DNA from: Clostridiaceae bacterium
Lineage (GTDB): Bacteria; Bacillota; Clostridia; Peptostreptococcales; Tindalliaceae
DNA length: 63,568 nucleotides
NCBI GenBank assembly: GCA_011390155.1
Contig: JAABSW010000013.1
Location: forward strand, 1-63,568
Reading direction: 5' to 3'
Below, one piece after another: positions 1-63,568 of the stretch; the first letter of the stretch is position 1; the number at the start of each line of letters is the position of its first letter. A program made the position numbers and the translations under genes. The notes under the pieces were generated by a model. That model saw nothing but the letters and a program-made list of their open reading frames with translations. It ran no database searches and was not told the DNA's origin.

Positions 1-2809
1 GTCTGTTTTCCAGGTTTTGAAGCACTGTCTCCAATAATTCAAGTGCTTCGCCGTAAGCGGCCCAATCACCGTCTCGGGATGCCTCTTGCGCTCTGTTAAA
101 GGCCTCATTGGCCGCCTGGATCAGTTCATCCACCGTGGCGTCCATCAGGTTCTCCGGCAGCTCAACAACCGGTGTCTGGGGTGAAGGGAATTCCGGTGTG
201 TCTGGTGTTTCTCCCTCTGACGGTGTTCCTTCGGCAGATTCAGGTGTTTGGGGTGTCCCTTCACCGAATAAAAGGGTGAGGGCTTCTTCCAGGGTGTTGC
301 CCATGACGATGTCATCTCCAAAGGCAGCGATCACCTGTTTCACCTCCGGCGGGCTGTCAGAATCAGAGGCCTGGATGTAAAGGGGTTCGATGTAAAGCAG
401 TGAATTGTTCATGGGGATCACCAGCAGGTTCCCCCGAATGACGATGGACCCCCCTTCACCCCATAAGGTCAGGTTCTGAGAGATGACTTCGTTCTGGTCA
501 ATACGGGCCTCAATTTGCATGGGTCCGTAAATGTTCTGGTCCTTGGGCAACTGGTAAAGCACCAGTTCACCGTAGTTCTCCCCGTCGTTTCTGGCTGCCA
601 GGATGGCAATCATATTGTTCAACCGATTGGGGGTGTAGGGGACTGACAAAAGAAACTCATTGCTGTCTTCATCCGGCAACTGAAAAATCATGTACTGGGA
701 TTCCACATTCTGCGACTGGCCTGCGTAACGCTCCTGGGCAATGTTCCACAAATCTTCATCCAGGTAAAAAACGGAGGGATTTCCCATGTGGTAGCGTTCA
801 TAAACAATGGTCTGCAGGTCAAAGAGTTCCTGCGGATACCGGATATGCTTCTGAAGCCCCTCCGGCATGGCTTCCATTGGTTGGAACAGCTCTGGAAAGA
901 TACCGGCATAGGTGTGAATCACCGGATCAGTGGCGTCTGCAATATAGAAGGATACATCTCCGTGGTAGGCATCGATGACCACCTTCACTGAATTGCGCAT
1001 GTAGTTGTGGTCACCGCTAATGGCTGAGTTATACTGGTTGTTCAGATAGGGTGTGGCGTAGGGGTATCGGTTCCCGATGGTGAAAGCATCCGCCATCCAG
1101 TACATACGCCCTTCGCTGATCACCAGGTAGGGATCTTCATCATACAGCAGGAAGGGGGCGATTTTTTCCATACGGTCCTGAATGTTCCGGTCAAAGATAA
1201 TACGACTGTCTCCGGAAATACTGCCGGACAAAAACAGGCGTGCACTCCGTTCCCGCAAAGCATACAACAGTCGGTTCAGACCATTGAGGCGTATGCCGCC
1301 TTCTCCTTCATACATGGTTTCCGCATTGTCATCCCCCATGGGGTAGTCAAATTCCATCTCCCCTGTGTTAACAACAATGTAATGGTCTGTCAACTCACCA
1401 AAATAAATTTCCGGCCGGGTGATTTCCAGGTCGGTGGTGCTGACAGGGGGAATGTTACGGATAAAAAGCTCCGGCTGTCCCTGGGAGGTGACAGCGTTCA
1501 CCGGTGAAACCGTGGCCCCATAACCATGGGTGTATTTCAAATGCATGTTCAGCCAGGTTTTAGCAGATTCACTGATGCGTTCCATGTTCAGTTCACGGGC
1601 TGCCAGAAAGACCTGACGATACTCGTCGTCGATGACGTAACGGTCAATGTCTACGTCGGTAAACTGGTAATAGGGTCGGATGGCCTGGAGCTGGTTATAG
1701 CTCATGAGGGCAGGGCGGTAATCGTTGATCCGTATATTGTCCACTGTTTCCATATTGTCTTCCAGGTCAGACCGGGTCAGCTGGTAGTCAATGGAAAAAT
1801 CCTGTTCTGTTACCTGGTCAAGGCCATAGGCCAACCGGGTGTATTCGATGTTTCGCTGGATGTAAGGGGTTTCCCTTTCCAGGACATTGGGTTCCACCAC
1901 AAGGCGCTCCATACCGGCACCGGCAACGCCACCCAATAGGGTGATGGCTGCCAGCAATACCGGACCGGCTGCCATGAGCTTGACCCGTTTCATACGATGA
2001 CCCACAATCAGCAACACAGCGGCTGCAAAGCTGATCACTGCTTTGATTCTGTATAGTGGCAGGTTCACCATCATGTCCGTGTATCCGGCGCCGAAAACAG
2101 CTCCCTGGGGCGAATAAACCAGTTCATAGACCCCCAGCAGGTAGCGAAGGGTGAGGATCAGGAAAAAGATGACGCCCATGGCCACCAGTTGTTGTGTGGC
2201 AAAGGACAGAAATTTTTTCAGCATTTCCTTCCGTTCATCTTTGTCCGGGCTGACCTGGACCAGGGTTGGCCTGCGCACTGCCAGCATGAACAGGTAAAAG
2301 AGGAAGGTTACAAAAATCACCAGAAAGATGATGGAAATCAGTGACCCCAAGCCATCCATTAACAGGGGCCAGGTGAAAAAATAGAAAGCAATGTCCCGGT
2401 TAAAAACGGGGTCGGTGACACCAAAGGGTGTCTGGTTCATGAACTGAAGAATTTCCCACCAATACTGGCTGACAATGTTCATGGCGGTGTAAAGTCCCAG
2501 GAGTCCTGCCGGCAGAAAAATCCAACGGTTGATCTGTTTTTCCGACAGTACCTGCTGTACGGCACCTGCCTGGGCATTGTACCGTTTTTTCAGAAAACGA
2601 AAATAGGCGTAAAACAAGGCGCTGGCAACTAAAAACAGAGGCACGCCCAGGCTCCACTGTGTTTTAAGCCTGGTAAGGAACACTGATTGATACCCCAGGT
2701 CAGAAAACCATTGGTACTCGGTGATAAAATGCACCGATTGGGTCAACACCAGTAAAAAGATGACCAGGGCTGCAATGGCGGCTCCCAGAATTTTTCGAAT
2801 GTGGTTCAT
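1..2809 (-). CDS. UPF0182 family large membrane protein (3' end outside window)
   Basis: Read on the minus strand from an ATG at 2809 behind an AGGAAGTGACC ribosome site, this frame stays open for 936 codons to the window edge, so the C-terminus is missing. The first 330 residues carry about seven or eight hydrophobic segments; the rest is a long, probably extracytoplasmic domain with motifs such as YTHGYG, FGELTDHYIVV and YMADAF-like blocks typical of the UPF0182/COG1615 family. Near the visible end is a Pro/Thr/Glu-rich linker and then an acidic helical tail. The family has no established biochemical role. It is the last gene of the leftward block, separated from sigB by a terminator. Family call is firm; function is unknown. 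Confidence 0.85.
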   Translation of the reverse strand, partial: MNHIRKILGAAIAALVIFLLVLTQSVHFITEYQWFSDLGYQSVFLTRLKTQWSLGVPLFLVASALFYAYFRFLKKRYNAQAGAVQQVLSEKQINRWIFLPAGLLGLYTAMNIVSQYWWEILQFMNQTPFGVTDPVFNRDIAFYFFTWPLLMDGLGSLISIIFLVIFVTFLFYLFMLAVRRPTLVQVSPDKDERKEMLKKFLSFATQQLVAMGVIFFLILTLRYLLGVYELVYSPQGAVFGAGYTDMMVNLPLYRIKAVISFAAAVLLIVGHRMKRVKLMAAGPVLLAAITLLGGVAGAGMERLVVEPNVLERETPYIQRNIEYTRLAYGLDQVTEQDFSIDYQLTRSDLEDNMETVDNIRINDYRPALMSYNQLQAIRPYYQFTDVDIDRYVIDDEYRQVFLAARELNMERISESAKTWLNMHLKYTHGYGATVSPVNAVTSQGQPELFIRNIPPVSTTDLEITRPEIYFGELTDHYIVVNTGEMEFDYPMGDDNAETMYEGEGGIRLNGLNRLLYALRERSARLFLSGSISGDSRIIFDRNIQDRMEKIAPFLLYDEDPYLVISEGRMYWMADAFTIGNRYPYATPYLNNQYNSAISGDHNYMRNSVKVVIDAYHGDVSFYIADATDPVIHTYAGIFPELFQPMEAMPEGLQKHIRYPQELFDLQTIVYERYHMGNPSVFYLDEDLWNIAQERYAGQSQNVESQYMIFQLPDEDSNEFLLSVPYTPNRLNNMIAILAARNDGENYGELVLYQLPKDQNIYGPMQIEARIDQNEVISQNLTLWGEGGSIVIRGNLLVIPMNNSLLYIEPLYIQASDSDSPPEVKQVIAAFGDDIVMGNTLEEALTLLFGEGTPQTPESAEGTPSEGETPDTPEFPSPQTPVVELPENLMDATVDELIQAANEAFNRAQEASRDGDWAAYGEALELLETVLQNLENR

Positions 2810-2913
2810 GGTGGTCACTTCCTTTCTTTTGGATGCTGCTATCATACTATTGCTTAAAACCATCATACCCTATTCTACGGTTTATTGCGCTAAGTGTTTT
2901 ACGAAACAAAGAA

Positions 2914-2947
2914 TAAAAGACACCTGACTCTGCAGCCGGTGCCTTTT
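2914..2947 (-). terminator. Intrinsic terminator of the sigB operon
   Basis: On the minus strand, AGGCACC pairs with GGTGTCTT around a 13-base loop and is followed by TTTTATT, immediately after the sigB stop codon at 2948-2950. Confidence 0.7.
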
Positions 2948-3754
2948 CTATTGCATGGTTTTTTTGAACTCTTTCTTAAACTTTTCGATGATCTTTTTCT
3001 CCATACGGGAAACTGTCATCTGGGACACACTCAGGGACATGGCCACCTGCATCTGTGTCTGGTTATCGAAAAAACGGTCTTTCAAGACTTTCTTCTCCAC
3101 CTGGTTCAATTTTTCCATGGCTTGTAAGATAAAATCCCTGTTTTCAATGAAATCAAACATTTTATCCGTTTCGCCGATGAGGTCCATGAACTGTATGTCT
3201 TTGTCTTCCCCTTCATTGTCGTAGGTTAAGTCCAACGATTTGGGTGTATAGACCTGGTTGGCTTCCATGGCCTCAATGATTTCTTCCTCAGTACAGTGGA
3301 GGTACTCTGCGATGTCCTTTATTTTAGGAGTTCGCTGCAAATCCTGCTGAAGAATGCTTTTGGTTGTGTTGATTTTTTTTGACAGTTCCTGAATCCGTCG
3401 TGGTACGCGGATGGACCAGCCTTTATCCCTGAAATACTTTTTAATTTCACCGATGATGGTAGGGGTGGCAAAACTGGAAAATTCATACCCCCGGTCAACA
3501 TCAAAGCGTTCAATGGCAAAGATCAAGCCTAAAGAAGCTACCTGGTAAATGTCCTCGTACTCAATGCCTTTGTTAATGTATTTGCGGGACAAAATTTCTG
3601 CAATGAACAGGTATCTTTTTACCAGTTCGTTACGGATTTTTACGTCCCGGTTGGTCTGATAAACCAGAAAGAGCTCTTTGTCACTTAAGGCATCCAAGGG
3701 AAGTTGGCGGGTCGGATCTGACGGATCGATCTTTATGTTTTGTGATATTGTCAT
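2948..3754 (-). CDS. sigB: RNA polymerase sigma factor, SigB/SigF/SigG family (SigB-like)
   Basis: The 268-residue protein has region 2 (NELVKRYLFIAEILS, EDIYQVASLGLIFAIERFD), a region 2/3 junction reading RDKGWSIRVPRRIQEL, region 3 and a region 4 helix-turn-helix (QVAMSLSVSQMTVSRMEKK). The WS..VPRRI.EL segment resembles general-stress SigB more than forespore SigF, but this is judged by eye. The start ATG at 3754 overlaps the rsbW stop by one base, so the two are translationally coupled. It lies downstream of an anti-sigma factor and an anti-anti-sigma factor, the standard partner-switching arrangement. By homology it would direct RNA polymerase to stress-type promoters once released from RsbW. 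Confidence 0.9.
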   Translation of the reverse strand: MTISQNIKIDPSDPTRQLPLDALSDKELFLVYQTNRDVKIRNELVKRYLFIAEILSRKYINKGIEYEDIYQVASLGLIFAIERFDVDRGYEFSSFATPTIIGEIKKYFRDKGWSIRVPRRIQELSKKINTTKSILQQDLQRTPKIKDIAEYLHCTEEEIIEAMEANQVYTPKSLDLTYDNEGEDKDIQFMDLIGETDKMFDFIENRDFILQAMEKLNQVEKKVLKDRFFDNQTQMQVAMSLSVSQMTVSRMEKKIIEKFKKEFKKTMQ

Positions 3755-4182
3755 CAGGCTTCCTCCCTCAGGTTTTTTATCATGGTGATGGATGTTCCCT
3801 GGCTGTTGCCAGATTTTATTTTCACGTCATCCATCAATGACTTGATGATAAAAATGCCTAACCCTCCTTCGTTCAGCTCTTGTGTGTTAGGGGTTTGCAG
3901 TGTGTTAACGCTGTACCCTTTGCCAAAGTCTGACACAGAGATCTCCAATCTGTTCTGTTCCCGAATGAATTGCACGATAAAATTTTCCTCTTCGCTACAG
4001 CCACCATGCCTGATGGCATTGGCGCAAGCTTCGGAAATAGCCACTTTCATATCTTCAATGTCTTCGATATCAAAACCCATGCGGCTGGCAATGGAGGCAA
4101 CCGTCAGTCGAATCATGCCTATGTATTCCGACCGATGGGGTATCGATAACTCGATTAACTCCCGGTTGATTCCTTCGTTCAT
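3754..4182 (-). CDS. rsbW: Anti-sigma factor, serine kinase of the RsbW/SpoIIAB type
   Basis: A GHKL-fold ATPase/kinase with the N box ISEACANAIRHGG, G1 box DFGKGY and G2 box GGLGIFI. In the family it either holds the sigma factor or phosphorylates the anti-anti-sigma protein encoded just upstream. I chose the ATG at 4182 because AAGGAG lies eight bases ahead and the protein then begins MNEGINRELIEL, a normal family N-terminus of about 142 residues. A GTG at 4212 behind AAGGTGAT is the main alternative. The gene runs directly into sigB. No upstream PP2C phosphatase or stressosome gene is visible. Confidence 0.88.
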   Translation of the reverse strand: MNEGINRELIELSIPHRSEYIGMIRLTVASIASRMGFDIEDIEDMKVAISEACANAIRHGGCSEEENFIVQFIREQNRLEISVSDFGKGYSVNTLQTPNTQELNEGGLGIFIIKSLMDDVKIKSGNSQGTSITMIKNLREEA

Positions 4183-4245
4183 TTTTTTTGACTCCTTCAT
4201 CATTGGTCTCACGTTAAGGATCACCTTCTTATTGGATTTGGATGA

Positions 4246-4563
4246 TTAATTCTCCACTACTATAATCTTATCCAATCCTGTGATGTTTAATAATTTTTTT
4301 ATGCTGGGTTTTAGATTTGTCACAATAATGTGGTGGTTTTTAGCTTGTAATTTCTTGATAGCGCCGATAAAAACACTGAGACCGGTACTGTCAATGTATT
4401 CCAATCGATCACCAATCACCCGAATGGAACTGATTTTTTCCTCGAGCATATCTGTGACTGCCTCTTTTAAATTTCCGGCGGTGTGTAGATCCACTTCACC
4501 TTCCAGCTCAAGAACCCAAAGTTGTTCTTCCTCGTTATAAGATTTCTGGATTTTAAGTGCCAC
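4246..4563 (-). CDS. rsbV: Anti-anti-sigma factor, STAS domain (RsbV type)
   Basis: A single STAS domain of 105 residues. The motif YIDSTGLSVF contains the serine that family members use as the RsbW phosphorylation site. The start is taken as GTG at 4563 because GGGAGGG lies just upstream and the length then matches RsbV/SpoIIAA. The open frame extends further upstream, but those residues do not look like STAS sequence. It heads the rsbV-rsbW-sigB unit; a TATAAT lies at 4616-4621 on the minus strand. Confidence 0.88.
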   Translation of the reverse strand: MALKIQKSYNEEEQLWVLELEGEVDLHTAGNLKEAVTDMLEEKISSIRVIGDRLEYIDSTGLSVFIGAIKKLQAKNHHIIVTNLKPSIKKLLNITGLDKIIVVEN

Positions 4564-4615
4564 TGGATTCCCTCCCTTACTCCTGAATTTTACAACTATT
4601 TTTCCGTGCCCATTT

Positions 4616-4644
4616 ATTATAACAGATGTTTTCACCACTGGATA
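4616..4644 (-). promoter_or_regulatory. Possible promoter of the rsbV-rsbW-sigB unit
   Basis: Minus-strand TATAAT at 4616-4621, about 50 bases before the rsbV start. The -35 position at 17 bases reads TATCCA, a weak match to TTGACA. I saw no SigB-type GTTTAA/GGGTAT pair here. Confidence 0.4.
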
Positions 4645-4695
4645 GGTAAAGTTTTTCTGGTTTACATCACGTGGAGTGGTTTTCACTCCACAGTT

Positions 4696-7230
4696 TTACC
4701 TTTCTTCTTCACCTGGGTCTTCCTGATCCCCGGTTACTTCCCGTTCCACAAATTCATCCCCGTCTTCTGCCTGTTCCATGGATTCTTCTGCCGCTTCTTC
4801 TTCCCGATGAGGCACCAGAGCCATTGATATCAGCAAATGGTCTTCATCCGCCCGCATGAGACGCACTCCTTTGGTGCGGCGGCCCACCTGTGAGATGGTA
4901 GCAACTGCCAGGCGAATAATACTGCCGTCCTGGTTGATGAGCATAAGTTCATCTTCATCTGTGGTGATGCGTGCCCCCACCAGTTCACCGGTTTCTTCAC
5001 TATAAGAATAGGTATAAAGTCCTTTTCCACCCCGGGACTGAACCCTATATTGTTTAACGTTTGTTCGTTTACCAAATCCTCTTTCGCTGACCACCAGCAA
5101 ATCCACTTCCTGGTCCGATTCCAACACTTCCATGGTGACAACCCTGTCATTTTTGGCCAGGCGTATACCCCTGACCCCCATGGAGGTACGTCCGGTTTCC
5201 CGGAGTTCATCTGCCTCAAAGCGAATGCCTATGCCCCGGGCAGTGGTAATCATCACATGATGGCCCGGATCTGCATGACGCACACTGATGAGTTCATCCC
5301 CTTCTTTCAGGGTGATGGCAATGAGACCGTTTTTACGTGTGTTTTCAAAATGACACAACTGGGTTTTTTTCACCAGCCCTTTTTCTGTGGCCATTAACAG
5401 GTATTTTAGTTCACACTGGCGGCTTACAGGAATGGTGGCGGTGATTTTCTCTTCTGGGTCCAGCTGTACCAGGTTCACAATGGCGGTTCCCCGTGACTGG
5501 CGTTTGCCTTCCGGTATTTCATAAACGTTCAGTTTGTACGCCTTCCCTTTATTGGTAAAAAAGAGGAGAGCATCATGGGTGGAGGTGATGAGAATACGCT
5601 CCACAAAATCTTCTTCCCGGGTGCTGAGGGCTGTGATCCCTTTTCCGCCTCGATGCTGGCTTTTATAGACACTCACCGGCACACGTTTACAATACCCGAA
5701 ATGGGTCATGGTGATGACCACGTCTTCTTCGTCAATGAGGTCCACCATGTTCATTTCATTAATGTCTTCTTCGATGACCGTACGACGTGGGTTATCGTAT
5801 TTTTCTTTTATTTCCAGCAACTCATCCCGAATAATTTCCCGTACCAGTTGTTCACTGGCCAGAATGGCCCGCAGCTGTTCAATCAATTTCAGAATTTCTT
5901 CATATTCTGCAATGATTTTGTCCCGTTCCAGGCCTGTCAGACGTTGCAACCGCATGTCAAGGATGGCTTGGGCCTGGCGTTCGGACAGTTCAAACTGGGT
6001 GATTAACCCTTCCTTGGCTTCTGCGCCTGTGCGGGAACCCCTGATCAAAGCAATCACCTGGTCAAGGTGATCCAGGGCGATGCGCAGGCCTTCCAGGATA
6101 TGGGCCTTGTCTTCTGCTTTGCCCAGGTCATAACGGGTACGTCGGATGATGATCTCTTTCTGATGCTCCAGGTAATAATGCAGCATTTCTTTCAGGTTTA
6201 ACACCTTGGGTTCGCCGTTTACCAACGCCAGCATAATGATACCGAAGGTGTCTTGCATCTGGGTGTGTTTGTACAATTTATTCAACACCACATTGGCGTT
6301 GGCATCACGGCGCAATTCAATGACAATGCGCATACCGGTACGGTCAGACTCGTCCCTGAGGTCGGTGATGCCGTCCAGTTTTTTATCCCGTACCAAATGG
6401 GCGATTTTCTCAATAAGCCGGGCTTTGTTCACCTGGTAGGGTAATTCTGTTACAATGATTTGTGGTTTTCCGTTGGCCATTTCTTCGATTTCTGCCTTGG
6501 CCCTGACCTTTACCCGGCCCCGGCCGGTGCGGTAAGCTGAGAGTATGCCGGCACGGCCCTGGATAATGCCTGCTGTGGGGAAGTCCGGGCCGCTGATGGC
6601 GCTCATGACAGTTTCCAGGGAGGCTTCCGGGTCTTCCAGCAACAGGATGGCGCCGTCAATCACCTCTCCCAGGTTATGGGGAGGTATGTTGGTGGCCATA
6701 CCCACGGCAATTCCGCTGGACCCATTCACCAACAGGTTGGGAAAACGGCTGGGTAATACCGTGGGTTCTCCCATGGATTCGTCAAAGTTAGGGGTGAAAT
6801 CAACGGTTTCCTTGCCGATGTCACGCAGCATTTCAACAGCAATTTTCGATAGCTTCGCTTCTGTATAACGCATGGCTGCCGGGCTGTCGCCGTCAACGGA
6901 ACCAAAGTTTCCGTGGCCGTCCACCAATGGCACCCGGATGGAAAAATCCTGGGCCATTCGAACCATGGCATAATAAACGGCTGTGTCGCCGTGAGGATGG
7001 AATTTACCCAACACATCCCCAACGATTCTGGCAGATTTACGGTGGGGCTTGTCCGGAGACAACCCCAGCTCATTCATGGCGTATAAAATACGCCGGTGCA
7101 CCGGTTTAAAACCGTCCCGCACATCCGGCAGGGCACGGCCAACGATGACACTCATGGCGTAATCGATGTAAGATTTTTTCATTTCATCCTCGATACCAAT
7201 GGGGATGATTTTTTGATTTTCCTGCTCCAC
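4696..7230 (-). CDS. gyrA: DNA gyrase subunit A
   Basis: This 844-residue protein is the breakage-reunion subunit of gyrase, which introduces negative supercoils with GyrB. The catalytic tyrosine is Tyr122 in AAMRYTEA. The winged-helix region, tower and coiled coil are followed by a C-terminal beta-pinwheel with the GyrA box QSRGGKG at about residue 740 and an acidic tail. In the quinolone-determining region [16 protein letters not shown], residue 83 is Thr and residue 87 is Tyr (the count matches E. coli numbering). Residue 87 is normally Asp or Glu. It lies 15 bases after gyrB, so the pair is co-transcribed. Confidence 0.97.
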
Positions 7231-7245
7231 GTTTTTTCCCCCTTA

Positions 7246-9448
<2,203 letters not shown>

Positions 9449-9573
9449 GGTTTGATGGCCAACTCCTTTATTTTCCATGACTGCCATCTCTAAGACTCCC
9501 TTTTCTGTAAGAGAGTTAAGTGGCGCTGAGTCCCTGGATGAATAAACCAATAATGAAGCCTGCACCACTCTTT

Positions 9574-9602
9574 ATTATACCCTTTTAACGGGTTTTTGGA
9601 AA
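9574..9602 (-). promoter_or_regulatory. Probable promoter of remB-gyrB-gyrA
   Basis: Minus strand: TTTCCA (9597-9602), a 17-base spacer and TATAAT (9574-9579), in the gap after recF. The spacer contains ACCC and GGGT that could form a short hairpin. Confidence 0.55.
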
Positions 9603-9611
9603 GGGATCCAC

Positions 9612-10736
9612 CTATAAACTTATTTTTCCCTTCTCCACATGAATCATCTTTCCTTCTTTCCCTTTTTCTGCCATCCCAGGTAAAGGATGGGTTGTGGTGA
9701 TAATGGTTTGCACCGGTTTTAAATAATCCAATAAATCCCGTTGTCTTTTTTCGTCAAGTTCACTGGTCACATCATCCAGTAACAGCACCGGGTATTCACC
9801 AGCTTTTTCCTTCATCCATTCCAGCACTGCCAGTTTTAATGACAAGACAACGGTTCTTTTTTGGCCCTGTGATCCAAACTGCCGTACATCCATCTTGTTA
9901 ATCTGAAAAGAGATATCATCCCTGTGAGGTCCTTTTCCTGTGGTTTGTCTCATCTGGTCTGAAACCCTGTTTTTTTTAAGTTGTGCCATGATTTGATCCA
10001 TCAACACTTCCTTCGATGCATTATACCAACCCGCGGACAGTGGAATGCCGGGTTCATAGCCAAGGTTCAATTGTTCTCTGTCTTCTGTCAGTTGTTTGTG
10101 AATGTTAACCGCAAAATCCTCAATTTCCTTTAAAAAGTAAAACCGCTGCATCATCAGTTGTGCACCATATTCTGCCAGCTGTAATTCCCATACCATCATC
10201 TCTTCATCACTGAAGGAAGTTTTTTTTAATAATTGGTTTCGTTGTTTCACATTTTTTTGGTATTGAAGCAGCGTATGATAATATTTCGGAGACACTTGCA
10301 TCATTTCACTGTCCATAAACTGACGCCGTTCAGCAGGGCTGTCTTTTACAATTTTTAAATCTTCAGGCGAAAACAATACGGCTTTAAAGGTGCCCATGAC
10401 ATCGCTGATCCTTGTTTGAGACAATCCGTTGCGTTTCACCCTCTTTTTCTGGTCGGCGCTGAACACCATTTCCATTTCCACTTTTTCTTTTTCTTCATCC
10501 ATGGGTTGAGATTCAAAGTTCATTTTTATATAGCCAAAGCTGGCATCAAAATTGACCAATTCACTGTCTTTCCGTGTTCGAAAAGAACGAAGGGCAGCAC
10601 AAAGATACAGGGCCTCCAATAAATTGGTTTTGCCCTGTGCGTTTTCCCCTATGATTACATTGATACCATCATTGAATTCAATGGTTTCATGACGATAATT
10701 TCGAAAATCTTTCATCACTACTTTTTTGACTCTCAC
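9612..10736 (-). CDS. recF: DNA replication and repair protein RecF
   Basis: This 374-residue SMC-like ATPase acts with RecO and RecR to load RecA on gapped DNA. The N-terminus has the expected KDFRNYRHETIEF followed by Walker A GENAQGKTNLLEALYL. The SQGQKRT-type signature and the Walker B LLLDDVTSELD are near the C-terminus. The start is GTG at 10736, preceded by AGAGGTG. It lies 22 bases after yaaA in the dnaA-dnaN-yaaA-recF order. recR is also in this window at 29.4 kb. Confidence 0.95.
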   Translation of the reverse strand: MRVKKVVMKDFRNYRHETIEFNDGINVIIGENAQGKTNLLEALYLCAALRSFRTRKDSELVNFDASFGYIKMNFESQPMDEEKEKVEMEMVFSADQKKRVKRNGLSQTRISDVMGTFKAVLFSPEDLKIVKDSPAERRQFMDSEMMQVSPKYYHTLLQYQKNVKQRNQLLKKTSFSDEEMMVWELQLAEYGAQLMMQRFYFLKEIEDFAVNIHKQLTEDREQLNLGYEPGIPLSAGWYNASKEVLMDQIMAQLKKNRVSDQMRQTTGKGPHRDDISFQINKMDVRQFGSQGQKRTVVLSLKLAVLEWMKEKAGEYPVLLLDDVTSELDEKRQRDLLDYLKPVQTIITTTHPLPGMAEKGKEGKMIHVEKGKISL

Positions 10737-10758
10737 TGGGAAGTCACCTCTTTAGTTG

Positions 10759-10965
10759 TTATTCCACCACGATTACTTCCCTGTCACAGATCACTTCATC
10801 ACCTGGTCTTATTTTTTTCCCCCGCTCTGTTGCCTCCACCTTGTTTACCTTCACAAGCCCAGTGGTAATAAGGTGTTTTGCCTGACCACCACTGTCTGCA
10901 ATACCAACGGCTTTCAGCAACTGGTCCAGTTTTATGTACTCACCTTCCACCTTAAAATGCATCAT
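10759..10965 (-). CDS. yaaA: S4-domain RNA-binding protein YaaA
   Basis: A 68-residue protein that is almost entirely an S4 fold: EYIKLDQLLKAVGIADSGGQAK, then LVKVNKVEATERGKKIRPGDEV. The ATG at 10965 is chosen because AAGGAG lies seven bases upstream; an adjacent ATG follows. Its position between dnaN and recF is the classic yaaA location. The S4 domain binds structured RNA; a ribosome-assembly role has been proposed for homologues but is not shown by this sequence. Confidence 0.88.
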   Translation of the reverse strand: MMHFKVEGEYIKLDQLLKAVGIADSGGQAKHLITTGLVKVNKVEATERGKKIRPGDEVICDREVIVVE

Positions 10966-10979
10966 GCTGACACTCCTTC

Positions 10980-12092
10980 CTACACCTCTTCCGTTGCTGT
11001 CATACGAACAGGTAAAATAAGGTAAAGCCATTGATTTCCTTCTACAGGTTCAATGATCCCCGGGTTGTTCATCTGGTTTAATTTGATATCTATTTCTTCT
11101 TCATCAATTACCCGCAGGGCTTCAATAAAATAACGGGCATTAAAGGCAATTTCCTTGTTAACACCATCCTGCTGCACCGGTATTTCCTCGTGTACCTGTC
11201 CCATTTCAGTCCGGGCTGTCAATGACAACTCACCATCTCTTATCACCCATTTAATTAAACTGCTTTTCCCGTCCCTCACCAGCAGGCTGGCACGGTCAAC
11301 ACTGGCATAAAGGGTTTCTTTTGGCATTCTTATCACTGTTTCATGGGCTTTTGGCAATATGTCTCTAAACTGGATAAAAGGTTTATCAATTCGCCTGGAA
11401 ATCAACGTGGTATTTTCTACAGCAAAAACAACCTGTTTATCTGTTAAGGACACCTGAAGGGGACGTTCGTTCTCGTCCAGTATTTGTACCAGTTCTGACA
11501 TGGTCTTAACAGGAACAGTAAAGGAGGTTTCCAATTCTGATTCAATGGCACAGCGCCTCAGCGCCAGCCTAAATCCGTCAACTCCCACCATTTCAAGAAA
11601 CCCTTGACTCATTTCACAACGTAAACCAAGTAAAGAAGGTTTTGATTCGTCCTGGGAGGCACAAAAAATGGTTTGTCCCACCATTGCTTTGAAAAGATCC
11701 TGTGGCAGTTGAAACGAGGTTTCAGGATTGACAATGGGCAGTTCTGGAAATTCTTCCCTTTCCAATAAATGAAGGCTGTAGGCAATGTGATCGCAGGTGA
11801 TGGTCAGCTGACGATGCTCCGGCATATGAAAGGTAATTGGTCGGCTGGGCATTTTTCTAACAATGTTCAGCAATAAGCGGGCATCTGCTACAAAAACCCC
11901 TTCTTCTTCAATGTTTGCCCGGGTAAAATGTTCGATGCCTATGTCCAGGTCGGTTGCCACTAACTTCAAATATTGGTCAACCGCTTCAACATAAATACCC
12001 TTTAACGCTGGAAGCGTTGTTTTGCTGGAAACACCTCGCTGAACAATGGTTAGGCTTTTTAGGAGTTCTTTTTGGTCAATGGTGAAACGCAC
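10980..12092 (-). CDS. dnaN: DNA polymerase III beta subunit (sliding clamp)
   Basis: A 370-residue protein with the three-fold repeat of the beta clamp. It starts MRFTIDQKELLKSL at a GTG (12092) preceded by AGGAGG nine bases away, and ends in the usual YLILPVRM segment. It forms the ring that tethers the replicative polymerase to DNA. The upstream gap to dnaA carries DnaA boxes and the likely unwinding element, so its promoter and leader lie in origin DNA. Confidence 0.96.
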   Translation of the reverse strand: MRFTIDQKELLKSLTIVQRGVSSKTTLPALKGIYVEAVDQYLKLVATDLDIGIEHFTRANIEEEGVFVADARLLLNIVRKMPSRPITFHMPEHRQLTITCDHIAYSLHLLEREEFPELPIVNPETSFQLPQDLFKAMVGQTIFCASQDESKPSLLGLRCEMSQGFLEMVGVDGFRLALRRCAIESELETSFTVPVKTMSELVQILDENERPLQVSLTDKQVVFAVENTTLISRRIDKPFIQFRDILPKAHETVIRMPKETLYASVDRASLLVRDGKSSLIKWVIRDGELSLTARTEMGQVHEEIPVQQDGVNKEIAFNARYFIEALRVIDEEEIDIKLNQMNNPGIIEPVEGNQWLYLILPVRMTATEEV

Positions 12093-12114
12093 GGTGGATA
12101 ACCTCCTTTTTTTA

Positions 12115-12180
12115 TAAAGCAAAAATAGTCATTAAAAAGATAAAAAAGTTCGTCGTAATAGTAATAGGGCCTGTGAATTT
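12115..12180 (-). other. Candidate origin unwinding element: GC-rich step, DnaA-trio-like repeat, AT-rich tract
   Basis: Minus strand, in order: a degenerate box ending TTCACA, a short GGGCC-containing GC step, the trinucleotide run TATTACTATTACGACGAAC (12149-12167 on the plus strand), then a T/A-rich tract down to the dnaN ribosome site. This order matches the basal unwinding system described for B. subtilis oriC, where DnaA loads on DnaA-trios. The assignment is by resemblance only. Confidence 0.55.
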
Positions 12181-12347
12181 GTTGAAAAACGGTTCAAACC
12201 ATTTAAAATAGAGGAAACTACCTGTGGTAAAAGTTGTTGAAAGTATGAACGATCTATCCCCAATATCCACAGGTATTAAAAAAAATAAATATAAAGTCAT
12301 TTATCCACAAATAATCCACAACCAATTAACAGGGCCATGTGAATGGA
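12123..12347. other. dnaA-dnaN intergenic origin segment with DnaA boxes
   Basis: AT-rich gap with a perfect TTATCCACA at 12301-12309, close variants TAATCCACA at 12312-12320 and ATATCCACA at 12264-12272, and TGTGGTAAA-like sequence near 12222-12230. Together with the boxes upstream of dnaA this suggests a bipartite oriC. Confidence 0.7.
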
Positions 12348-13718
12348 TTAATCGATGCCCCTGATTTCTTCCATCATTTTTTCAACCCGGTGTTTTAGCG
12401 ATTCGTCTGTTTTCATTTCTGAAACAATTTTGTCATGGGCGTGCATGACAGTAGTATGATCACGGTTTCCAAATTCTGTTCCAATCTTTGGAAGGGACAG
12501 ATCTGTCAGTTCCCTGGTGATGTACATGGCAATCTGCCGGGGAAAAGCAATGGACCTGGTTCTTTTGGAGGAATCCATTTCTTCCAGTTTAATGTTATAT
12601 TGATTTGAAATGTATTCCTTAATTAAAGAGACAGTTACCTGGCGGGAACGGGTGGAAAAAATATCATTGATGGTATGTCCGGCTGTTTCAAGTGTGATGT
12701 CATTGTTACTCAGTGAACATTGCACAACAATTCGGTTCAAAGCACCTTCCAGTTCACGGATGTTGGACTGAATTCTTTTCGCAATATAAAGGAGCACGTC
12801 GTCTGGCACTTTGATGTTTTCCATTTCTGCTTTTTTTCGAAGGATGGCGATGCGGGTTTCATAATCAGGAGGTTGGATGTCTCCAATAAGACCCCATTCA
12901 AAACGGCTGCGCAATCGCTCCTCTAAGGTGGGTATTTCTTTTGGAGGACGGTCACTGGAAATGATGATTTGTTTGTTATATTGGTGAAGGGCATTGAAAG
13001 TATGGAAAAACTCTTCCTGGGTACGCTCTTTATTGGCGATAAACTGGATGTCATCCACCAAAAGCACATCCACATTTCTGTATTTATTTCTAAATTCAAT
13101 GTTACGGTCATCCCGGATAGAGTTAATTAACTCATTGGTAAAGGTTTCAGAAGAGGAATAAAAAACCTTCATTCCCGGGTTATGTTGTAATATGTAATGA
13201 CCAATGGCATGCATCAGATGGGTTTTACCCAATCCCACGCCGCCATAAATGAAGAGTGGGTTATAAGCCTTTGCCGGTGCTTCAGCAACGGCCACAGAGG
13301 CAGCGTGAGCGAAACGGTTGCTGTTACCAACAACAAAGGTTTCAAAAACATATTTAGGGTTAAGATTGCTGTTGGTCTGTGAAGAGAATGATGTGTGAAT
13401 TGAGGGAGAGGCCACAACAGCCGGGGTTTCTTCCACTTTCACTTCTTCCGGGAAATCCTCCGGCGATTGAAAAGAAACATCATAAGGCTTTGAGGTGACT
13501 CTTTTAATGGCATTTTTGATAAGCATTTGGTAACGGTCATTTAAAATATCTTTTATAAATCCAGTGGGTGCACCCAAAACAATGCGGTTTTCAGTGGAAA
13601 CAATTTTAACAGGTTCAATCACTGTCATCCATGTTTCATAACCGACGTCACTCATTTCAGGTTTGATGATCTCCAGGGTTTCGTCCCAGATTTGTTGCAA
13701 TTGTCTTTGATGCGTCAT
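12348..13718 (-). CDS. dnaA: Chromosomal replication initiator protein DnaA
   Basis: The 456-residue initiator has the N-terminal helicase-interaction domain, a variable linker (about residues 80-115), the AAA+ core with Walker [11 protein letters not shown] and Walker [12 protein letters not shown], and the domain IV signature [16 protein letters not shown] that reads DnaA boxes. The ATG at 13718 sits behind GGAGG. DnaA-box clusters flank both ends of the gene, consistent with a bipartite origin and self-regulation. Confidence 0.97.
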
Positions 13719-14142
13719 GATGTAAAACCTCCTGTTGATTCACTTACACACAACCATGGCTGAAAAGAGAGAAAAAAGATTGTTGATAACCTGTGAACAA
13801 TCTGTGGAAAAAAAAAAGACTCTTTTTTCAGTATCGCTGTGACTCGTTTATATTATATAAAGAGTTGAGAAGGAAGGCAAATCACACTTTATCCACATAT
13901 AAAAATAAAATAGCAGAATCAAAAATTGGCTTAACAACTGCGGTAAAAAGGACTTACACACACATTTATCCACAAGCTGTGGATAAATGTGAATTAAGAG
14001 AGGTTTCTTAATAAAACGTTTATCCATTGATTTTACATGATTTCAAGGATTATAACAAATATTTTTTCACAGTTTAATAAAAACTATCCACAGGTGGATA
14101 ACAAAAATATTTTTTTCCACAACGAAAGACCCAAAGGCTTTC
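13719..14142. other. Origin of replication region upstream of dnaA (DnaA-box cluster)
   Basis: This non-coding AT-rich stretch holds the dnaA leader and promoter and several DnaA boxes. Perfect TTATCCACA occurs at 13889-13897 and 13966-13974, and TGTGGATAA at 13978-13986. Variants lie at 14020-14028 (TTATCCATT), 14084-14092 (CTATCCACA) and 14093-14101 (GGTGGATAA). The two boxes at 13966-13986 face each other across three bases. An inverted repeat ATTGTT...AACAAT lies near 13779-13801 in the dnaA leader. Genes diverge from here in both directions. Confidence 0.85.
13852..13880 (-). promoter_or_regulatory. Promoter of dnaA
   Basis: Minus strand: TTGCCT (13875-13880), 17-base spacer, TATAAT (13852-13857). 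A perfect DnaA box (13889-13897) lies just upstream of the -35, in a place suited to autoregulation by DnaA. Confidence 0.7.
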
Positions 14143-14171
14143 TTGACACTGGGTGGTAAAGCCGTTATAAT
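14143..14171 (+). promoter_or_regulatory. Consensus promoter of rpmH-rnpA
   Basis: Perfect TTGACA (14143-14148), a 17-base spacer and perfect TATAAT (14166-14171). This is the strongest vegetative promoter I can see in the window, in keeping with a ribosomal protein gene. Confidence 0.9.
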
Positions 14172-14295
14172 CTATGTGTATTATTGTCTAGTTCTTTCCG
14201 AAGCGTTTAAATGAAAAAAACAATAAAAAAGTGGATTTAATATTACAGTTACAGAATAACTGTTAATGGAACCATAATGAGGAGGTGTTTGAATC

Positions 14296-14430
14296 ATGAA
14301 AAGAACCTATCAGCCGAAAAAACGTCAAAGAAGCAGAGAACACGGCTTTCGTAAACGTATGAGCACAAAGGCAGGAAGAAACGTACTGAAAAGAAGACGT
14401 TTAAAGGGAAGAAAGCAACTGACAGCATAG
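14296..14430 (+). CDS. rpmH: 50S ribosomal protein L34
   Basis: A 44-residue, very basic protein: [18 protein letters not shown], then [17 protein letters not shown] and a short tail ending QLTA. This is the full canonical L34 sequence. The ATG follows GAGGTGTTTGAATC. It is the first gene rightward from the origin and lies just upstream of rnpA, as in most bacteria. Confidence 0.97.
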
Positions 14431-14455
14431 GGCCGCATTATGTGGCCTTTTTCAG
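14431..14455 (+). terminator. Terminator or attenuator between rpmH and rnpA
   Basis: GGCC...GGCC hairpin directly after the rpmH stop, followed by TTTTT. It would let L34 be made in excess over RnpA from the shared promoter. Confidence 0.6.
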
Positions 14456-14484
14456 TCTGAAAGGAATGCAGGGGAGGAATTTGA

Positions 14485-14949
14485 TTGAACAAACCTCTCA
14501 CATTGAAAAAGAACATAGAATTTAGAAAGGTCTACCAAAAAGGTAAATCAACTGCTAATCGGAACCTGGTTCTCTACTACATGTCTAACAACCTGCAGGA
14601 GTTTCGTGTAGGGATCACTGTTTCTAAAAAAGTAGGGAAAAGTGTGGTCCGCAATTTGGTAAAAAGACGCATCAGGGAAAGTCTAAGGGAATTGGCACCA
14701 CTCATGCCTGCAGGCTATGACCTGGTCTGGATTGCACGGGCAAGCTGTCAGGAAGCGGACTACAAAACCATTAAAAGTGCAGTGAAACATTTGGCAAAGA
14801 AAGCATTTAAAGGCCAGGAAAAAAAGACAATAGAAAAACATCCGAAAGAAATTGACAGTAAAAAACAGAAACATACCTTGGAAAAGAGTAAGCAAGTTGA
14901 AGAAAGAAGTAGATGGAATGGCAACAAAATGGATGATACATTTCATTAA
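14485..14949 (+). CDS. rnpA: Ribonuclease P protein component
   Basis: The protein subunit of RNase P, which helps the RNA subunit mature tRNA 5' ends. The first 115 residues carry the family core: an N-terminal [12 protein letters not shown] and the basic motif [15 protein letters not shown]. The start is TTG at 14485 behind GGGGAGG. At 154 residues it is longer than usual; the extra 35-40 residues are lysine- and glutamate-rich and their codons overlap the start of yidD by 32 bases. The tail is probably an unstructured extension. Confidence 0.93.
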
Positions 14950-15145
14950 AGGTTATCAACGATGGATTTCCCCCCTGAAAGGAAAAACCTGTCGTTTTTA
15001 TCCAACCTGTTCGTCATACAGTCTGACAGCCTATGAAAGATTTGGTTTTTTCAAAGGGTCATGGCTGACGATGAAGCGAATTGTTAAATGTCAACCTTTT
15101 CATCCGGGCGGGGTTGACCATGTACCTGATAAAGACAACCAATAA
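14918..15145 (+). CDS. yidD: Membrane protein insertion efficiency factor YidD
   Basis: A 75-residue protein starting [20 protein letters not shown] and containing [19 protein letters not shown] and KCQPFHPGG, the conserved YidD core. Family members sit at the inner face of the membrane and assist YidC-dependent insertion. The start overlaps the end of rnpA by 32 bases, and the yidC gene follows 154 bases on. The rpmH-rnpA-yidD-yidC-jag order is the standard bacterial one. Confidence 0.92.
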
Positions 15146-15299
15146 ACCGGGGTTTCGCGCAGTGGAAAGAACTGGCTGCCGAAAAAGAAAAATATTTATA
15201 ATAATGTATGTGATAATGATACCTGTTTGAGTGATTATTGAATAATGAAATGATAAAAACCGTCTTAACGGTTAGAATATGAATCTGGGGGTTTTGACT

Positions 15300-15962
15300 T
15301 TGTCTCTATTTGCAGAGCCACTTGGCAGGCTGTTACAGTTAGTGCATGGTGTTGTGGGAAATTATGGTATCTCCATCATCCTTTTTACCATTCTGGTGAA
15401 ATTGGTGATGATTCCGTTGACCATAAAACAAACAAAATCCATGAAGAACATGCAGGAAATTCAACCTAAAATAAAGGAAATTCAAAAGAAGTACCAGAAT
15501 GATAAAGAAAAGATGAATGAGAAAGTCATGGAACTATACAAAGAAAACAATGTGAATCCCTTTGGGGGATGTTTGCCATTGTTGATACAGTTCCCCATTA
15601 TCATTGGTCTTTTTACAGTGCTTCGTCAGCCTGAAAATTATGGTTTTGCCCGTGAAATTGTTGAGGCAGGTTTTTTATGGATGCCCAGCTTATCAGCACC
15701 GGATCCATGGATCTTACCCATCCTGGCAGGAGCAACCACTTATTTGTCAAGCAAAACCATGTCTGCCTCAAAAGGCGGCGGTGGACAACAGGAAACCATG
15801 CAGAAAATGATGTTGTATTTTTTTCCCATTATGATTTTCTGGTGGGGAAGAAGTTTTCCAGCAGGATTAACGCTCTACTGGGTAGTCAGTAATCTATTCC
15901 AAACGGTGCAGCAGTTGGCCATTAACAGACCAAAGGCTTTACAACCGCATAAAGGGGAGTGA
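15300..15962 (+). CDS. yidC: Membrane protein insertase YidC/SpoIIIJ/Oxa1
   Basis: The protein has five hydrophobic segments and the conserved GGCLPLLIQFPIIIGL and FPIMIFWWGRSFPAGLTLYWVVSNLF regions of the Oxa1/YidC insertase. A TTG at 15300 preceded by GGGGG eight bases away gives an N-terminus MSLFAEPLG, close to the short N-termini of Gram-positive homologues. An ATG at 15279 is in frame but has no visible ribosome site. The N-terminus does not carry a lipobox. A small AACCG/CGGTT hairpin lies at 15258-15273 in the leader. Confidence 0.9.
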   Translation: MSLFAEPLGRLLQLVHGVVGNYGISIILFTILVKLVMIPLTIKQTKSMKNMQEIQPKIKEIQKKYQNDKEKMNEKVMELYKENNVNPFGGCLPLLIQFPIIIGLFTVLRQPENYGFAREIVEAGFLWMPSLSAPDPWILPILAGATTYLSSKTMSASKGGGGQQETMQKMMLYFFPIMIFWWGRSFPAGLTLYWVVSNLFQTVQQLAINRPKALQPHKGE

Positions 15963-15967
15963 ATCAC

Positions 15968-16594
15968 ATGATGACGGTGGAAGCAACCGGAAAAACCGTT
16001 GAAGAAGCAGTTGAAAACGGTTTACAGGAACTGGGTTGTCAACGTGAAGACGTGGAAGTTAAAATCCTGGAAGCACCCTATAAAGGTCTTTTAGGACTCA
16101 TTGGAAGCAAGGACGCCAAAGTACAATTGATCAAAATTAACCAGGACAAAACAGAGGAAGAAACACGCCTGTTTTTATCAGACCTGTTCCAGTCCATGAA
16201 CCTGGAGGTTGAAATCGACATTCAGTATGAAGAAGACCTGATGAAGATTGATTTAGCGGGACCAAACATGGGAATGGTCATTGGCAAGCGAGGCCAGACA
16301 CTGGATGCAGTGCAGTACCTGACAAGTCTGGTGGCCAATAAGAACAGAGAAAAATACGTAAAAGTCTTCATGGACACAGAGAATTATCGGGATAAACGAG
16401 AACAGACGTTGATTCGCCTGGCCAACAAAATGGCGAAAACTGTAAAAATGACACGTAAAACAATGGTACTGGAACCCATGAATCCCTACGAAAGAAGAAT
16501 TATTCATGCGACACTTCAGTCTGATCCCCGTGTTCAGACATACAGTGAAGGAGAAGATCCTTACCGGAAAGTAGCCATCAGCTTAAAAAAATAG
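15968..16594 (+). CDS. jag: RNA-binding protein Jag/KhpB
   Basis: About 208 residues: an N-terminal Jag domain (GKTVEEAVENGLQELG), a KH domain with GPNMGMVIGKRGQTLDAVQYL, and a C-terminal R3H domain containing MNPYERRIIHATL. The ATG at 15968 has GGGGAG eight bases upstream, and that ribosome site overlaps the yidC stop. Family members bind RNA and affect cell elongation and, in spore formers, are linked with SpoIIIJ. A strong hairpin terminator follows. Confidence 0.93.
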   Translation: MMTVEATGKTVEEAVENGLQELGCQREDVEVKILEAPYKGLLGLIGSKDAKVQLIKINQDKTEEETRLFLSDLFQSMNLEVEIDIQYEEDLMKIDLAGPNMGMVIGKRGQTLDAVQYLTSLVANKNREKYVKVFMDTENYRDKREQTLIRLANKMAKTVKMTRKTMVLEPMNPYERRIIHATLQSDPRVQTYSEGEDPYRKVAISLKK

Positions 16595-16599
16595 GCAGA

Positions 16600-16629
16600 A
16601 AAAACCCAGTGGCCACTGGGTTTTTTTTA
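16600..16629 (+). terminator. Terminator after jag
   Basis: The palindrome ACCCAGTGGCCACTGGGT is followed by eight T and preceded by six A, so it could stop transcription in either direction. It ends the rpmH-jag unit. Confidence 0.85.
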
Positions 16630-16674
16630 AAGGCAGAGAAAAGTTTGGCATTGTTGAAAAAGGGGGAACAGGCG

Positions 16675-18063
16675 ATGATCAAGGAAGAAACCATTGCCGC
16701 CATTGCCACAGCACCAGGAGAAGCTGGTATTGGTATTGTGCGTGTCAGCGGACCAGAGGCCCTAAGAAAAACCTGGCCTCTTTTTAAACCCTTGAAAGAG
16801 ATCACAGAAGAAAACATAATACCCAAACATATGTACTATGGTAAAGTGGTTCATCCCGTCACAGAAGAGTTGATAGACGAAGTGATGATGGTCTATATGA
16901 AGGGCCCACAATCGTATACCAGGGAAGACGTTGTTGAAATACAGTGTCATGGCGGCTCTCTTTCCGTGAGAAGCATTATGAAAGCCTTGTTGACGCAGGG
17001 GGTACGAAGTGCAGAACCAGGTGAATTTACCAAAAGGGCTTTTCTCAATGGACGTCTTGATTTAACCCAGGCTGAAGCGGTGATGGATTTAATCAGCGCA
17101 AGAACGGAAGCCAGTCACCGGACGGCGCTGGACCAACTGGAAGGTCATTTATCCCGGAAAGTACGCAGCATGAGGGAGGAAATGCTGGCCTTACTGGCCG
17201 AAATGGAGGTTTCCATTGATTTTTCAGAGGAAGAAGACCTGGAGGTTGAAACCTATGAAGGGTTGGCTTTTAAAACAGGAAGACTTATTGAACAACTGGA
17301 GAAGCTCATTGCATCAGCTAAAACGGGCAAAATTCTTAGGGAAGGCATTAAAACCGTCATTGTGGGTAAGCCAAATGTGGGAAAATCATCGTTGCTTAAC
17401 GCGTTGCTGCGGGAAAACCGGGCCATTGTCACCGACGTTCCTGGCACTACCAGGGACGCCATTGAAGAACAGCTGAACTTGAGGGGGATTCCCATGGTGC
17501 TCATGGACACAGCCGGCATCAGGGAAACAGAAGACTTGGTGGAACAACTGGGAGTGGAACGGAGCCGACAGCTTTTTCAAAAAGCAGATTTGGTGATGAT
17601 GATGCTGGACGCTTCCACCCACGTAAGCAAAGAAGATGTGGAAATACTGGAGATGATCAAAGATAAAAAAACACTGATCATTATTAATAAAACTGACCTG
17701 ACACCAAAACTTGCAGAAAACGAGTTGCCCCTGTGGGTGAAAAGAGACCAGCTGTTACGTCTTTCCTTGCTGGATGAGTCTGGATTGGACAGCTTGGAAG
17801 AAGCCCTGACTTCCTTGATCTTTGAAGGTGAAAAGAGGGCTGTTGAAAAAGAAATGGTGACGAACCTGCGACACCAACAGGCATTGGAAACCGCCAGGGA
17901 TTCACTGAAAGAGGGACTGGTGGGAATTGAACAACAACTGCCACTGGATTTTATCCAGGTTGATTACCAAACAGCCATGGATAGCTTGGGAGAAATCATA
18001 GGAGAAACCGTCAGAGAAGATTTGGTAGATTATATTTTTTCTCATTTTTGTATAGGAAAATAA
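16675..18063 (+). CDS. mnmE: tRNA uridine-5-carboxymethylaminomethyl modification GTPase MnmE
   Basis: With MnmG this GTPase modifies the wobble uridine of certain tRNAs. The 462-residue protein starts MIKEETIAAIATAPGEAGIG at ATG 16675 behind AGGGGG. It has the formyl-THF-binding N-domain, a helical domain, an inserted G domain with GKPNVGKSSLLNAL, the switch element DVPGTTRD, NKTD, and the canonical C-terminal FCIGK with the catalytic cysteine. It lies directly before mnmG, its partner. Confidence 0.96.
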   Translation: MIKEETIAAIATAPGEAGIGIVRVSGPEALRKTWPLFKPLKEITEENIIPKHMYYGKVVHPVTEELIDEVMMVYMKGPQSYTREDVVEIQCHGGSLSVRSIMKALLTQGVRSAEPGEFTKRAFLNGRLDLTQAEAVMDLISARTEASHRTALDQLEGHLSRKVRSMREEMLALLAEMEVSIDFSEEEDLEVETYEGLAFKTGRLIEQLEKLIASAKTGKILREGIKTVIVGKPNVGKSSLLNALLRENRAIVTDVPGTTRDAIEEQLNLRGIPMVLMDTAGIRETEDLVEQLGVERSRQLFQKADLVMMMLDASTHVSKEDVEILEMIKDKKTLIIINKTDLTPKLAENELPLWVKRDQLLRLSLLDESGLDSLEEALTSLIFEGEKRAVEKEMVTNLRHQQALETARDSLKEGLVGIEQQLPLDFIQVDYQTAMDSLGEIIGETVREDLVDYIFSHFCIGK

Positions 18064-18111
18064 ACGCCATCGGATAAAGGCCATTGGCCCATGGAAAGGT
18101 AGAGGAACCAA

Positions 18112-20019
18112 ATGCGATATGAAGCTGGAACATACGACATTATTGTGGTGGGCGCCGGTCATGCCGGCTGTGAAGCTGGTTTGGCTGCAGCCCGCATGGG
18201 AAAGAAAACCCTGCTGCTGACCATCTCGCTGGATTCAGTGGCCCTGCTGGCCTGCAACCCTTCCATCGGCGGAACAGGAAAAGGTCATTTGGTGAGAGAG
18301 GTTGACGCTTTGGGTGGACAGATGGGGTTAATCATTGACGAAACTTTTATCCAGAGCAAGATGTTAAACACAGCCAAAGGACCGGCAGTGCATTCACTGA
18401 GGGCACAGGCAGACAAGTGGGATTACCAGCAGGCCATGAAACAGGTATTGGAAAACCAGGAAAACCTGGACCTAAAGCAGGCAGAGGTGGTTGACCTGGT
18501 GACGGATGACCAGAAAGTAACGGGTGTGGTGACTCGCACCGGCGGCCTTTATCGCAGCAAAGCCGTGGTCCTGGCCACCGGAGTGTACCTGAAAAGCAAA
18601 GTGTTCATGGGGGAAGTAAATTATGAAAGCGGGCCAAGCGGCCTGTTTCCCGCACAGTTTTTATCAGAAAAACTGGCAAACATGAACATTATACTGCGAC
18701 GGTTCAAAACAGGGACCCCTGCCAGGGTGGATGCCAGAACCGTTGACTTTTCCAAGATGGAGAGGCAAGATGGTGATGAGGTGATGACACCCTTTTCTTT
18801 CCAGCATGAAACCCTGGACATTGAACAGATTCCCTGTTGGCTGAGCAGAACCACTGCTGCCACAAAAGAAATAATAGAAGCCAACATACACCGTTCAGCT
18901 ATGTACAGCGGGGAAATAAAAAGTACCGGCGTCCGGTATTGCCCCTCCATCGAAGACAAAGTGGTGAAATTCAGTGACAAGCCAACCCATCAGTTTTTTC
19001 TGGAACCTGAAGGAAAAAGCACAACGGAGATGTATGTACAGGGTATGTCCACCAGTTTGCCTGAAGAAGTACAGTTAATCATGTATCGCTCAATGCTGGG
19101 GCTGGAGAATGTACGTATTATGAGACCAGGCTATGCCATAGAATATGACTGCATTGACCCCACTCAATTACAGTTGTCCCTGGAAATGAAAAGGTGGGAA
19201 AACCTTTTTTGTGCAGGACAGTTTAACGGGTCTTCTGGGTACGAAGAAGCCGCTGCACAGGGTTTGATGGCAGGGATCAACGCTGTATTAAAAACGGAGG
19301 GTAAAGAACCTTTTATCCTGGATCGTTCGGAAGCTTATATCGGCGTACTCATCGACGATTTGGTGACAAAAGGCACAAACGAACCTTACCGCATGATGAC
19401 CTCCCGTGCAGAGTACCGGCTGGTGTTGCGCCAAGACAACGCCGACAGACGCTTAACAGAAAAAGCCTGGGCTTTAGGTTTGGCTTCACAGGAACGGTAC
19501 CATGCCATGAAAGATAAAGTGGAGAAAGTGGAAACTGAGCTAAAACGACTGCAGAACACGGTTTTACCTCCAGAGGGCATTAACCCATTGTTGGAAGAAA
19601 AAGGCACCAGCACCGTTAAAACCGGTCTTTCATTGATGGATGCACTAAAACGACCTGAACTTCACTACAAAGACCTGCAAAGCGTTGACCCAAACCCGGT
19701 AGAAGATCTGCCGCCTTCTGTCATCACCCAATGTGAGGTGCAGATCAAATACAAGGGCTACATTGACAAGCAGATGAAAACCGTGGAACAATTCAGGAAA
19801 ATGGAACACCGCATGTTGCCCCGGGACATTGACTATCACCTGATCAGTGGATTGCGCATTGAGGCGCGGCAGAAGTTGACACAGAATCAACCAATTTCCC
19901 TGGGACAGGCTTCCAGAATCTCGGGTGTGTCACCGGCGGACATTTCTGTCTTACTGGTCTACCTGGAGCAACAGAGAAGACAAAAAGAAGGAGCAGAAGA
20001 GAAGGGACGTGGAGAATAG
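18112..20019 (+). CDS. mnmG: tRNA uridine-5-carboxymethylaminomethyl modification enzyme MnmG (GidA)
   Basis: A 635-residue FAD enzyme that works as a complex with MnmE. It has the dinucleotide-binding motif [19 protein letters not shown], the [23 protein letters not shown] block, and [20 protein letters not shown] near residue 375. The C-terminal helical domain, which contacts MnmE, is intact. One base separates its stop from the rsmG start. Confidence 0.97.
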
Positions 20020-20020
20020 A

Positions 20021-20734
20021 ATGGAACAACAACTGAGAGAAGGCCTTCAAACAATGGGGTTCCAGCCCACTGACCTCCAAATCAACCAGTTTATCCAATT
20101 TTACCACTTGTTGGTGGAATGGAATAAAAAAATGAACTTGACCTCCATCACGGCACCGGAAGAAGTTATCACCCACCATTTTCTGGATTCCGTTTCCTGT
20201 GCGTCCACATCGTCTTTCCAAAAATGCCATCAATTACTTGATCTTGGAACTGGGGCGGGGTTTCCTGGAATCCCATTAAAAATTCTCTGCCCGGAAAAAA
20301 CCTTCACCCTTATGGATTCTCTGGCAAAAAGAATTAACTTTTTAAAAGTGGTTTCAGAAAAACTTGGGTTGGAAGATTTGGAATTGGTGCATGCCAGGGC
20401 GGAAGAAGCCGCCAGAAATGATCAATACCGGGAGGCTTTTGACGGGGTTGTTTCCCGTGCAGTGGCAACCTTGCCCGTGTTGCTCGAGTACACGGTGCCG
20501 TTTATCAAAACGGGGGGATGGCTTATCTGCCAGAAAGGACCAAAAGCCCAGGAGGAATTACGTGAAGCGCAACAGGCGATGAACCTGCTTTCTGTCAGGT
20601 TTGAAGAAATGGTGGCAGTAAACATTCCCGGTGCCGATTTAAACCACCAGGTAATGGTGTTTCAAAAAGAAAAAAAGACACCGGCTAAATACCCCCGAAA
20701 AGCAGGGACACCTGGGAAAAAGCCGTTGTCATGA
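20021..20734 (+). CDS. rsmG: 16S rRNA (guanine-N7) methyltransferase RsmG
   Basis: A 237-residue SAM-dependent methyltransferase (GidB) that modifies a guanine in the 530 loop of 16S rRNA. It shows KMNLTSIT near the N-terminus, the SAM motif LLDLGTGAGFPGIPLKI, and the SRAVATLPVLLEY segment. The ATG at 20021 follows GGAG and is one base from the mnmG stop. The last 25 residues are a basic, proline-rich tail. In many bacteria loss of this gene gives low-level streptomycin resistance. Confidence 0.95.
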   Translation: MEQQLREGLQTMGFQPTDLQINQFIQFYHLLVEWNKKMNLTSITAPEEVITHHFLDSVSCASTSSFQKCHQLLDLGTGAGFPGIPLKILCPEKTFTLMDSLAKRINFLKVVSEKLGLEDLELVHARAEEAARNDQYREAFDGVVSRAVATLPVLLEYTVPFIKTGGWLICQKGPKAQEELREAQQAMNLLSVRFEEMVAVNIPGADLNHQVMVFQKEKKTPAKYPRKAGTPGKKPLS

Positions 20735-20772
20735 ACACAGGAGATGCTTGATATATCAACAATCATTAAGAC

Positions 20773-20788
20773 TGTTTCACGTGAAACA
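20773..20788. other. parS: parS centromere site
   Basis: A 16-base perfect palindrome TGTTTCACGTGAAACA, identical to the ParB-binding consensus of B. subtilis. It lies between rsmG and the parA-parB genes, about 6.8 kb from the DnaA-box cluster. Confidence 0.95.
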
Positions 20789-20913
20789 ACATCCACATCA
20801 TGCCGCTGTGGCCAAAAGGATATAAGTGAAGAATCTAAGAATCCTGTTTATTCTCCACGAAAAACATGGTAAAATAGATCAAGGGAATTAACACTAATTC
20901 CAATTCATGTAAA

Positions 20914-20942
20914 GCACTCCGGTAATCGGAGTCTTTTTTTTC
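20914..20942 (+). terminator. Hairpin with T-run upstream of parA
   Basis: ACTCCG (20916-20921) and CGGAGT (20927-20932) form a short stem followed by CTTTTTTTT. It may end the mnmE-rsmG transcript, or attenuate a parA transcript from a TAAAAT near 20870. The two cannot be told apart here. Confidence 0.65.
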
Positions 20943-20973
20943 AAACAACCAGTCGAAGCAAGGGGGAAAAATC

Positions 20974-21747
20974 GTGGGTGTATCCATTGCAGTGTTCAAC
21001 CAGAAGGGCGGGGTGGGAAAGACCACCATGGCTGTTAACTTAAGTGCTTGTCTGGCAGCAAAAGGAAAAAAAGTCTGTGTGTTGGACATTGACCCTCAAG
21101 GCAATGCCACCAGCGGTTTTGGTATCGATAAAAACGCATTACAGGCGACCATCTACGATGTGCTGGTCAACGAAAAACAAATACAGCAGGTGATCATTCC
21201 CTCAGGTTATGATAATTTGGACATTATACCTGCCAGCGTTGATTTGGCTGGCGCAGAAATTGAATTAACCAACCACAAACACCGGGAAAAGGTGTTGCGA
21301 GAGGCCCTGGAAACCATCAAAGATCAGTACGACTATATCTTCCTTGATTGTCCGCCTTCTCTGGGACTTTTGACCATCAACTCATTGGCGGCTGTGGACC
21401 GCATAATCATACCCATTCAGTGCGAATACTATGCATTGGAAGGAGTCAGCCAGCTGATGAACACCTACCAAATGGTTAAGAACAACTTAAACGCCAACTT
21501 ATCCATACAGGGGGTGGTGCTCATGATGTTTGATGGAAGAACAAACCTTTCCATCCAGGTGGTGGAACAGGTAAAAAAAGTGTTTCGGGGCAAGGTGTAC
21601 CGCACCATTGTGCCACGAAACATCCGGCTGGCGGAGGCGCCCAGTCATGGAGAACCTATCATCTACTATGACGCAAAGTCCCGTGGTGCAGAAGCCTATG
21701 AAGAGTTGGCGGAAGAATTCATCGATCTGGAAGAAGGTGACTGGTAA
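20974..21747 (+). CDS. parA: Chromosome partitioning ATPase ParA/Soj
   Basis: A 257-residue deviant Walker ATPase: NQKGGVGKTTMAVNLSACLA with the signature lysine, then LDIDPQGNATSGFG and FLDCPPSLGLLT. With ParB and parS it moves origins apart, and in Bacillus it also modulates DnaA. The start is GTG at 20974 behind AAGGGGG. The stop overlaps the parB ATG by one base. Confidence 0.96.
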   Translation: MGVSIAVFNQKGGVGKTTMAVNLSACLAAKGKKVCVLDIDPQGNATSGFGIDKNALQATIYDVLVNEKQIQQVIIPSGYDNLDIIPASVDLAGAEIELTNHKHREKVLREALETIKDQYDYIFLDCPPSLGLLTINSLAAVDRIIIPIQCEYYALEGVSQLMNTYQMVKNNLNANLSIQGVVLMMFDGRTNLSIQVVEQVKKVFRGKVYRTIVPRNIRLAEAPSHGEPIIYYDAKSRGAEAYEELAEEFIDLEEGDW

Positions 21748-22619
21748 TGGCAGGTACAGTGAAAAAGAAGGGTTTGGGCAAAGGTTTGGAAGCGTTAATC
21801 CCCCATTGGCAAGACGTTGAACAGGAATCAGGAAGTCTTCATCAGGACCAGGTGCGGATGATTCCCCTGGACAAGATATACCCTAACGAAAACCAACCCC
21901 GTAAAGTTTTTGAACCGGAGGCATTGCAAGACCTGGCAACTTCACTACGGCAACACGGTATGATTCAACCAATCCTGGTGGCAAAAAAAGCCAGGGGGTA
22001 CATGATCATTGTAGGGGAAAGACGCTGGCGTGCAGCCCAGCAAGTGGAGATGGACCAAATACCATGTATCATTAAAGACTATTCTGAACGTGAATTATAT
22101 GAAGTGGCTTTGATCGAAAATTTGCAAAGAGAAAACCTCTCTGTTATTGAGGAAGCCAATGCGTACCATTATCTTATGGATGAATACAGTATAAACCATG
22201 ACCAGTTGGGTGAAGCCCTTGGAAAAAGCAGGTCCTATGTGGCAAACACCATCCGGTTGCTTCAGTTATCACCGCCTGTCATGGCCCTGGTGAAGGATGG
22301 TAAGTTAAGCGGAAGCCAGGGAAGGGCCCTGCTGGGGATTTCTGACGAATCGTTACAGCTGAAGATTGCCAAACGGGTGGTGGAAAGCAAACTGAACGTG
22401 CGACAAGTGGAAGAACTTGTGCGACAGGAGCGGAAAAAGCAGGTAAAGAAACCGGCAGCGAAAAAGAAAGACCCAGAACTCGTAGCAGTGGAAACAAAGC
22501 TCCAGGATTTTTTCAACACAAAAGTAAACATTGTAAAAGGCGCCAAAAAAGGAAAAATCGAAATTGAATACTATAACCAGCAGGACCTTCAAAGAATCCT
22601 GGACATGTTGGAACAATAA
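21747..22619 (+). CDS. parB: Chromosome partitioning protein ParB/Spo0J
   Basis: This 290-residue CTP-dependent DNA clamp loads at parS. It starts with a basic KKKGLGKGLEALIP segment that family members use to stimulate ParA. The CTP-binding motifs follow (NENQPRKVFEP, GERRWRAAQ), then the helix-turn-helix that reads parS (LGEALGKSRSYVANTIRLLQL), and a C-terminal dimer domain after a lysine-rich linker. It overlaps parA by one base. Confidence 0.96.
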   Translation: MAGTVKKKGLGKGLEALIPHWQDVEQESGSLHQDQVRMIPLDKIYPNENQPRKVFEPEALQDLATSLRQHGMIQPILVAKKARGYMIIVGERRWRAAQQVEMDQIPCIIKDYSERELYEVALIENLQRENLSVIEEANAYHYLMDEYSINHDQLGEALGKSRSYVANTIRLLQLSPPVMALVKDGKLSGSQGRALLGISDESLQLKIAKRVVESKLNVRQVEELVRQERKKQVKKPAAKKKDPELVAVETKLQDFFNTKVNIVKGAKKGKIEIEYYNQQDLQRILDMLEQ

Positions 22620-22696
22620 TCACTTTAGGAATGAAGGGGCAGGTATCCTGGAAATTTCTCATGAGATATTCATGATATAAAAGGAAGGAATAGAAA

Positions 22697-23842
22697 ATGA
22701 TATACCTTGATAACGCGGCCACCAGTTTTCCAAAACCATCCATTGTGGCAGAAGCAGTGTACAAACAAATGACAGAAGTTGGGGGAAATGCAGGCAGGTC
22801 ATCTCATCAGGGAGGGTTACAATCTGGAAGAATTTTGTATGAAACCAGGTGTGCCATTGCTGAATTAATCAATTGCAAGGATCCCCTTGAAATTAGTTTT
22901 ACGCTGAACGCCACAGAAGGATTAAACACTGTGATTCAGGGATCTATATCGGCGGGTGATCACGTGGTCACCACCTCCATGGAGCATAATTCAGTGTTGC
23001 GTCCTCTGGTTGAAATGGAAAGCCGCCAGGTAACCCACAGCATTGTGTGGGGAGACAGAGAAGGGCAAATTAATCCGTTGGACATGAAAAAAGCCATTCA
23101 ACCCAATACCAGACTGATGATCATCAATCATTGTTCAAATGTGACAGGGACTGTACAACCCCTGGGTGAACTTATGAAAATTGCCAGGGAACATAACCTG
23201 TTGGTTCTTCTGGACGCATCCCAATCCTGCGGAAGCCTTCCCATCGACGTGGAAGCGTTGCAAATAGACTTTCTCGCAGCCCCTGGGCATAAGGCTCTTT
23301 TAGGGCCTCAGGGAACCGGGTTTCTGTATATTAATAAAAAGAACAAAATTAAAGCGCTGAAACAGGGCGGTACGGGAAGCAGGTCTGAAGATTTACATCA
23401 ACCCAAAACCATCCCTGATTATTACGAAAGTGGCACCCAAAACATTCATGGGTTAGCTGGGTTAAAAGCAGGCATCCTTTTTGTGTTGGAAAATGGCGTG
23501 GATCATATTCATGCCCATGAAAAAAAGATCATGACACAATTGTGGGAAGGTTTATCGGTGATCCAGGGCATTCAACTTTTTGGACCCCCTCCGGACGGGT
23601 GCCGGGGCAGTGTTATTTCCTTCCGGGGAAAAAACCTGGATGTGAACCAGATGAATTACGCATTGGATATTACATGTGGCATTTCCGCCAGAGCGGGTCT
23701 TCATTGTGCGCCTTTGGCGCACCAGACCATGGGAACGTATCCTGAAGGTACCATACGGTTCAGTCCCGGACCCTTTACAACACCTGAAGAAATCCATTTG
23801 GTACTGGCAGGTGTTAACGACATAATGAAAGAACTGGGCTAA
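22697..23842 (+). CDS. Class V aminotransferase, cysteine desulfurase/selenocysteine lyase-like
   Basis: A 381-residue PLP enzyme of the SufS/NifS superfamily. It opens MIYLDNAATSFPKP, has the cofactor lysine in APGHKALLGPQGTG and a candidate catalytic cysteine in SARAGLHCAPLAHQTMGT. By family it would take sulfur or selenium from cysteine or selenocysteine to give alanine. There is no iron-sulfur scaffold or tRNA thiolase gene beside it, so the acceptor is unknown. It starts at ATG 22697 behind AAAGGAAGG, 77 bases after parB. Confidence 0.88.
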   Translation: MIYLDNAATSFPKPSIVAEAVYKQMTEVGGNAGRSSHQGGLQSGRILYETRCAIAELINCKDPLEISFTLNATEGLNTVIQGSISAGDHVVTTSMEHNSVLRPLVEMESRQVTHSIVWGDREGQINPLDMKKAIQPNTRLMIINHCSNVTGTVQPLGELMKIAREHNLLVLLDASQSCGSLPIDVEALQIDFLAAPGHKALLGPQGTGFLYINKKNKIKALKQGGTGSRSEDLHQPKTIPDYYESGTQNIHGLAGLKAGILFVLENGVDHIHAHEKKIMTQLWEGLSVIQGIQLFGPPPDGCRGSVISFRGKNLDVNQMNYALDITCGISARAGLHCAPLAHQTMGTYPEGTIRFSPGPFTTPEEIHLVLAGVNDIMKELG

Positions 23843-23874
23843 AGCCGAAAGCAATAGAACAAAGGAGAATGCGT

Positions 23875-24387
23875 ATGAATCAGTGGTTCTTAACCATTCA
23901 GCAGGACATAACTTTTTGGATGACTCTTAGTCTGGGTATTTCCCTGTTCTTACTTCTTTTACTGATCGTACTATGGGTTAACCTGTTGTCTTTTAAAAAG
24001 AAATTCAAGCAACTTATAAAGGGCGCCGACGGCAACAACCTGGAAAAGCAATTGCAAAGTCACCTGGAAGATGTCGCCCTTTACAGTAAAAAGGCGGAAG
24101 AAAACCAGGAAAGAATGGCGGTCATTGAAGAACGGATGCAGCAATGTGTTCAATACGTGGGAATGAAACGCTACAATGCCTTTGAAGACATGGGGAGTCG
24201 ATTAAGCTATTCCATCGCATTGTTGGACGATCATTTGAACGGCGTTGTGATGACAGGTATTTATGGACGGTACGAATCCACTACTTATGCAAAAATCATC
24301 CACCATGGCCACTCAGAACAGAACCTGTCTGTGGAAGAGATGGATGCGCTCCAGATGGCGAAGGAACAACAGAAAAAGAGGAACTAA
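23875..24387 (+). CDS. DUF4446 family membrane-anchored protein
   Basis: About 170 residues. A hydrophobic segment at roughly residues 15-37 is followed by a basic stop-transfer sequence, a coiled-coil-like stretch and the conserved block RYNAFEDMGSRLSYSIALLDDHLNGVVMTGIYGR. This block and the position after parB point to DUF4446. The function is not established. I chose ATG 23875, seven bases after GGAG, over an ATG six bases earlier. Two bases separate it from the next gene. Confidence 0.8.
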   Translation: MNQWFLTIQQDITFWMTLSLGISLFLLLLLIVLWVNLLSFKKKFKQLIKGADGNNLEKQLQSHLEDVALYSKKAEENQERMAVIEERMQQCVQYVGMKRYNAFEDMGSRLSYSIALLDDHLNGVVMTGIYGRYESTTYAKIIHHGHSEQNLSVEEMDALQMAKEQQKKRN

Positions 24388-24389
24388 CT

Positions 24390-25280
24390 GTGAAACCATA
24401 TGTGATCATTGTGAACCCCAATGCAGGACGTAAAAAAGGACATCGTTCCGCCAATGAACTGGAAAAGGAATTAACGGCCAGAAAAATTCCTTACCAGCGT
24501 TTTGATACCCAAGGAGCCGGAAATGGTGAACAAATTGCTGCTTCACTGAAAACCGAGGAATTTAGCCAGGTGCTGGTGGTCGGTGGAGACGGTACACTAA
24601 ACGAGGTGGTCAGAGGACTTTCTGACAGAAGGGAAATGCCCATTGCCATCTTTCCCGCAGGAACAGGCAATGATGTCGCCCGCCTGCTGGGGATACATAA
24701 TGAAGAGGTGGCGCTGCAGGCAGCCTTATCAGGATCAGAAAAGCACATCGACATGGGCCTGGCAGAGGGGGTGCCCTTTGTCAACATTTTCAGCTTTGGA
24801 TTGGATGCTGCCATAGCTACCCAGGCAAACCTGTGGAAGGAAAAATTGCCAGGATGGCTTTTATACCCGGCGGCTCTGATTAAAACAGTTTTTGACTTTC
24901 ACCCTCTGGACATCACACTCACCATTGTTGACGCAAAAGGGAATGAAACCAGAAAGCAGGAAAAATTGATGTTGATGGCTGTTTGCAACGGAAGTCACTA
25001 CGGGGGAGGTATGAACATCAATCCCCTGTCTGATCCCCAGGATGGTCTTTTGGAACTATGCATTGTCAGGGCCATGCCCTGGTGGAAAATCATCGCTCTT
25101 TTTCCCACGGTTTATAAAGGAAAACACTTACAATTCAGGGAAGTATCCCTGGAAAGGGTCACGGCTGTTCATGTCAGCTCCTCAAAAAAAATGTTGATGA
25201 ACAGGGATGGTGAGACATGGACAGACCATCAGGCAGCCATTTCCTTGGTGCCGGGAGCCTTAAGAATGAAAGTTCTTTAG
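24390..25280 (+). CDS. Diacylglycerol/lipid kinase family protein (YegS/DagK type)
   Basis: The 296-residue protein has the kinase N-terminus VIIVNPNAGRKKG, the nucleotide-binding motif VVGGDGTLNEVVRGL and FPAGTGNDVARLLG. Family members phosphorylate diacylglycerol or related lipids at the membrane. The start is GTG at 24390 behind GAGG. It is two bases after the DUF4446 gene and probably in the same operon as the next two genes. The exact lipid substrate cannot be read from sequence. Confidence 0.88.
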   Translation: MKPYVIIVNPNAGRKKGHRSANELEKELTARKIPYQRFDTQGAGNGEQIAASLKTEEFSQVLVVGGDGTLNEVVRGLSDRREMPIAIFPAGTGNDVARLLGIHNEEVALQAALSGSEKHIDMGLAEGVPFVNIFSFGLDAAIATQANLWKEKLPGWLLYPAALIKTVFDFHPLDITLTIVDAKGNETRKQEKLMLMAVCNGSHYGGGMNINPLSDPQDGLLELCIVRAMPWWKIIALFPTVYKGKHLQFREVSLERVTAVHVSSSKKMLMNRDGETWTDHQAAISLVPGALRMKVL

Positions 25281-25306
25281 AAACGAATGACTTGGAGGGA
25301 TGGTCT

Positions 25307-26434
25307 TTGCGAAAAAAAAGGGGTCTGTCAGGCTTGCTGATTTTTTTTGTACTGCTTCTGACAGCAAGTCCCTGGGTTGTTCGATGGATTCAACACACAA
25401 TGCTGGAACAAAAACTGACCCTTGAAGTAAAGAGGGAAGCGGCGATTCCTTATAGTGGAAACTGGTCAATTTTACCGGGCACTGAAGGTGTTTTCGTCAT
25501 TCGAAATAATGAAATCCGATATTTTCATCCAGACCAGGAAAAGGATTGGGGTTTTGGTACAGAAACCCTTATGCCGGTGGTTGGCACCAACAGAAATCAT
25601 TTATTTTTACTGGAGGCCAACCCCAGGTATTTACTACGGATCGATGAGCAGGGTTATATGCTATACCAACAGGCCACCAACCGCAGCGCAGAGACCATTA
25701 CGGCAGATAAAGACAGCCATGTTCTTGCACAACACCCACTGGAAAACCGGTTGGTACCCTTTTCCATATTGGATCCGGAGGGACGGGTCATGGGCAGTCT
25801 CTTGCTGACAGAAGGCGAAGTGCTGGACACAGCCATTGTTAGTGAACATAACCGGGTGTATGTGGTGGTATTGCGTTTAACAGGCAGTGGTTATGAATCA
25901 GCTTTACTGGGTTATGATATGCAGGGTGTATTACAAACCACCAGAAGTTTTCCAGGACAGATTGTGGTGGATACCATGATGATGGATTCAGGTGAATTAG
26001 CCATACTATCCGACAGCCAGATAACCCTTTTGTCCATTGACATGGAAGAAAGGTGGACAACTCCTGTAGAACCTTATTATCTGTCAACCAATGACGGATC
26101 TGGCCGCTGGGCACTGGCACATCGCCGGGAACTGTACACAGGGGAAGTTCTCCCGGAACTGGAAGGGAATACCATATTAACGTACCTGAACCTGGAGGAG
26201 AAGGAAAGCATTCTCATTGGCCAGGAAGAGGAGTTGATAGAACTACTGGTAAAGGAGCAGCAGCTCCTGACCAGGGCAAACAGGAAAATAACCGTGTATC
26301 AGGAAGATGGCGGGAAGATAGACGAACAAATGTTCCAAAATGAAGTGGAGGACGCTTTTTTACTATCCAACGACCATCTGGCGGTGATACTAAGGGGCCA
26401 AGTGGTATTCTATGAATTACAACAAGATGAGTAA
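25307..26434 (+). CDS. Membrane-anchored beta-propeller-like protein, DUF5711-like, unknown function
   Basis: From a TTG at 25307, with GGAGGG seven bases upstream, the protein is about 375 residues: a basic start, one transmembrane segment (LSGLLIFFVLLLTASPWVV), then an extracytoplasmic domain of repeated beta-strand blocks such as FVIRNNEIRYFH, LLRIDEQGYMLY and ELAILSDSQITLLS. This resembles a WD/PQQ-like propeller. I think it matches the DUF5711 family often found before cvpA, but I could not check. It lies between a lipid kinase and cvpA. An upstream ATG at 25217 would overlap the kinase and is less likely. Confidence 0.7.
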   Translation: MRKKRGLSGLLIFFVLLLTASPWVVRWIQHTMLEQKLTLEVKREAAIPYSGNWSILPGTEGVFVIRNNEIRYFHPDQEKDWGFGTETLMPVVGTNRNHLFLLEANPRYLLRIDEQGYMLYQQATNRSAETITADKDSHVLAQHPLENRLVPFSILDPEGRVMGSLLLTEGEVLDTAIVSEHNRVYVVVLRLTGSGYESALLGYDMQGVLQTTRSFPGQIVVDTMMMDSGELAILSDSQITLLSIDMEERWTTPVEPYYLSTNDGSGRWALAHRRELYTGEVLPELEGNTILTYLNLEEKESILIGQEEELIELLVKEQQLLTRANRKITVYQEDGGKIDEQMFQNEVEDAFLLSNDHLAVILRGQVVFYELQQDE

Positions 26435-26446
26435 GGAGGCCGGCCC

Positions 26447-27121
26447 ATGGGTTTGGTTGATTTGATCATACTGGGATTGTTGGCAGCCAATGTGATACGA
26501 GGATTTCAACGGGGATTAATCTTGACCATCTCCAGCATGGTAAGCTACATTGCCGGTTGGTGGGCAGCCATTGTCTACAATGAAAAGCTGGCTGTCTTCC
26601 TTCTGGAAAGTGAAATGTTTATGAATCCTTTAACGGGGTGGCTCAGGGGACTGCTGTCCAACCGTCAGCAGGAGGAAGGATTGAGTCCTTTGATGGAAGA
26701 ATCCCTGGAGGAATCCTGGGTTTCATTACCCCTGCCCAAAGTGGTCAGAAACTGGCTCCCGGAGCCGGAAATGACAGGTGAAATCGTACAACAAACAGAA
26801 GAATGGCTGCTTGACAGAGCCGCCTTTGCCTTAACACAGGTGGTGGTATATTTCATCGCCTTTGTGTTGATATTTCTGGTGGTAAAAAACATTATCCATC
26901 TTATCGGTAAATTATTACATGGTGTGTTTCAACTGCCTGTGCTAAGTGCACTGAACAGAAGCGGGGGACTGCTGGCAGGACTGGTGCGGGGCGTTTTCAT
27001 GATGTGGATTTTACTGATCATCGCCACACCCTTTGTGGCGGCTGATCCAGGAGGATCCCTGGAAACATTATTACGACAGTCGTTGCTGTTGCAGTATTTT
27101 AAATGGCTGCCCTTTGCCTGA
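26447..27121 (+). CDS. CvpA family membrane protein
   Basis: A 224-residue integral membrane protein with four or five hydrophobic segments and an N-terminus GLVDLIILGLLAANVIRGFQRG characteristic of CvpA. A soluble insertion at about residues 70-125 separates the first two helices from the rest. E. coli CvpA is named for colicin V production; its homologues in Firmicutes have no settled function. ATG follows AAGGAGG, 12 bases after the previous stop. Confidence 0.82.
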   Translation: MGLVDLIILGLLAANVIRGFQRGLILTISSMVSYIAGWWAAIVYNEKLAVFLLESEMFMNPLTGWLRGLLSNRQQEEGLSPLMEESLEESWVSLPLPKVVRNWLPEPEMTGEIVQQTEEWLLDRAAFALTQVVVYFIAFVLIFLVVKNIIHLIGKLLHGVFQLPVLSALNRSGGLLAGLVRGVFMMWILLIIATPFVAADPGGSLETLLRQSLLLQYFKWLPFA

Positions 27122-27162
27122 TCGCAGCAATATGAGTACCAGGAAGGAAAGGAGAACTGACA

Positions 27163-28974
27163 ATGGCCTATAAAGCCTTATACCGTAAGTGGAGGCCAGA
27201 AGTTTTTGAAGAGGTCATCGGCCAAAGCCAGGTGATTCGTACCCTGAAAAACCAGGTGAAAAATGAAAATGTTTCACACGCTTACCTTTTTTCTGGAATA
27301 AGGGGAACAGGAAAAACCTCCACGGCAAAAATATTTGCCAGAGCCATCAATTGTGTGGATCCCCATGAAGGAGACCCGTGTAACGTGTGCTCGGTATGCC
27401 GAAGCATTTTATCTGAACAGATGATGGATGTACTGGAGATTGATGCCGCTTCAAACAATGGTGTGGATCACATCCGGGAAATAAGGGAAAGCGTCAAATA
27501 TCCGCCGGTAAAAGGCCGCTATAAGGTGTACATCATTGATGAAGTACACATGCTGAGTACCGGCGCCTTCAATGCCCTGCTCAAAACCCTGGAGGAGCCG
27601 CCGGACCATGTGGTGTTTATTTTGGCCACCACGGAACTGCATAAAATTCCGGCCACTGTGTTGTCCAGGTGTCTTCGCTTTACCTTTAAGCCCCTGGGAC
27701 TTGAAGAAATCCGTCAAAGACTGCTCACCATCTGCCGTTCTTTGGGGGTGGACTATGACGAATCAGCCATCACTACCATCGCCCTCAACGGCGAAGGGGC
27801 CCTGAGGGACTCACTGAGTATTTTAGACCAGTGCCTGGCCTATCATCCTGGGGAGCTCCGTTATCACCAGGTAACAGAGGTGCTGGGCAGCATAAATGAA
27901 AGTCTGCTGTTTCAACTGGCAGAAGACATGGGGAAACAAAAACCCCTGGAGGTGATCCGTCAGGTCCAGTCACTCTATCTGGAAGGGAAAGACTTGAAAC
28001 AGCTGGTGGTTGACTTGATGAAACATTTCCGCTGGCTTTTGATGGCTTCTATGGGAGCAGAGGTGGAAGGCTGGGAAACCTTGCCGGAAGAAACCAGGGA
28101 ACAATACAAAACGCAAAGCAAATTGTTTAAAACCAGTGAACTGTCGGAACTGATACGCCAACTGGGAGAAACGGAATTTGTGATGAAACGCAGCGCCCAG
28201 CCTCAGTTAATGATGGAAAACCATCTGATAAACATGTGCCGCCGGTCATCGGTGACAGCAGCCACAGGCCAGTCGTCAGTGGATCTCACCATGGACCAGG
28301 ATACCCTTGCTGCCCTGGCCACACTGGATGAGCGTATTGGAAAGATTGAAGACTTTTTGAAACGTTTGAGTCAGCGTAAAAGCAAGTCAGTGGCAGAAAA
28401 TGCAAAAAAAGAAGAGGTTGAAAGTGACCCGGTTCAGGACAACACACAAGTTCGTGAAAGCCCTCCTGCCCAGGCTAAGAATCAGGCCATTGAACAGAAC
28501 CCTGAAGAGAAGAACTCTGCCGATGACAGCACAACTGCACCAGCAGATGAGCCAGACGAGCCGGATGAACAAGTGACAGAATCTCCCGGGGAAGGCTGCG
28601 GCATTGGGACGGCGACACCCTTGACCCTTGAAGTTGTCAGGCAGCTGTGGCCTGATGTGTTGGAGCAAATGCGGCAGGACAAAAAGGTGTCCATCCAGGC
28701 CATGGCCAAAGAGGCACAACTGAGTGGCATGGATGGCTGCGAACTGACCCTGGCCTTTACACCGGAGAAAGCCATTTTGCGGGAACGGTTAAACCGCCAG
28801 GACATCAAAGAATACCTGGCAACCCTGATACAGAAGAAGACGGGGCGTCGTCTGCAACTGAACCTGATCCTGGAGGAGAACATTGAGAAACCTGGTACTG
28901 GCAGCAGGCAGGAAAGTGTAACAGCGAAACTGAAACAGCTTGTGCCGGAAGAATTGATCGTGGAAGAGGAATAG
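27163..28974 (+). CDS. dnaX: DNA polymerase III subunits gamma/tau
   Basis: The clamp-loader ATPase, 603 residues. It begins MAYKALYRKWRPEVFEEVIGQ, with Walker A GIRGTGKTSTAKIFARA, a zinc-binding cysteine set (CVDPHEGDPCNVCSVC), Walker B YIIDEVHML and sensor region LEEPPDHVVFILATTELHKI. After residue 370 there is a long charged, low-complexity linker with repeats of DEPDE, then a C-terminal tau domain. It starts the dnaX-ybaB-recR unit found in most bacteria. Confidence 0.96.
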   Translation: MAYKALYRKWRPEVFEEVIGQSQVIRTLKNQVKNENVSHAYLFSGIRGTGKTSTAKIFARAINCVDPHEGDPCNVCSVCRSILSEQMMDVLEIDAASNNGVDHIREIRESVKYPPVKGRYKVYIIDEVHMLSTGAFNALLKTLEEPPDHVVFILATTELHKIPATVLSRCLRFTFKPLGLEEIRQRLLTICRSLGVDYDESAITTIALNGEGALRDSLSILDQCLAYHPGELRYHQVTEVLGSINESLLFQLAEDMGKQKPLEVIRQVQSLYLEGKDLKQLVVDLMKHFRWLLMASMGAEVEGWETLPEETREQYKTQSKLFKTSELSELIRQLGETEFVMKRSAQPQLMMENHLINMCRRSSVTAATGQSSVDLTMDQDTLAALATLDERIGKIEDFLKRLSQRKSKSVAENAKKEEVESDPVQDNTQVRESPPAQAKNQAIEQNPEEKNSADDSTTAPADEPDEPDEQVTESPGEGCGIGTATPLTLEVVRQLWPDVLEQMRQDKKVSIQAMAKEAQLSGMDGCELTLAFTPEKAILRERLNRQDIKEYLATLIQKKTGRRLQLNLILEENIEKPGTGSRQESVTAKLKQLVPEELIVEEE

Positions 28975-29062
28975 AACCGGTGGAATATGGTATAATAAAG
29001 CAATCATCAAATAGATAAAAACCTGTCACATGCGACAGAAATTCAGTTAGGAGGAACAGATT

Positions 29063-29404
29063 GTGGGTAAAAAAGGATTTCAGGGAATGGGCGGCATGCC
29101 CAATATGAACGCCATGATGAAACAGGCACAGAAAATGCAGAAGCAGATGGCTGAAATGCAGGAAGAACTGGAAAAAAAGGAATTTGAAACCAGTGCTGGT
29201 GGCGGAGCTGTCAGCGTCAAAGTGAATGGTAAAAAAGAACTCATTGATATTCAGATTAAACCGGAAGTGGTGGACCCTGACGATGTGGAAATGTTACAGG
29301 ACCTGATTTTAGCAGCCACCAACGAGGCGTTGCGCACGGCGGACGAGACGGTGTCCAGGGAAATGGGCAAATTAACCGGCGGATTAAACCTGCCTGGTAT
29401 GTAG
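29063..29404 (+). CDS. YbaB/EbfC family nucleoid-associated protein
   Basis: A 113-residue DNA-binding protein with a Met-rich N-terminus ([18 protein letters not shown]) and the conserved [18 protein letters not shown] and [10 protein letters not shown]-type core. The start is GTG behind AGGAGG. A TATAAT at 28991-28996 and a CTGTC/GACAG hairpin at 29023-29038 lie in the 88-base gap after dnaX. In other bacteria the protein binds DNA as a dimer and its gene precedes recR. Confidence 0.92.
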
Positions 29405-29418
29405 TTAGGAGAGCGTGT

Positions 29419-30018
29419 ATGCAAGAATTTACAGCCCCCATTGCCAGTTTAATTGAAGCGTTTAGTAAACTACCGGGCATTGGGCGGAAAACAGCACAGC
29501 GCCTGGCCTTTTATGTGATCAGTATGGAGGGAAAAGATGTCGCCCAACTGGCCCGGGCAATTGTGGAGGCAAAGAAAAGCATTCGTTATTGTGAAAAATG
29601 CTGTAATTTTACGGACCAGGAACAATGCAGTGTGTGCCGTGACCAGCGAAGAGATCACAGTACCATCTGTGTGGTGGAAGACCCCCGGGACGTGGCTGCC
29701 CTTGAAAAAACCAGGGAGTATCATGGACTCTACCATGTACTGCATGGCGCCATTTCACCCCTTGAAGGCATTGGCCCGGAAGATATCAAAATAAAAGAAT
29801 TGTTAACCCGTGTGGCAGAAGAGCCTGTGGAAGAGGTGATTCTGGCCACCAACCCTACCATTGAAGGAGAAGCGACAGCCATGTACCTGGCCAGGGTGTT
29901 TAAACCGGCTGGAATCAAAGTGTCACGCATCGGGTATGGGATACCCGTAGGAGGCGACTTGGAATACGTGGATGAGGTGACATTGTTAAAAGCAATGGAA
30001 GGACGAAAGACGCTATGA
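29419..30018 (+). CDS. recR: Recombination protein RecR
   Basis: A 199-residue protein with a helix-hairpin-helix start ([17 protein letters not shown]), a four-cysteine zinc finger (CEKC...CSVC at about residues 57-72) and a TOPRIM domain ([14 protein letters not shown]). It acts with RecF and RecO in gap repair. The stop overlaps the next ATG by four bases (ATGA). Confidence 0.96.
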
Positions 30019-31040
30019 AAATTGGGTTACGAACCATTAAAACGGGCATTGCCGTGGGCATCGCCCTGCTGGTTGTTGAGTTGTTTCAACTTGAAAGTGT
30101 CATTTTTATTTCCATTGCAGCCCTGATTGGCATGCAACCCACCCTGACGGATTCATTACAAAAAAGTGCCAACCGAATTTATGGCACCCTTGCCGGCGCT
30201 GCCTTTGGACTTATCATGGCATTGGTACTGCCAAGTCACTTTCTCCTGGCAGCCTTGGGGGTGGTGGCCCTGATCATGGTCATGAACCGTCTGAACATAC
30301 AGGAAGGTATCATCATCAGCTGTGTGGTCTTTATCAGTATTTTCATGACCAGTGATGCAGAAAGCTCCATCTACGGTTATACCCTCAGCCGATTAATCGA
30401 CACGGTGTTGGGAATAGGCATTGCACTGATGGTAAATTATTTCATCCTGCCGCCCAAATATGACCGTAAAGCCATGTTGGAAATGCGTAAGGACATGACC
30501 CGGATCATGATCTGTCAAAACCGCATGCTGGGCATCCTGATTAAGCAAGAGGAAATAGCCCAGGAAGACATTGAAGAAGAAATGCAGAACATTTTCAAAG
30601 AACTTGAAGAATCAAAAAAACTGGCGGAAATGCAGGAAAAAGAAGAACGTCATAACGTGTACGGCACGATTTTGTTTGAAGAAATAGACCTGATTCTCCA
30701 TATCACCACAGACATGTACCAACACCTGCAAAATCTGTCTGGTTTGGTAAGTAAAGGTTTGTCGGCGAAGACAATTAAACCCATTAAAGATGATCTGCTG
30801 ACGTTGTATAAAAGGCTCATAAAGGCTGAAGAACTGCTGCCGGCAGCAGAAACCAAAGAACAGTATGTGTTTGGTGACCTTGCAGAAGATGTGGAAAAGA
30901 TCAAACGCCGCATTAAATCTGAGGAAGTATACAAGCAACTGGAAGCGGAGGAAATTGTTAAATTGATGGTGATGGTCTATAACATTGGTGAAATACTGTC
31001 AAAAATGGATGTGATTTCATCCCAAAAACATGCGGGATGA
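30015..31040 (+). CDS. Aromatic acid exporter family protein (ArAE_1-like)
   Basis: A 341-residue membrane protein. The first 150 residues hold about five hydrophobic helices, with [29 protein letters not shown] and the IPP/LPPKY boundary typical of ArAE_1. The C-terminal half is a soluble helical domain rich in charged residues. The family is thought to export small aromatic or other organic acids; the substrate is unknown. It is translationally coupled to recR by a four-base overlap. Confidence 0.8.
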
Positions 31041-31074
31041 CCCAATCTAAACACTGAAGAAAAGGAGTTGCTTC

Positions 31075-32016
31075 ATGGAAACGCAAGACAAACGTAAAGC
31101 TTTAACTGAATCGGCCATGATTGCCACACTCACTTCCATGTTTGTGGTGGCCACCTTTTACATTCCCATGCTGTCCATACTACTGGCGCTAATACCAGTG
31201 CCTTTTGTGGTACTGTCCATACGCAGGGGAAACCGGTATGCCTTCTTTTCAATGGTGATGGTGAGTATTATCATTGGCATGCTGACTGGTATTGTCTACA
31301 GCCTCTTTGTGTTGGTACTCTTTGGACCCATGGCGCTGGCCATGGGATGGTGGATCCGCCATCGGATGGACCCCCACGAAGTGATTTTTATCGGCGCAGT
31401 CGCCTCGGCACTGTCCATTTTTGCCATGCTGCAAATCATCGCCGTGGCCAGCGGCATTCAGCTGACAACGGAAATCAGTCAGATGTTTACCCAGGTCATT
31501 CAACAACAGGCGGTAACGTTACAAAACATGAATGTGGAAGTGGTGGCCCTGGAAGACGCTGTTAACTATTTGTTATTGGTTTTTCCCGGACTTATTCTCA
31601 TCCAGTCTTTGTTTGGGGCTTTTGTTAATTATTACCTGACCATGGCTGTGATGCGGCGGTTTGTTCCATCAGACGAACCCCTGCCGGAATTCAGCCGTTT
31701 TCGGCTTCCGGGACACGTGGTATTGGGAGCACTGTTGTTGGTGGTGCTGTCTTGGCTCACCCAGTACGTCGGTGACATCCATACAGGAGGTCTGCTGGCC
31801 AATGTGACCTTATTGGTGGTGGTGGTGTTTTTCATGCAAGGCATATCACTCATCAGCTTCTGGATTAAAGGAACCAGGGTTCCAAAGTGGGTGAGGGGTG
31901 TTATATTGGTGATTTTGGTAATCCTCAGCCCAATGATCACCCTCATTTCCCTGCTGGGAATGGTGGATGTACTGGCTGATTTCAGAAAACTCACTGACAG
32001 GCCGAAAAGTTCTTAA
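31075..32016 (+). CDS. DUF2232 (YybS family) membrane protein
   Basis: The 313-residue protein has about eight hydrophobic segments and the YybS-like start RKALTESAMIATLTSMFVVATFYIPML. The gene immediately precedes gdpP-rplI-dnaB, the same order as yybS-yybT-rplI-dnaC in B. subtilis. The N-terminal layout resembles S-components of ECF-type transporters, a known loose similarity; the function is unknown. Confidence 0.85.
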   Translation: METQDKRKALTESAMIATLTSMFVVATFYIPMLSILLALIPVPFVVLSIRRGNRYAFFSMVMVSIIIGMLTGIVYSLFVLVLFGPMALAMGWWIRHRMDPHEVIFIGAVASALSIFAMLQIIAVASGIQLTTEISQMFTQVIQQQAVTLQNMNVEVVALEDAVNYLLLVFPGLILIQSLFGAFVNYYLTMAVMRRFVPSDEPLPEFSRFRLPGHVVLGALLLVVLSWLTQYVGDIHTGGLLANVTLLVVVVFFMQGISLISFWIKGTRVPKWVRGVILVILVILSPMITLISLLGMVDVLADFRKLTDRPKSS

Positions 32017-32059
32017 GTAAGAACATCCTGTGAACACCCTTTTGAAAAGGAGCGGCTTT

Positions 32060-34075
32060 ATGAGAAAAAGTAAACTTTTTGATGTTTTGGTACCGGACAC
32101 ACGTATTTATATGCTCATCATCACGCTGCTCATCGGCATCATTGCCTGGTATAATCAGGCCATTGCTGTTATTGGTGTGTTTTTATTGATATACCTGTTG
32201 GTTTACAACCTGCGGGTTAACCATACCAAACGTGAAGAATGGACCCGGTACATTGAAAGACTTTCCTCTGATGTGGATGCCGCCACCCGGGATTCCATCT
32301 TTTCCATGCCCATCCCACTGACCATGGTGGACATTGATGGGACTGTCACCTGGTACAACCAGAAATTTACCACGATCCTGAAAGAAACCGATTTGCTGGA
32401 GAAAAAAATTGGTGACCTGGTGACTGATTTCAACCTTCAAGAACTGCTGGAGAAAGACAGCGGTGAAATGGTACAGGTAAAAATTGAAAACCGGAGTTTT
32501 AAGGTTTTTTCCAATGTGGTCAAGCGCAGTCATCCAGTGGGACCAGGTCATATTATCGTACTTTACTGGTTTGAAACCACACCCTACGAAAACCTGAAAC
32601 GGAAATATAACCATGAAAAACTGGTGGTGGCGCTGGTACAGGTGGACAATTACGACGAAGTGATTAAAAGCACGGACGAAGTCAACCGGTCCAAGGTCAT
32701 TGCGGAAATTGACCAGCAACTGCACCGTTGGGCCAGCCAGCAGAAGGGGATCATCCGAAAATACGAACTGGATAAATACATCGTTCTTTTTGAATACCAG
32801 TACCTGGAACAGTTGGAAGGAAAAAGGTTTGAAATTCTTGATGCCATTCGAGACATTCAGGAAGGCAACCATATACCCGCCACCCTGAGCATGGGCATTG
32901 GCTCCATGGGAAAAGATTTTCAGGAAACCCTGGCCTATGCCAACACGGCCAAAGACCTGTGTCTTGGCAGGGGCGGTGACCAGACAGCGGTGAAACGTAA
33001 CGATGATATAAAATTTTATGGCGGAAAATCAAAAGCAGTGGAAAAACGAACCAAAGTGAAGGCCAGGGTGATTGCCTACGGACTGCGGCAACTCATCGAA
33101 CAATCAGACCATGTGTTGGTCATGGGGCATAAACAGCCAGACCTGGACGCATTGGGAGCTGCCCTGGGCATCTACCGGGCTACAAAAAACCGAAAGAAAG
33201 ACGCATGGATTGTGCTGAATGGCAGCAACCCCTCGATTGAAGTGCTTTATTCCATGATGATGAAACGCGAAGAGTACCAAAAAGCTGTGATTAGCTGTGG
33301 AGAAGCCCAGCGCATCAAAGGCAGGGGAAGGAGCCTTGTCATTGTGGTTGACACCCACCGACAGGTTTACACAGAATGTCCTGAACTGTTGGATGATAAT
33401 GACCGGGTGGTAGTCATTGATCATCACCGGCGAAGCACTGACTTTATCGAAAACACCCTGTTGACCTACCACGAAACCTATGCCTCCTCCACCAGTGAAA
33501 TGGTGACGGAAATTATCTATTACATGGAAGACAAACTAACCCTGGAATCCCTGGAAGCGGAAGCCCTCATGGCGGGCATCGCCCTGGACACGAAGAATTT
33601 CACCTTTAAAACCGGTGTTCGCACCTTCGAAGCCGCTTCTTATCTGCGCAGGGCCGGTGCAGACACCACTGTGGTCAGGCAAATGTTTCAGGATGACCTG
33701 GAGTCCATTGTTTCAAGGGCAGAAGTCATTAAAAAAGCTGAAATTATCCTTGATCAAATCGCCATTGCCATTAGTGATGACCATTCAGAAAATGCCCAAC
33801 TGGTGGCAGCCCAGGCAGCTGATACCATGCTGACCATAAGGGGTGCCAAGGCGTCCTTTGTGTTGGGAACCAGTGATTCCGGAGAAGTGTTTATCAGCGG
33901 TCGTTCCCTGGGAGATATTAACGTACAGGTGATTCTGGAAAAACTGGGGGGAGGCGGCCATATGACCGTTGCCGGTGCCCAGTTAAAAGACACCACCATC
34001 GAATCGGCAAGGGAACGTTTGATCGAATCGATCACCGAAAGTCTTGAAGAAGAAAGAGAGGAGAATCATTCATGA
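32060..34075 (+). CDS. gdpP: Cyclic-di-AMP phosphodiesterase GdpP
   Basis: This 671-residue membrane enzyme hydrolyses c-di-AMP to pApA. From ATG 32060 (AAGGAG seven bases upstream) it has two transmembrane helices at residues 15-50, a PAS-like domain (PLTMVDIDGTVTWYNQKF), a degenerate GGDEF domain, then DHH (GHKQPDLDALGAALG, VVIDHHRRSTDF) and DHHA1 (GGGGHMTVAGAQ). The order is that of YybT/GdpP. The rplI ATG overlaps its stop by four bases. Confidence 0.95.
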   Translation: MRKSKLFDVLVPDTRIYMLIITLLIGIIAWYNQAIAVIGVFLLIYLLVYNLRVNHTKREEWTRYIERLSSDVDAATRDSIFSMPIPLTMVDIDGTVTWYNQKFTTILKETDLLEKKIGDLVTDFNLQELLEKDSGEMVQVKIENRSFKVFSNVVKRSHPVGPGHIIVLYWFETTPYENLKRKYNHEKLVVALVQVDNYDEVIKSTDEVNRSKVIAEIDQQLHRWASQQKGIIRKYELDKYIVLFEYQYLEQLEGKRFEILDAIRDIQEGNHIPATLSMGIGSMGKDFQETLAYANTAKDLCLGRGGDQTAVKRNDDIKFYGGKSKAVEKRTKVKARVIAYGLRQLIEQSDHVLVMGHKQPDLDALGAALGIYRATKNRKKDAWIVLNGSNPSIEVLYSMMMKREEYQKAVISCGEAQRIKGRGRSLVIVVDTHRQVYTECPELLDDNDRVVVIDHHRRSTDFIENTLLTYHETYASSTSEMVTEIIYYMEDKLTLESLEAEALMAGIALDTKNFTFKTGVRTFEAASYLRRAGADTTVVRQMFQDDLESIVSRAEVIKKAEIILDQIAIAISDDHSENAQLVAAQAADTMLTIRGAKASFVLGTSDSGEVFISGRSLGDINVQVILEKLGGGGHMTVAGAQLKDTTIESARERLIESITESLEEEREENHS

Positions 34076-34521
34076 AAGTGATTTTGGAGCAAGACGTAAA
34101 AGGATTGGGAAAAGCCGGGGACATTGCCAACGCAAGTGATGGTTACGCCCGTAATTACTTAATACCGAGGGGACTGGCGGTGGAAGCCAGTTCGGGCAAT
34201 CTAAATACAGTGAAGCAACAAAAACAGGCGGAAGAAAAAAGAAGAGCTGAAGAACTGGAAAAAGCGGAAAAGTTAAAGGAACGGCTGGCAAAACTGACAG
34301 TAACCATCAAGGCAAAATCAGGTGAAGGTGGCCGGTTGTTTGGGTCCATCACCAACAAGGAAATTGCAGACATGTTGAAAAAGCAGCACCAGATCACCTT
34401 GGACAAACGAAAAATCAGTTTGCCGGAACCCATCAAAGATTTGGGAGAGAGCGTAGTGGAAGTAAAAGTGTACCCCAATGTGGCCGGCACATTAAAAGTA
34501 AAAGTACAGGCTGAAGCATAA
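34072..34521 (+). CDS. rplI: 50S ribosomal protein L9
   Basis: A 149-residue protein that begins MKVILEQDVKGLGKAGDIANASDG, continues YARNYLIPRGLAVEAS, has the long connecting helix rich in Glu and Lys (residues 45-75) and the C-terminal globular domain with GRLFGSITNKEIAD. The gene is coupled to gdpP by a four-base overlap and is followed by dnaB, as in Bacillus. Confidence 0.97.
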   Translation: MKVILEQDVKGLGKAGDIANASDGYARNYLIPRGLAVEASSGNLNTVKQQKQAEEKRRAEELEKAEKLKERLAKLTVTIKAKSGEGGRLFGSITNKEIADMLKKQHQITLDKRKISLPEPIKDLGESVVEVKVYPNVAGTLKVKVQAEA

Positions 34522-34547
34522 ACAGGATTTAAGATAGGAGCGTTCAC

Positions 34548-35888
34548 ATGGACACATTTGCCAATTTCACACAGGTACCACCACACAGCGTGGAAGCAGA
34601 ACAATCGGTTCTGGGGGCTATGCTGCTGGAACGGGATGCTGTCTATGTGGCACTGGAAATTCTAAAGCCGGTGGATTTTTACAAAGAAGCCCACCGGGAG
34701 ATCTTTGACGCCATGGTTACCCTTTTTGGAAAGGAAGAGCCAGTGGACTTGCTTACCCTGACGGAAGAAATGAGGGCAAGGGAAACACTGGAAGCTGTGG
34801 GTGGGATCCCTTACCTCAGCAGCCTGACCAGCAATGTGCCTGTGACAGTGCATGTGGAGTACTATGCCAAACTGGTGGAAGAAAAGGCTGTGCTGCGGCG
34901 GTTGATCCAGTCTTCCCGGGAGGTCATGCAGCTTGGTTACAGACCGGAAGTGGAAGTGCAGGAACTGATTGAACAGGCACAAAAGAACATCTATGACATT
35001 ACTCAAAGTCAGTACCGACAAGGGTTTACCAACATCAAAGACCTGCTTAACACCACCTTTGATGAAATTGAAAGACGTTATGAAAACAAAGAAACCATCA
35101 CAGGAATCACCACCGGGTTTAACGACCTGGATCATAAACTCAACGGTTTTCACCCTTCAGACCTGATTTTGGTGGCTGCCCGTCCTGCCATGGGTAAATC
35201 CGCCTTTGCCTTAAACCTTGCCCAGAACGCGGCCTTGAAAGGAAATGGTTCTGTGGCCATTTTCAGTCTTGAAATGTCAAAAGAGCAGCTGATCCTCCGT
35301 ATGTTGGCTTCAGAGTCCATGGTGGATTTAAGCAACATTCAAAGTGGTCGCTTGAATGACGAAGAATGGCAACGGATCGCCCAGGCCATGGTGCCCATGT
35401 CCCAGGCAAAAATACATTTTGATGATTCTGCAGGAATTTCTGTTACAGAAATGAGGTCCAAAGCCAGACGGTTGAAAATGGAAAAAGGGCTGGACCTGGT
35501 ATTAATTGACTACCTGCAGTTAATGCAAGGAGAAACACGAACGGAGAACCGTCAACAGGAAATCTCCAGTATTTCCCGAAACCTGAAAATCATGGCAAAA
35601 GAACTGGATTGCCCTGTCATTGCCCTGTCACAGTTATCCAGGGCACCGGAACAGCGAGCAGACCACCGGCCCATTCTGTCTGACTTGCGTGAATCAGGGG
35701 CCATTGAGCAGGATGCTGATGTGGTCATGTTTTTATACCGGGAAGCTTACTACGATGAAGAAAGCGAAAAGCAGAACATGGCCGAAATCATTTTGGCGAA
35801 ACATCGTCATGGTGAAACCGGGTCCATTGACATGGTATGGCTGGGCCAGTACCAGAAATTTGCAGATGCCTCAAGGTATCAATCCTAG
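34548..35888 (+). CDS. dnaB: Replicative DNA helicase DnaB
   Basis: The hexameric replicative helicase (DnaC in B. subtilis naming), 446 residues. The N-terminal domain starts PPHSVEAEQSVLGAMLLE; the RecA-like C-domain has Walker A ARPAMGKSAFALNLAQ, the DYLQLM Walker B and SQLSRAPEQRADHRPILSDLRESGAIEQDAD. A DnaI-like loader and a DnaD-like protein are encoded 3-5 kb away on the other strand. Confidence 0.97.
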   Translation: MDTFANFTQVPPHSVEAEQSVLGAMLLERDAVYVALEILKPVDFYKEAHREIFDAMVTLFGKEEPVDLLTLTEEMRARETLEAVGGIPYLSSLTSNVPVTVHVEYYAKLVEEKAVLRRLIQSSREVMQLGYRPEVEVQELIEQAQKNIYDITQSQYRQGFTNIKDLLNTTFDEIERRYENKETITGITTGFNDLDHKLNGFHPSDLILVAARPAMGKSAFALNLAQNAALKGNGSVAIFSLEMSKEQLILRMLASESMVDLSNIQSGRLNDEEWQRIAQAMVPMSQAKIHFDDSAGISVTEMRSKARRLKMEKGLDLVLIDYLQLMQGETRTENRQQEISSISRNLKIMAKELDCPVIALSQLSRAPEQRADHRPILSDLRESGAIEQDADVVMFLYREAYYDEESEKQNMAEIILAKHRHGETGSIDMVWLGQYQKFADASRYQS

Positions 35889-35911
35889 GAAATACCAGGG
35901 TGAAATACCAG
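35889..35911 (+). repeat. Ten-base direct repeat after dnaB
   Basis: GAAATACCAG occurs at 35889-35898 and again at 35902-35911, a 13-base period starting right after the dnaB stop and abutting the long inverted repeat. Confidence 0.6.
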
Positions 35912-35960
35912 TAGCATAATCCTGGGAATAACGGTTGCGTCATTCCCAGGATTATGCTAC
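35911..35960. repeat. Perfect 19-bp inverted repeat between dnaB and the DUF1858 gene
   Basis: The left arm 35911-35929 (starts GTAGCATAATCC) and right arm 35942-35960 (ends GGATTATGCTAC) are exact reverse complements around a 12-base loop. No T-run follows, so it is not a standard intrinsic terminator. Confidence 0.9.
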
Positions 35961-35963
35961 AAT
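35935..35963 (+). promoter_or_regulatory. Possible promoter inside the inverted repeat
   Basis: TTGCGT (35935-35940) in the loop, a 17-base spacer formed by the right arm, then TACAAT (35958-35963) at its edge. It would drive the DUF1858 gene. Confidence 0.5.
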
Positions 35964-35991
35964 AATGTTGACTGTTTTACTATGGATTACG

Positions 35992-36010
35992 CAGGCAGAT
36001 CATCTGCCTG
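35992..36010 (+). promoter_or_regulatory. Leader hairpin touching the DUF1858 ribosome site
   Basis: CAGGCAGAT (35992-36000) and ATCTGCCTG (36002-36010) form a perfect 9-bp hairpin directly followed by GAGGAGG, the ribosome site for the ATG at 36024. Confidence 0.65.
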
Positions 36011-36023
36011 GAGGAGGGATAGA

Positions 36024-36230
36024 ATGGCAAAAGTTACCCATGAAATGACCATTATGGAAGTATTGAAAATGGATCCAGGCGTTGCTCCCATTTTCATGAA
36101 GCACGGACTTCACTGTCTGGGCTGCCCCGGCGCCACCATGGAAAGCATCCATGACGCTGGCCTGGTACACGGCATAGACGTGGATGTATTGGTAAGCGAA
36201 CTGAACCAGTACCTTGAAACTTCAGCGTAA
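36024..36230 (+). CDS. DUF1858 domain protein (redox disulfide type)
   Basis: A 68-residue protein that is one DUF1858 domain: VTHEMTIMEVLKMDPGVAPIFMKHG, then the CLGC motif (HCLGCPGATMES). DUF1858 proteins occur in anaerobes, often fused to or near hybrid-cluster and redox proteins, and the two cysteines are thought to be redox active. No partner gene is adjacent. ATG 36024 follows GAGGAGG, with a perfect hairpin just ahead of it. Confidence 0.88.
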   Translation: MAKVTHEMTIMEVLKMDPGVAPIFMKHGLHCLGCPGATMESIHDAGLVHGIDVDVLVSELNQYLETSA

Positions 36231-36245
36231 CAGGAAATCACAAGG

Positions 36246-36270
36246 AAACCGGCCACTGGCCGGTTTTTTG
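36246..36270 (+). terminator. Terminator after the DUF1858 gene
   Basis: AACCGGCC and GGCCGGTT pair around a three-base loop and run into TTTTTT. Confidence 0.88.
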
Positions 36271-36341
36271 TCGGATCTTTTTAAAACAGGAAACATTTTC
36301 AGCCAAATCTCGTTTTATTGGATGAAAAGAGGTGATGTGCC

Positions 36342-36569
36342 ATGTTAAAATACCTGATCCCCGTTTTTATCATTGCCCTGGTGCTAATATGGCTGGGCTT
36401 TTACGGTTTTGGTATTTTGTCCATCCCCGCAGGGTCCGGGTTGGTACTGTTCTTAAAATTGTTGGGAATTGTTGTGCTCCTGCTGGTGATGGGAATGGCG
36501 GTGCGCGTTTTATGGGAACGGTTAAAAGAGATAAAGGAGGAAGAGGAAGATGATTATCGTCAATACTGA
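36342..36569 (+). CDS. Small membrane protein, unknown
   Basis: A 75-residue protein with two hydrophobic helices (LIPVFIIALVLIWLGFYGFGIL and VLFLKLLGIVVLLLVMGMAV) and a highly charged cytoplasmic tail ending EEEEDDYRQY. ATG follows AGAGGTG. Its last 20 bases overlap the start of the YbjQ gene, and the ribosome site AAGGAGGAAGAGG for that gene lies inside this one, so the two are made together. I do not recognise the family. Confidence 0.75.
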   Translation: MLKYLIPVFIIALVLIWLGFYGFGILSIPAGSGLVLFLKLLGIVVLLLVMGMAVRVLWERLKEIKEEEEDDYRQY

Positions 36570-36861
36570 TTTTGTAACAGGGAAAGAACTGGAAACCATT
36601 GCCATGGTCAAGGGGTCTGTGATTCAGGCCAAACACGTTGGGAAAGATATCATGAGTGGACTGAAAGGGTTGGTGGGAGGCGAGCTGACTTCCTATTCAG
36701 AGATGATGAACGAAGCCAGGGCCAAAGCAACTAAGCGGATGGTGGAAGAAGCACAGGGACTGGGAGCTGATGCCGTCGTTAATGTGCGTTACACCTCTGC
36801 CGCTGTGATGCAGGGAGCTGCAGAAATTCTGGTGTACGGTACAGCTGTGAAATTTAAATAG
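36550..36861 (+). CDS. YbjQ/UPF0145 family protein
   Basis: A 103-residue soluble protein with the family start IVNTDFVTGKELETIAMVKGSVIQAK, the middle SYSEMMNEARAKATKRMVEEA and the end GADAVVNVRYTSAAVMQGAAEILVYGTAVK. Structures of this family are ring-forming pentamers, once labelled heavy-metal binding; the role is unknown. It overlaps the small membrane protein by 20 bases. Confidence 0.9.
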   Translation: MIIVNTDFVTGKELETIAMVKGSVIQAKHVGKDIMSGLKGLVGGELTSYSEMMNEARAKATKRMVEEAQGLGADAVVNVRYTSAAVMQGAAEILVYGTAVKFK

Positions 36862-36961
36862 AAGGAAAACCTTTCTGAATGTTTTTCACATAATTACGGC
36901 AACAGACACATCTATTGAGGAACAATAAACCGACGATACAAAATAATGTTCATAAAATATA

Positions 36962-36990
36962 TTGACCCAGGCTTTCCAGCATGTTACCAT
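36962..36990 (+). promoter_or_regulatory. Probable promoter of purA
   Basis: TTGACC, a 17-base spacer and TACCAT, with the purA ATG about 30 bases downstream. A weaker TTGAGG/TACAAA pair lies near 36914-36941. Confidence 0.55.
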
Positions 36991-37018
36991 AATGATGATG
37001 GAAAGGGGTTGGAAAACT

Positions 37019-38302
37019 ATGTCAACAACAGCGATTGTAGGCGCCCAGTGGGGCGATGAAGGAAAAGGAAAAGTCATCGATTACCTGGCCAGTCAGGCAG
37101 ATGTGATTGTGCGTGCACAGGGTGGAAACAATGCCGGTCACACCGTGGTGGTGGGAGATACAAAATACACCTTTCATTTAATGCCCTCTGGTGTGTTATA
37201 CCCGGGAAAAATCAACCTGATTGCCAATGGAGTGGTGTTTGATCCGGAGGGATTTTTAAAGGAAATAGAGAAACTGAAAACCCAGGGGGTGGAAATCAGT
37301 TCTGTTTACATAGACGAACGGGCACACCTGATTTTTCCCTATCACAAATTAATTGATGAGCTGCAGGAAAAGGAACGGGGCGAGGAATCCATCGGTACCA
37401 CCAAACGTGGCATCGGCCCCTGTTACATGGATAAAATTGAACGGACAGGTATTCGGGTAGGGGAGTTCCTTCACCCTGATCGTTTGACAAAATTTGTCAC
37501 CAGACAAACCATAAGAAAGAATCAAATCATCGAAAAAATTTACGGGGCAGAAGGCTTTGACCCACAGAAAATAGCCGAAACCTATGTGACTTATGGTGAA
37601 AAGCTGGGAGCTTATGTCACCGACACCAACCAGATTTTACAGCAGGCTTTATCAGAAGGAAAAAAAGTGTTGCTGGAAGGTGCCCAGGGCGCTTTGCTGG
37701 ACATCGATCTGGGCACATACCCCTATGTTACGTCTTCTCATCCAACCACCGGCGGCTTTTGCACCGGTGCAGGCATTGGCCCCAAACAAATTGACGAAGT
37801 GATTGGCATTGTCAAAGCTTACACCACCCGGGTGGGCAAAGGACCTTTTCCAACGGAAGAAGACAACGCGACAGGAGATGCCATCCGCATCAAAGGAAAT
37901 GAGTTTGGCACCACCACCGGCCGACCACGGCGCTGTGGCTGGCTGGACGGAGTGATGCTTCGCTATACCTCCAGGATCAATGGTATGACAGGCATTGCTC
38001 TGATGCTGGTGGATGTGTTGGACGAATTTGATGAAATTAAGTTTTGTGTGGGTTATGAAAAGGAAGGGGAGAAGGTGGCACATTTCCCTGCCAACCTGGC
38101 CGACCTGGAAAAATGCCAGCCCATCTATCAGACCATTAAAGGGTGGCAAAAAGACATCAGCCAGATCACAGATTTTGAACAACTTCCTCAGGAAACCAAG
38201 GACTATGTGAAGGTCATCGAAGACTTTACGGGAATTCCGGTGAAACTGATTTCTGTGGGACCCAAAAGAAGCCAGACCATCATTCGGGACAAAATGATTT
38301 AA
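37019..38302 (+). CDS. purA: Adenylosuccinate synthetase
   Basis: A 427-residue enzyme that joins IMP and aspartate with GTP, the first step from IMP to AMP. The N-terminus TAIVGAQWGDEGKGKVIDYLA holds the catalytic Asp and the P-loop. GGNNAGHTVVVG, GTTKRGIGPCYMDKIERTGIR and NEFGTTTGRPRRCGWLD are also present. ATG 37019 is preceded by AAAGGGG. It follows dnaB at about 1.1 kb, as dnaC-purA in B. subtilis. Confidence 0.97.
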   Translation: MSTTAIVGAQWGDEGKGKVIDYLASQADVIVRAQGGNNAGHTVVVGDTKYTFHLMPSGVLYPGKINLIANGVVFDPEGFLKEIEKLKTQGVEISSVYIDERAHLIFPYHKLIDELQEKERGEESIGTTKRGIGPCYMDKIERTGIRVGEFLHPDRLTKFVTRQTIRKNQIIEKIYGAEGFDPQKIAETYVTYGEKLGAYVTDTNQILQQALSEGKKVLLEGAQGALLDIDLGTYPYVTSSHPTTGGFCTGAGIGPKQIDEVIGIVKAYTTRVGKGPFPTEEDNATGDAIRIKGNEFGTTTGRPRRCGWLDGVMLRYTSRINGMTGIALMLVDVLDEFDEIKFCVGYEKEGEKVAHFPANLADLEKCQPIYQTIKGWQKDISQITDFEQLPQETKDYVKVIEDFTGIPVKLISVGPKRSQTIIRDKMI

Positions 38303-38304
38303 TA

Positions 38305-38337
38305 AGAAAAGCCCTTCCAAGGTGGAGGGCTTTTTTA
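38305..38337. terminator. Bidirectional terminator between purA and ybaK
   Basis: GCCCTTC and GGAGGGC form the stem, with AAAA before and TTTTTT after. It separates two convergent genes and would work on both strands. Confidence 0.8.
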
Positions 38338-38349
38338 CGGGGGAAAATA

Positions 38350-38823
38350 TCAGGTGAGGGCAATCACCTGGGCATCAACGGCCTGAATCAGGTCAGCCGG
38401 TGCCATTTCCATCAGCATCCCTTTGTGACCGGCATTAATCATGACCAGCGCATGTTTCAGGGCACTCTCATCCACATAAACAGGATGAGGTTTTTTCATG
38501 CCCAAAGGTGACACCCCGCCGCGTACGTAACCGGTGAGGCCCTGGACTTCCTTTTTCGGCACCATTTCCACTTTTTTATTGCTGCTGGCAGCCGCCAGTG
38601 CCTTCAGGTTCACTTCCTGGTTTCCTGGCAGACAAGCCACCAGCACACCCGTCTTATCACCCCGTAACACCAGTGTTTTAAACAGGGCATCCACATTAAA
38701 ATGGTTTAGTTCGGCAATATGGGTGGCACTTAGATCACTTTCATCCAGTTCGTAAGGATGCAGTTCATAGGAGATGTTCAGGCTGTCAAGCAACCGTGCA
38801 GCATTGGTTTTTCCCTTGGTCAT
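38350..38823 (-). CDS. ybaK: Cys-tRNA(Pro)/Cys-tRNA(Cys) deacylase YbaK/EbsC family
   Basis: A 157-residue editing-domain protein: TNAARLLDSLNISYELHPYE, then DALFKTLVLRGDKTGVLVACLPGNQEVNLKALA, GYVRGGVSPLGMKKPHPVYVDES and a final AGHKGMLMEMAPADL. These are typical of YbaK, which removes cysteine wrongly attached to tRNA(Pro). It is the last gene of a three-gene minus-strand block and is convergent with purA. Confidence 0.92.
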   Translation of the reverse strand: MTKGKTNAARLLDSLNISYELHPYELDESDLSATHIAELNHFNVDALFKTLVLRGDKTGVLVACLPGNQEVNLKALAAASSNKKVEMVPKKEVQGLTGYVRGGVSPLGMKKPHPVYVDESALKHALVMINAGHKGMLMEMAPADLIQAVDAQVIALT

Positions 38824-38853
38824 AAAAACGCCTCCTTTTATCAGAAAAGTTCC

Positions 38854-39852
38854 CTAAAGGGTTTCAGTTCCTTGCCAGCGGACATCCTGGCCGTAAAATT
38901 TCACAAAATTATAATGGGCAAAGATCCTGGAACAGATGCGGTCATCATAACGTTCCATCAGGGTGCTGGGGGGAAGGTTGGTGGAAATCAATGTTTTTCT
39001 TCCTTCCAACTGGCGTGTATTGATGATTTGAAACAGCTGGCTGTTGGTGAAGGTGTTGGTCAACTCAGTGCCCAGGTCGTCGATGATCAGCAGGTCACAG
39101 TTAAAAAGCCGTTCCAGGGTTTGAGGGTCTTTTTCCCGGCTATCTTTACCAAATTGATGGTTTTCCAAGAGTGTGATCAGCTTGATGGCCGTTTGGTAGA
39201 TCACGATGTGGCCCCTGTCCAGCAGGGATTTTGCGATGCAGTTGGCCATAAAGGTTTTCCCCAACCCTGTGTGGCCGTAAAACAACAGGTTTTTTTCTTC
39301 CGGCAGGTCAAAATTAAAAGCAAACCCTTCACATTCTGTCAGGATCTGGCGCATGTTTTCCCGTTGCGAGATGGTTTCTCCGGCTACCTTATCCGTGGAA
39401 AACAAGTCAAGGCGGAAGGTTTTAAAATTTTCTTTTTCCAGAATGCCTGCAAGGTTTGACATATGGTAGGCTTCGTTGATGAGTTGCTGCTTAAAGCAGC
39501 TGCAGTGTGAGCCATCTTTCAGCACACCCCGGTCCTGACAATAGGTGCACTCCCAGACAGGCTCAAAGTCAGCTTCTTTCAAGCCATGCTGGTTCATTAA
39601 ATCCTGCCGCTGGCGGCGCAGCAGTGTCAGATCATCTTCCAACTGCTGCAGCAATAGTTGTTGCTTTTCCGGCTCAGACAGCAGGGCTTTGGTGATGGAA
39701 ATGCCTTTTTTCTTCATTTTTGTTTCAAGGGCTTCCAACTGAGGCAGACGGTGGTAAATGGCAGCCACCTTTTCCTGTCGTCTCTCTTCAGCGAGGCGCC
39801 TTTTTTTTTCGTAATTTTTCATGATTTCCTGTACCACGGCAGATCGCTTCAC
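38854..39852 (-). CDS. DnaI/DnaC-like helicase loader ATPase
   Basis: The 332-residue protein has a charged helical N-terminus, a cysteine cluster CTYCQDRG...CSCFK (about residues 100-120) that probably binds zinc, then an AAA+ domain with Walker A YGHTGLGKTFMANCIA, Walker B LLIIDDLGTE and STNLPPSTLMERYDDRICSRI. This is the architecture of DnaI and DnaC-type loaders. Its ATG overlaps the DnaD-like stop by four bases, so the two are coupled. Most likely it loads the DnaB helicase encoded at 34.5 kb. Confidence 0.9.
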   Translation of the reverse strand: MKRSAVVQEIMKNYEKKRRLAEERRQEKVAAIYHRLPQLEALETKMKKKGISITKALLSEPEKQQLLLQQLEDDLTLLRRQRQDLMNQHGLKEADFEPVWECTYCQDRGVLKDGSHCSCFKQQLINEAYHMSNLAGILEKENFKTFRLDLFSTDKVAGETISQRENMRQILTECEGFAFNFDLPEEKNLLFYGHTGLGKTFMANCIAKSLLDRGHIVIYQTAIKLITLLENHQFGKDSREKDPQTLERLFNCDLLIIDDLGTELTNTFTNSQLFQIINTRQLEGRKTLISTNLPPSTLMERYDDRICSRIFAHYNFVKFYGQDVRWQGTETL

Positions 39853-40934
39853 TTGCCATCCCCCTTACGCGGGCGTCGTTTTCTGCCCAGCAGTATTTTT
39901 TCCAACTCATCATTGGTGTAATCTTTTCCCCGACTTTCCGGTAAATGGAAACCGGTTTTCTTCGCTGGTTGGCTGGAGGGGGTTTTATCCCGTGCAGCGG
40001 TTTTTTCCTTCCGGGCAGTTTCCTGCTTATCAACGGCTTCCGGGGTGGTGAGGCCTTCTTTATACCAACGTTCCAAAATACCATTGATGTATTTGATGCT
40101 GGGTTTTGTTGTGCCAGCGGTGAGTTCGCAGGCTTTTAAAATCATGTCCATTGAAAAGGCGTATTGATCCATCCATTTGTCCATGAACCTGGCTTCCGCT
40201 TCAGAGGGTAGTCGTCCATGAAAACCCAGGGCCTTGAAAATGGTATCGTAGTGACGGTAATGAAGCTGCTTGCTGTCAAGAAACTGTTGCACCGCTTCTG
40301 TCGTGGTGAAGCCCTGGTCAGACCAGTTTCGGACAATGCCGGCAACATAATTGACGCTGCGCACTTCTTTTTGTTGAACAGCGTATTGAAAAGCCAGTAA
40401 AATCACATCACGGCTCACCTTGTAATGATGGATCCACTCTAAAATCTGAAGTTCCTCGTTGGGCACAAGGGGGCGTTGCAGCAATCGGTCAAGGGCTCTG
40501 AAAAATTGTCGGAACTCTTCCCGTTCATGGGCTTGCACTAAATCGGCAGGGGTGGCCGTATAGGTGGGGGGTGCTTCTTCTCCAGTTTCTGTGCTCAAGG
40601 GTTGGTCCGGGGTATGCTTCAGGTGTAATGTCTTGAGCGAAAGAAATTCAATGACCGGGTTTTCTGGGTCATTGGTGCTATTCAATGTAAGAAGCCCCTT
40701 GGATTCCCAGTAAGCCCATGCATCCATGACCTGTTGGGGCGAAAGCCCGACATTAATGGCCAGGCTATGGGTGGTAAACCGCTTGCCTTCTTTTGATTCC
40801 AGGGCATAGCGAAAACCCAGGAGATAAACTTTTACGTAATCACCCGGTGCGGTGGGCATGTATAGGTCCAGAAATAAATTTTCAATGGGTGTGTCCTGCA
40901 AATCCACCTTTGTTTTTTGTAGCTGAAAAGGCAT
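39849..40934 (-). CDS. DnaD domain primosome protein
   Basis: A 361-residue protein. The N-terminal part has a winged-helix look (FTTHSLAINVGLSPQQVMDAWAYWESKGLL). Two DnaD/DnaB_2-type repeats follow, with ILEWIHHYKVSRDVILLAFQYAVQQKEVRSVNYVAGIVRNW-like and KYINGILERWYKEGLTT motifs, and a lysine-rich tail. In Bacillus, DnaD and DnaB (the primosome protein) work with DnaI to load helicase at the origin. The gene directly precedes the loader ATPase here. Confidence 0.9.
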   Translation of the reverse strand: MPFQLQKTKVDLQDTPIENLFLDLYMPTAPGDYVKVYLLGFRYALESKEGKRFTTHSLAINVGLSPQQVMDAWAYWESKGLLTLNSTNDPENPVIEFLSLKTLHLKHTPDQPLSTETGEEAPPTYTATPADLVQAHEREEFRQFFRALDRLLQRPLVPNEELQILEWIHHYKVSRDVILLAFQYAVQQKEVRSVNYVAGIVRNWSDQGFTTTEAVQQFLDSKQLHYRHYDTIFKALGFHGRLPSEAEARFMDKWMDQYAFSMDMILKACELTAGTTKPSIKYINGILERWYKEGLTTPEAVDKQETARKEKTAARDKTPSSQPAKKTGFHLPESRGKDYTNDELEKILLGRKRRPRKGDGK

Positions 40935-41029
40935 GTTAATCTCTCCTGATTTGGTTGATTTCTTTTGTGTACCTGCTTTCCATTATAACACAGCCTCCGA
41001 AAAGGATTCATACTCAGAAAAAAAGACAC

Positions 41030-41118
41030 AAAAAAAGACCCGAGCGATTCTATGCCGGTTGAAATAACTTGAACACAAGCATAAAACCTACGTTCTCTAT
41101 TGTTCGCAGGACCTTAGT
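41030..41118 (-). ncRNA. Possible leftward small RNA or dnaD leader ending in a terminator
   Basis: Leftward from a possible start near 41114 the strand has a CCTGCG/CGTAGG hairpin, a small CTTG/CAAG hairpin, a TATGC/GCATA pairing and, at about 41033-41058, a GC-rich stem (CCGGC with GCTCGG) followed by TTTTTTT. No open frame ends here, so the terminator-like end needs another transcript to explain it. The sequence does not match an RNA family I can name. Confidence 0.35.
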
Positions 41119-41128
41119 AGGATATAAT
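41100..41128 (+). promoter_or_regulatory. Promoter of the M23 peptidase gene
   Basis: TTGTTC (41100-41105), 17-base spacer, perfect TATAAT (41123-41128), followed by AGGAGGGG and the ATG at 41167. Confidence 0.65.
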
Positions 41129-41149
41129 GTATGCGATATTGGTTTACAA
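41121..41149 (-). promoter_or_regulatory. Possible divergent promoter overlapping the peptidase promoter
   Basis: Minus strand: TTGTAA (41144-41149), 17-base spacer, TATATC (41121-41126). Its -10 shares four bases with the rightward TATAAT. Confidence 0.4.
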
Positions 41150-41166
41150 CAGGAGGGGATCAGCGT

Positions 41167-42726
41167 ATGTCCAAGCAGAATCGTCCAGGCACTTCACAAA
41201 AGAACGGCCGGACCAAAAGCTTGACAGAAGCAATACAAAAAATACATACCCATTGGAAAAAGAAATTAACGCAACGTGATGAAAATAATAAAGATAGAAA
41301 TAAGTCAGTGGAATTAACCTTCATCCAAAATCACCAACAGGAATCGCCTAAGAAAGAGAACCTGTTGCTGAAATTTTGGAACAGCAAACGAAAACAAATT
41401 CTGGCCATGGTGGCTGCTGTCACGCTGGTGGCGGTGGGTTCATATACCTATGCAGCAAGGCAGCAAAGCTATCTGGAAAGCCTGGCAGCTTATGAAATAC
41501 TGTTGGATGGACAACAAGTGGGTATCGTCCGTGATGTGGCTGAGTACGAGGCCGCCGTCAACAGTCTGCAGGCTGAAATGAAACGTTTATACGGCATGGA
41601 AGCTTATATGCCTGATAACCAGGTGGTAGTGGAAATAAACGCCACTGACGAAGAGCTGCATTCCAGAAAAAAAATGATTGCTTCTCTTAAGAGCCAGCTG
41701 GGGATTAAGGTAAAAGCCACTGCCCTTGTGGTTGAGGGGGAACCCCTGGTGATTTTGCCCAGTGAAGAGCAGGCAAAGGAATTACTTGATGAAATAACAT
41801 CACCTTACTTGGACCCAATCGTCAGTTACCTGGACGTGGGATTTGTTGAAAACGTGGAACTGGAAGAAACAGCGGCAGATTTGTCGGATATCTGGGGCAT
41901 GGAAGAAGCCCTGCAATTTCTTGAAACAGGCACCAACGAAACAAAAATCCACGAAGTGCAGCCTGGGGAAAGTTCCTGGTTAATAGCAGATCGAAACAAT
42001 ATGACTGTGGAAGACATAGAAGCGGCCAATCCGGGACTGGCCTCTGAACGGCTGAGTATTGGCCAGGAAATTAACCTGATTGTGCCAAAACCCTATTTAA
42101 CGGTGCGAACAAAAGAATACGCAGAATTGGCAGAACCCATTCCCTTTGAAACGGAAGAAATACCCAACGACAGTCTATACGAAGGTGACCGGCGAATTAC
42201 TGTTCAGGGTGAAGATGGATTTCACGAAATCAAAGCCCATTTAGTGCGTGAAAACGGCAAAGAAACTGACAGAGAAATTCTTGAAGAAGACCGGCTGGCT
42301 GAACCCACCACCCGCATGGTGGCGGTAGGAACAAAAGTTCGGCCTCCCACCATGGCAACAGGCACCTTTATTATGCCCACCCGTGGCCGACTCACTTCCC
42401 CCTTTGGGTTAAGAGGTGGATCACGACACACAGGCATCGACCTGGCGGCAAGGACAGGCACCTCTGTCAAAGCCGCAGATGCAGGAAGAATCTCCTATGT
42501 GGGAACCCGGGGCGCTTACGGTAAACTCATCATTATTGACCATGAAAACGGGTACCAGACCTATTATGCCCACTTAAGTTCTTATGCCGTCAAAACAGGA
42601 GAACGGGTGCACAAAGACCAGCAAATTGGCGCAGTGGGAAACACCGGCCGCAGCACAGGCCCTCATTTGCATTTCGAAGTGCGCATTGATGGGGTTCCCG
42701 TTAATCCTTCTAAATATGTCAATTAA
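41167..42726 (+). CDS. M23 peptidoglycan endopeptidase with LysM and G5 domains
   Basis: A 519-residue membrane-anchored cell-wall hydrolase. About 75 charged cytoplasmic residues precede one transmembrane helix (ILAMVAAVTLVAVGSYTYA). After it come a LysM domain (HEVQPGESSWLIADRNNM...SIGQEINLIVP), a G5 domain (about residues 310-395) and an M23 metallopeptidase domain with SRHTGIDLAA, YAHLSS and GPHLHFEVR, which hold the zinc-binding His and Asp. Such enzymes cut peptide cross-links in peptidoglycan. ATG 41167 follows AGGAGGGG. Confidence 0.93.
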   Translation: MSKQNRPGTSQKNGRTKSLTEAIQKIHTHWKKKLTQRDENNKDRNKSVELTFIQNHQQESPKKENLLLKFWNSKRKQILAMVAAVTLVAVGSYTYAARQQSYLESLAAYEILLDGQQVGIVRDVAEYEAAVNSLQAEMKRLYGMEAYMPDNQVVVEINATDEELHSRKKMIASLKSQLGIKVKATALVVEGEPLVILPSEEQAKELLDEITSPYLDPIVSYLDVGFVENVELEETAADLSDIWGMEEALQFLETGTNETKIHEVQPGESSWLIADRNNMTVEDIEAANPGLASERLSIGQEINLIVPKPYLTVRTKEYAELAEPIPFETEEIPNDSLYEGDRRITVQGEDGFHEIKAHLVRENGKETDREILEEDRLAEPTTRMVAVGTKVRPPTMATGTFIMPTRGRLTSPFGLRGGSRHTGIDLAARTGTSVKAADAGRISYVGTRGAYGKLIIIDHENGYQTYYAHLSSYAVKTGERVHKDQQIGAVGNTGRSTGPHLHFEVRIDGVPVNPSKYVN

Positions 42727-42791
42727 AGTGATTTACAAAAGATAATTCAACGTGTGACCTGTAGAATCATACCATCATAACAGTATACGCA

Positions 42792-42829
42792 GGAAGAACC
42801 CGAAAAGTTTCAGGGTTCTTCTTTTTTTT
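42792..42829 (+). terminator. Terminator after the M23 peptidase gene
   Basis: GAAGAACCC (42793-42801) and GGGTTCTTC (42813-42821) pair, then eight T. Confidence 0.9.
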
Positions 42830-42859
42830 GCATATTCTTACATGACATGCAATCCATTG

Positions 42860-42891
42860 TTTACATTTTGTTTACCTCCCTGTGGTAGCAT
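42860..42891 (+). promoter_or_regulatory. OmpR-family-type direct repeat at the DUF3798 promoter
   Basis: TTTACA (42860-42865), five bases, TTTACC (42871-42876): an 11-base period like PhoP/PhoB/WalR boxes. A TAGCAT that can serve as -10 begins nine bases later (42886-42891). Read on the other strand the halves are GGTAAA and TGTAAA, one base from the WalR consensus. Confidence 0.5.
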
Positions 42892-42896
42892 AAGGC

Positions 42897-42916
42897 TGTT
42901 CCATGATTCAGGAACA
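42897..42916 (+). promoter_or_regulatory. 5' leader hairpin of the DUF3798 mRNA
   Basis: TGTTCC and GGAACA pair across eight bases, at the predicted 5' end of the transcript. A hairpin here could protect the mRNA. Confidence 0.45.
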
Positions 42917-43006
42917 AACACCTCCAACGTGAGGACAATTGATGATGGAATGAGAAGGCGGTAACGGAAGCGGAAACGAAGATTTAACGATAAAAGGAGG
43001 ATAAAC

Positions 43007-44167
43007 ATGAAAAAAGGTATGGCAATCCTGTTGACACTGATGATGGTATTTAGTTTGGCTGCTTGTGGTAACAACAATGCGGCACCGGCAGAAGAAACAC
43101 CACCGGCCAATGAGGCTTCGGCTGAAGTGGTTGAATCGGTTGACTACAAAATTGGTGTCATGACAGGCACAGTGTCTCAAAATGAAGAAGAATACCGGGC
43201 AGCTGAAAACATGCAAGCACTTTTCGGTGAAAAGATCATCATCACCACCTACCCTGACCGTTTCATGCAGGAGCAGGAAACAACCATCACCAACATGATG
43301 GCCATGGCTTCTGACCCTGACCTGAAAGCCATTGTCATGGTACAGGCAGTGCCTGGCGCCGCCGCTGCCATCTCCAGGGTACGTGAAGTACGACCAGACA
43401 TGTTGTTTGTCCTGGGCACCCCGGGGGAAGACCCAGACGTTATTGCCGATTATGGCGACATCATCATGCAAATTGACGAACTGGCCCGAGGTGCGGCAAC
43501 TGCCCAACAAGCAAAGGACATGGGCGCCGAAACCCTGGTACATTATTCCTTCCCACGGCACATGTCTTATGAAATGCTGGCATCTCGCCGGGACAACATG
43601 AAGGCGGAAGCTGAAAGACTGGGGCTGCGATTCATTGAAGAAGATGCCCCCGACCCAACCAGTGATGCCGGCGTGCCTGGAACACAGCAGTTCATCATGG
43701 AAGACCTGCCGCGAAAAGTGGCTGAATATGGTAATGACACCGCCTTCTTTGGTACCAACTGTTCCATGATGGAACCGTTGATTCGCCAAACCATGGAAAC
43801 AGGCGCTATTTTCCCGGTACAATGCTGTCCTTCGCCTTATCATGCGTTACCATCAGCACTGGGGATCGGGGTTCCTGAAGAAAAGTCCGGTGATGTGGAT
43901 TACATCCTGGAACAGATTGGCGAAAAATGTGAAGAAGCTGAAATGACCGGCAGGGTAGGTACCTGGACTGTTCCCATCAACATGATGTATGTGGAAGTGG
44001 GTGTCAAATACGCTGTTGAATTCCTTGAAGGCAGAACCGACGGCAGAGTGGATGCTGAAGTGTTAAAGTCCATCATGAGCGATGTGGCTGGCGGAGAGGT
44101 TGAACTCACCAACTACGGCGATTATGATCATTTCTTCCTGAACCTGGGGGCACCCATTGTTTTTTAA
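43007..44167 (+). CDS. DUF3798 lipoprotein, periplasmic-binding-protein-like
   Basis: A 386-residue exported lipoprotein: a lysine start, hydrophobic stretch and lipobox SLAACG put the anchored Cys at about residue 21, followed by an Ala/Pro/Glu linker. The body (DYKIGVMTGTVSQNEEEYRAAENM, PDLKAIVMVQAVPGAA, LFVLGTPGEDPDV) has the look of a type 1 substrate-binding fold and I assign it to DUF3798. No permease or ATPase gene is adjacent, so if it binds a ligand its transporter is elsewhere. It has its own promoter and terminator. Confidence 0.82.
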   Translation: MKKGMAILLTLMMVFSLAACGNNNAAPAEETPPANEASAEVVESVDYKIGVMTGTVSQNEEEYRAAENMQALFGEKIIITTYPDRFMQEQETTITNMMAMASDPDLKAIVMVQAVPGAAAAISRVREVRPDMLFVLGTPGEDPDVIADYGDIIMQIDELARGAATAQQAKDMGAETLVHYSFPRHMSYEMLASRRDNMKAEAERLGLRFIEEDAPDPTSDAGVPGTQQFIMEDLPRKVAEYGNDTAFFGTNCSMMEPLIRQTMETGAIFPVQCCPSPYHALPSALGIGVPEEKSGDVDYILEQIGEKCEEAEMTGRVGTWTVPINMMYVEVGVKYAVEFLEGRTDGRVDAEVLKSIMSDVAGGEVELTNYGDYDHFFLNLGAPIVF

Positions 44168-44215
44168 GGCTGATATTCCTTCCTTCTCCCTGGAAGGATA
44201 AGCGATACTTTGAAA

Positions 44216-44246
44216 TGCCCGGTACTGACGAGTGCCGGGTGTTTTC
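44216..44246 (+). terminator. Terminator after the DUF3798 gene
   Basis: CCCGGTACT (44218-44226) and AGTGCCGGG (44231-44239) pair with one G-T, then TGTTTT. Confidence 0.65.
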
Positions 44247-44370
44247 GTGTCAAAATGAATCGTTGCGAAACAATTATCAGAAACTTACGTATGCAACAAT
44301 AAATATAAACAATTCTAAAAATGACAGTCATATGGCGTTTCTCATGAAGGGATGAAGGAGGCTGGGAGCA

Positions 44371-45435
44371 GTGCTGAACGCAATGTTGGTGGATGACGAA
44401 CCTGTGGCCCTGAAAAGAATGAAGGGTGTTTTGCTAAAAACAGGCCTGGTCCAGATCAAACAAACCTACACAATGCCCGGGAAGGCACTAAAAAACTTCC
44501 GTATCGATGACCCGGAAATTGTTTTTCTGGACATTGAAATGCCCAGCATGTCAGGCCTTGAATTAGCCAGGGAACTCCAACGCATTAAACCAGGGGTGGA
44601 AGTGGTTGTGGTGTCTGCCCATGGGCACTATGCATTGGAAGCCTTTGAAGCACACGTGTCGGGATTTCTTTTAAAACCCATTGATCAAAAGAGAGCCTGT
44701 GACTTAATCAACAAATTGATGCACCGTAAGCAGATCGCCACGAAAACCATCAGGGAAACAATCCCGGAAAAAAGTTTGTATGTCTCAAGTTTCGGGGGAT
44801 TTGCTATTTATACCAACAAGGAAAAAGCACGGTACCTGCAGTGGCGTACCAGTAAAACCAGGGAATTGTTTGCTTTTCTTCATTATCACCAGGGGCAGCC
44901 AGTTTCCAGAGATCAGGTGTTGGAAGCCCTCTGGCCTCACATGAACCTGAATAAAGCGGAACGGAATTTATACACCACCTGTTGTTACCTTCGAAAAATG
45001 TTGAAGGAAGCAGGGCTGCCAGAAGCAGTTCAGCGCCATAACGGGGCGTACCGTTTATGCCTGGAATTATTTGACAGCGACGAAAAAAACCTGCTGTATC
45101 ATTTGGACCAGGAACGCTGTGATGCCCTTTCCCTTGAGGACCTGGAGGCGATGATTCACCTGTACCAGGGAGAATATTGCGGCAGCGAAGACTATTCCTG
45201 GGCAGAAGGTAAACGGGCGTATTATGAGCACCAAGTGATCCGGGTGTTGTGGAAAATGCACGACACCTATCAAAAAATGAAAGACCATGGCAAAGTATTT
45301 GAGGTGCTTCACCAAATGCTGAGGATTGACCCTTACCAGGACGCAGCACAGAAAAAAATACTGGAACATTTGAAAACCAACGGGAATGCCGAGAATGCCT
45401 ACCGGTATTATTCCCAATTTCATCAATTCTATTAA
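44371..45435 (+). CDS. Response regulator with SARP-like (winged helix plus BTAD) output
   Basis: A 354-residue protein. The receiver domain (AMLVDDEPVALKR, phospho-acceptor Asp54 in VFLDIEMP, FLLKP) is followed by an OmpR-like winged helix (about residues 130-220; FAFLHYHQGQPVSRDQVLEALWP, YTTCCYLRKML) and a helical BTAD domain to the end. This combination occurs in clostridial and actinobacterial regulators. No histidine kinase lies beside it; the walK kinase downstream belongs to walR. The start is GTG behind AAGGAGG. Confidence 0.85.
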   Translation: MLNAMLVDDEPVALKRMKGVLLKTGLVQIKQTYTMPGKALKNFRIDDPEIVFLDIEMPSMSGLELARELQRIKPGVEVVVVSAHGHYALEAFEAHVSGFLLKPIDQKRACDLINKLMHRKQIATKTIRETIPEKSLYVSSFGGFAIYTNKEKARYLQWRTSKTRELFAFLHYHQGQPVSRDQVLEALWPHMNLNKAERNLYTTCCYLRKMLKEAGLPEAVQRHNGAYRLCLELFDSDEKNLLYHLDQERCDALSLEDLEAMIHLYQGEYCGSEDYSWAEGKRAYYEHQVIRVLWKMHDTYQKMKDHGKVFEVLHQMLRIDPYQDAAQKKILEHLKTNGNAENAYRYYSQFHQFY

Positions 45436-45473
45436 GGCAAAGAGCGAGGTATGTCTTTTGCTCGCCCTTCTTT
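45436..45473 (+). terminator. Weak terminator between the SARP-like regulator and walR
   Basis: GCGAG and CTCGC can pair across about 12 bases, followed by CCTTCTTTT. The T-run is interrupted, so the call is tentative. Confidence 0.4.
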
Positions 45474-45537
45474 TCTGATAAGATACATATAAGTTATCGA
45501 TGATTGGCAAAGAACTTCAGACAGGAAGGTGATTTGC

Positions 45538-46236
45538 ATGAAGACACGCATACTCATTGTGGAAGATGAAAAAAACATTGCTGATATTGTGAAATTCAAC
45601 CTGGAAAAGGAAGGGTATGAAACAGAGACGGCCTATGACGGTGAAGAAGCCCTGGCAAAGGTAAAATCCTTCGAGCCGGATTTGATTTTGCTGGACCTGA
45701 TGCTGCCCAAAATCGACGGTTTTCAGGTATGCCGGAAAGTGCGGGAACACCATAATATGCCCATTCTCATGTTGACAGCCAAAGAAGAAGAGGTGGACAA
45801 GGTCCTGGGCCTGGAAATGGGTGCTGATGACTACATCACAAAACCCTTTGGCATGCGGGAATTGCTGGCAAGGGTTAAGGCCAACCTGCGCCGCATTACA
45901 CCCATGGATGGTCCTGGGTCTCAGGATCTCATTACTTCAGGAGAAATGACCATAGACCTGGGGAAATATGAAGTGAAAAAATATGATGAAACCCTTGAAT
46001 TAACCATCAGGGAATTTGAACTCCTGCGTTTCCTGGCCTTGCAGCCGGAGCAGGTTTTCACACGGGAACAACTGTTGAAAGAAGTGTGGGGATACGAATA
46101 CTACGGGGATATCCGTACCGTGGACGTCACCGTTCGACGGTTGCGTGAAAAAGTGGAAGACAACGCCAGCAACCCCAGGTTTATCATGACAAAACGAGGC
46201 GTGGGCTATTATTTCAGGAGGACCCCCAATGCTTAA
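45538..46236 (+). CDS. walR: Response regulator WalR (YycF)
   Basis: A 232-residue OmpR-family regulator: receiver with acidic pocket EDE, phospho-acceptor Asp53 in LLDLMLPKIDG and KPF, then a winged helix with EFELLRFLALQPEQVFTREQLLKEVWG and DVTVRRLREKVE. ATG 45538 follows GGAAGGTG. Adjacent walK, yycH, yycI and walJ identify it as WalR, the regulator of cell-wall metabolism, rather than PhoB. It overlaps walK by eight bases. Confidence 0.93.
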   Translation: MKTRILIVEDEKNIADIVKFNLEKEGYETETAYDGEEALAKVKSFEPDLILLDLMLPKIDGFQVCRKVREHHNMPILMLTAKEEEVDKVLGLEMGADDYITKPFGMRELLARVKANLRRITPMDGPGSQDLITSGEMTIDLGKYEVKKYDETLELTIREFELLRFLALQPEQVFTREQLLKEVWGYEYYGDIRTVDVTVRRLREKVEDNASNPRFIMTKRGVGYYFRRTPNA

Positions 46237-48043
46237 AAGTATACGAATAAAAATGATCACCATCTATTTTTTGCTGATATTCATGGCCATGGTGATTGTT
46301 GGTGTGTTTATGATTCAACAGTTTGAAAACTATCACCTGGGTGTGGAACGAAACAATATCATTTCTGTTTCAGGCAGTGTTGCCGCCACCTTGCAGCATA
46401 CAGACTGGCAGCTTGAACAGCAGGAAACACAGGAAAACCTGTCCCTGTACGAACGGGTGGGTATGGAAATTTATGTCATTGAAAGGAACAGCCGGTTTAA
46501 TATTCTGGCCAGTACCAACCTGACTTATGTTGACGAAAACGCCACCCGTATTCTTGAACCTGACTTGATTCTGGGGTCACTGAACGGCCATGACATGGAA
46601 AAAGATGTACTGGCCGGTGCCCAGGGCATCAGCTCCAAAAATATGGCTTTTCCTCTTTACGATGAAAACAACCGGATCAACGGAGTGGTCTACGTCCGAA
46701 AAGATTTGGGAGACATTTACCAAACCCTGGACCAGTCAAAATTCATCATGATCAGGGCCACTCTCCTGGCTTTGGGGATTACCATCATTCTGGGTTACCT
46801 GATTGCCGCCAGTATCACGGGTCCCATCCGGGATGTCACGGTGAAAGCCGCAAAAATGGCTGGGGGTGACTTTGACCAGGTGGTGGAAGTGAAATCAAAC
46901 GACGAAATTGGACAGTTAGCCAGCATGTTCAATCACCTGACAGCCAGGTTAAAAACCTCCCTGCAGGAAATCTCCAGCGAAAAGCAGAAATTAGACACCA
47001 TTCTCACTGACATGGCAGACGGTGTGGTGGCCACAGACATCCGTGGACAGCTGATTCACATCAATCCCAAGGCATTGGAAATGTTGTCCCTCTCCCGGGA
47101 AGAGGCGAAGGATATGACTTTTGACAGCCTTTTCAGCCCCATCAACCAACGGCTCACCCTGAAAAAAATTGGCAGCGACGAGAATGGGTGGCGCGGTCAT
47201 GAGTTACTGGAAATGCGCAACGGTTCTAAACTTCGGGCCAGCTATGCCCCCTACCGCAGTGAGGAAGAAGACATCGACGGGGTGGTACTGTTGTTGCAGG
47301 ACATCACCGAACATGAACGGTTGGAAAAAATGAGGAAAGAATTTGTGGCCAACGTGTCCCATGAACTAAAAACCCCGCTGACCACCATCAAGAGCTATGC
47401 CGAAACCATGCTTGAAGGTGGCGTGGAAGACCCTGTGATGCAGGCACGATTCCTGCAGGTCATTGATGACGAAGCAGACCGCATGGCCCGTCTCGTGCGA
47501 GATTTACTGCAGTTATCCAACCTGGATTACCAACAAATGAAATGGGATCCGAAACCTGTTAATTTGAAGGAATTAATGGACAAAGTTGTACGAAACCTGG
47601 ACCACAGCATTCATGAGAAGAAACACACCCTTGCGTATGACCCGCCTGCTTCAGCCCTGTATACCTATGGTGATGAGGACGCCATTGAACAGGTCATTAT
47701 TAACATCGTCAGCAATGCCATCAAATACACACCTGAGCAGGGCGACCTTAGGCTTTACCTGGAAGAGGAACAATCCACGGTGTCACTGACAGTGCAGGAC
47801 AACGGTATCGGCATCCCCAGTCAGGACATGCCCCGGGTTTTTGAGCGGTTCTACCGTGTTGACAAGGCCCGTTCCAGGGAAATGGGAGGGACTGGCCTGG
47901 GGTTATCCATCGCCCAGCAGATCATCGAAGCCCACGGCGGCAGCATTCACCTGTACAGCCGTGAAAGCAAAGGTACCCGTGTGGTCATACGGTTTCCTAA
48001 AATAAAGGAAGACAGCGAAGAACTGGCTTCCATTCAGCATTGA
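46229..48043 (+). CDS. walK: Sensor histidine kinase WalK (YycG)
   Basis: A 604-residue membrane kinase. TM1 is about residues 10-30, an extracellular sensor domain spans 31-172, TM2 is 173-195, HAMP 195-245, PAS about 252-360, HisKA with His378 in VSHELKTPLTTI, and HATPase_c with N box NIVSNAIKYTP and GGTGLGLSIAQQI. This is the standard WalK layout. YycH and YycI, encoded downstream, are membrane proteins that modulate WalK in Bacillus and Staphylococcus. Confidence 0.94.
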   Translation: MLKSIRIKMITIYFLLIFMAMVIVGVFMIQQFENYHLGVERNNIISVSGSVAATLQHTDWQLEQQETQENLSLYERVGMEIYVIERNSRFNILASTNLTYVDENATRILEPDLILGSLNGHDMEKDVLAGAQGISSKNMAFPLYDENNRINGVVYVRKDLGDIYQTLDQSKFIMIRATLLALGITIILGYLIAASITGPIRDVTVKAAKMAGGDFDQVVEVKSNDEIGQLASMFNHLTARLKTSLQEISSEKQKLDTILTDMADGVVATDIRGQLIHINPKALEMLSLSREEAKDMTFDSLFSPINQRLTLKKIGSDENGWRGHELLEMRNGSKLRASYAPYRSEEEDIDGVVLLLQDITEHERLEKMRKEFVANVSHELKTPLTTIKSYAETMLEGGVEDPVMQARFLQVIDDEADRMARLVRDLLQLSNLDYQQMKWDPKPVNLKELMDKVVRNLDHSIHEKKHTLAYDPPASALYTYGDEDAIEQVIINIVSNAIKYTPEQGDLRLYLEEEQSTVSLTVQDNGIGIPSQDMPRVFERFYRVDKARSREMGGTGLGLSIAQQIIEAHGGSIHLYSRESKGTRVVIRFPKIKEDSEELASIQH

Positions 48044-48072
48044 GTAGAGGTGTCACTGTTTTTTAACGCGGC

Positions 48073-48105
48073 TGTAATTTGTTTGTAACATGGATCCGTT
48101 ATAAT
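48073..48105 (+). promoter_or_regulatory. WalR-type box with adjacent -10 inside the wal operon
   Basis: TGTAAT (48073-48078), TTGTT, TGTAAC (48084-48089): an exact match to the WalR consensus TGTWAH-N5-TGTWAH. A perfect TATAAT follows at 48100-48105, ten bases on. It would give yycH-yycI and the unknown upstream gene a WalR-responsive internal promoter. Confidence 0.7.
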
Positions 48106-48174
48106 GATGTCAAGATGTCGATAGGGTGAGATGGAAATCCCTGAACAGATTGAGAGACTATCGGAGGAAATGCC

Positions 48175-48693
48175 ATGAAAAAATGGATTATTGCCGGTGC
48201 GTTAATACTGCTGATGACCAGTGGCCAAACAGCAACGGCAGAAGCAACGAATACAAATGTAGATGATAATACCATCAGTGAGGCAATAGCTGAAGAGCCA
48301 ATGCTGGAGGTTTTGGTGCCTCAAAAAGACCGGGTTACCAGCCGTGAAACCATGATGGTTTCTTTTCGTGCACCGACGGACAGTTTGGTTGTCGTGGAAG
48401 TATTCCATACCATGGGGATGGCTGACAACGAAACACCAGTGGCACTGTATGAACCCATGGCCTTTGAAATTGGCGTTTTGGAGCGGGGATGGGTGGAACT
48501 GACATTGCAAAAAGGAATTAACCGCATTGTCCTGACCACCACATTGGCGCAAAAAAATGTAGAACCCAAGGTTGAGGTGACGGAACGGATCATTACTGTG
48601 AAAGACTTGGAAGAGGTGCGAGAAGAACTCAGCCGCAACGTGATGCAAACAACGGCCACAGATTTGATTCGGCGATTGACCAACATGGAGTAA
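48175..48693 (+). CDS. Secreted protein of unknown function in the wal operon
   Basis: A 172-residue protein with a clear signal peptide (MKKWIIAGALILLMTSGQTATA) and a likely cleavage after TATA or TAEA. The mature part has an acidic start, then beta-rich sequence (MLEVLVPQKDRVTSRETMMVSFRAP, DSLVVVEVFH, GWVELTLQKGINRIVLTTTL) like an immunoglobulin or bacterial surface domain, and a C-terminal helix. I do not recognise the family. It lies between walK and yycH, an unusual place, directly downstream of the WalR-type box, with 28 bases to yycH. Confidence 0.8.
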   Translation: MKKWIIAGALILLMTSGQTATAEATNTNVDDNTISEAIAEEPMLEVLVPQKDRVTSRETMMVSFRAPTDSLVVVEVFHTMGMADNETPVALYEPMAFEIGVLERGWVELTLQKGINRIVLTTTLAQKNVEPKVEVTERIITVKDLEEVREELSRNVMQTTATDLIRRLTNME

Positions 48694-48721
48694 CTTCATC
48701 CACCGACGGAGTGACGATGAC

Positions 48722-50245
48722 ATGAGCAAAGAAAAATTGAAAAGCCTGCTGTTGGTTATATTAATCGCCACCAGTGTTGTGCTTACCCAGCGTGTCTGGT
48801 TTAGTTCGCCTCTGCAGATGACTTCCTCGGAGGCTTCTTATTTATACGAAAAAGAAGACCAACTGCTAGCAACCCGTGAGCAGGTGATTCGCCCTGAAAA
48901 AATGGTCGTCGGATTTGGAGGCGGAGCAGAAAACAGTCATTACACTTTTTTGGCGCCTTCAGACCTGGACAGGTTTTGGCAGGAAATGAAGATGATCCTA
49001 CGGGATCATTTTGTTAGTATGCCCGTGGTTCAGACCATCACAAGGGAAGAGTATGAAGACCTGCGCACCAATCGCCACGTGGAAATGCATTTCGGAAAGG
49101 GCTTTCCCACCGCTTTCCTCTCCGTCTTATTCGACCAGCAGGAAAACAGCCTGGCATCCGTCACCAACGAAATTCAGTCTATACTAGTCCCTGTCCGCTA
49201 CCAGGGCAACCTATACCTGGTGGGTGATGAGGACCAGGTGTATGAATTTCAGTTGCAGCCACAGGATCAGTTGCACCAGGTGGATGTAGCAGAATTGGTG
49301 GATAGCATTCCTGTGAACAGCTATGTGAAATACTACCCCCTCTTTTCCTATGCAGGCAACCAAACACTGCTTCCTCTCACTTATCAAAACAATAAACCCA
49401 GAATTTTCACAGAAAGTGAAATTGATGCCAGCAGCAACGACCACATGAACAGGTGGGCGGGGCGTTTTTTCAATGAAAATTTTGATTTTGTCAAGACCAT
49501 TCAGGAAACGGGTGGCACCCGAATTTATATGTATGGCTATGGACAGCAGGAAGTACGTATCAATAACCGGGGTCTGTTGGAATACTCAGCTGCAACGGGA
49601 AATCAATCCAGCAGCAGTGTAAGCCGGGCTCTGGACACAGCCCTCATGTTCAAGGCAGACCACTATGGACCCAGCGATGGTCTGGTGCTGCGGGAAGTAG
49701 AACTTTTGGAAGAAGGTCAACTGAGGGGATACCGGTTTGGCTTTGGGTATCATCTGAGAGACTTGCCAGTGGTGCCGGCTCAACTCAGCCAACCTGTTGA
49801 AATTGAAGTTTTCGGTGAAAGCGTCAGAAGCTTCAGCGTCCTTCTTCGCAGACCCATGAGCCTGCCGGAAGTGATGCCGGAAGCGGGTATATTGTCCCCT
49901 CATCGCATTATTGAAGAAGATTTTAACCAGCTGTTGGAAGAATTTGCAGATCGCCAGGGTCTTGAAGCACCGGAAATGCCCCTCCAGGGAGAAGAAGAAG
50001 CCGACATTGAAAACAACGCAGACAACCAGCCTGACCCAGGGGAAGGATCCTTGGTGACAGGTGAAGACTTATTGGGTGCGATTCGCTACGTAGAGTTGGT
50101 ATACCTGGACCGTCAGGAAACCCATCGCCGGGAATTGATGGTGCCTGTCTGGCGCATTGTCATCGACCAGGTTGCCTATGATTTTGACGCGCACGAAGGA
50201 ACCAGAATGCAAACCACGATTCTGACGGAAGAAGGTGTGCGCTAA
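48722..50245 (+). CDS. yycH: YycH family regulator of WalK
   Basis: A 507-residue protein with one N-terminal transmembrane helix (KSLLLVILIATSVVLTQRVW) and a large extracytoplasmic domain, the YycH architecture. Residues about 420-455 form an acidic linker. Sequence identity to Bacillus YycH is low by eye; position between walK and yycI supports the call. In Bacillus and Staphylococcus, YycH and YycI act at the membrane on WalK. The TAA and the yycI ATG overlap by one base. Confidence 0.82.
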   Translation: MSKEKLKSLLLVILIATSVVLTQRVWFSSPLQMTSSEASYLYEKEDQLLATREQVIRPEKMVVGFGGGAENSHYTFLAPSDLDRFWQEMKMILRDHFVSMPVVQTITREEYEDLRTNRHVEMHFGKGFPTAFLSVLFDQQENSLASVTNEIQSILVPVRYQGNLYLVGDEDQVYEFQLQPQDQLHQVDVAELVDSIPVNSYVKYYPLFSYAGNQTLLPLTYQNNKPRIFTESEIDASSNDHMNRWAGRFFNENFDFVKTIQETGGTRIYMYGYGQQEVRINNRGLLEYSAATGNQSSSSVSRALDTALMFKADHYGPSDGLVLREVELLEEGQLRGYRFGFGYHLRDLPVVPAQLSQPVEIEVFGESVRSFSVLLRRPMSLPEVMPEAGILSPHRIIEEDFNQLLEEFADRQGLEAPEMPLQGEEEADIENNADNQPDPGEGSLVTGEDLLGAIRYVELVYLDRQETHRRELMVPVWRIVIDQVAYDFDAHEGTRMQTTILTEEGVR

Positions 50246-51123
50246 TGGATTGGACAAAGGCGAAAACCATTTTAATCATTGCGTTTCTCATTACCAATGT
50301 TTTCCTTGTGGCAGGTTTGGTGCGTGAAAACACCCGCCAGGAATCCCCTGTCATAGACGAAACGTATATGACACAAACCTTGGCCTTCCTGGAAGACCAG
50401 GGTCTTGTGCTGGAAAGGGAACTTCCCAGAAACATACCCAGCCTGGCACCCATGACAGTGGAATATGTTTTTTTCCCTGCTGCTGAAACCGCAGACCATT
50501 TTTTGGGTGATGACTGGGAGCTGACAGGGGATAATACGTTTCAGAACGAAGTGCGTCAGTTGACCATCATCAACAGCAAACAGCTGATTCTTCGAATGAT
50601 TGAACCGGAAAACCCACTCCAAAACATGAATGAAGAAACCATTAAAACAGCCAGTCGGACTTTTTTGGAAGCACAGCAACTGTATCCTGAAGGACTGAAT
50701 CTCTCACAAATATATGTTGGAATAGTACCGGAGTACCATGAAGAACCCCTCCATAAGCTGGTGTATGAACAGACCTATGAAGGCCGTTTTATTGGCGAAA
50801 GCTATGTGCATGTGTACCTGAACCAGCAAGGGATCGTGGCAGTGGAAGCGCTGCTGCTGAAAAACCCTTCTGAAACAGAGCAGACATCAGTTCCCAGAAC
50901 GATGATCGACGCACCGGAGGCACTGCTCCGTAAACTGGAGGAAATGCTGGCTGAAAACCAATCCCAACTGCCGGTTGTTGTCAGCCGGGTGGAAGCCGGC
51001 TATTACTTCCCCCTGACAAGTGACCCGCTGACTTCCTGGGAAGCCGTGGCGTCGGGCACAGCAGTACCTGCCTGGAAAATAGTACTGAAAGAAGGCAACA
51101 CTTATTACCAGGAAGCCTTTTAA
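50245..51123 (+). CDS. yycI: YycI family regulator of WalK
   Basis: The 292-residue protein begins MDWTKAKTILIIAFLITNVFLVAGL, the characteristic YycI membrane anchor, and has an extracytoplasmic domain with the two-lobed YycH/YycI fold pattern. Its one-base overlap with yycH implies equimolar synthesis, as expected for a YycH-YycI complex with WalK. No terminator is obvious after it, but murA has its own promoter. Confidence 0.85.
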   Translation: MDWTKAKTILIIAFLITNVFLVAGLVRENTRQESPVIDETYMTQTLAFLEDQGLVLERELPRNIPSLAPMTVEYVFFPAAETADHFLGDDWELTGDNTFQNEVRQLTIINSKQLILRMIEPENPLQNMNEETIKTASRTFLEAQQLYPEGLNLSQIYVGIVPEYHEEPLHKLVYEQTYEGRFIGESYVHVYLNQQGIVAVEALLLKNPSETEQTSVPRTMIDAPEALLRKLEEMLAENQSQLPVVVSRVEAGYYFPLTSDPLTSWEAVASGTAVPAWKIVLKEGNTYYQEAF

Positions 51124-51176
51124 ACATCTGACGTATGAAGTGACAGCGATAACAAGGACTTTTGGAAGCACAAATC

Positions 51177-51248
51177 ATGGAAACAAGAATTATGTAAACG
51201 TGGTAATTATGGAAACAACTTGACAAAAGCGGGTAAATAGCATAAAGT
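51177..51248 (+). promoter_or_regulatory. Promoter region of murA with a direct repeat
   Basis: TTGACA (51220-51225), a 17-base spacer and TAAAGT (51243-51248). Just upstream ATGGAAACAA occurs twice, at 51177-51186 and 51209-51218, a 32-base period that could be an operator. Confidence 0.6.
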
Positions 51249-51304
51249 CATTTTGAAAGTTTTTTTTCTCAGGTTAATGAAATTAGAATTGTTAAGGGTG
51301 GTGA

Positions 51305-52618
51305 ATGACCGGTCTTCGGATCGGGTACTATATGGAAAAACTCATTATTAAAGGCGGCGTAAAACTAAAAGGGCAAGTGGATGTAAGCGGGTTTAAAAAC
51401 TCTGCAGTGGCCCTGATTCCGGCAACGGTTTTGGCAGGTGCTCCCTGTACCATCGACAATTTGCCAGGCATTAGTGATATCAAAATATTGACACAGATTC
51501 TCCGGGATTTGGGAGCAGAGGTGACTGAAAATGGTCTAAACCCCACCAATGGATCCCACTCACTGATCATCGACACCACCACCATGACAGAATGTTTTGC
51601 AGACTATGACATGGCAAAAAACCTGAGGGCTTCCTACTATTTATTAGGTGCAGCCCTGGGCCGCTTTAAGAAAGCACGCGTTGCCTATCCAGGCGGGTGC
51701 AACATTGGTGTGCGCCCCATTGACCAACACATAAAAGGTTTTGAAGCATTGGGAGCCAGTGTATCCATTGAACACGGCATTATATCTGTTGAAGCAGACA
51801 AGCTGATCGGAGCTGAAATTTACCTGGACGTTGTCAGTGTTGGTGCTACCATCAACATTATGTTGGCAGCTGTCATGGCAGAAGGGAAAACCGTGCTGGA
51901 AAATGCTGCCAAAGAACCACACATTGTGGACGTGGCCAATTTTCTCAACTGTATGGGCGCAGACATCAGGGGCGCCGGAACAGACGTGATCCGCATCAAC
52001 GGGGTTAAGGAAATGGGCGGTTGTTACCACACTGTCATCCCAGACCAGATTGAAGCCGGCACTTACATGATTGCCGCAGCTGCCACTGGTGGTGACGTGA
52101 TGATTAACCGTGTGATCCCCAAACATTTGGAATCGGTCACAGCCAAGCTAAAAGAAATGGGCGTTGACATTACGGAAGAAGACGAATCCCTGCGGGTGCG
52201 TGTCAATGCGACAAAACCACTGAAGAATGTTAGCATTAAAACCCTGGTTTACCCAGGATTTCCCACAGACCTGCAACAGCCAATGAGTTCATTGTTGTCC
52301 GTTGCCAAAGGCATCGGGATTGTGACAGAAACCATTTTTGAAGGGCGGTTCAAACATGTTGAACAGCTGAAAAAAATGGGTGCCAACATCAAAGTGGAAG
52401 GTCGGGTAGCTGTTATAGAAGGTGTGGAAGGTCTTACGGGCGCCACGGTAACTGCCACAGACCTGAGGGCAGCAGCCTCCCTGGTGATTGCCGGTTTAAT
52501 GGCCGAAGGCACCACAGAAGTGGAAAACATTCATTTCCTTGACAGGGGTTATGATTTATTCCAGGAAAAGATACAAGCCCTGGGCGCAGATGTGCGCCGG
52601 GAAACCGTGGAAGACTAA
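51305..52618 (+). CDS. murA: UDP-N-acetylglucosamine 1-carboxyvinyltransferase
   Basis: This 437-residue enzyme transfers enolpyruvate from PEP to UDP-GlcNAc, the first committed step of peptidoglycan synthesis. The PEP-binding cysteine is in [12 protein letters not shown] (residue 132 from this start), so the protein should be sensitive to fosfomycin. [19 protein letters not shown] and [13 protein letters not shown] are family landmarks. The ATG at 51305 has AAGGGTGG upstream; an ATG at 51332 matches usual N-termini (MEKLIIKGG) but has a poor ribosome site. Here murA sits between yycI and walJ. Confidence 0.95.
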
Positions 52619-52636
52619 AATGCTGGGGGCGCAACA

Positions 52637-53443
52637 ATGAAGACAGCCTTCTGTACCCTGGCCAGCGGCAGCAGTGGTAATGGCCACCTCCTTGTCAGCG
52701 GCGGTGAAACACTGTTGATCGACGCTGGATTCAGCGGTAAACAAATACAACAAAGAATGACTGACATTGATGTCGATCCGGCAACGCTTACCGGCATTCT
52801 CATCAGTCATGAACATAGTGATCACATACAGGGTGCCGGGATATTATCCCGGCGCTTTGACGTACCCATTTATGCCAATGAAGCCACGTGGATAACCATG
52901 GAACATAAGCTGGGTAAAGTGGCCCCCCGGCACCAACGCCTCTTTGAATCAACAAAACCTTTTGCTATCGGATCCATCGGGGTGACCCCTTACCATCTGT
53001 CCCACGATGCGGCAGAACCGGTGGGTTTTGTGTTGGAGACAGAGGGACGAAAAATATGCATCGCCACAGACCTGGGGTGTATTCCCCATGGGTTTTATGA
53101 GTTAATGAAAAATGCAGACCTGGTGATCATGGAATCAAACCACGATGTTGATATGTTGCAGGTGGGTAAATACCCTTATCCTCTAAAACGCCGCATTTTG
53201 TCGGATCAGGGACATTTATCCAACGAAACAGCCGCCAACGCCATTGTCGAAATGGTGCGACGCAATGTGCAATCTGTTCTGCTGGCTCATTTAAGCAGGG
53301 AAAACAATTTTCCCCAGCTGGCCCTTTCCACAGTGACAGGTATATTGGCTGAAAACGGAATGATACCAGAACGTGATCTAATACTAAACTTATCAGTACG
53401 TGAACATGTCAGCTGTTTGTACCAGTTTGCACCGGGTACATAA
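52637..53443 (+). CDS. walJ: Metallo-beta-lactamase fold protein WalJ (YycJ)
   Basis: A 268-residue protein of the YycJ family. The metal-binding motif is SHEHSDHIQG (His58, His60, Asp62, His63). It starts FCTLASGSSGNGHLLVSGGETLLIDAG and has LSHDAAEPVGFVLE and HLSRENN. YycJ proteins belong to the nuclease branch of the fold, and DNA 5'-3' exonuclease activity has been reported for homologues; its link to WalRK is positional. Confidence 0.92.
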   Translation: MKTAFCTLASGSSGNGHLLVSGGETLLIDAGFSGKQIQQRMTDIDVDPATLTGILISHEHSDHIQGAGILSRRFDVPIYANEATWITMEHKLGKVAPRHQRLFESTKPFAIGSIGVTPYHLSHDAAEPVGFVLETEGRKICIATDLGCIPHGFYELMKNADLVIMESNHDVDMLQVGKYPYPLKRRILSDQGHLSNETAANAIVEMVRRNVQSVLLAHLSRENNFPQLALSTVTGILAENGMIPERDLILNLSVREHVSCLYQFAPGT

Positions 53444-53460
53444 TGGAGGAGGTGGTTTGA

Positions 53461-54987
53461 ATGGACAACGAAAAAAAATATGACAGCACATCTGATAACG
53501 AAGAAGAAGTGTCAGAAGAAGTGTCAGAAGAAATGAAAGAAGAAAACCAGAAAACTTCACAGGAATGGCCTAATGAGCCTGAAGAAAATCCTGTCAGAAA
53601 AGAAGAAAATCTACTGGAAGAAACCCTGGACGAACTCGAAGAACCAGATGAAGAACCAGATGAAGGACCAGAAGAAACACTGGATGAAACTGAAGGTGAA
53701 ATTCTGGAAAGGGCTAATGCAGAAGTGGAAAAGCAGGAAGAGGAACTGGAAATAGTCGAGGAATATGAGTTTGACATCGACCTGGGGGAAGCCAAGGAAC
53801 GGGTGAGCCCGGTGGTACCTGCTCCGGCAGTTTTACCACAGTCACAGAAACCAGTACCTGAAGCTCAATCAAAAGCAAAGGGCATTTCAGCAGGCAAACT
53901 CTTCACCATGTTGGTAGCAGCGGTACTGGTAGGAGCTCTTCTCAGTTTTGCCATCTTTTATGCGGCACTTCCCTCACTGCTACAGACCCGAGGTCTGGTA
54001 GGCACAGGCATTCCAGTAAATAACGGGAATTCTATTGTCATTAACCCCAGTAATGACTTAAACGTATACAGTGCTGTGGCGGAAAAAGCCATGCCATCGG
54101 TGGTGGGCATCACCACGGTGCAGGAGACAGAAGGACTGTTCTCTGGCACACAGCGTTCACAGGGGATTGGCACAGGGGTTATCGTGGACGACCGTGGGTA
54201 TATCCTCACCAACTCCCATGTCATCAACGATGGGCAGGCAGACGAAGTAACCGTATTACTCCATGACGGCAGTCACCATACGGCCCAGGTTCTTTGGCAT
54301 GAACAGGCCATGGACTTGGCAGTGATTAAAATTGAAGGCGGCGTGAACCTGATCCCGGCAGAATTGGGTGACAGTGACGCCCTCATAGTGGGTGAAATCG
54401 TGGTGGCCATTGGCAATCCCCTTGGCCTGAACTTTGAACGAACCCTGACCCAGGGTGTGGTCAGCGGGCTGAACCGCAGCATACAGGTGAGTGCCACGCA
54501 AGTCATCGACAACCTGATTCAGACCGACGCTTCCATCAATCCTGGAAACAGCGGTGGCCCCTTGTTGAACACCCAGGGGCAGGTGATTGGCATTAACACC
54601 GCCAAAATGTCCAGTGGTGAAGGGCTGGGTTTCTCCATTCCCATCAACACGGCCAAACCCATTGTTGACCAGTTCATCGAACGGGGCGAGTTCCGGCGGG
54701 TGTACCTGGGCATTAGAGGGTTTAACGCCCGTAACGTGGAAAGTGCCACCGGCATCACCCTGGATGTAGACAAAGGTGTGTTTGTGGTTGAAGTAGTCCC
54801 AGGATCTGCTGCTGATACAGCCAACCTTCAACCGGAAGACATTATCATTAGGCTGGATGGCGTGGAAGTGGAGACCATGGGAAGCCTCATTCGGGAACTA
54901 TACAAATTCCGACCCGGTGACCAAACCACTGTCACTTATCTGCGTGGTGAAGAGGAAGTTACCGTCGACATCACTCTGGCAGAGTAA
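53461..54987 (+). CDS. htrA: HtrA/DegP-like serine protease with acidic cytoplasmic domain
   Basis: A 508-residue membrane-anchored protease. Residues 1-140 are cytoplasmic and extremely acidic, with repeats such as SEEVSEE and EPDEEPDEGPEE. One transmembrane helix is at about 146-168, then a trypsin-like domain with His253 (TNSHVI), Asp285 (MDLAVIK) and Ser364 (NPGNSGGPL), and a C-terminal PDZ domain (about 410-505). It degrades or refolds damaged exported proteins. It ends the wal cluster, as htrC does in B. subtilis. Confidence 0.95.
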   Translation: MDNEKKYDSTSDNEEEVSEEVSEEMKEENQKTSQEWPNEPEENPVRKEENLLEETLDELEEPDEEPDEGPEETLDETEGEILERANAEVEKQEEELEIVEEYEFDIDLGEAKERVSPVVPAPAVLPQSQKPVPEAQSKAKGISAGKLFTMLVAAVLVGALLSFAIFYAALPSLLQTRGLVGTGIPVNNGNSIVINPSNDLNVYSAVAEKAMPSVVGITTVQETEGLFSGTQRSQGIGTGVIVDDRGYILTNSHVINDGQADEVTVLLHDGSHHTAQVLWHEQAMDLAVIKIEGGVNLIPAELGDSDALIVGEIVVAIGNPLGLNFERTLTQGVVSGLNRSIQVSATQVIDNLIQTDASINPGNSGGPLLNTQGQVIGINTAKMSSGEGLGFSIPINTAKPIVDQFIERGEFRRVYLGIRGFNARNVESATGITLDVDKGVFVVEVVPGSAADTANLQPEDIIIRLDGVEVETMGSLIRELYKFRPGDQTTVTYLRGEEEVTVDITLAE

Positions 54988-54993
54988 ATAATA

Positions 54994-55050
54994 GGAACCC
55001 GCAAGATCCGGAACTTTGAAAAGTCCAACGGTTCTAGCGGGTTCTTTTAG
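54994..55050 (+). terminator. Terminator after htrA
   Basis: GAACCCGC (54995-55002) pairs with GCGGGTTC (55037-55044) around an inner CCG/CGG and ACTT/AAGT hairpin, then TTTT. It closes the wal cluster. Confidence 0.78.
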
Positions 55051-55064
55051 TGGGAGGGTCTGCA

Positions 55065-55982
55065 TTGGATCAATTTGGCATCATGGTAGGGTTGAATAAA
55101 AAAGCATCCTTTGAGGGATGGTTCTGTAAAATTGACGATAGAAAAAACAATTTAATGATCTCCGTCATCTGGGGCTATTCAACACATGAAAACTCGAAAC
55201 ACGCATTCATTCAATTTCAGGATTCTTTGAATCACCAGACCACCTATCTTCGCTACCCCATGGAGGCACTGAAATGGACGACGGATCCTTTTGTGCTTCA
55301 CATTGGAAAAAACCAGTTGTCCAAAAAGCATATGATACTAAATTTTGAAGTGAAGGGGGTTTGCGTTAAAGGAGATTTTTCCTTCAGCGGAATGACGCCC
55401 ATCAACGCATCATTTTTGAAACCGAATATCATGGGCTGGCTTACCTATTTTCCAAACGAATGCAATCATTCCATCACCAGCATGAAACATCAGGCTGTGG
55501 GTACACTTCAAATAGACGATCAGTCATGGGAGATGACTGATGCGGACGTCTACATGGAAAAAGACTGGGGAACCGGATTTCCAAAAGAATATGTCTGGGC
55601 CCAGGCCAATGATTGGGAGAACAGTGCGGTGGTTTTCAGTTACGCCTCGGTACCTGTGCTGGGCAAGTATAAAAAAGGGTTTTTTCTGGTCCTTCATCAT
55701 GAAGGTGTGGAATACCGTTTCAGCAGCATTGAAGGAAGTAGCATGATCAATTTTAACGTCTCACAGGATGCCTTTGAAACCACCATAAAGAAAGGAAAGT
55801 ATCGCCTCACCTTAAAGGCAAAGCAAGCCAATCCTGTGGCCCTTGCATCACCAGCCCAGGGGGAGATGAGGGACCATATCAAAGAATCTTTAGACGGGAA
55901 CGTTGATTTGACCCTGGAAACAAAAGGTGGAAAACCAGTGGTGTTGTCCAGCCAGCGGGCTTCCATTGATGTTCATTTTTAA
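55065..55982 (+). CDS. Tocopherol-cyclase-like protein
   Basis: About 305 residues with no signal peptide or membrane helix. The segment DADVYMEKDWGTGFPKEYVWAQANDW, with its EKDWG and WxQ(A)N core, and an N-terminal FEGWFCKI are features I associate with the tocopherol cyclase-like family. Clostridia are not known to make tocopherol, so a different lipid-like ligand or a purely structural use of the fold is likely. The start is TTG at 55065 behind GGGAGGG. It stands alone between the htrA terminator and a convergent gene. Confidence 0.72.
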   Translation: MDQFGIMVGLNKKASFEGWFCKIDDRKNNLMISVIWGYSTHENSKHAFIQFQDSLNHQTTYLRYPMEALKWTTDPFVLHIGKNQLSKKHMILNFEVKGVCVKGDFSFSGMTPINASFLKPNIMGWLTYFPNECNHSITSMKHQAVGTLQIDDQSWEMTDADVYMEKDWGTGFPKEYVWAQANDWENSAVVFSYASVPVLGKYKKGFFLVLHHEGVEYRFSSIEGSSMINFNVSQDAFETTIKKGKYRLTLKAKQANPVALASPAQGEMRDHIKESLDGNVDLTLETKGGKPVVLSSQRASIDVHF

Positions 55983-55990
55983 CGTAAATG

Positions 55991-56974
55991 TTAAAGGTCA
56001 AATTCACTTGCTTTTGGGAACAGACCATAAAGGCCGCCGGTATGAATGAACAAAATCTTTTCCGAATCAGACAGGGTGCCTTTTTCAATTTCGGTCATCA
56101 ACCCCCTAAAAGATTTTCCTGTGTACACCGGGTCCAGGATAACACCTTCACTGGTGGCCAACTGGTGTATAAATTCCAATTCTTCCGGGGTGTTCAGGGC
56201 ATAGCCCCGTCCGGCGTAACCATCCAGAAACTCCAGGGCATCCCCAGGAATCTCAGTTTCCGGGGAAATCCGATGGAGGCATTCTTCCACCAAACTGTGA
56301 ACGATGGGTTTAAAAACAGTTGAATCATCGGCAATGGGGATCCCAATGACCCGGTGTTTGTTGCCGTGGATCAGGTTCCCCAGTACCAACCCGGCATGGG
56401 TACCCCCGGAACCGACAGCACAGACAATGGTATCAAAATTGGTTTCCATGTTTATTTCCTGCAATAATATTTCTTCATAGGCAGCCATGTACCCAAAGGA
56501 GCCAATGGCGTTGGAAGCACCCATGGGGAGCAGGTATGCCACTTTTCCACTGGCCTCGTACTCAGCCTTCAGCGCCCGCATCATTTCCATGTGATGCTCA
56601 TTAAAGTCCTCCGGTTCCATGTAGGTGATGTTGACATCCATCAACAAATCCAACAACAGGTTGCCATGGTCCGGTAATTCCGGGGTGCCTCGCAGCACCA
56701 GGTGACAGTCCAGTCCAAGGCGGCGGGCCACAGCGGCTGTTGCCCGGGCATGATTTGACTGTAAACCACCGCAGGTGATCAGCACTTCTGCCTGCTGGTC
56801 CAGGGCTTCCTGCACGGCAAATTCAAGTTTGCGCACCTTGTTGCCACTGAATTCAATGCCGGTATGGTCGTCCCGTTTTAAGTAAATGTCTTTGTTATGC
56901 TTTTTAGATAAACGTTCCAAATGTTGAATGGGTGTGGGTAAATGGGCTAAATGCAGTCTTTTTGGCAGGTTCAT
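55991..56974 (-). CDS. D-cysteine desulfhydrase/ACC deaminase family PLP enzyme
   Basis: A 327-residue fold-type II PLP enzyme. The cofactor lysine is in EFSGNKVRKLEFAVQ, followed by CGGLQSNHARATAAVARRLG and a glycine loop VGSGGTHAGL. D-cysteine desulfhydrase releases pyruvate, sulfide and ammonia; ACC deaminase is a close relative and cannot be excluded. It is one of only four minus-strand genes to the right of the origin. The ATG follows AAGGAGG. Confidence 0.88.
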   Translation of the reverse strand: MNLPKRLHLAHLPTPIQHLERLSKKHNKDIYLKRDDHTGIEFSGNKVRKLEFAVQEALDQQAEVLITCGGLQSNHARATAAVARRLGLDCHLVLRGTPELPDHGNLLLDLLMDVNITYMEPEDFNEHHMEMMRALKAEYEASGKVAYLLPMGASNAIGSFGYMAAYEEILLQEINMETNFDTIVCAVGSGGTHAGLVLGNLIHGNKHRVIGIPIADDSTVFKPIVHSLVEECLHRISPETEIPGDALEFLDGYAGRGYALNTPEELEFIHQLATSEGVILDPVYTGKSFRGLMTEIEKGTLSDSEKILFIHTGGLYGLFPKASEFDL

Positions 56975-57078
56975 AAGGGTTCGCCTCCTTAAGGCACTTG
57001 TCGGTCGATAGTGATAGCTTTATCATATCCGATGTTAGGCGAAACTGCCACCCCCAATTCAAGGCTGCGAAAAGGGAA

Positions 57079-57084
57079 TATAAT
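57079..57084 (+). promoter_or_regulatory. Possible -10 of the next lipoprotein gene
   Basis: TATAAT 88 bases before the ATG at 57172; no good -35 at the right distance. Confidence 0.35.
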
Positions 57085-57171
57085 TAAAAAGACCGGCTTT
57101 TACAGGATTAAACTGTTACAGTGAAACCTGAGGCTCATATTATCGTATACATGAATGGAGGTGTTTGGCGG

Positions 57172-57786
57172 ATGAAGACAATAAAAAAAGCAATGGTGAT
57201 ATGCTTGATGATAGGGACATTACTGGCAGTTGGCTGTCAGTGGGACGGGGCAAACCTGGGCAGTCAGCCAGCCATCAGATCTGCCCAGCTAACAGAGGAA
57301 GAACAACAATTAATCACCGCTGTTGGTGTGGAACGAACCTTTGCCTTTGACATTGACCTGGACACAATTCATTTCGACCAGCTGGAATACAAGGTGGATT
57401 ATTATAAACAGGGTGAGTATGTGAAAACGGTCACCCAGGGTGCCATGGGAAGCTTCCTGGAAGGTGGCACCCACCGGTTCATGTGGTCGCAAACCAACAC
57501 CGGCACCAACCAGGAACAACTCTGGCACGTAGCCTTTGGAGGCGGTAGAATGACCCAGCAAATTGAACTGCCTGAAGAGCTGACGGCCTGGACTTGGAGT
57601 CAGGTGGAAAAGGTGGACACTGTAGAGCTGGACCAGTCGGTGATGTTGGCAGCTCTGGTGGGTACCTCCACGCATTCTATGGGGGGGGCGGGGGTCATCT
57701 TTGATGAAACAGAAGGCGGGGTGGACGCCCTGGAAGAGTACGAAGCGGCTTATGTGTTGTCGGTTTCCTTTAAAGACATGAAGTAA
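57172..57786 (+). CDS. Lipoprotein of unknown function
   Basis: A 204-residue lipoprotein: basic start, hydrophobic stretch and lipobox LLAVGC. The mature domain has alternating beta strands (VERTFAFDIDLDTIHFDQLEYKVDYY) and a Trp-rich middle. I do not recognise the family. ATG 57172 follows GGAGGTG. Near the end, codons for SMGGAGV include an unbroken run of eight G (57681-57688) and a further run of five, a slippage-prone tract. It may share a transcript with the next gene, 126 bases on. Confidence 0.72.
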   Translation: MKTIKKAMVICLMIGTLLAVGCQWDGANLGSQPAIRSAQLTEEEQQLITAVGVERTFAFDIDLDTIHFDQLEYKVDYYKQGEYVKTVTQGAMGSFLEGGTHRFMWSQTNTGTNQEQLWHVAFGGGRMTQQIELPEELTAWTWSQVEKVDTVELDQSVMLAALVGTSTHSMGGAGVIFDETEGGVDALEEYEAAYVLSVSFKDMK

Positions 57787-57912
57787 AAACATTCTTTTCC
57801 CACATTAGAGGCATAACAAGTGTGTGTTCTTTATTCATGCGATAAAAATAATGAACTGGTGAAGCTGGAAGGGATACTTCCACAACAATACCATAAAAGG
57901 AAGGGTAATGGC

Positions 57913-58488
57913 ATGAAGATGAAACTGGCATACGTGAACGCTTTTATCATAGTGGTATTGATTGGTGTAACGTTGAGTCTAAGCGATAACCTGCACAATT
58001 TAAAGACCACCGTGGAAGCAATGAAGCATGAAGAGGTTGAGGAGATAAATGAGAGCCAGTTGGAAGAAGAAATGGATGGTATCGAAGAAAGGGTCAGTAA
58101 CCTGGAAATTGAAATGCCTGATCAAGACCTGAACCAGTTTATAAAATCAACTCTTTTGGAATTCAATAGAATGGAAGATTTATTACATAAAATGGATGGA
58201 CTTGAAACAAAGTTTGGCATTATAAACGGGTTGCGGCAATCAAGGGAAACAATGGAAACAATATTGGACGTAGAGCTGGCTGATACCCAGGAAAACATCC
58301 ACATAATAGTAGATGAGAATTGCACTGTTTATATGATTGGTCAGTTTGCCCGGGCACCCATCGAAACTGAAGCATTTATGGAAATGATGGAACAAGATTT
58401 GAAGAATGACTTTCAACAGGGGTTTACATTTAAAATCCTAAACGGGAAAGCGGTACACATATACCAGGGTTGGGGAGAGTTAAACTAA
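57913..58488 (+). CDS. Membrane-anchored coiled-coil protein, unknown
   Basis: From ATG 57913 behind AAGGAAGGG the protein is 191 residues: an N-terminal anchor (LAYVNAFIIVVLIGVTLSL), an acidic heptad-like stretch (EEVEEINESQLEEEMDGIEERVSNLEIEM) that looks like a coiled coil, and a small C-terminal domain (HIIVDENCTVYMIGQF, FKILNGKAVHIYQG). No family recognised. Part of a small two-gene unit with the lipoprotein upstream, followed by a terminator. Confidence 0.68.
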   Translation: MKMKLAYVNAFIIVVLIGVTLSLSDNLHNLKTTVEAMKHEEVEEINESQLEEEMDGIEERVSNLEIEMPDQDLNQFIKSTLLEFNRMEDLLHKMDGLETKFGIINGLRQSRETMETILDVELADTQENIHIIVDENCTVYMIGQFARAPIETEAFMEMMEQDLKNDFQQGFTFKILNGKAVHIYQGWGELN

Positions 58489-58503
58489 AAACATTCCATT
58501 GTT

Positions 58504-58533
58504 GAAGAAGGCACCTTGTGTCTTCTTTTTTTT
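58504..58533 (+). terminator. Terminator before the ABC transporter genes
   Basis: GAAGA pairs with TCTTC, with an inner CAC/GTG, then eight T. Confidence 0.6.
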
Positions 58534-58664
58534 CACGTGCATTTTCTTTTTTGTTAAACTTGAAACAAACGTTGACGAAATTCGTTAGTTAGGTTGAACA
58601 GGGTACGAAATAAGAAAATAGAAAAATTGGTAACCAAGTGAAGAAAAGAAGCAGGAGGAATAGG

Positions 58665-59576
58665 ATGAAAGCCTTAACAACGGAAAGTTTAACGAAGAAG
58701 TATGGAAAAAAAGAAGTGGTGCGTTCCCTGAACTTACAGCTGGAAGAAGGGGAAATTTATGGATTTTTAGGGAACAACGGTGCAGGTAAAACCACCACCA
58801 TGAAAATGATTGTGGGGTTAACCCCTGTCACAAGTGGCCAAATTCATTTGTTTGGAGAACCACAGTGTATTTCACAACACTTAAAAAAGGTGGGAACGAC
58901 CATCGAAGCACCAGGGTTTTACGGCAACCTGACAGCCGAAGAAAACCTATGGGTTTTTATGCGTCTCCATGGCCTTTCCAATACCAGTAAAATTGATGAA
59001 CTGTTGCAGATGGGTGGTTTGAATGAAGTGCGCCATCAAAAGGTCAACACTTTTTCCATGGGCATGAAACAGCGCCTGGCCATCGTAAGGGCGTTGATGC
59101 ATGACCCGGAGTTATTGATCCTGGACGAACCCATTAACGGACTGGACCCCAACGGCATCCTGGAAACAAGGGAACTGCTGCTGAGGCTTAAGGCAGAAAG
59201 AGGTGTCACCATGATGATTTCCAGCCATATTCTGCCAGAAGTAGAACAATTGGTGGACCGCATCGGCATTGTGCACCAGGGTGCATTACTGGAAGAAACA
59301 GACATGGCAACTTTTCGCAAGAAACGATTAAAACGATTGGAAATACAGGTGGACCAGCCTGACGAAGCGGTACGGATCCTTCAGGAAAAATGGGGCATCA
59401 ACGCACGTCAGAACCAACGGGGTGGACTGTTCATCAATGACGTGACCCATCCTTCTGCCAGGATTAACCAGTCACTGGTGGAATCAGGGATTGGGGTTTC
59501 AAGGCTCTGGCAGCAGGAACAAAGCATGGAAGATTACTTTATGTCACTGACAAATGGGAGGGGCAGGGCATGTTAA
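58665..59576 (+). CDS. ABC transporter ATP-binding protein (BcrA-like)
   Basis: A 303-residue ATPase with Walker A GNNGAGKTTTMKMIVG, a signature FSMGMKQRLAI (in place of LSGGQ), Walker B LLILDEPINGLDP and the H-loop SSHILPEVE. The C-terminal 85 residues form the extra domain seen in bacitracin and lantibiotic-immunity type transporters. ATG 58665 follows AGGAGG. The permease gene overlaps by seven bases. Confidence 0.9.
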   Translation: MKALTTESLTKKYGKKEVVRSLNLQLEEGEIYGFLGNNGAGKTTTMKMIVGLTPVTSGQIHLFGEPQCISQHLKKVGTTIEAPGFYGNLTAEENLWVFMRLHGLSNTSKIDELLQMGGLNEVRHQKVNTFSMGMKQRLAIVRALMHDPELLILDEPINGLDPNGILETRELLLRLKAERGVTMMISSHILPEVEQLVDRIGIVHQGALLEETDMATFRKKRLKRLEIQVDQPDEAVRILQEKWGINARQNQRGGLFINDVTHPSARINQSLVESGIGVSRLWQQEQSMEDYFMSLTNGRGRAC

Positions 59577-60325
59577 CATTACTACGGGTTGAAATGATGA
59601 AGGTGAGAAAATCCGCCATCCTGAAACTATGTGCCGTGGGAGCCCTTTGTGCCCCCCTGCTGAACTGGGTCATCGCCCTGAACATGCAGCAACAACAGGG
59701 AACCTCTGTGACCTTTACCTTTTACATGGAGCAAAGCAATCTTTTCATTGCCATGATCATCGGCACCTTGTTATATGGTTTGTTTACGACCTACGTTTTT
59801 GAACGGGAGTTCTCAGAAGACATGATGAAGCATCTGTTAACAGTACCAGTCACACGGATGCACCTGTTCATCAGCAAATTAATGGTGGTGGCCCTGGGGC
59901 TCATGGCACTCACCCTTACTGCCTTTCTGGGAGGCCTTCTTCTCAGTGTGGTCAGCGGATTCTCCGGCATCACAGTTAATACCGTGCTGCAGGCGGGGCT
60001 ACAGTATGTGAAAGCCTGGGCGGTTTTCCTGCCATTGATGCTTCCTGTTGTGCTCATCACGGTGGTGTTTAGGAACTTTGTGGCACCCATCGCGTTCAGC
60101 ATCATTGCAGAAATCATTCTCTTCGTGGTGATGCAGTCCCAATACATAGCCCTGTACCCATGGGCAGCGCCGATATTAACAGGAACCAACATCCTGACCG
60201 ATGCCTTTTTGGAGCCAGGCACCATGGTGGGAACACCTTCTATTAACTTGGTGATTCTGGCAGGGTTTAGCCTCACCACATTGCTCTTGTCAGTGGTGTA
60301 TATGAAAACACAGGATCTGACCTGA
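59570..60325 (+). CDS. ABC-2 type permease (BcrB/lantibiotic immunity type)
   Basis: A 251-residue permease with six hydrophobic segments and the sequence YVFEREFSEDMMKHLLTVPVTR, a motif common in ABC-2 permeases between helices 2 and 3. It pairs with the ATPase just upstream; together they would form an exporter for a peptide, bacitracin-like compound or similar. The substrate is unknown and no two-component genes are near. Confidence 0.88.
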   Translation: MLTLLRVEMMKVRKSAILKLCAVGALCAPLLNWVIALNMQQQQGTSVTFTFYMEQSNLFIAMIIGTLLYGLFTTYVFEREFSEDMMKHLLTVPVTRMHLFISKLMVVALGLMALTLTAFLGGLLLSVVSGFSGITVNTVLQAGLQYVKAWAVFLPLMLPVVLITVVFRNFVAPIAFSIIAEIILFVVMQSQYIALYPWAAPILTGTNILTDAFLEPGTMVGTPSINLVILAGFSLTTLLLSVVYMKTQDLT

Positions 60326-60444
60326 TGAAACAAATTCTTAAAGACATCGTAAGGTTAAGTGTAAAACCGAAAATGCCAGGGTGCAGGGAAAAGACACTGG
60401 AGCATGGTTCGGTTGGTTACGTTGGAATTCCGAGTTGGGTTTGA
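60325..60444 (+). CDS. Possible small ORF coupled to the permease stop
   Basis: An ATG overlapping the permease stop (TGATG) opens a 39-residue frame, MKQILKDIVRLSVKPKMPG and then a Cys-containing tail ending GIPSWV. It has no close ribosome site other than coupling. It may be chance; it fills most of the 140-base gap between the two transporter units. Confidence 0.2.
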   Translation: MKQILKDIVRLSVKPKMPGCREKTLEHGSVGYVGIPSWV

Positions 60445-60465
60445 GTACAGGGAGGCAGCATTGAA

Positions 60466-62808
60466 ATGATAGGACGCATGTTGAAAAATGATTTAGCCAG
60501 AAATAAAATCATCACCGCCACACTTTTTCTTTTTATCATGATGGCAGCACTGCTGGTGTCCAGCGCTGTGGGCATGATCACAGAATTGGCAGGGGCCATG
60601 AACCAGTTTTTTCAAGCAGGCGAGGCACCTCATTTTGTGCAGATGCATGCCGGTGACTTAAACCAGCAACAGGTGGATGATTTCACCGCCGGAAATCCAT
60701 TGGTGGAAAAACAACAAACCGTTGAAATGATTAACATCGACAACTCACTCCTTTATTTTGGCAACAGCGATGAGTCGGAAAAAAACAGTGTCATGGAAGT
60801 CAGCTTTGTGACGCAGAACCAGGATTTTGACTTTTTGCTGGACCAGGGGAACCAGCCGGTGAACATAGAACCGGGTGCTGTGGGCATTCCCATTCTTTAT
60901 CGACAGCGGTTTGACCTGGAAACAGGGGACACACTGCGCATCGAGAAAGACGCCTTCACCATGGAGTTAGTCATCGCTGAATTTATCAGAGACGTGCAAA
61001 TGAACCCCTCTGTTGTCAGTTCCAAACGGATCGTTATAAATGAAGCCGACTGGCAGCAACTGAAAGCCAGTGGCATTGGCCAACAAGAATACCTGGTGGA
61101 ATTTCTCCTGCATGATGCAGCGCAGGAAGGTGAGTTCCAACAGCAATACCTGCAGGAAGACCTGCCCCAAAAGGGGCCGGCTGTTACGTTTACACTGATC
61201 AGAATGGTTAACGCCCTTACCGATGGACTGGTGGCCATGGTGATGATCATGGTCAGCCTGCTGCTGATCGTCATTGCCCTCATCTGTCTTCGGTTTACCA
61301 TGTTGGCCACACTGGAAGAAGATTACCGGGAAATCGGTGTGATGAAAGCCATCGGCATTCATCCAAAAGACATTCGCAGGTTGTACCTGACAAAATACAG
61401 GTTCATGGCCTTCACAGCCAGTGCCTGTGGGTACCTGGCCTCCCTGTGGATCCACCCACTGCTGACGAACAACATCAGCACCTACATGGGCAGCTTCCGG
61501 CAGACAGCCTTGCACCGGCTCATTCCCCTGGCAGGGGTGATGGTGGTGGCCGCCATTGTCATTTTCTTTTGCCGACGTGTTTTAAAGAAGTTCACCAACA
61601 TCACCGCGGTGGAGGCCCTGCGCCTGGGACGATCCCCAGACCTTGGCAACAGCAGCCGCATCATGCCCCTGCGTAAAAATCGACTGATGGACACAAATGT
61701 TTACCTGGGCCTGCGGGACATTGCCGGACGGTTCAGACTCTTTGGCGTGCTGGGCATTGTCTTAATCCTTTGTTCCTTTATCCTCATTGTGCCCATTAAC
61801 TTTCTCAGCACTGTGAAATCACCCACCTTTGTCAACTACATGGGGGCCGGCCGAAGTGACCTGCGCATCGACCTGCGCCAGACAGACAACATACAGGAGC
61901 GGTACCAGGAAATGCAGGCAACCCTTCGCCAGGACCAGGACATAGAAACCCATGCAGTTTTCGTCACCAGCCAGTATAACTACCTTAACAATGAGGGTGA
62001 GACAGAAAAAGTCACCGTTGAAACAGGTGATTTCAGCCAGTTTCCCCTGACCTATCTCCAGGGCCAGGCGCCGGAGAGGGAGGGAGAAATTGCCCTTTCG
62101 TACCTAAATGCCCGGGAAATGGAAAAACAGGTGGGTGACACACTGGCCCTGACAGTGGACGAAGATGAACAGACATTGACGGTGACAGGCATCTACCAGG
62201 ATGTGACCAATGGCGGCAAAACAGCCAAAGCCATGTTGCCCCACGATCCATTGGAGGTGCAGTGGTATGTGGTGAACCTGGACATGAAGCCAGGGGTTGA
62301 TCTAAGCACCAAGATGGAGGAATACAGCCAGGTTTTCTACCCGGCAAAAGTGGTGGGCATGGACGACTATGTTCAACAAACCTTCGGAGAAACCATTACT
62401 CAGTTGCAAAAAATAACGTTGCTAACGGTTTTGGTAGCGGTGGTCATTTCCATGTTGATGACAGCCCTCTTCTTTAAAATGCTGCTGACTAAGGACGCGG
62501 CCAACATGGCCATCATGCGGATGCTTGGCTTCTCCATCGCCCAAATACGCCGGCAGTACATGACCCGGGCCCTGGTCATGGTGGCCATCGGTATTCTGCT
62601 GGGCACCTTGGCAGCCGCCACACTGGGCCAACAATTTATCAGCCTGCTGGGGTCTTTCTCAGGGGCATCAGAAATCCAGTTTATTGTTAACCCTGTCATT
62701 GCCTACATCCTGTGCCCACTGTTGCTGACAGCAGCGGTACTGGGTACCACCTGGGTCAGCAGCAGGACCATACATGAAAAGAGCAGCCTCATCTTGGGGG
62801 CAGAATAA
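60466..62808 (+). CDS. FtsX-like ABC permease (large, two FtsX domains)
   Basis: A 780-residue permease. TM1 (about residues 15-40) is followed by an extracytoplasmic domain, then three helices including LVAMVMIMVSLLLIVIALICLRFTM with the FtsX motif YREIGVMKAIGIHP. The second half repeats the layout: a helix near 425, a second outer domain, and three helices with AIMRMLGFSIAQIRRQYMTRALV. This doubled arrangement is seen in MacB/BceB-type exporters and lipoprotein transporters. Its ATPase follows 12 bases after the stop. Confidence 0.88.
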   Translation: MIGRMLKNDLARNKIITATLFLFIMMAALLVSSAVGMITELAGAMNQFFQAGEAPHFVQMHAGDLNQQQVDDFTAGNPLVEKQQTVEMINIDNSLLYFGNSDESEKNSVMEVSFVTQNQDFDFLLDQGNQPVNIEPGAVGIPILYRQRFDLETGDTLRIEKDAFTMELVIAEFIRDVQMNPSVVSSKRIVINEADWQQLKASGIGQQEYLVEFLLHDAAQEGEFQQQYLQEDLPQKGPAVTFTLIRMVNALTDGLVAMVMIMVSLLLIVIALICLRFTMLATLEEDYREIGVMKAIGIHPKDIRRLYLTKYRFMAFTASACGYLASLWIHPLLTNNISTYMGSFRQTALHRLIPLAGVMVVAAIVIFFCRRVLKKFTNITAVEALRLGRSPDLGNSSRIMPLRKNRLMDTNVYLGLRDIAGRFRLFGVLGIVLILCSFILIVPINFLSTVKSPTFVNYMGAGRSDLRIDLRQTDNIQERYQEMQATLRQDQDIETHAVFVTSQYNYLNNEGETEKVTVETGDFSQFPLTYLQGQAPEREGEIALSYLNAREMEKQVGDTLALTVDEDEQTLTVTGIYQDVTNGGKTAKAMLPHDPLEVQWYVVNLDMKPGVDLSTKMEEYSQVFYPAKVVGMDDYVQQTFGETITQLQKITLLTVLVAVVISMLMTALFFKMLLTKDAANMAIMRMLGFSIAQIRRQYMTRALVMVAIGILLGTLAAATLGQQFISLLGSFSGASEIQFIVNPVIAYILCPLLLTAAVLGTTWVSSRTIHEKSSLILGAE

Positions 62809-62820
62809 GGAGTGGAGAAA

Positions 62821-63568
62821 ATGACTTGTTTATTAGAAGCCGTGAATGTCAATAAAGTGTATCCTTTTGGAAAAAACAGTGAGCAGCATGTATTAAAAGA
62901 CGTAGCCCTTTGTATTGAAGAAGGGGAGTTTATTTCTGTCATGGGGCCTTCAGGCTCAGGTAAATCAACATTACTGTATAACATCAGCGGCATGGACAAA
63001 ATGACCTCCGGCAGTGTGTTCATGGAGGGGCAGGAAATTTCTTCCTTGCACGAAACAGACCTGTCACAGCTGCGACTGACAAAAATGGGGTTTATCTTTC
63101 AGCAAAACAACCTGTTGAAAAACCTGAACATCTTTGACAACATTGTGTTATCAGCCTATATGGCGAAAAAAGAAGACCGTGGCGTTATTGACCAGCGGGC
63201 GGAAAGCCTCATGAAACTCACCGGCATCACAGAGATTGCCGATAAAGACATCACCCAGGCTTCCGGCGGGCAGCTGCAACGGGCAGCCCTGTGCAGGGCC
63301 CTGATTAACAACCCGGCCATTCTTTTTGGGGATGAACCCACTGGGGCCCTGAACTCAAAAGCGGCAGGAGAAGTAATGGACCTGTTGGCAAGCATCAACC
63401 GGGAAGGGGCCACCATCATGCTGGTGACCCATGACGCCAAAGTGGCGGCGAAGACTGAACGAGTGGTTTACATGCTTGACGGCTGCATCATGGACGAACT
63501 TCAACTTGGCAAATACGAAGAGACATCACAGCTGAAAGAACGGGAAGAAACCCTGGCAGCCTGGCTTA
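62821..63568 (+). CDS. ABC transporter ATP-binding protein (MacB/BceA type), 3' end outside window
   Basis: 249 codons are present and the frame is open at the window end, so the gene is cut, probably near its natural C-terminus. Walker A GPSGSGKSTLLYNISG, Q-loop FIFQQNNLL, signature QASGGQLQRAALCRAL (Ala replaces the usual Leu), Walker B ILFGDEPTGALNSK and VTHD H-loop are intact. ATG 62821 follows AAGGAG. It pairs with the FtsX-like permease upstream. Confidence 0.9.
   Translation, partial: MTCLLEAVNVNKVYPFGKNSEQHVLKDVALCIEEGEFISVMGPSGSGKSTLLYNISGMDKMTSGSVFMEGQEISSLHETDLSQLRLTKMGFIFQQNNLLKNLNIFDNIVLSAYMAKKEDRGVIDQRAESLMKLTGITEIADKDITQASGGQLQRAALCRALINNPAILFGDEPTGALNSKAAGEVMDLLASINREGATIMLVTHDAKVAAKTERVVYMLDGCIMDELQLGKYEETSQLKEREETLAAWL

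Follow-up and report, generated by a model that had tools for sequence, protein, structure and literature searches.

The stretch of DNA analysed (the window; 63,568 nucleotides of contig JAABSW010000013.1 of a Clostridiaceae bacterium, assembly GCA_011390155.1) carries the genes for WalRK, the essential cell-wall two-component system of most Firmicutes, followed by a small open reading frame and the accessory genes yycH and yycI (Table 1). Of the named relatives found, Anoxynatronum buryatiense (class Clostridia) is the nearest; its WalK is 79% identical. On the 3' side of yycI are genes for an EPSP-synthase-family protein (presumably murA) and a metallo-beta-lactamase-fold protein (which we take to be yycJ), and an htrA-like gene. 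The EPSP-synthase-family gene (51305-52618), probably murA, sits within the wal cluster, flanked by yycI and the yycJ-like gene. The gene directly 5' of walR (44371-45435) codes for a BTAD-domain response regulator (Response_reg, Trans_reg_C, BTAD), and a gene for a DUF3798 protein (43007-44167) lies near the cluster.

Table 1. Genes and promoter features at the wal locus of the window
Feature	Position	Strand	Remarks
walR (yycF/vicR), response regulator	45538..46236	+	Response_reg and Trans_reg_C domains
walK (yycG/vicK), sensor kinase	46229..48043	+	HAMP, PAS, HisKA and HATPase_c domains
Putative operator half-site 1, TGTCAC	48051..48056	+	11-bp register; TGTMAH in 70/75 distinct elements
Putative operator half-site 2, TTTAAC	48062..48067	+	YTTAAH in 74/75 distinct elements
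Putative operator half-site 3, TGTAAT	48073..48078	+	TGTAAY in 69/75; in the preliminary description
Putative operator half-site 4, TGTAAC, then A at 48090	48084..48089	+	TGTAAY in 73/75, A in 74/75; in the preliminary description
Predicted -10 element, TATAAT	48100..48105	+	10 nt past half-site 4; exact in 72/75
walX (name coined for this analysis), 172 aa	48175..48693	+	37 divergent sequences aligned
yycH (walH)	48722..50245	+	PF07435, E 8.9e-12
yycI (walI)	50245..51123	+	PF09648, E 1.5e-16

The junction between walK and walX contains TGTAAT-TTGTT-TGTAAC (48073-48089), which begins 29 nt past the walK stop codon (48041-48043). A preliminary description had reported here a TGTWAH-N5-TGTWAH box without mismatch and, 3' of it, a perfect TATAAT; both are present, and the next ATG after the TATAAT is the one at 48175. 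It had, however, overlooked two distal half-sites; the element has four half-sites in steps of 11 bp, then exactly 10 nt and then TATAAT. Transcription would start near 48112. The internal promoter that had been proposed 5' of yycH and yycI is supported, but would not be one of the ordinary type: a promoter scan listed no TTGACA-like promoter or -35 hexamer at the junction. Judged by its sequence, the element is not an ordinary -35/-10 promoter, and half-sites occupy the place of the -35 region. The description had named yycH and yycI as genes that would be served, but the first gene of the unit, encoding an unnamed, predicted secreted protein, had been missed.

WalX is a fast-evolving, unnamed family of predicted secreted proteins. 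AlphaFold2, run on two sequences, gave a modest model (mean pLDDT 65, with residues 1-41 below 50) in which a beta-rich domain lies between a signal-like N-terminus and a C-terminal helix. In the alignment, WalX of the window is 62% identical to its A. buryatiense homologue and 11-44% identical to the other 35 sequences. It matched no Pfam family at 0.001 (one sub-threshold family at 0.047) and no NCBIfam family at 0.05; Foldseek found no fold match to the model at E ≤ 0.001, and the best match of the WalX profile in the PDB had an E of 0.45. Weak Pfam matches among the homologues were to Glucodextran_B (8/37) and GbpA_D3 (3/37). Where start codons were chosen automatically, they may lie too far upstream.

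Comparison of loci around walK revealed the pattern TGTMAY, YTTAAH, TGTAAY and TGTAAY followed by A, in 11-bp register, with TATAAT 10 nt on. These loci were chosen solely for having half-sites 3 and 4 close to the walK stop codon, apart from L030, which was added by hand; half-sites 1 and 2 nevertheless align across the 24 distinct elements, although they had played no part in the choice. The 24 elements come from 26 rows, from which L065 (same genome as L026, the A. buryatiense locus) and a shifted register of L081 were dropped. When the best -10 sequence was sought 5 to 15 nt away, an exact TATAAT at exactly 10 nt was found in 20 of the 24 (exceptions L030, L070, L071 and L084). Six of the 29 loci L064-L092 have no box after walK (L082, L083, L086, L089, L090 and L091), L090 and L091 being near contig ends; L093 (30% identical) was left out. 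The N5 spacers vary and are often rich in A+T, while the 11-bp TGTAAY register is kept across the class. Twenty elements, the window included, were aligned without gaps (alignment A1) and gave a sequence-only model, R1, which these 20 match by construction. The 75 distinct elements counted in Table 1 were chosen by a position-matrix score of at least 22, so their column counts are helped by that selection, and one of them (L146) belongs to another two-component system.

In 45 of the 75 distinct elements the TAA stop of the walK-like gene is also the TAA of a half-site (half-site 1 in 33, half-site 2 in 10 and half-site 3 in 2); the window is not among them. At such loci the element and the end of the gene share bases, and the overlap moves in 11-bp steps.

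The 17-bp motif by itself is weak evidence. TGTWAH-N5-TGTWAH has two exact matches in the window, the second (31560-31576) within an ORF. Shuffling the window 100 times gave 0.25 matches on average, and three of the shuffles contained two or more. In the whole genome the motif is not enriched (25 matches, against 27 for a reversed control), and 16 of the 25 are inside and nine between automatically called ORFs. As the motif alone is at chance level, the evidence lies in the whole composite element. The exact pattern TGTAAY-N5-TGTAAY-N10-TATAAT matched 38 times, in 37 of 78 genomes, whereas its control had two matches. With R1, the window site is the best place in its own genome (50.3 bits, E 6e-13; next place 16.1 bits), a score that is partly due to construction since the window is one of the 20 rows of R1. 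Rfam gave no match in the window at gathering thresholds. A looser search of 41 genomes, in which the same composite pattern was allowed up to two mismatches, gave 172 matches (among them walX sites and one repeated sequence in genome G019) against 111 for the control and was rejected as too noisy for defining a regulon.

The element is widespread and closely associated with yycH. In the order (148 genomes), R1 matched at E ≤ 0.05 in 100 genomes, and YycH was found in 89 with a profile of 21 rows (A4). At E ≤ 1e-4 there were 83 R1 matches in 82 genomes of the order, and 82 of the 83 are upstream of yycH on the same strand, with 524-1070 nt (median 604) between the linked matches and the yycH match. 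A match at this threshold occurs in 82 of the 89 genomes with YycH and in none of the 59 without it (Fisher p ~7e-34 from the 2x2 table, which ignores kinship). If G017 (E 2.2e-4) is counted, a linked element is present in 83 of the 89; the other six YycH genomes (G036, G043, G046, G049, G051 and G115) have no linked R1 match. Across the class, 78 of 245 genomes matched R1 at 1e-4. Two of the best 20 class loci were already known (G000 and G008), and all 18 new ones have a match to the walX profile downstream, 15 of them also with yycH within the stretch fetched. The exact-pattern matches agree: 28 of the 30 loci fetched have walX or yycH next, and the other eight matches coincide with R1 matches upstream of yycH, giving 36 of 38 in total. 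Up to E 1e-3, six R1 matches not upstream of yycH are listed, five of which were fetched (L145-L148 and L151). Two of the weaker R1 matches, L145 and L147, from two genomes, stand before genes for large NAGPA-domain proteins with signal-like starts.

Where walK and the accessory genes lie apart, the element is found with the latter. In G013, G024, G035 and G026 walK has other neighbours, and the element is elsewhere, before walX-yycH-yycI-yycJ; on the same contig, the operon with the element is ~39 kb from walK in G026 and ~44 kb in G024. In four further genomes (G144, G128, G124 and G059) the operon and element are present with no walK within the stretch fetched. The 34 loci compared that have the element with this operon all show yycH downstream and an ORF in between, which BLAST recognized as walX in 27 but not in seven (L140, L154, L155, L158 and L161-L163). 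At three loci where yycH follows walK directly (L027, L028 and L031) there is no R1 match at that place, while L030 has a walX homologue and a weak copy of the element (22.9 bits). The element is tied to the walX-yycH-yycI unit, and its geometry and conservation are computational observations.

Several lines of evidence point to WalR as the binder. The half-sites are those of the published WalR consensus, TGTWAH-N5-TGTWAH, as quoted in PMC4168254; the refinement given there for Streptococcus mutans VicR, TGTWAHA-N4-TGTWAHA, prefers a following A, with which the conserved A past half-site 4 agrees. The five best PDB matches of the DNA-binding domain of the window's WalR are yycF (2d1v), VicR (2hwv), walR (2zxj) and two unnamed response regulators, and its recognition helix, RTVDVTVRRLREK, is identical in 2d1v (presumably the B. 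subtilis protein) and 2hwv. OmpR-type DNA-binding domains were sought in 11 genomes (ten besides the window's own), and genes were taken from six of the ten, small genomes that have the element and four to eight domains each. In the resulting tree of 37 regulators, from which one long-branched odd row (G026_L238) was omitted, WalR forms the sole strongly supported clade with members from all six small genomes (100/100). All six are also touched by a loose nine-row fork (81/84) that joins two subfamilies. From these comparisons, WalR is the best candidate for the protein that binds the element.

Direct repeats of 11 bp adjoining the -10 are also a habit of PhoB-type regulators, and another member of the OmpR family, most plausibly of PhoB/PhoP type, might bind instead and couple walX-yycH-yycI to a different signal such as phosphate. 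In the window's family half-site 1 is indeed TGTCAY, and the TGTCAY version of the layout was found at six places in the 78 genomes. PhoU-domain proteins were found in all 14 genomes searched, and at least some genomes with the element have phosphate-type systems. G017 has a stand-alone PhoU at a distance of ~6 kb from a paired kinase and regulator. G026, which may also have such a system, has PhoU within proteins of 547 and 584 amino acids, and close to one of these lie a kinase and a regulator. The five TGTCAY promoters inspected, however, serve other genes, for small secreted proteins and for an ABC transporter adjacent to a two-component system of its own, with no recognizable phosphate genes among them. 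This suggests that the regulators are told apart by A or C at position 4. In G030, which carries the element, PhoU occurs only as part of a 541-residue protein, and the fork with the PhoU-linked regulators of G017 and G026 includes none of the four G030 regulators. Furthermore, no non-Wal regulator has orthologues from all six small genomes in a single well-supported clade, and the element does not have the features of a PhoB/PhoP box, since its proximal half-sites read TGTAAY and it stands before wal genes. Binding by another regulator of the OmpR family is, accordingly, considered unlikely. At L217 and L219 a related layout that has C at position 4, TGTCAC-N5-TGTCACA-N9-TATAAT, precedes genes for small secreted proteins, at L217 with a response regulator gene following.

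Other candidate WalR sites were examined after the fact. In family f3, TGTWAH-N5-TGTWAH occurs in reversed orientation immediately 3' of the sequence judged by eye to be the -10 of a gene for an M23/G5/LysM peptidase, whose orthologue in the window is at 41131-42726. The box is present in all eight genomes in which the gene was found (L224, L228, L285-L289 and L291), in seven exactly and in one with a single mismatch; the gene was not found in the short stretch L290. In families f1 (the window's own) and f11, none of seven genomes had the box at the M23 gene, even when one mismatch was allowed. Since a site downstream of the -10 is in the position of a repressor, the f3 gene is a probable WalR-repressed hydrolase, as predicted from the layout. 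In the window's own genome, four other sites have TGTAA in both half-sites (L011, L017, L022 and L024), two of them adjoining genes for secreted proteins with a stalk domain (Cu_amine_oxidN1), one with AMIN and one with fasciclin. Elsewhere WalR regulons comprise many genes, whereas TGTAAY-N5-TGTAAY-N10-TATAAT occurs almost only at the walX promoter (36/38); other sites in these genomes would have to be weaker or to follow a different layout.

The element is, then, likely to be a WalR operator-promoter for the walX-yycH-yycI unit, at which WalR would activate transcription and close a feedback loop. Two WalR dimers would lie side by side on the four half-sites, extending through the -35 region to 10 nt from TATAAT, and WalR would recruit RNA polymerase without a -35 hexamer by class II activation, the mode of PhoB, whose pho box overlaps the -35 region. 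Phosphorylated WalR would raise the levels of three proteins, predicted secreted WalX and membrane-bound WalH and WalI. The latter two would modulate WalK, the resulting loop setting the gain of the Wal system. We infer binding by WalR, activation as its effect and a negative loop. The sign follows from inhibition of WalK by WalH and WalI, as described for B. subtilis in PMC7299342; with a positive role like that reported for S. aureus in PMC5013275, the loop would be positive. The suggestion of the preliminary description that a WalR site governs the supply of YycH and YycI and so forms a feedback loop gains support from the conservation of the element before walX-yycH-yycI in much of the class, its persistence where the operon is apart from walRK, the absence of strong copies from genomes of the order without YycH and the position of WalR as the clearest shared candidate. 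Against this reading stand the near restriction of the exact pattern to one promoter, the missing box at the M23 gene in f1 and f11, the seven YycH genomes with no match at 1e-4, the ability of other OmpR-type regulators to bind similar repeats, and published statements that wal operons are not autoregulated.

Two further explanations would leave the promoter in place with a different control. It might be a conserved constitutive promoter, its repeats being UP-like or structural with no response regulator involved; the near-perfect TATAAT and the A+T-rich character of many spacers would suit this. However, no -35 hexamer is listed, the TGTAAY register is maintained across the class while the spacers drift, and the repeats match a known WalR half-site, which together make constitutive expression very improbable. 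An equally slim chance is given to repression, in which WalR would bind but block RNA polymerase. WalR does repress some B. subtilis genes, such as from PiseA, as PMC7299342 reports, but the half-sites of the element precede the -10 and take up the -35 position, whereas the presumed repressor site of the f3 peptidase gene is downstream of it.

A role for WalX itself is more tentative. It may be a new exported Wal regulator that sets gain in the manner of CpxP, with WalR inducing walX-walH-walI through a four-half-site operator of long standing in the class and with WalX, WalH and WalI together tuning WalK from the outside. If so, the level of the three proteins would determine the set point of cell-wall hydrolysis. 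In the Cpx system, CpxR induces periplasmic CpxP, which acts on CpxA; similarly, a response regulator would here induce a small exported accessory protein encoded beside the modulators of its own kinase. The likeness drawn is one of arrangement, and that WalX acts on WalK is conjecture.

No description of the element was found among the titles and abstracts listed in literature searches that covered only a minority of subscription papers. The C. difficile operon, as given in a 2022 study (PMC9210968), is walA-walR-walK-truA2, with walA first and no walHI; it is stated there not to be autoregulated, as in other Firmicutes. In B. subtilis, a shift of the set point through the level of WalK-WalH-WalI was judged unlikely in 2019 because the operon is not autoregulated (PMC7299342). 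For walRKHI of S. aureus, PMC4801191 describes two promoters, both upstream of walR and with no WalR site. The words walH and walI do not occur in the main text of PMC10746227. Co-regulators, on the other hand, are often regulated by their own system, according to PMC11502775.

Many clostridia have a highly conserved switch of WalR type before the accessory genes of WalK, so that the system probably adjusts itself, and in this it would differ from the relatives studied so far. If the element is a WalR operator, many clostridia use the accessory-level route that was judged unlikely for B. subtilis, and an unnamed exported protein is the product of the first gene of that route. The element is also a single, sharply defined DNA site and provides a promoter signature with which the wal accessory operon can be located in unannotated genomes.

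With class II promoters of PhoB type the element shares 11-bp direct repeats ~10 nt from the -10 and the lack of a -35, but its half-site is TGTAAY rather than TGTCAY and its target genes are others. With the WalR operators of Bacillus, Staphylococcus and Streptococcus it has in common the TGTWAH-N5-TGTWAH direct repeats and the recognition helix of YycF (2d1v), whereas here there are four half-sites at a fixed distance from the -10 and the targets are wal accessory genes. That other wal operons of the Firmicutes are not autoregulated is taken from published statements; the walX element would imply otherwise for the genomes that carry it. Compared with the wal operons of B. subtilis, S. aureus and C. 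difficile, the operon described here has an extra predicted secreted gene between walK and walH and, before it, a putative internal operator-promoter.
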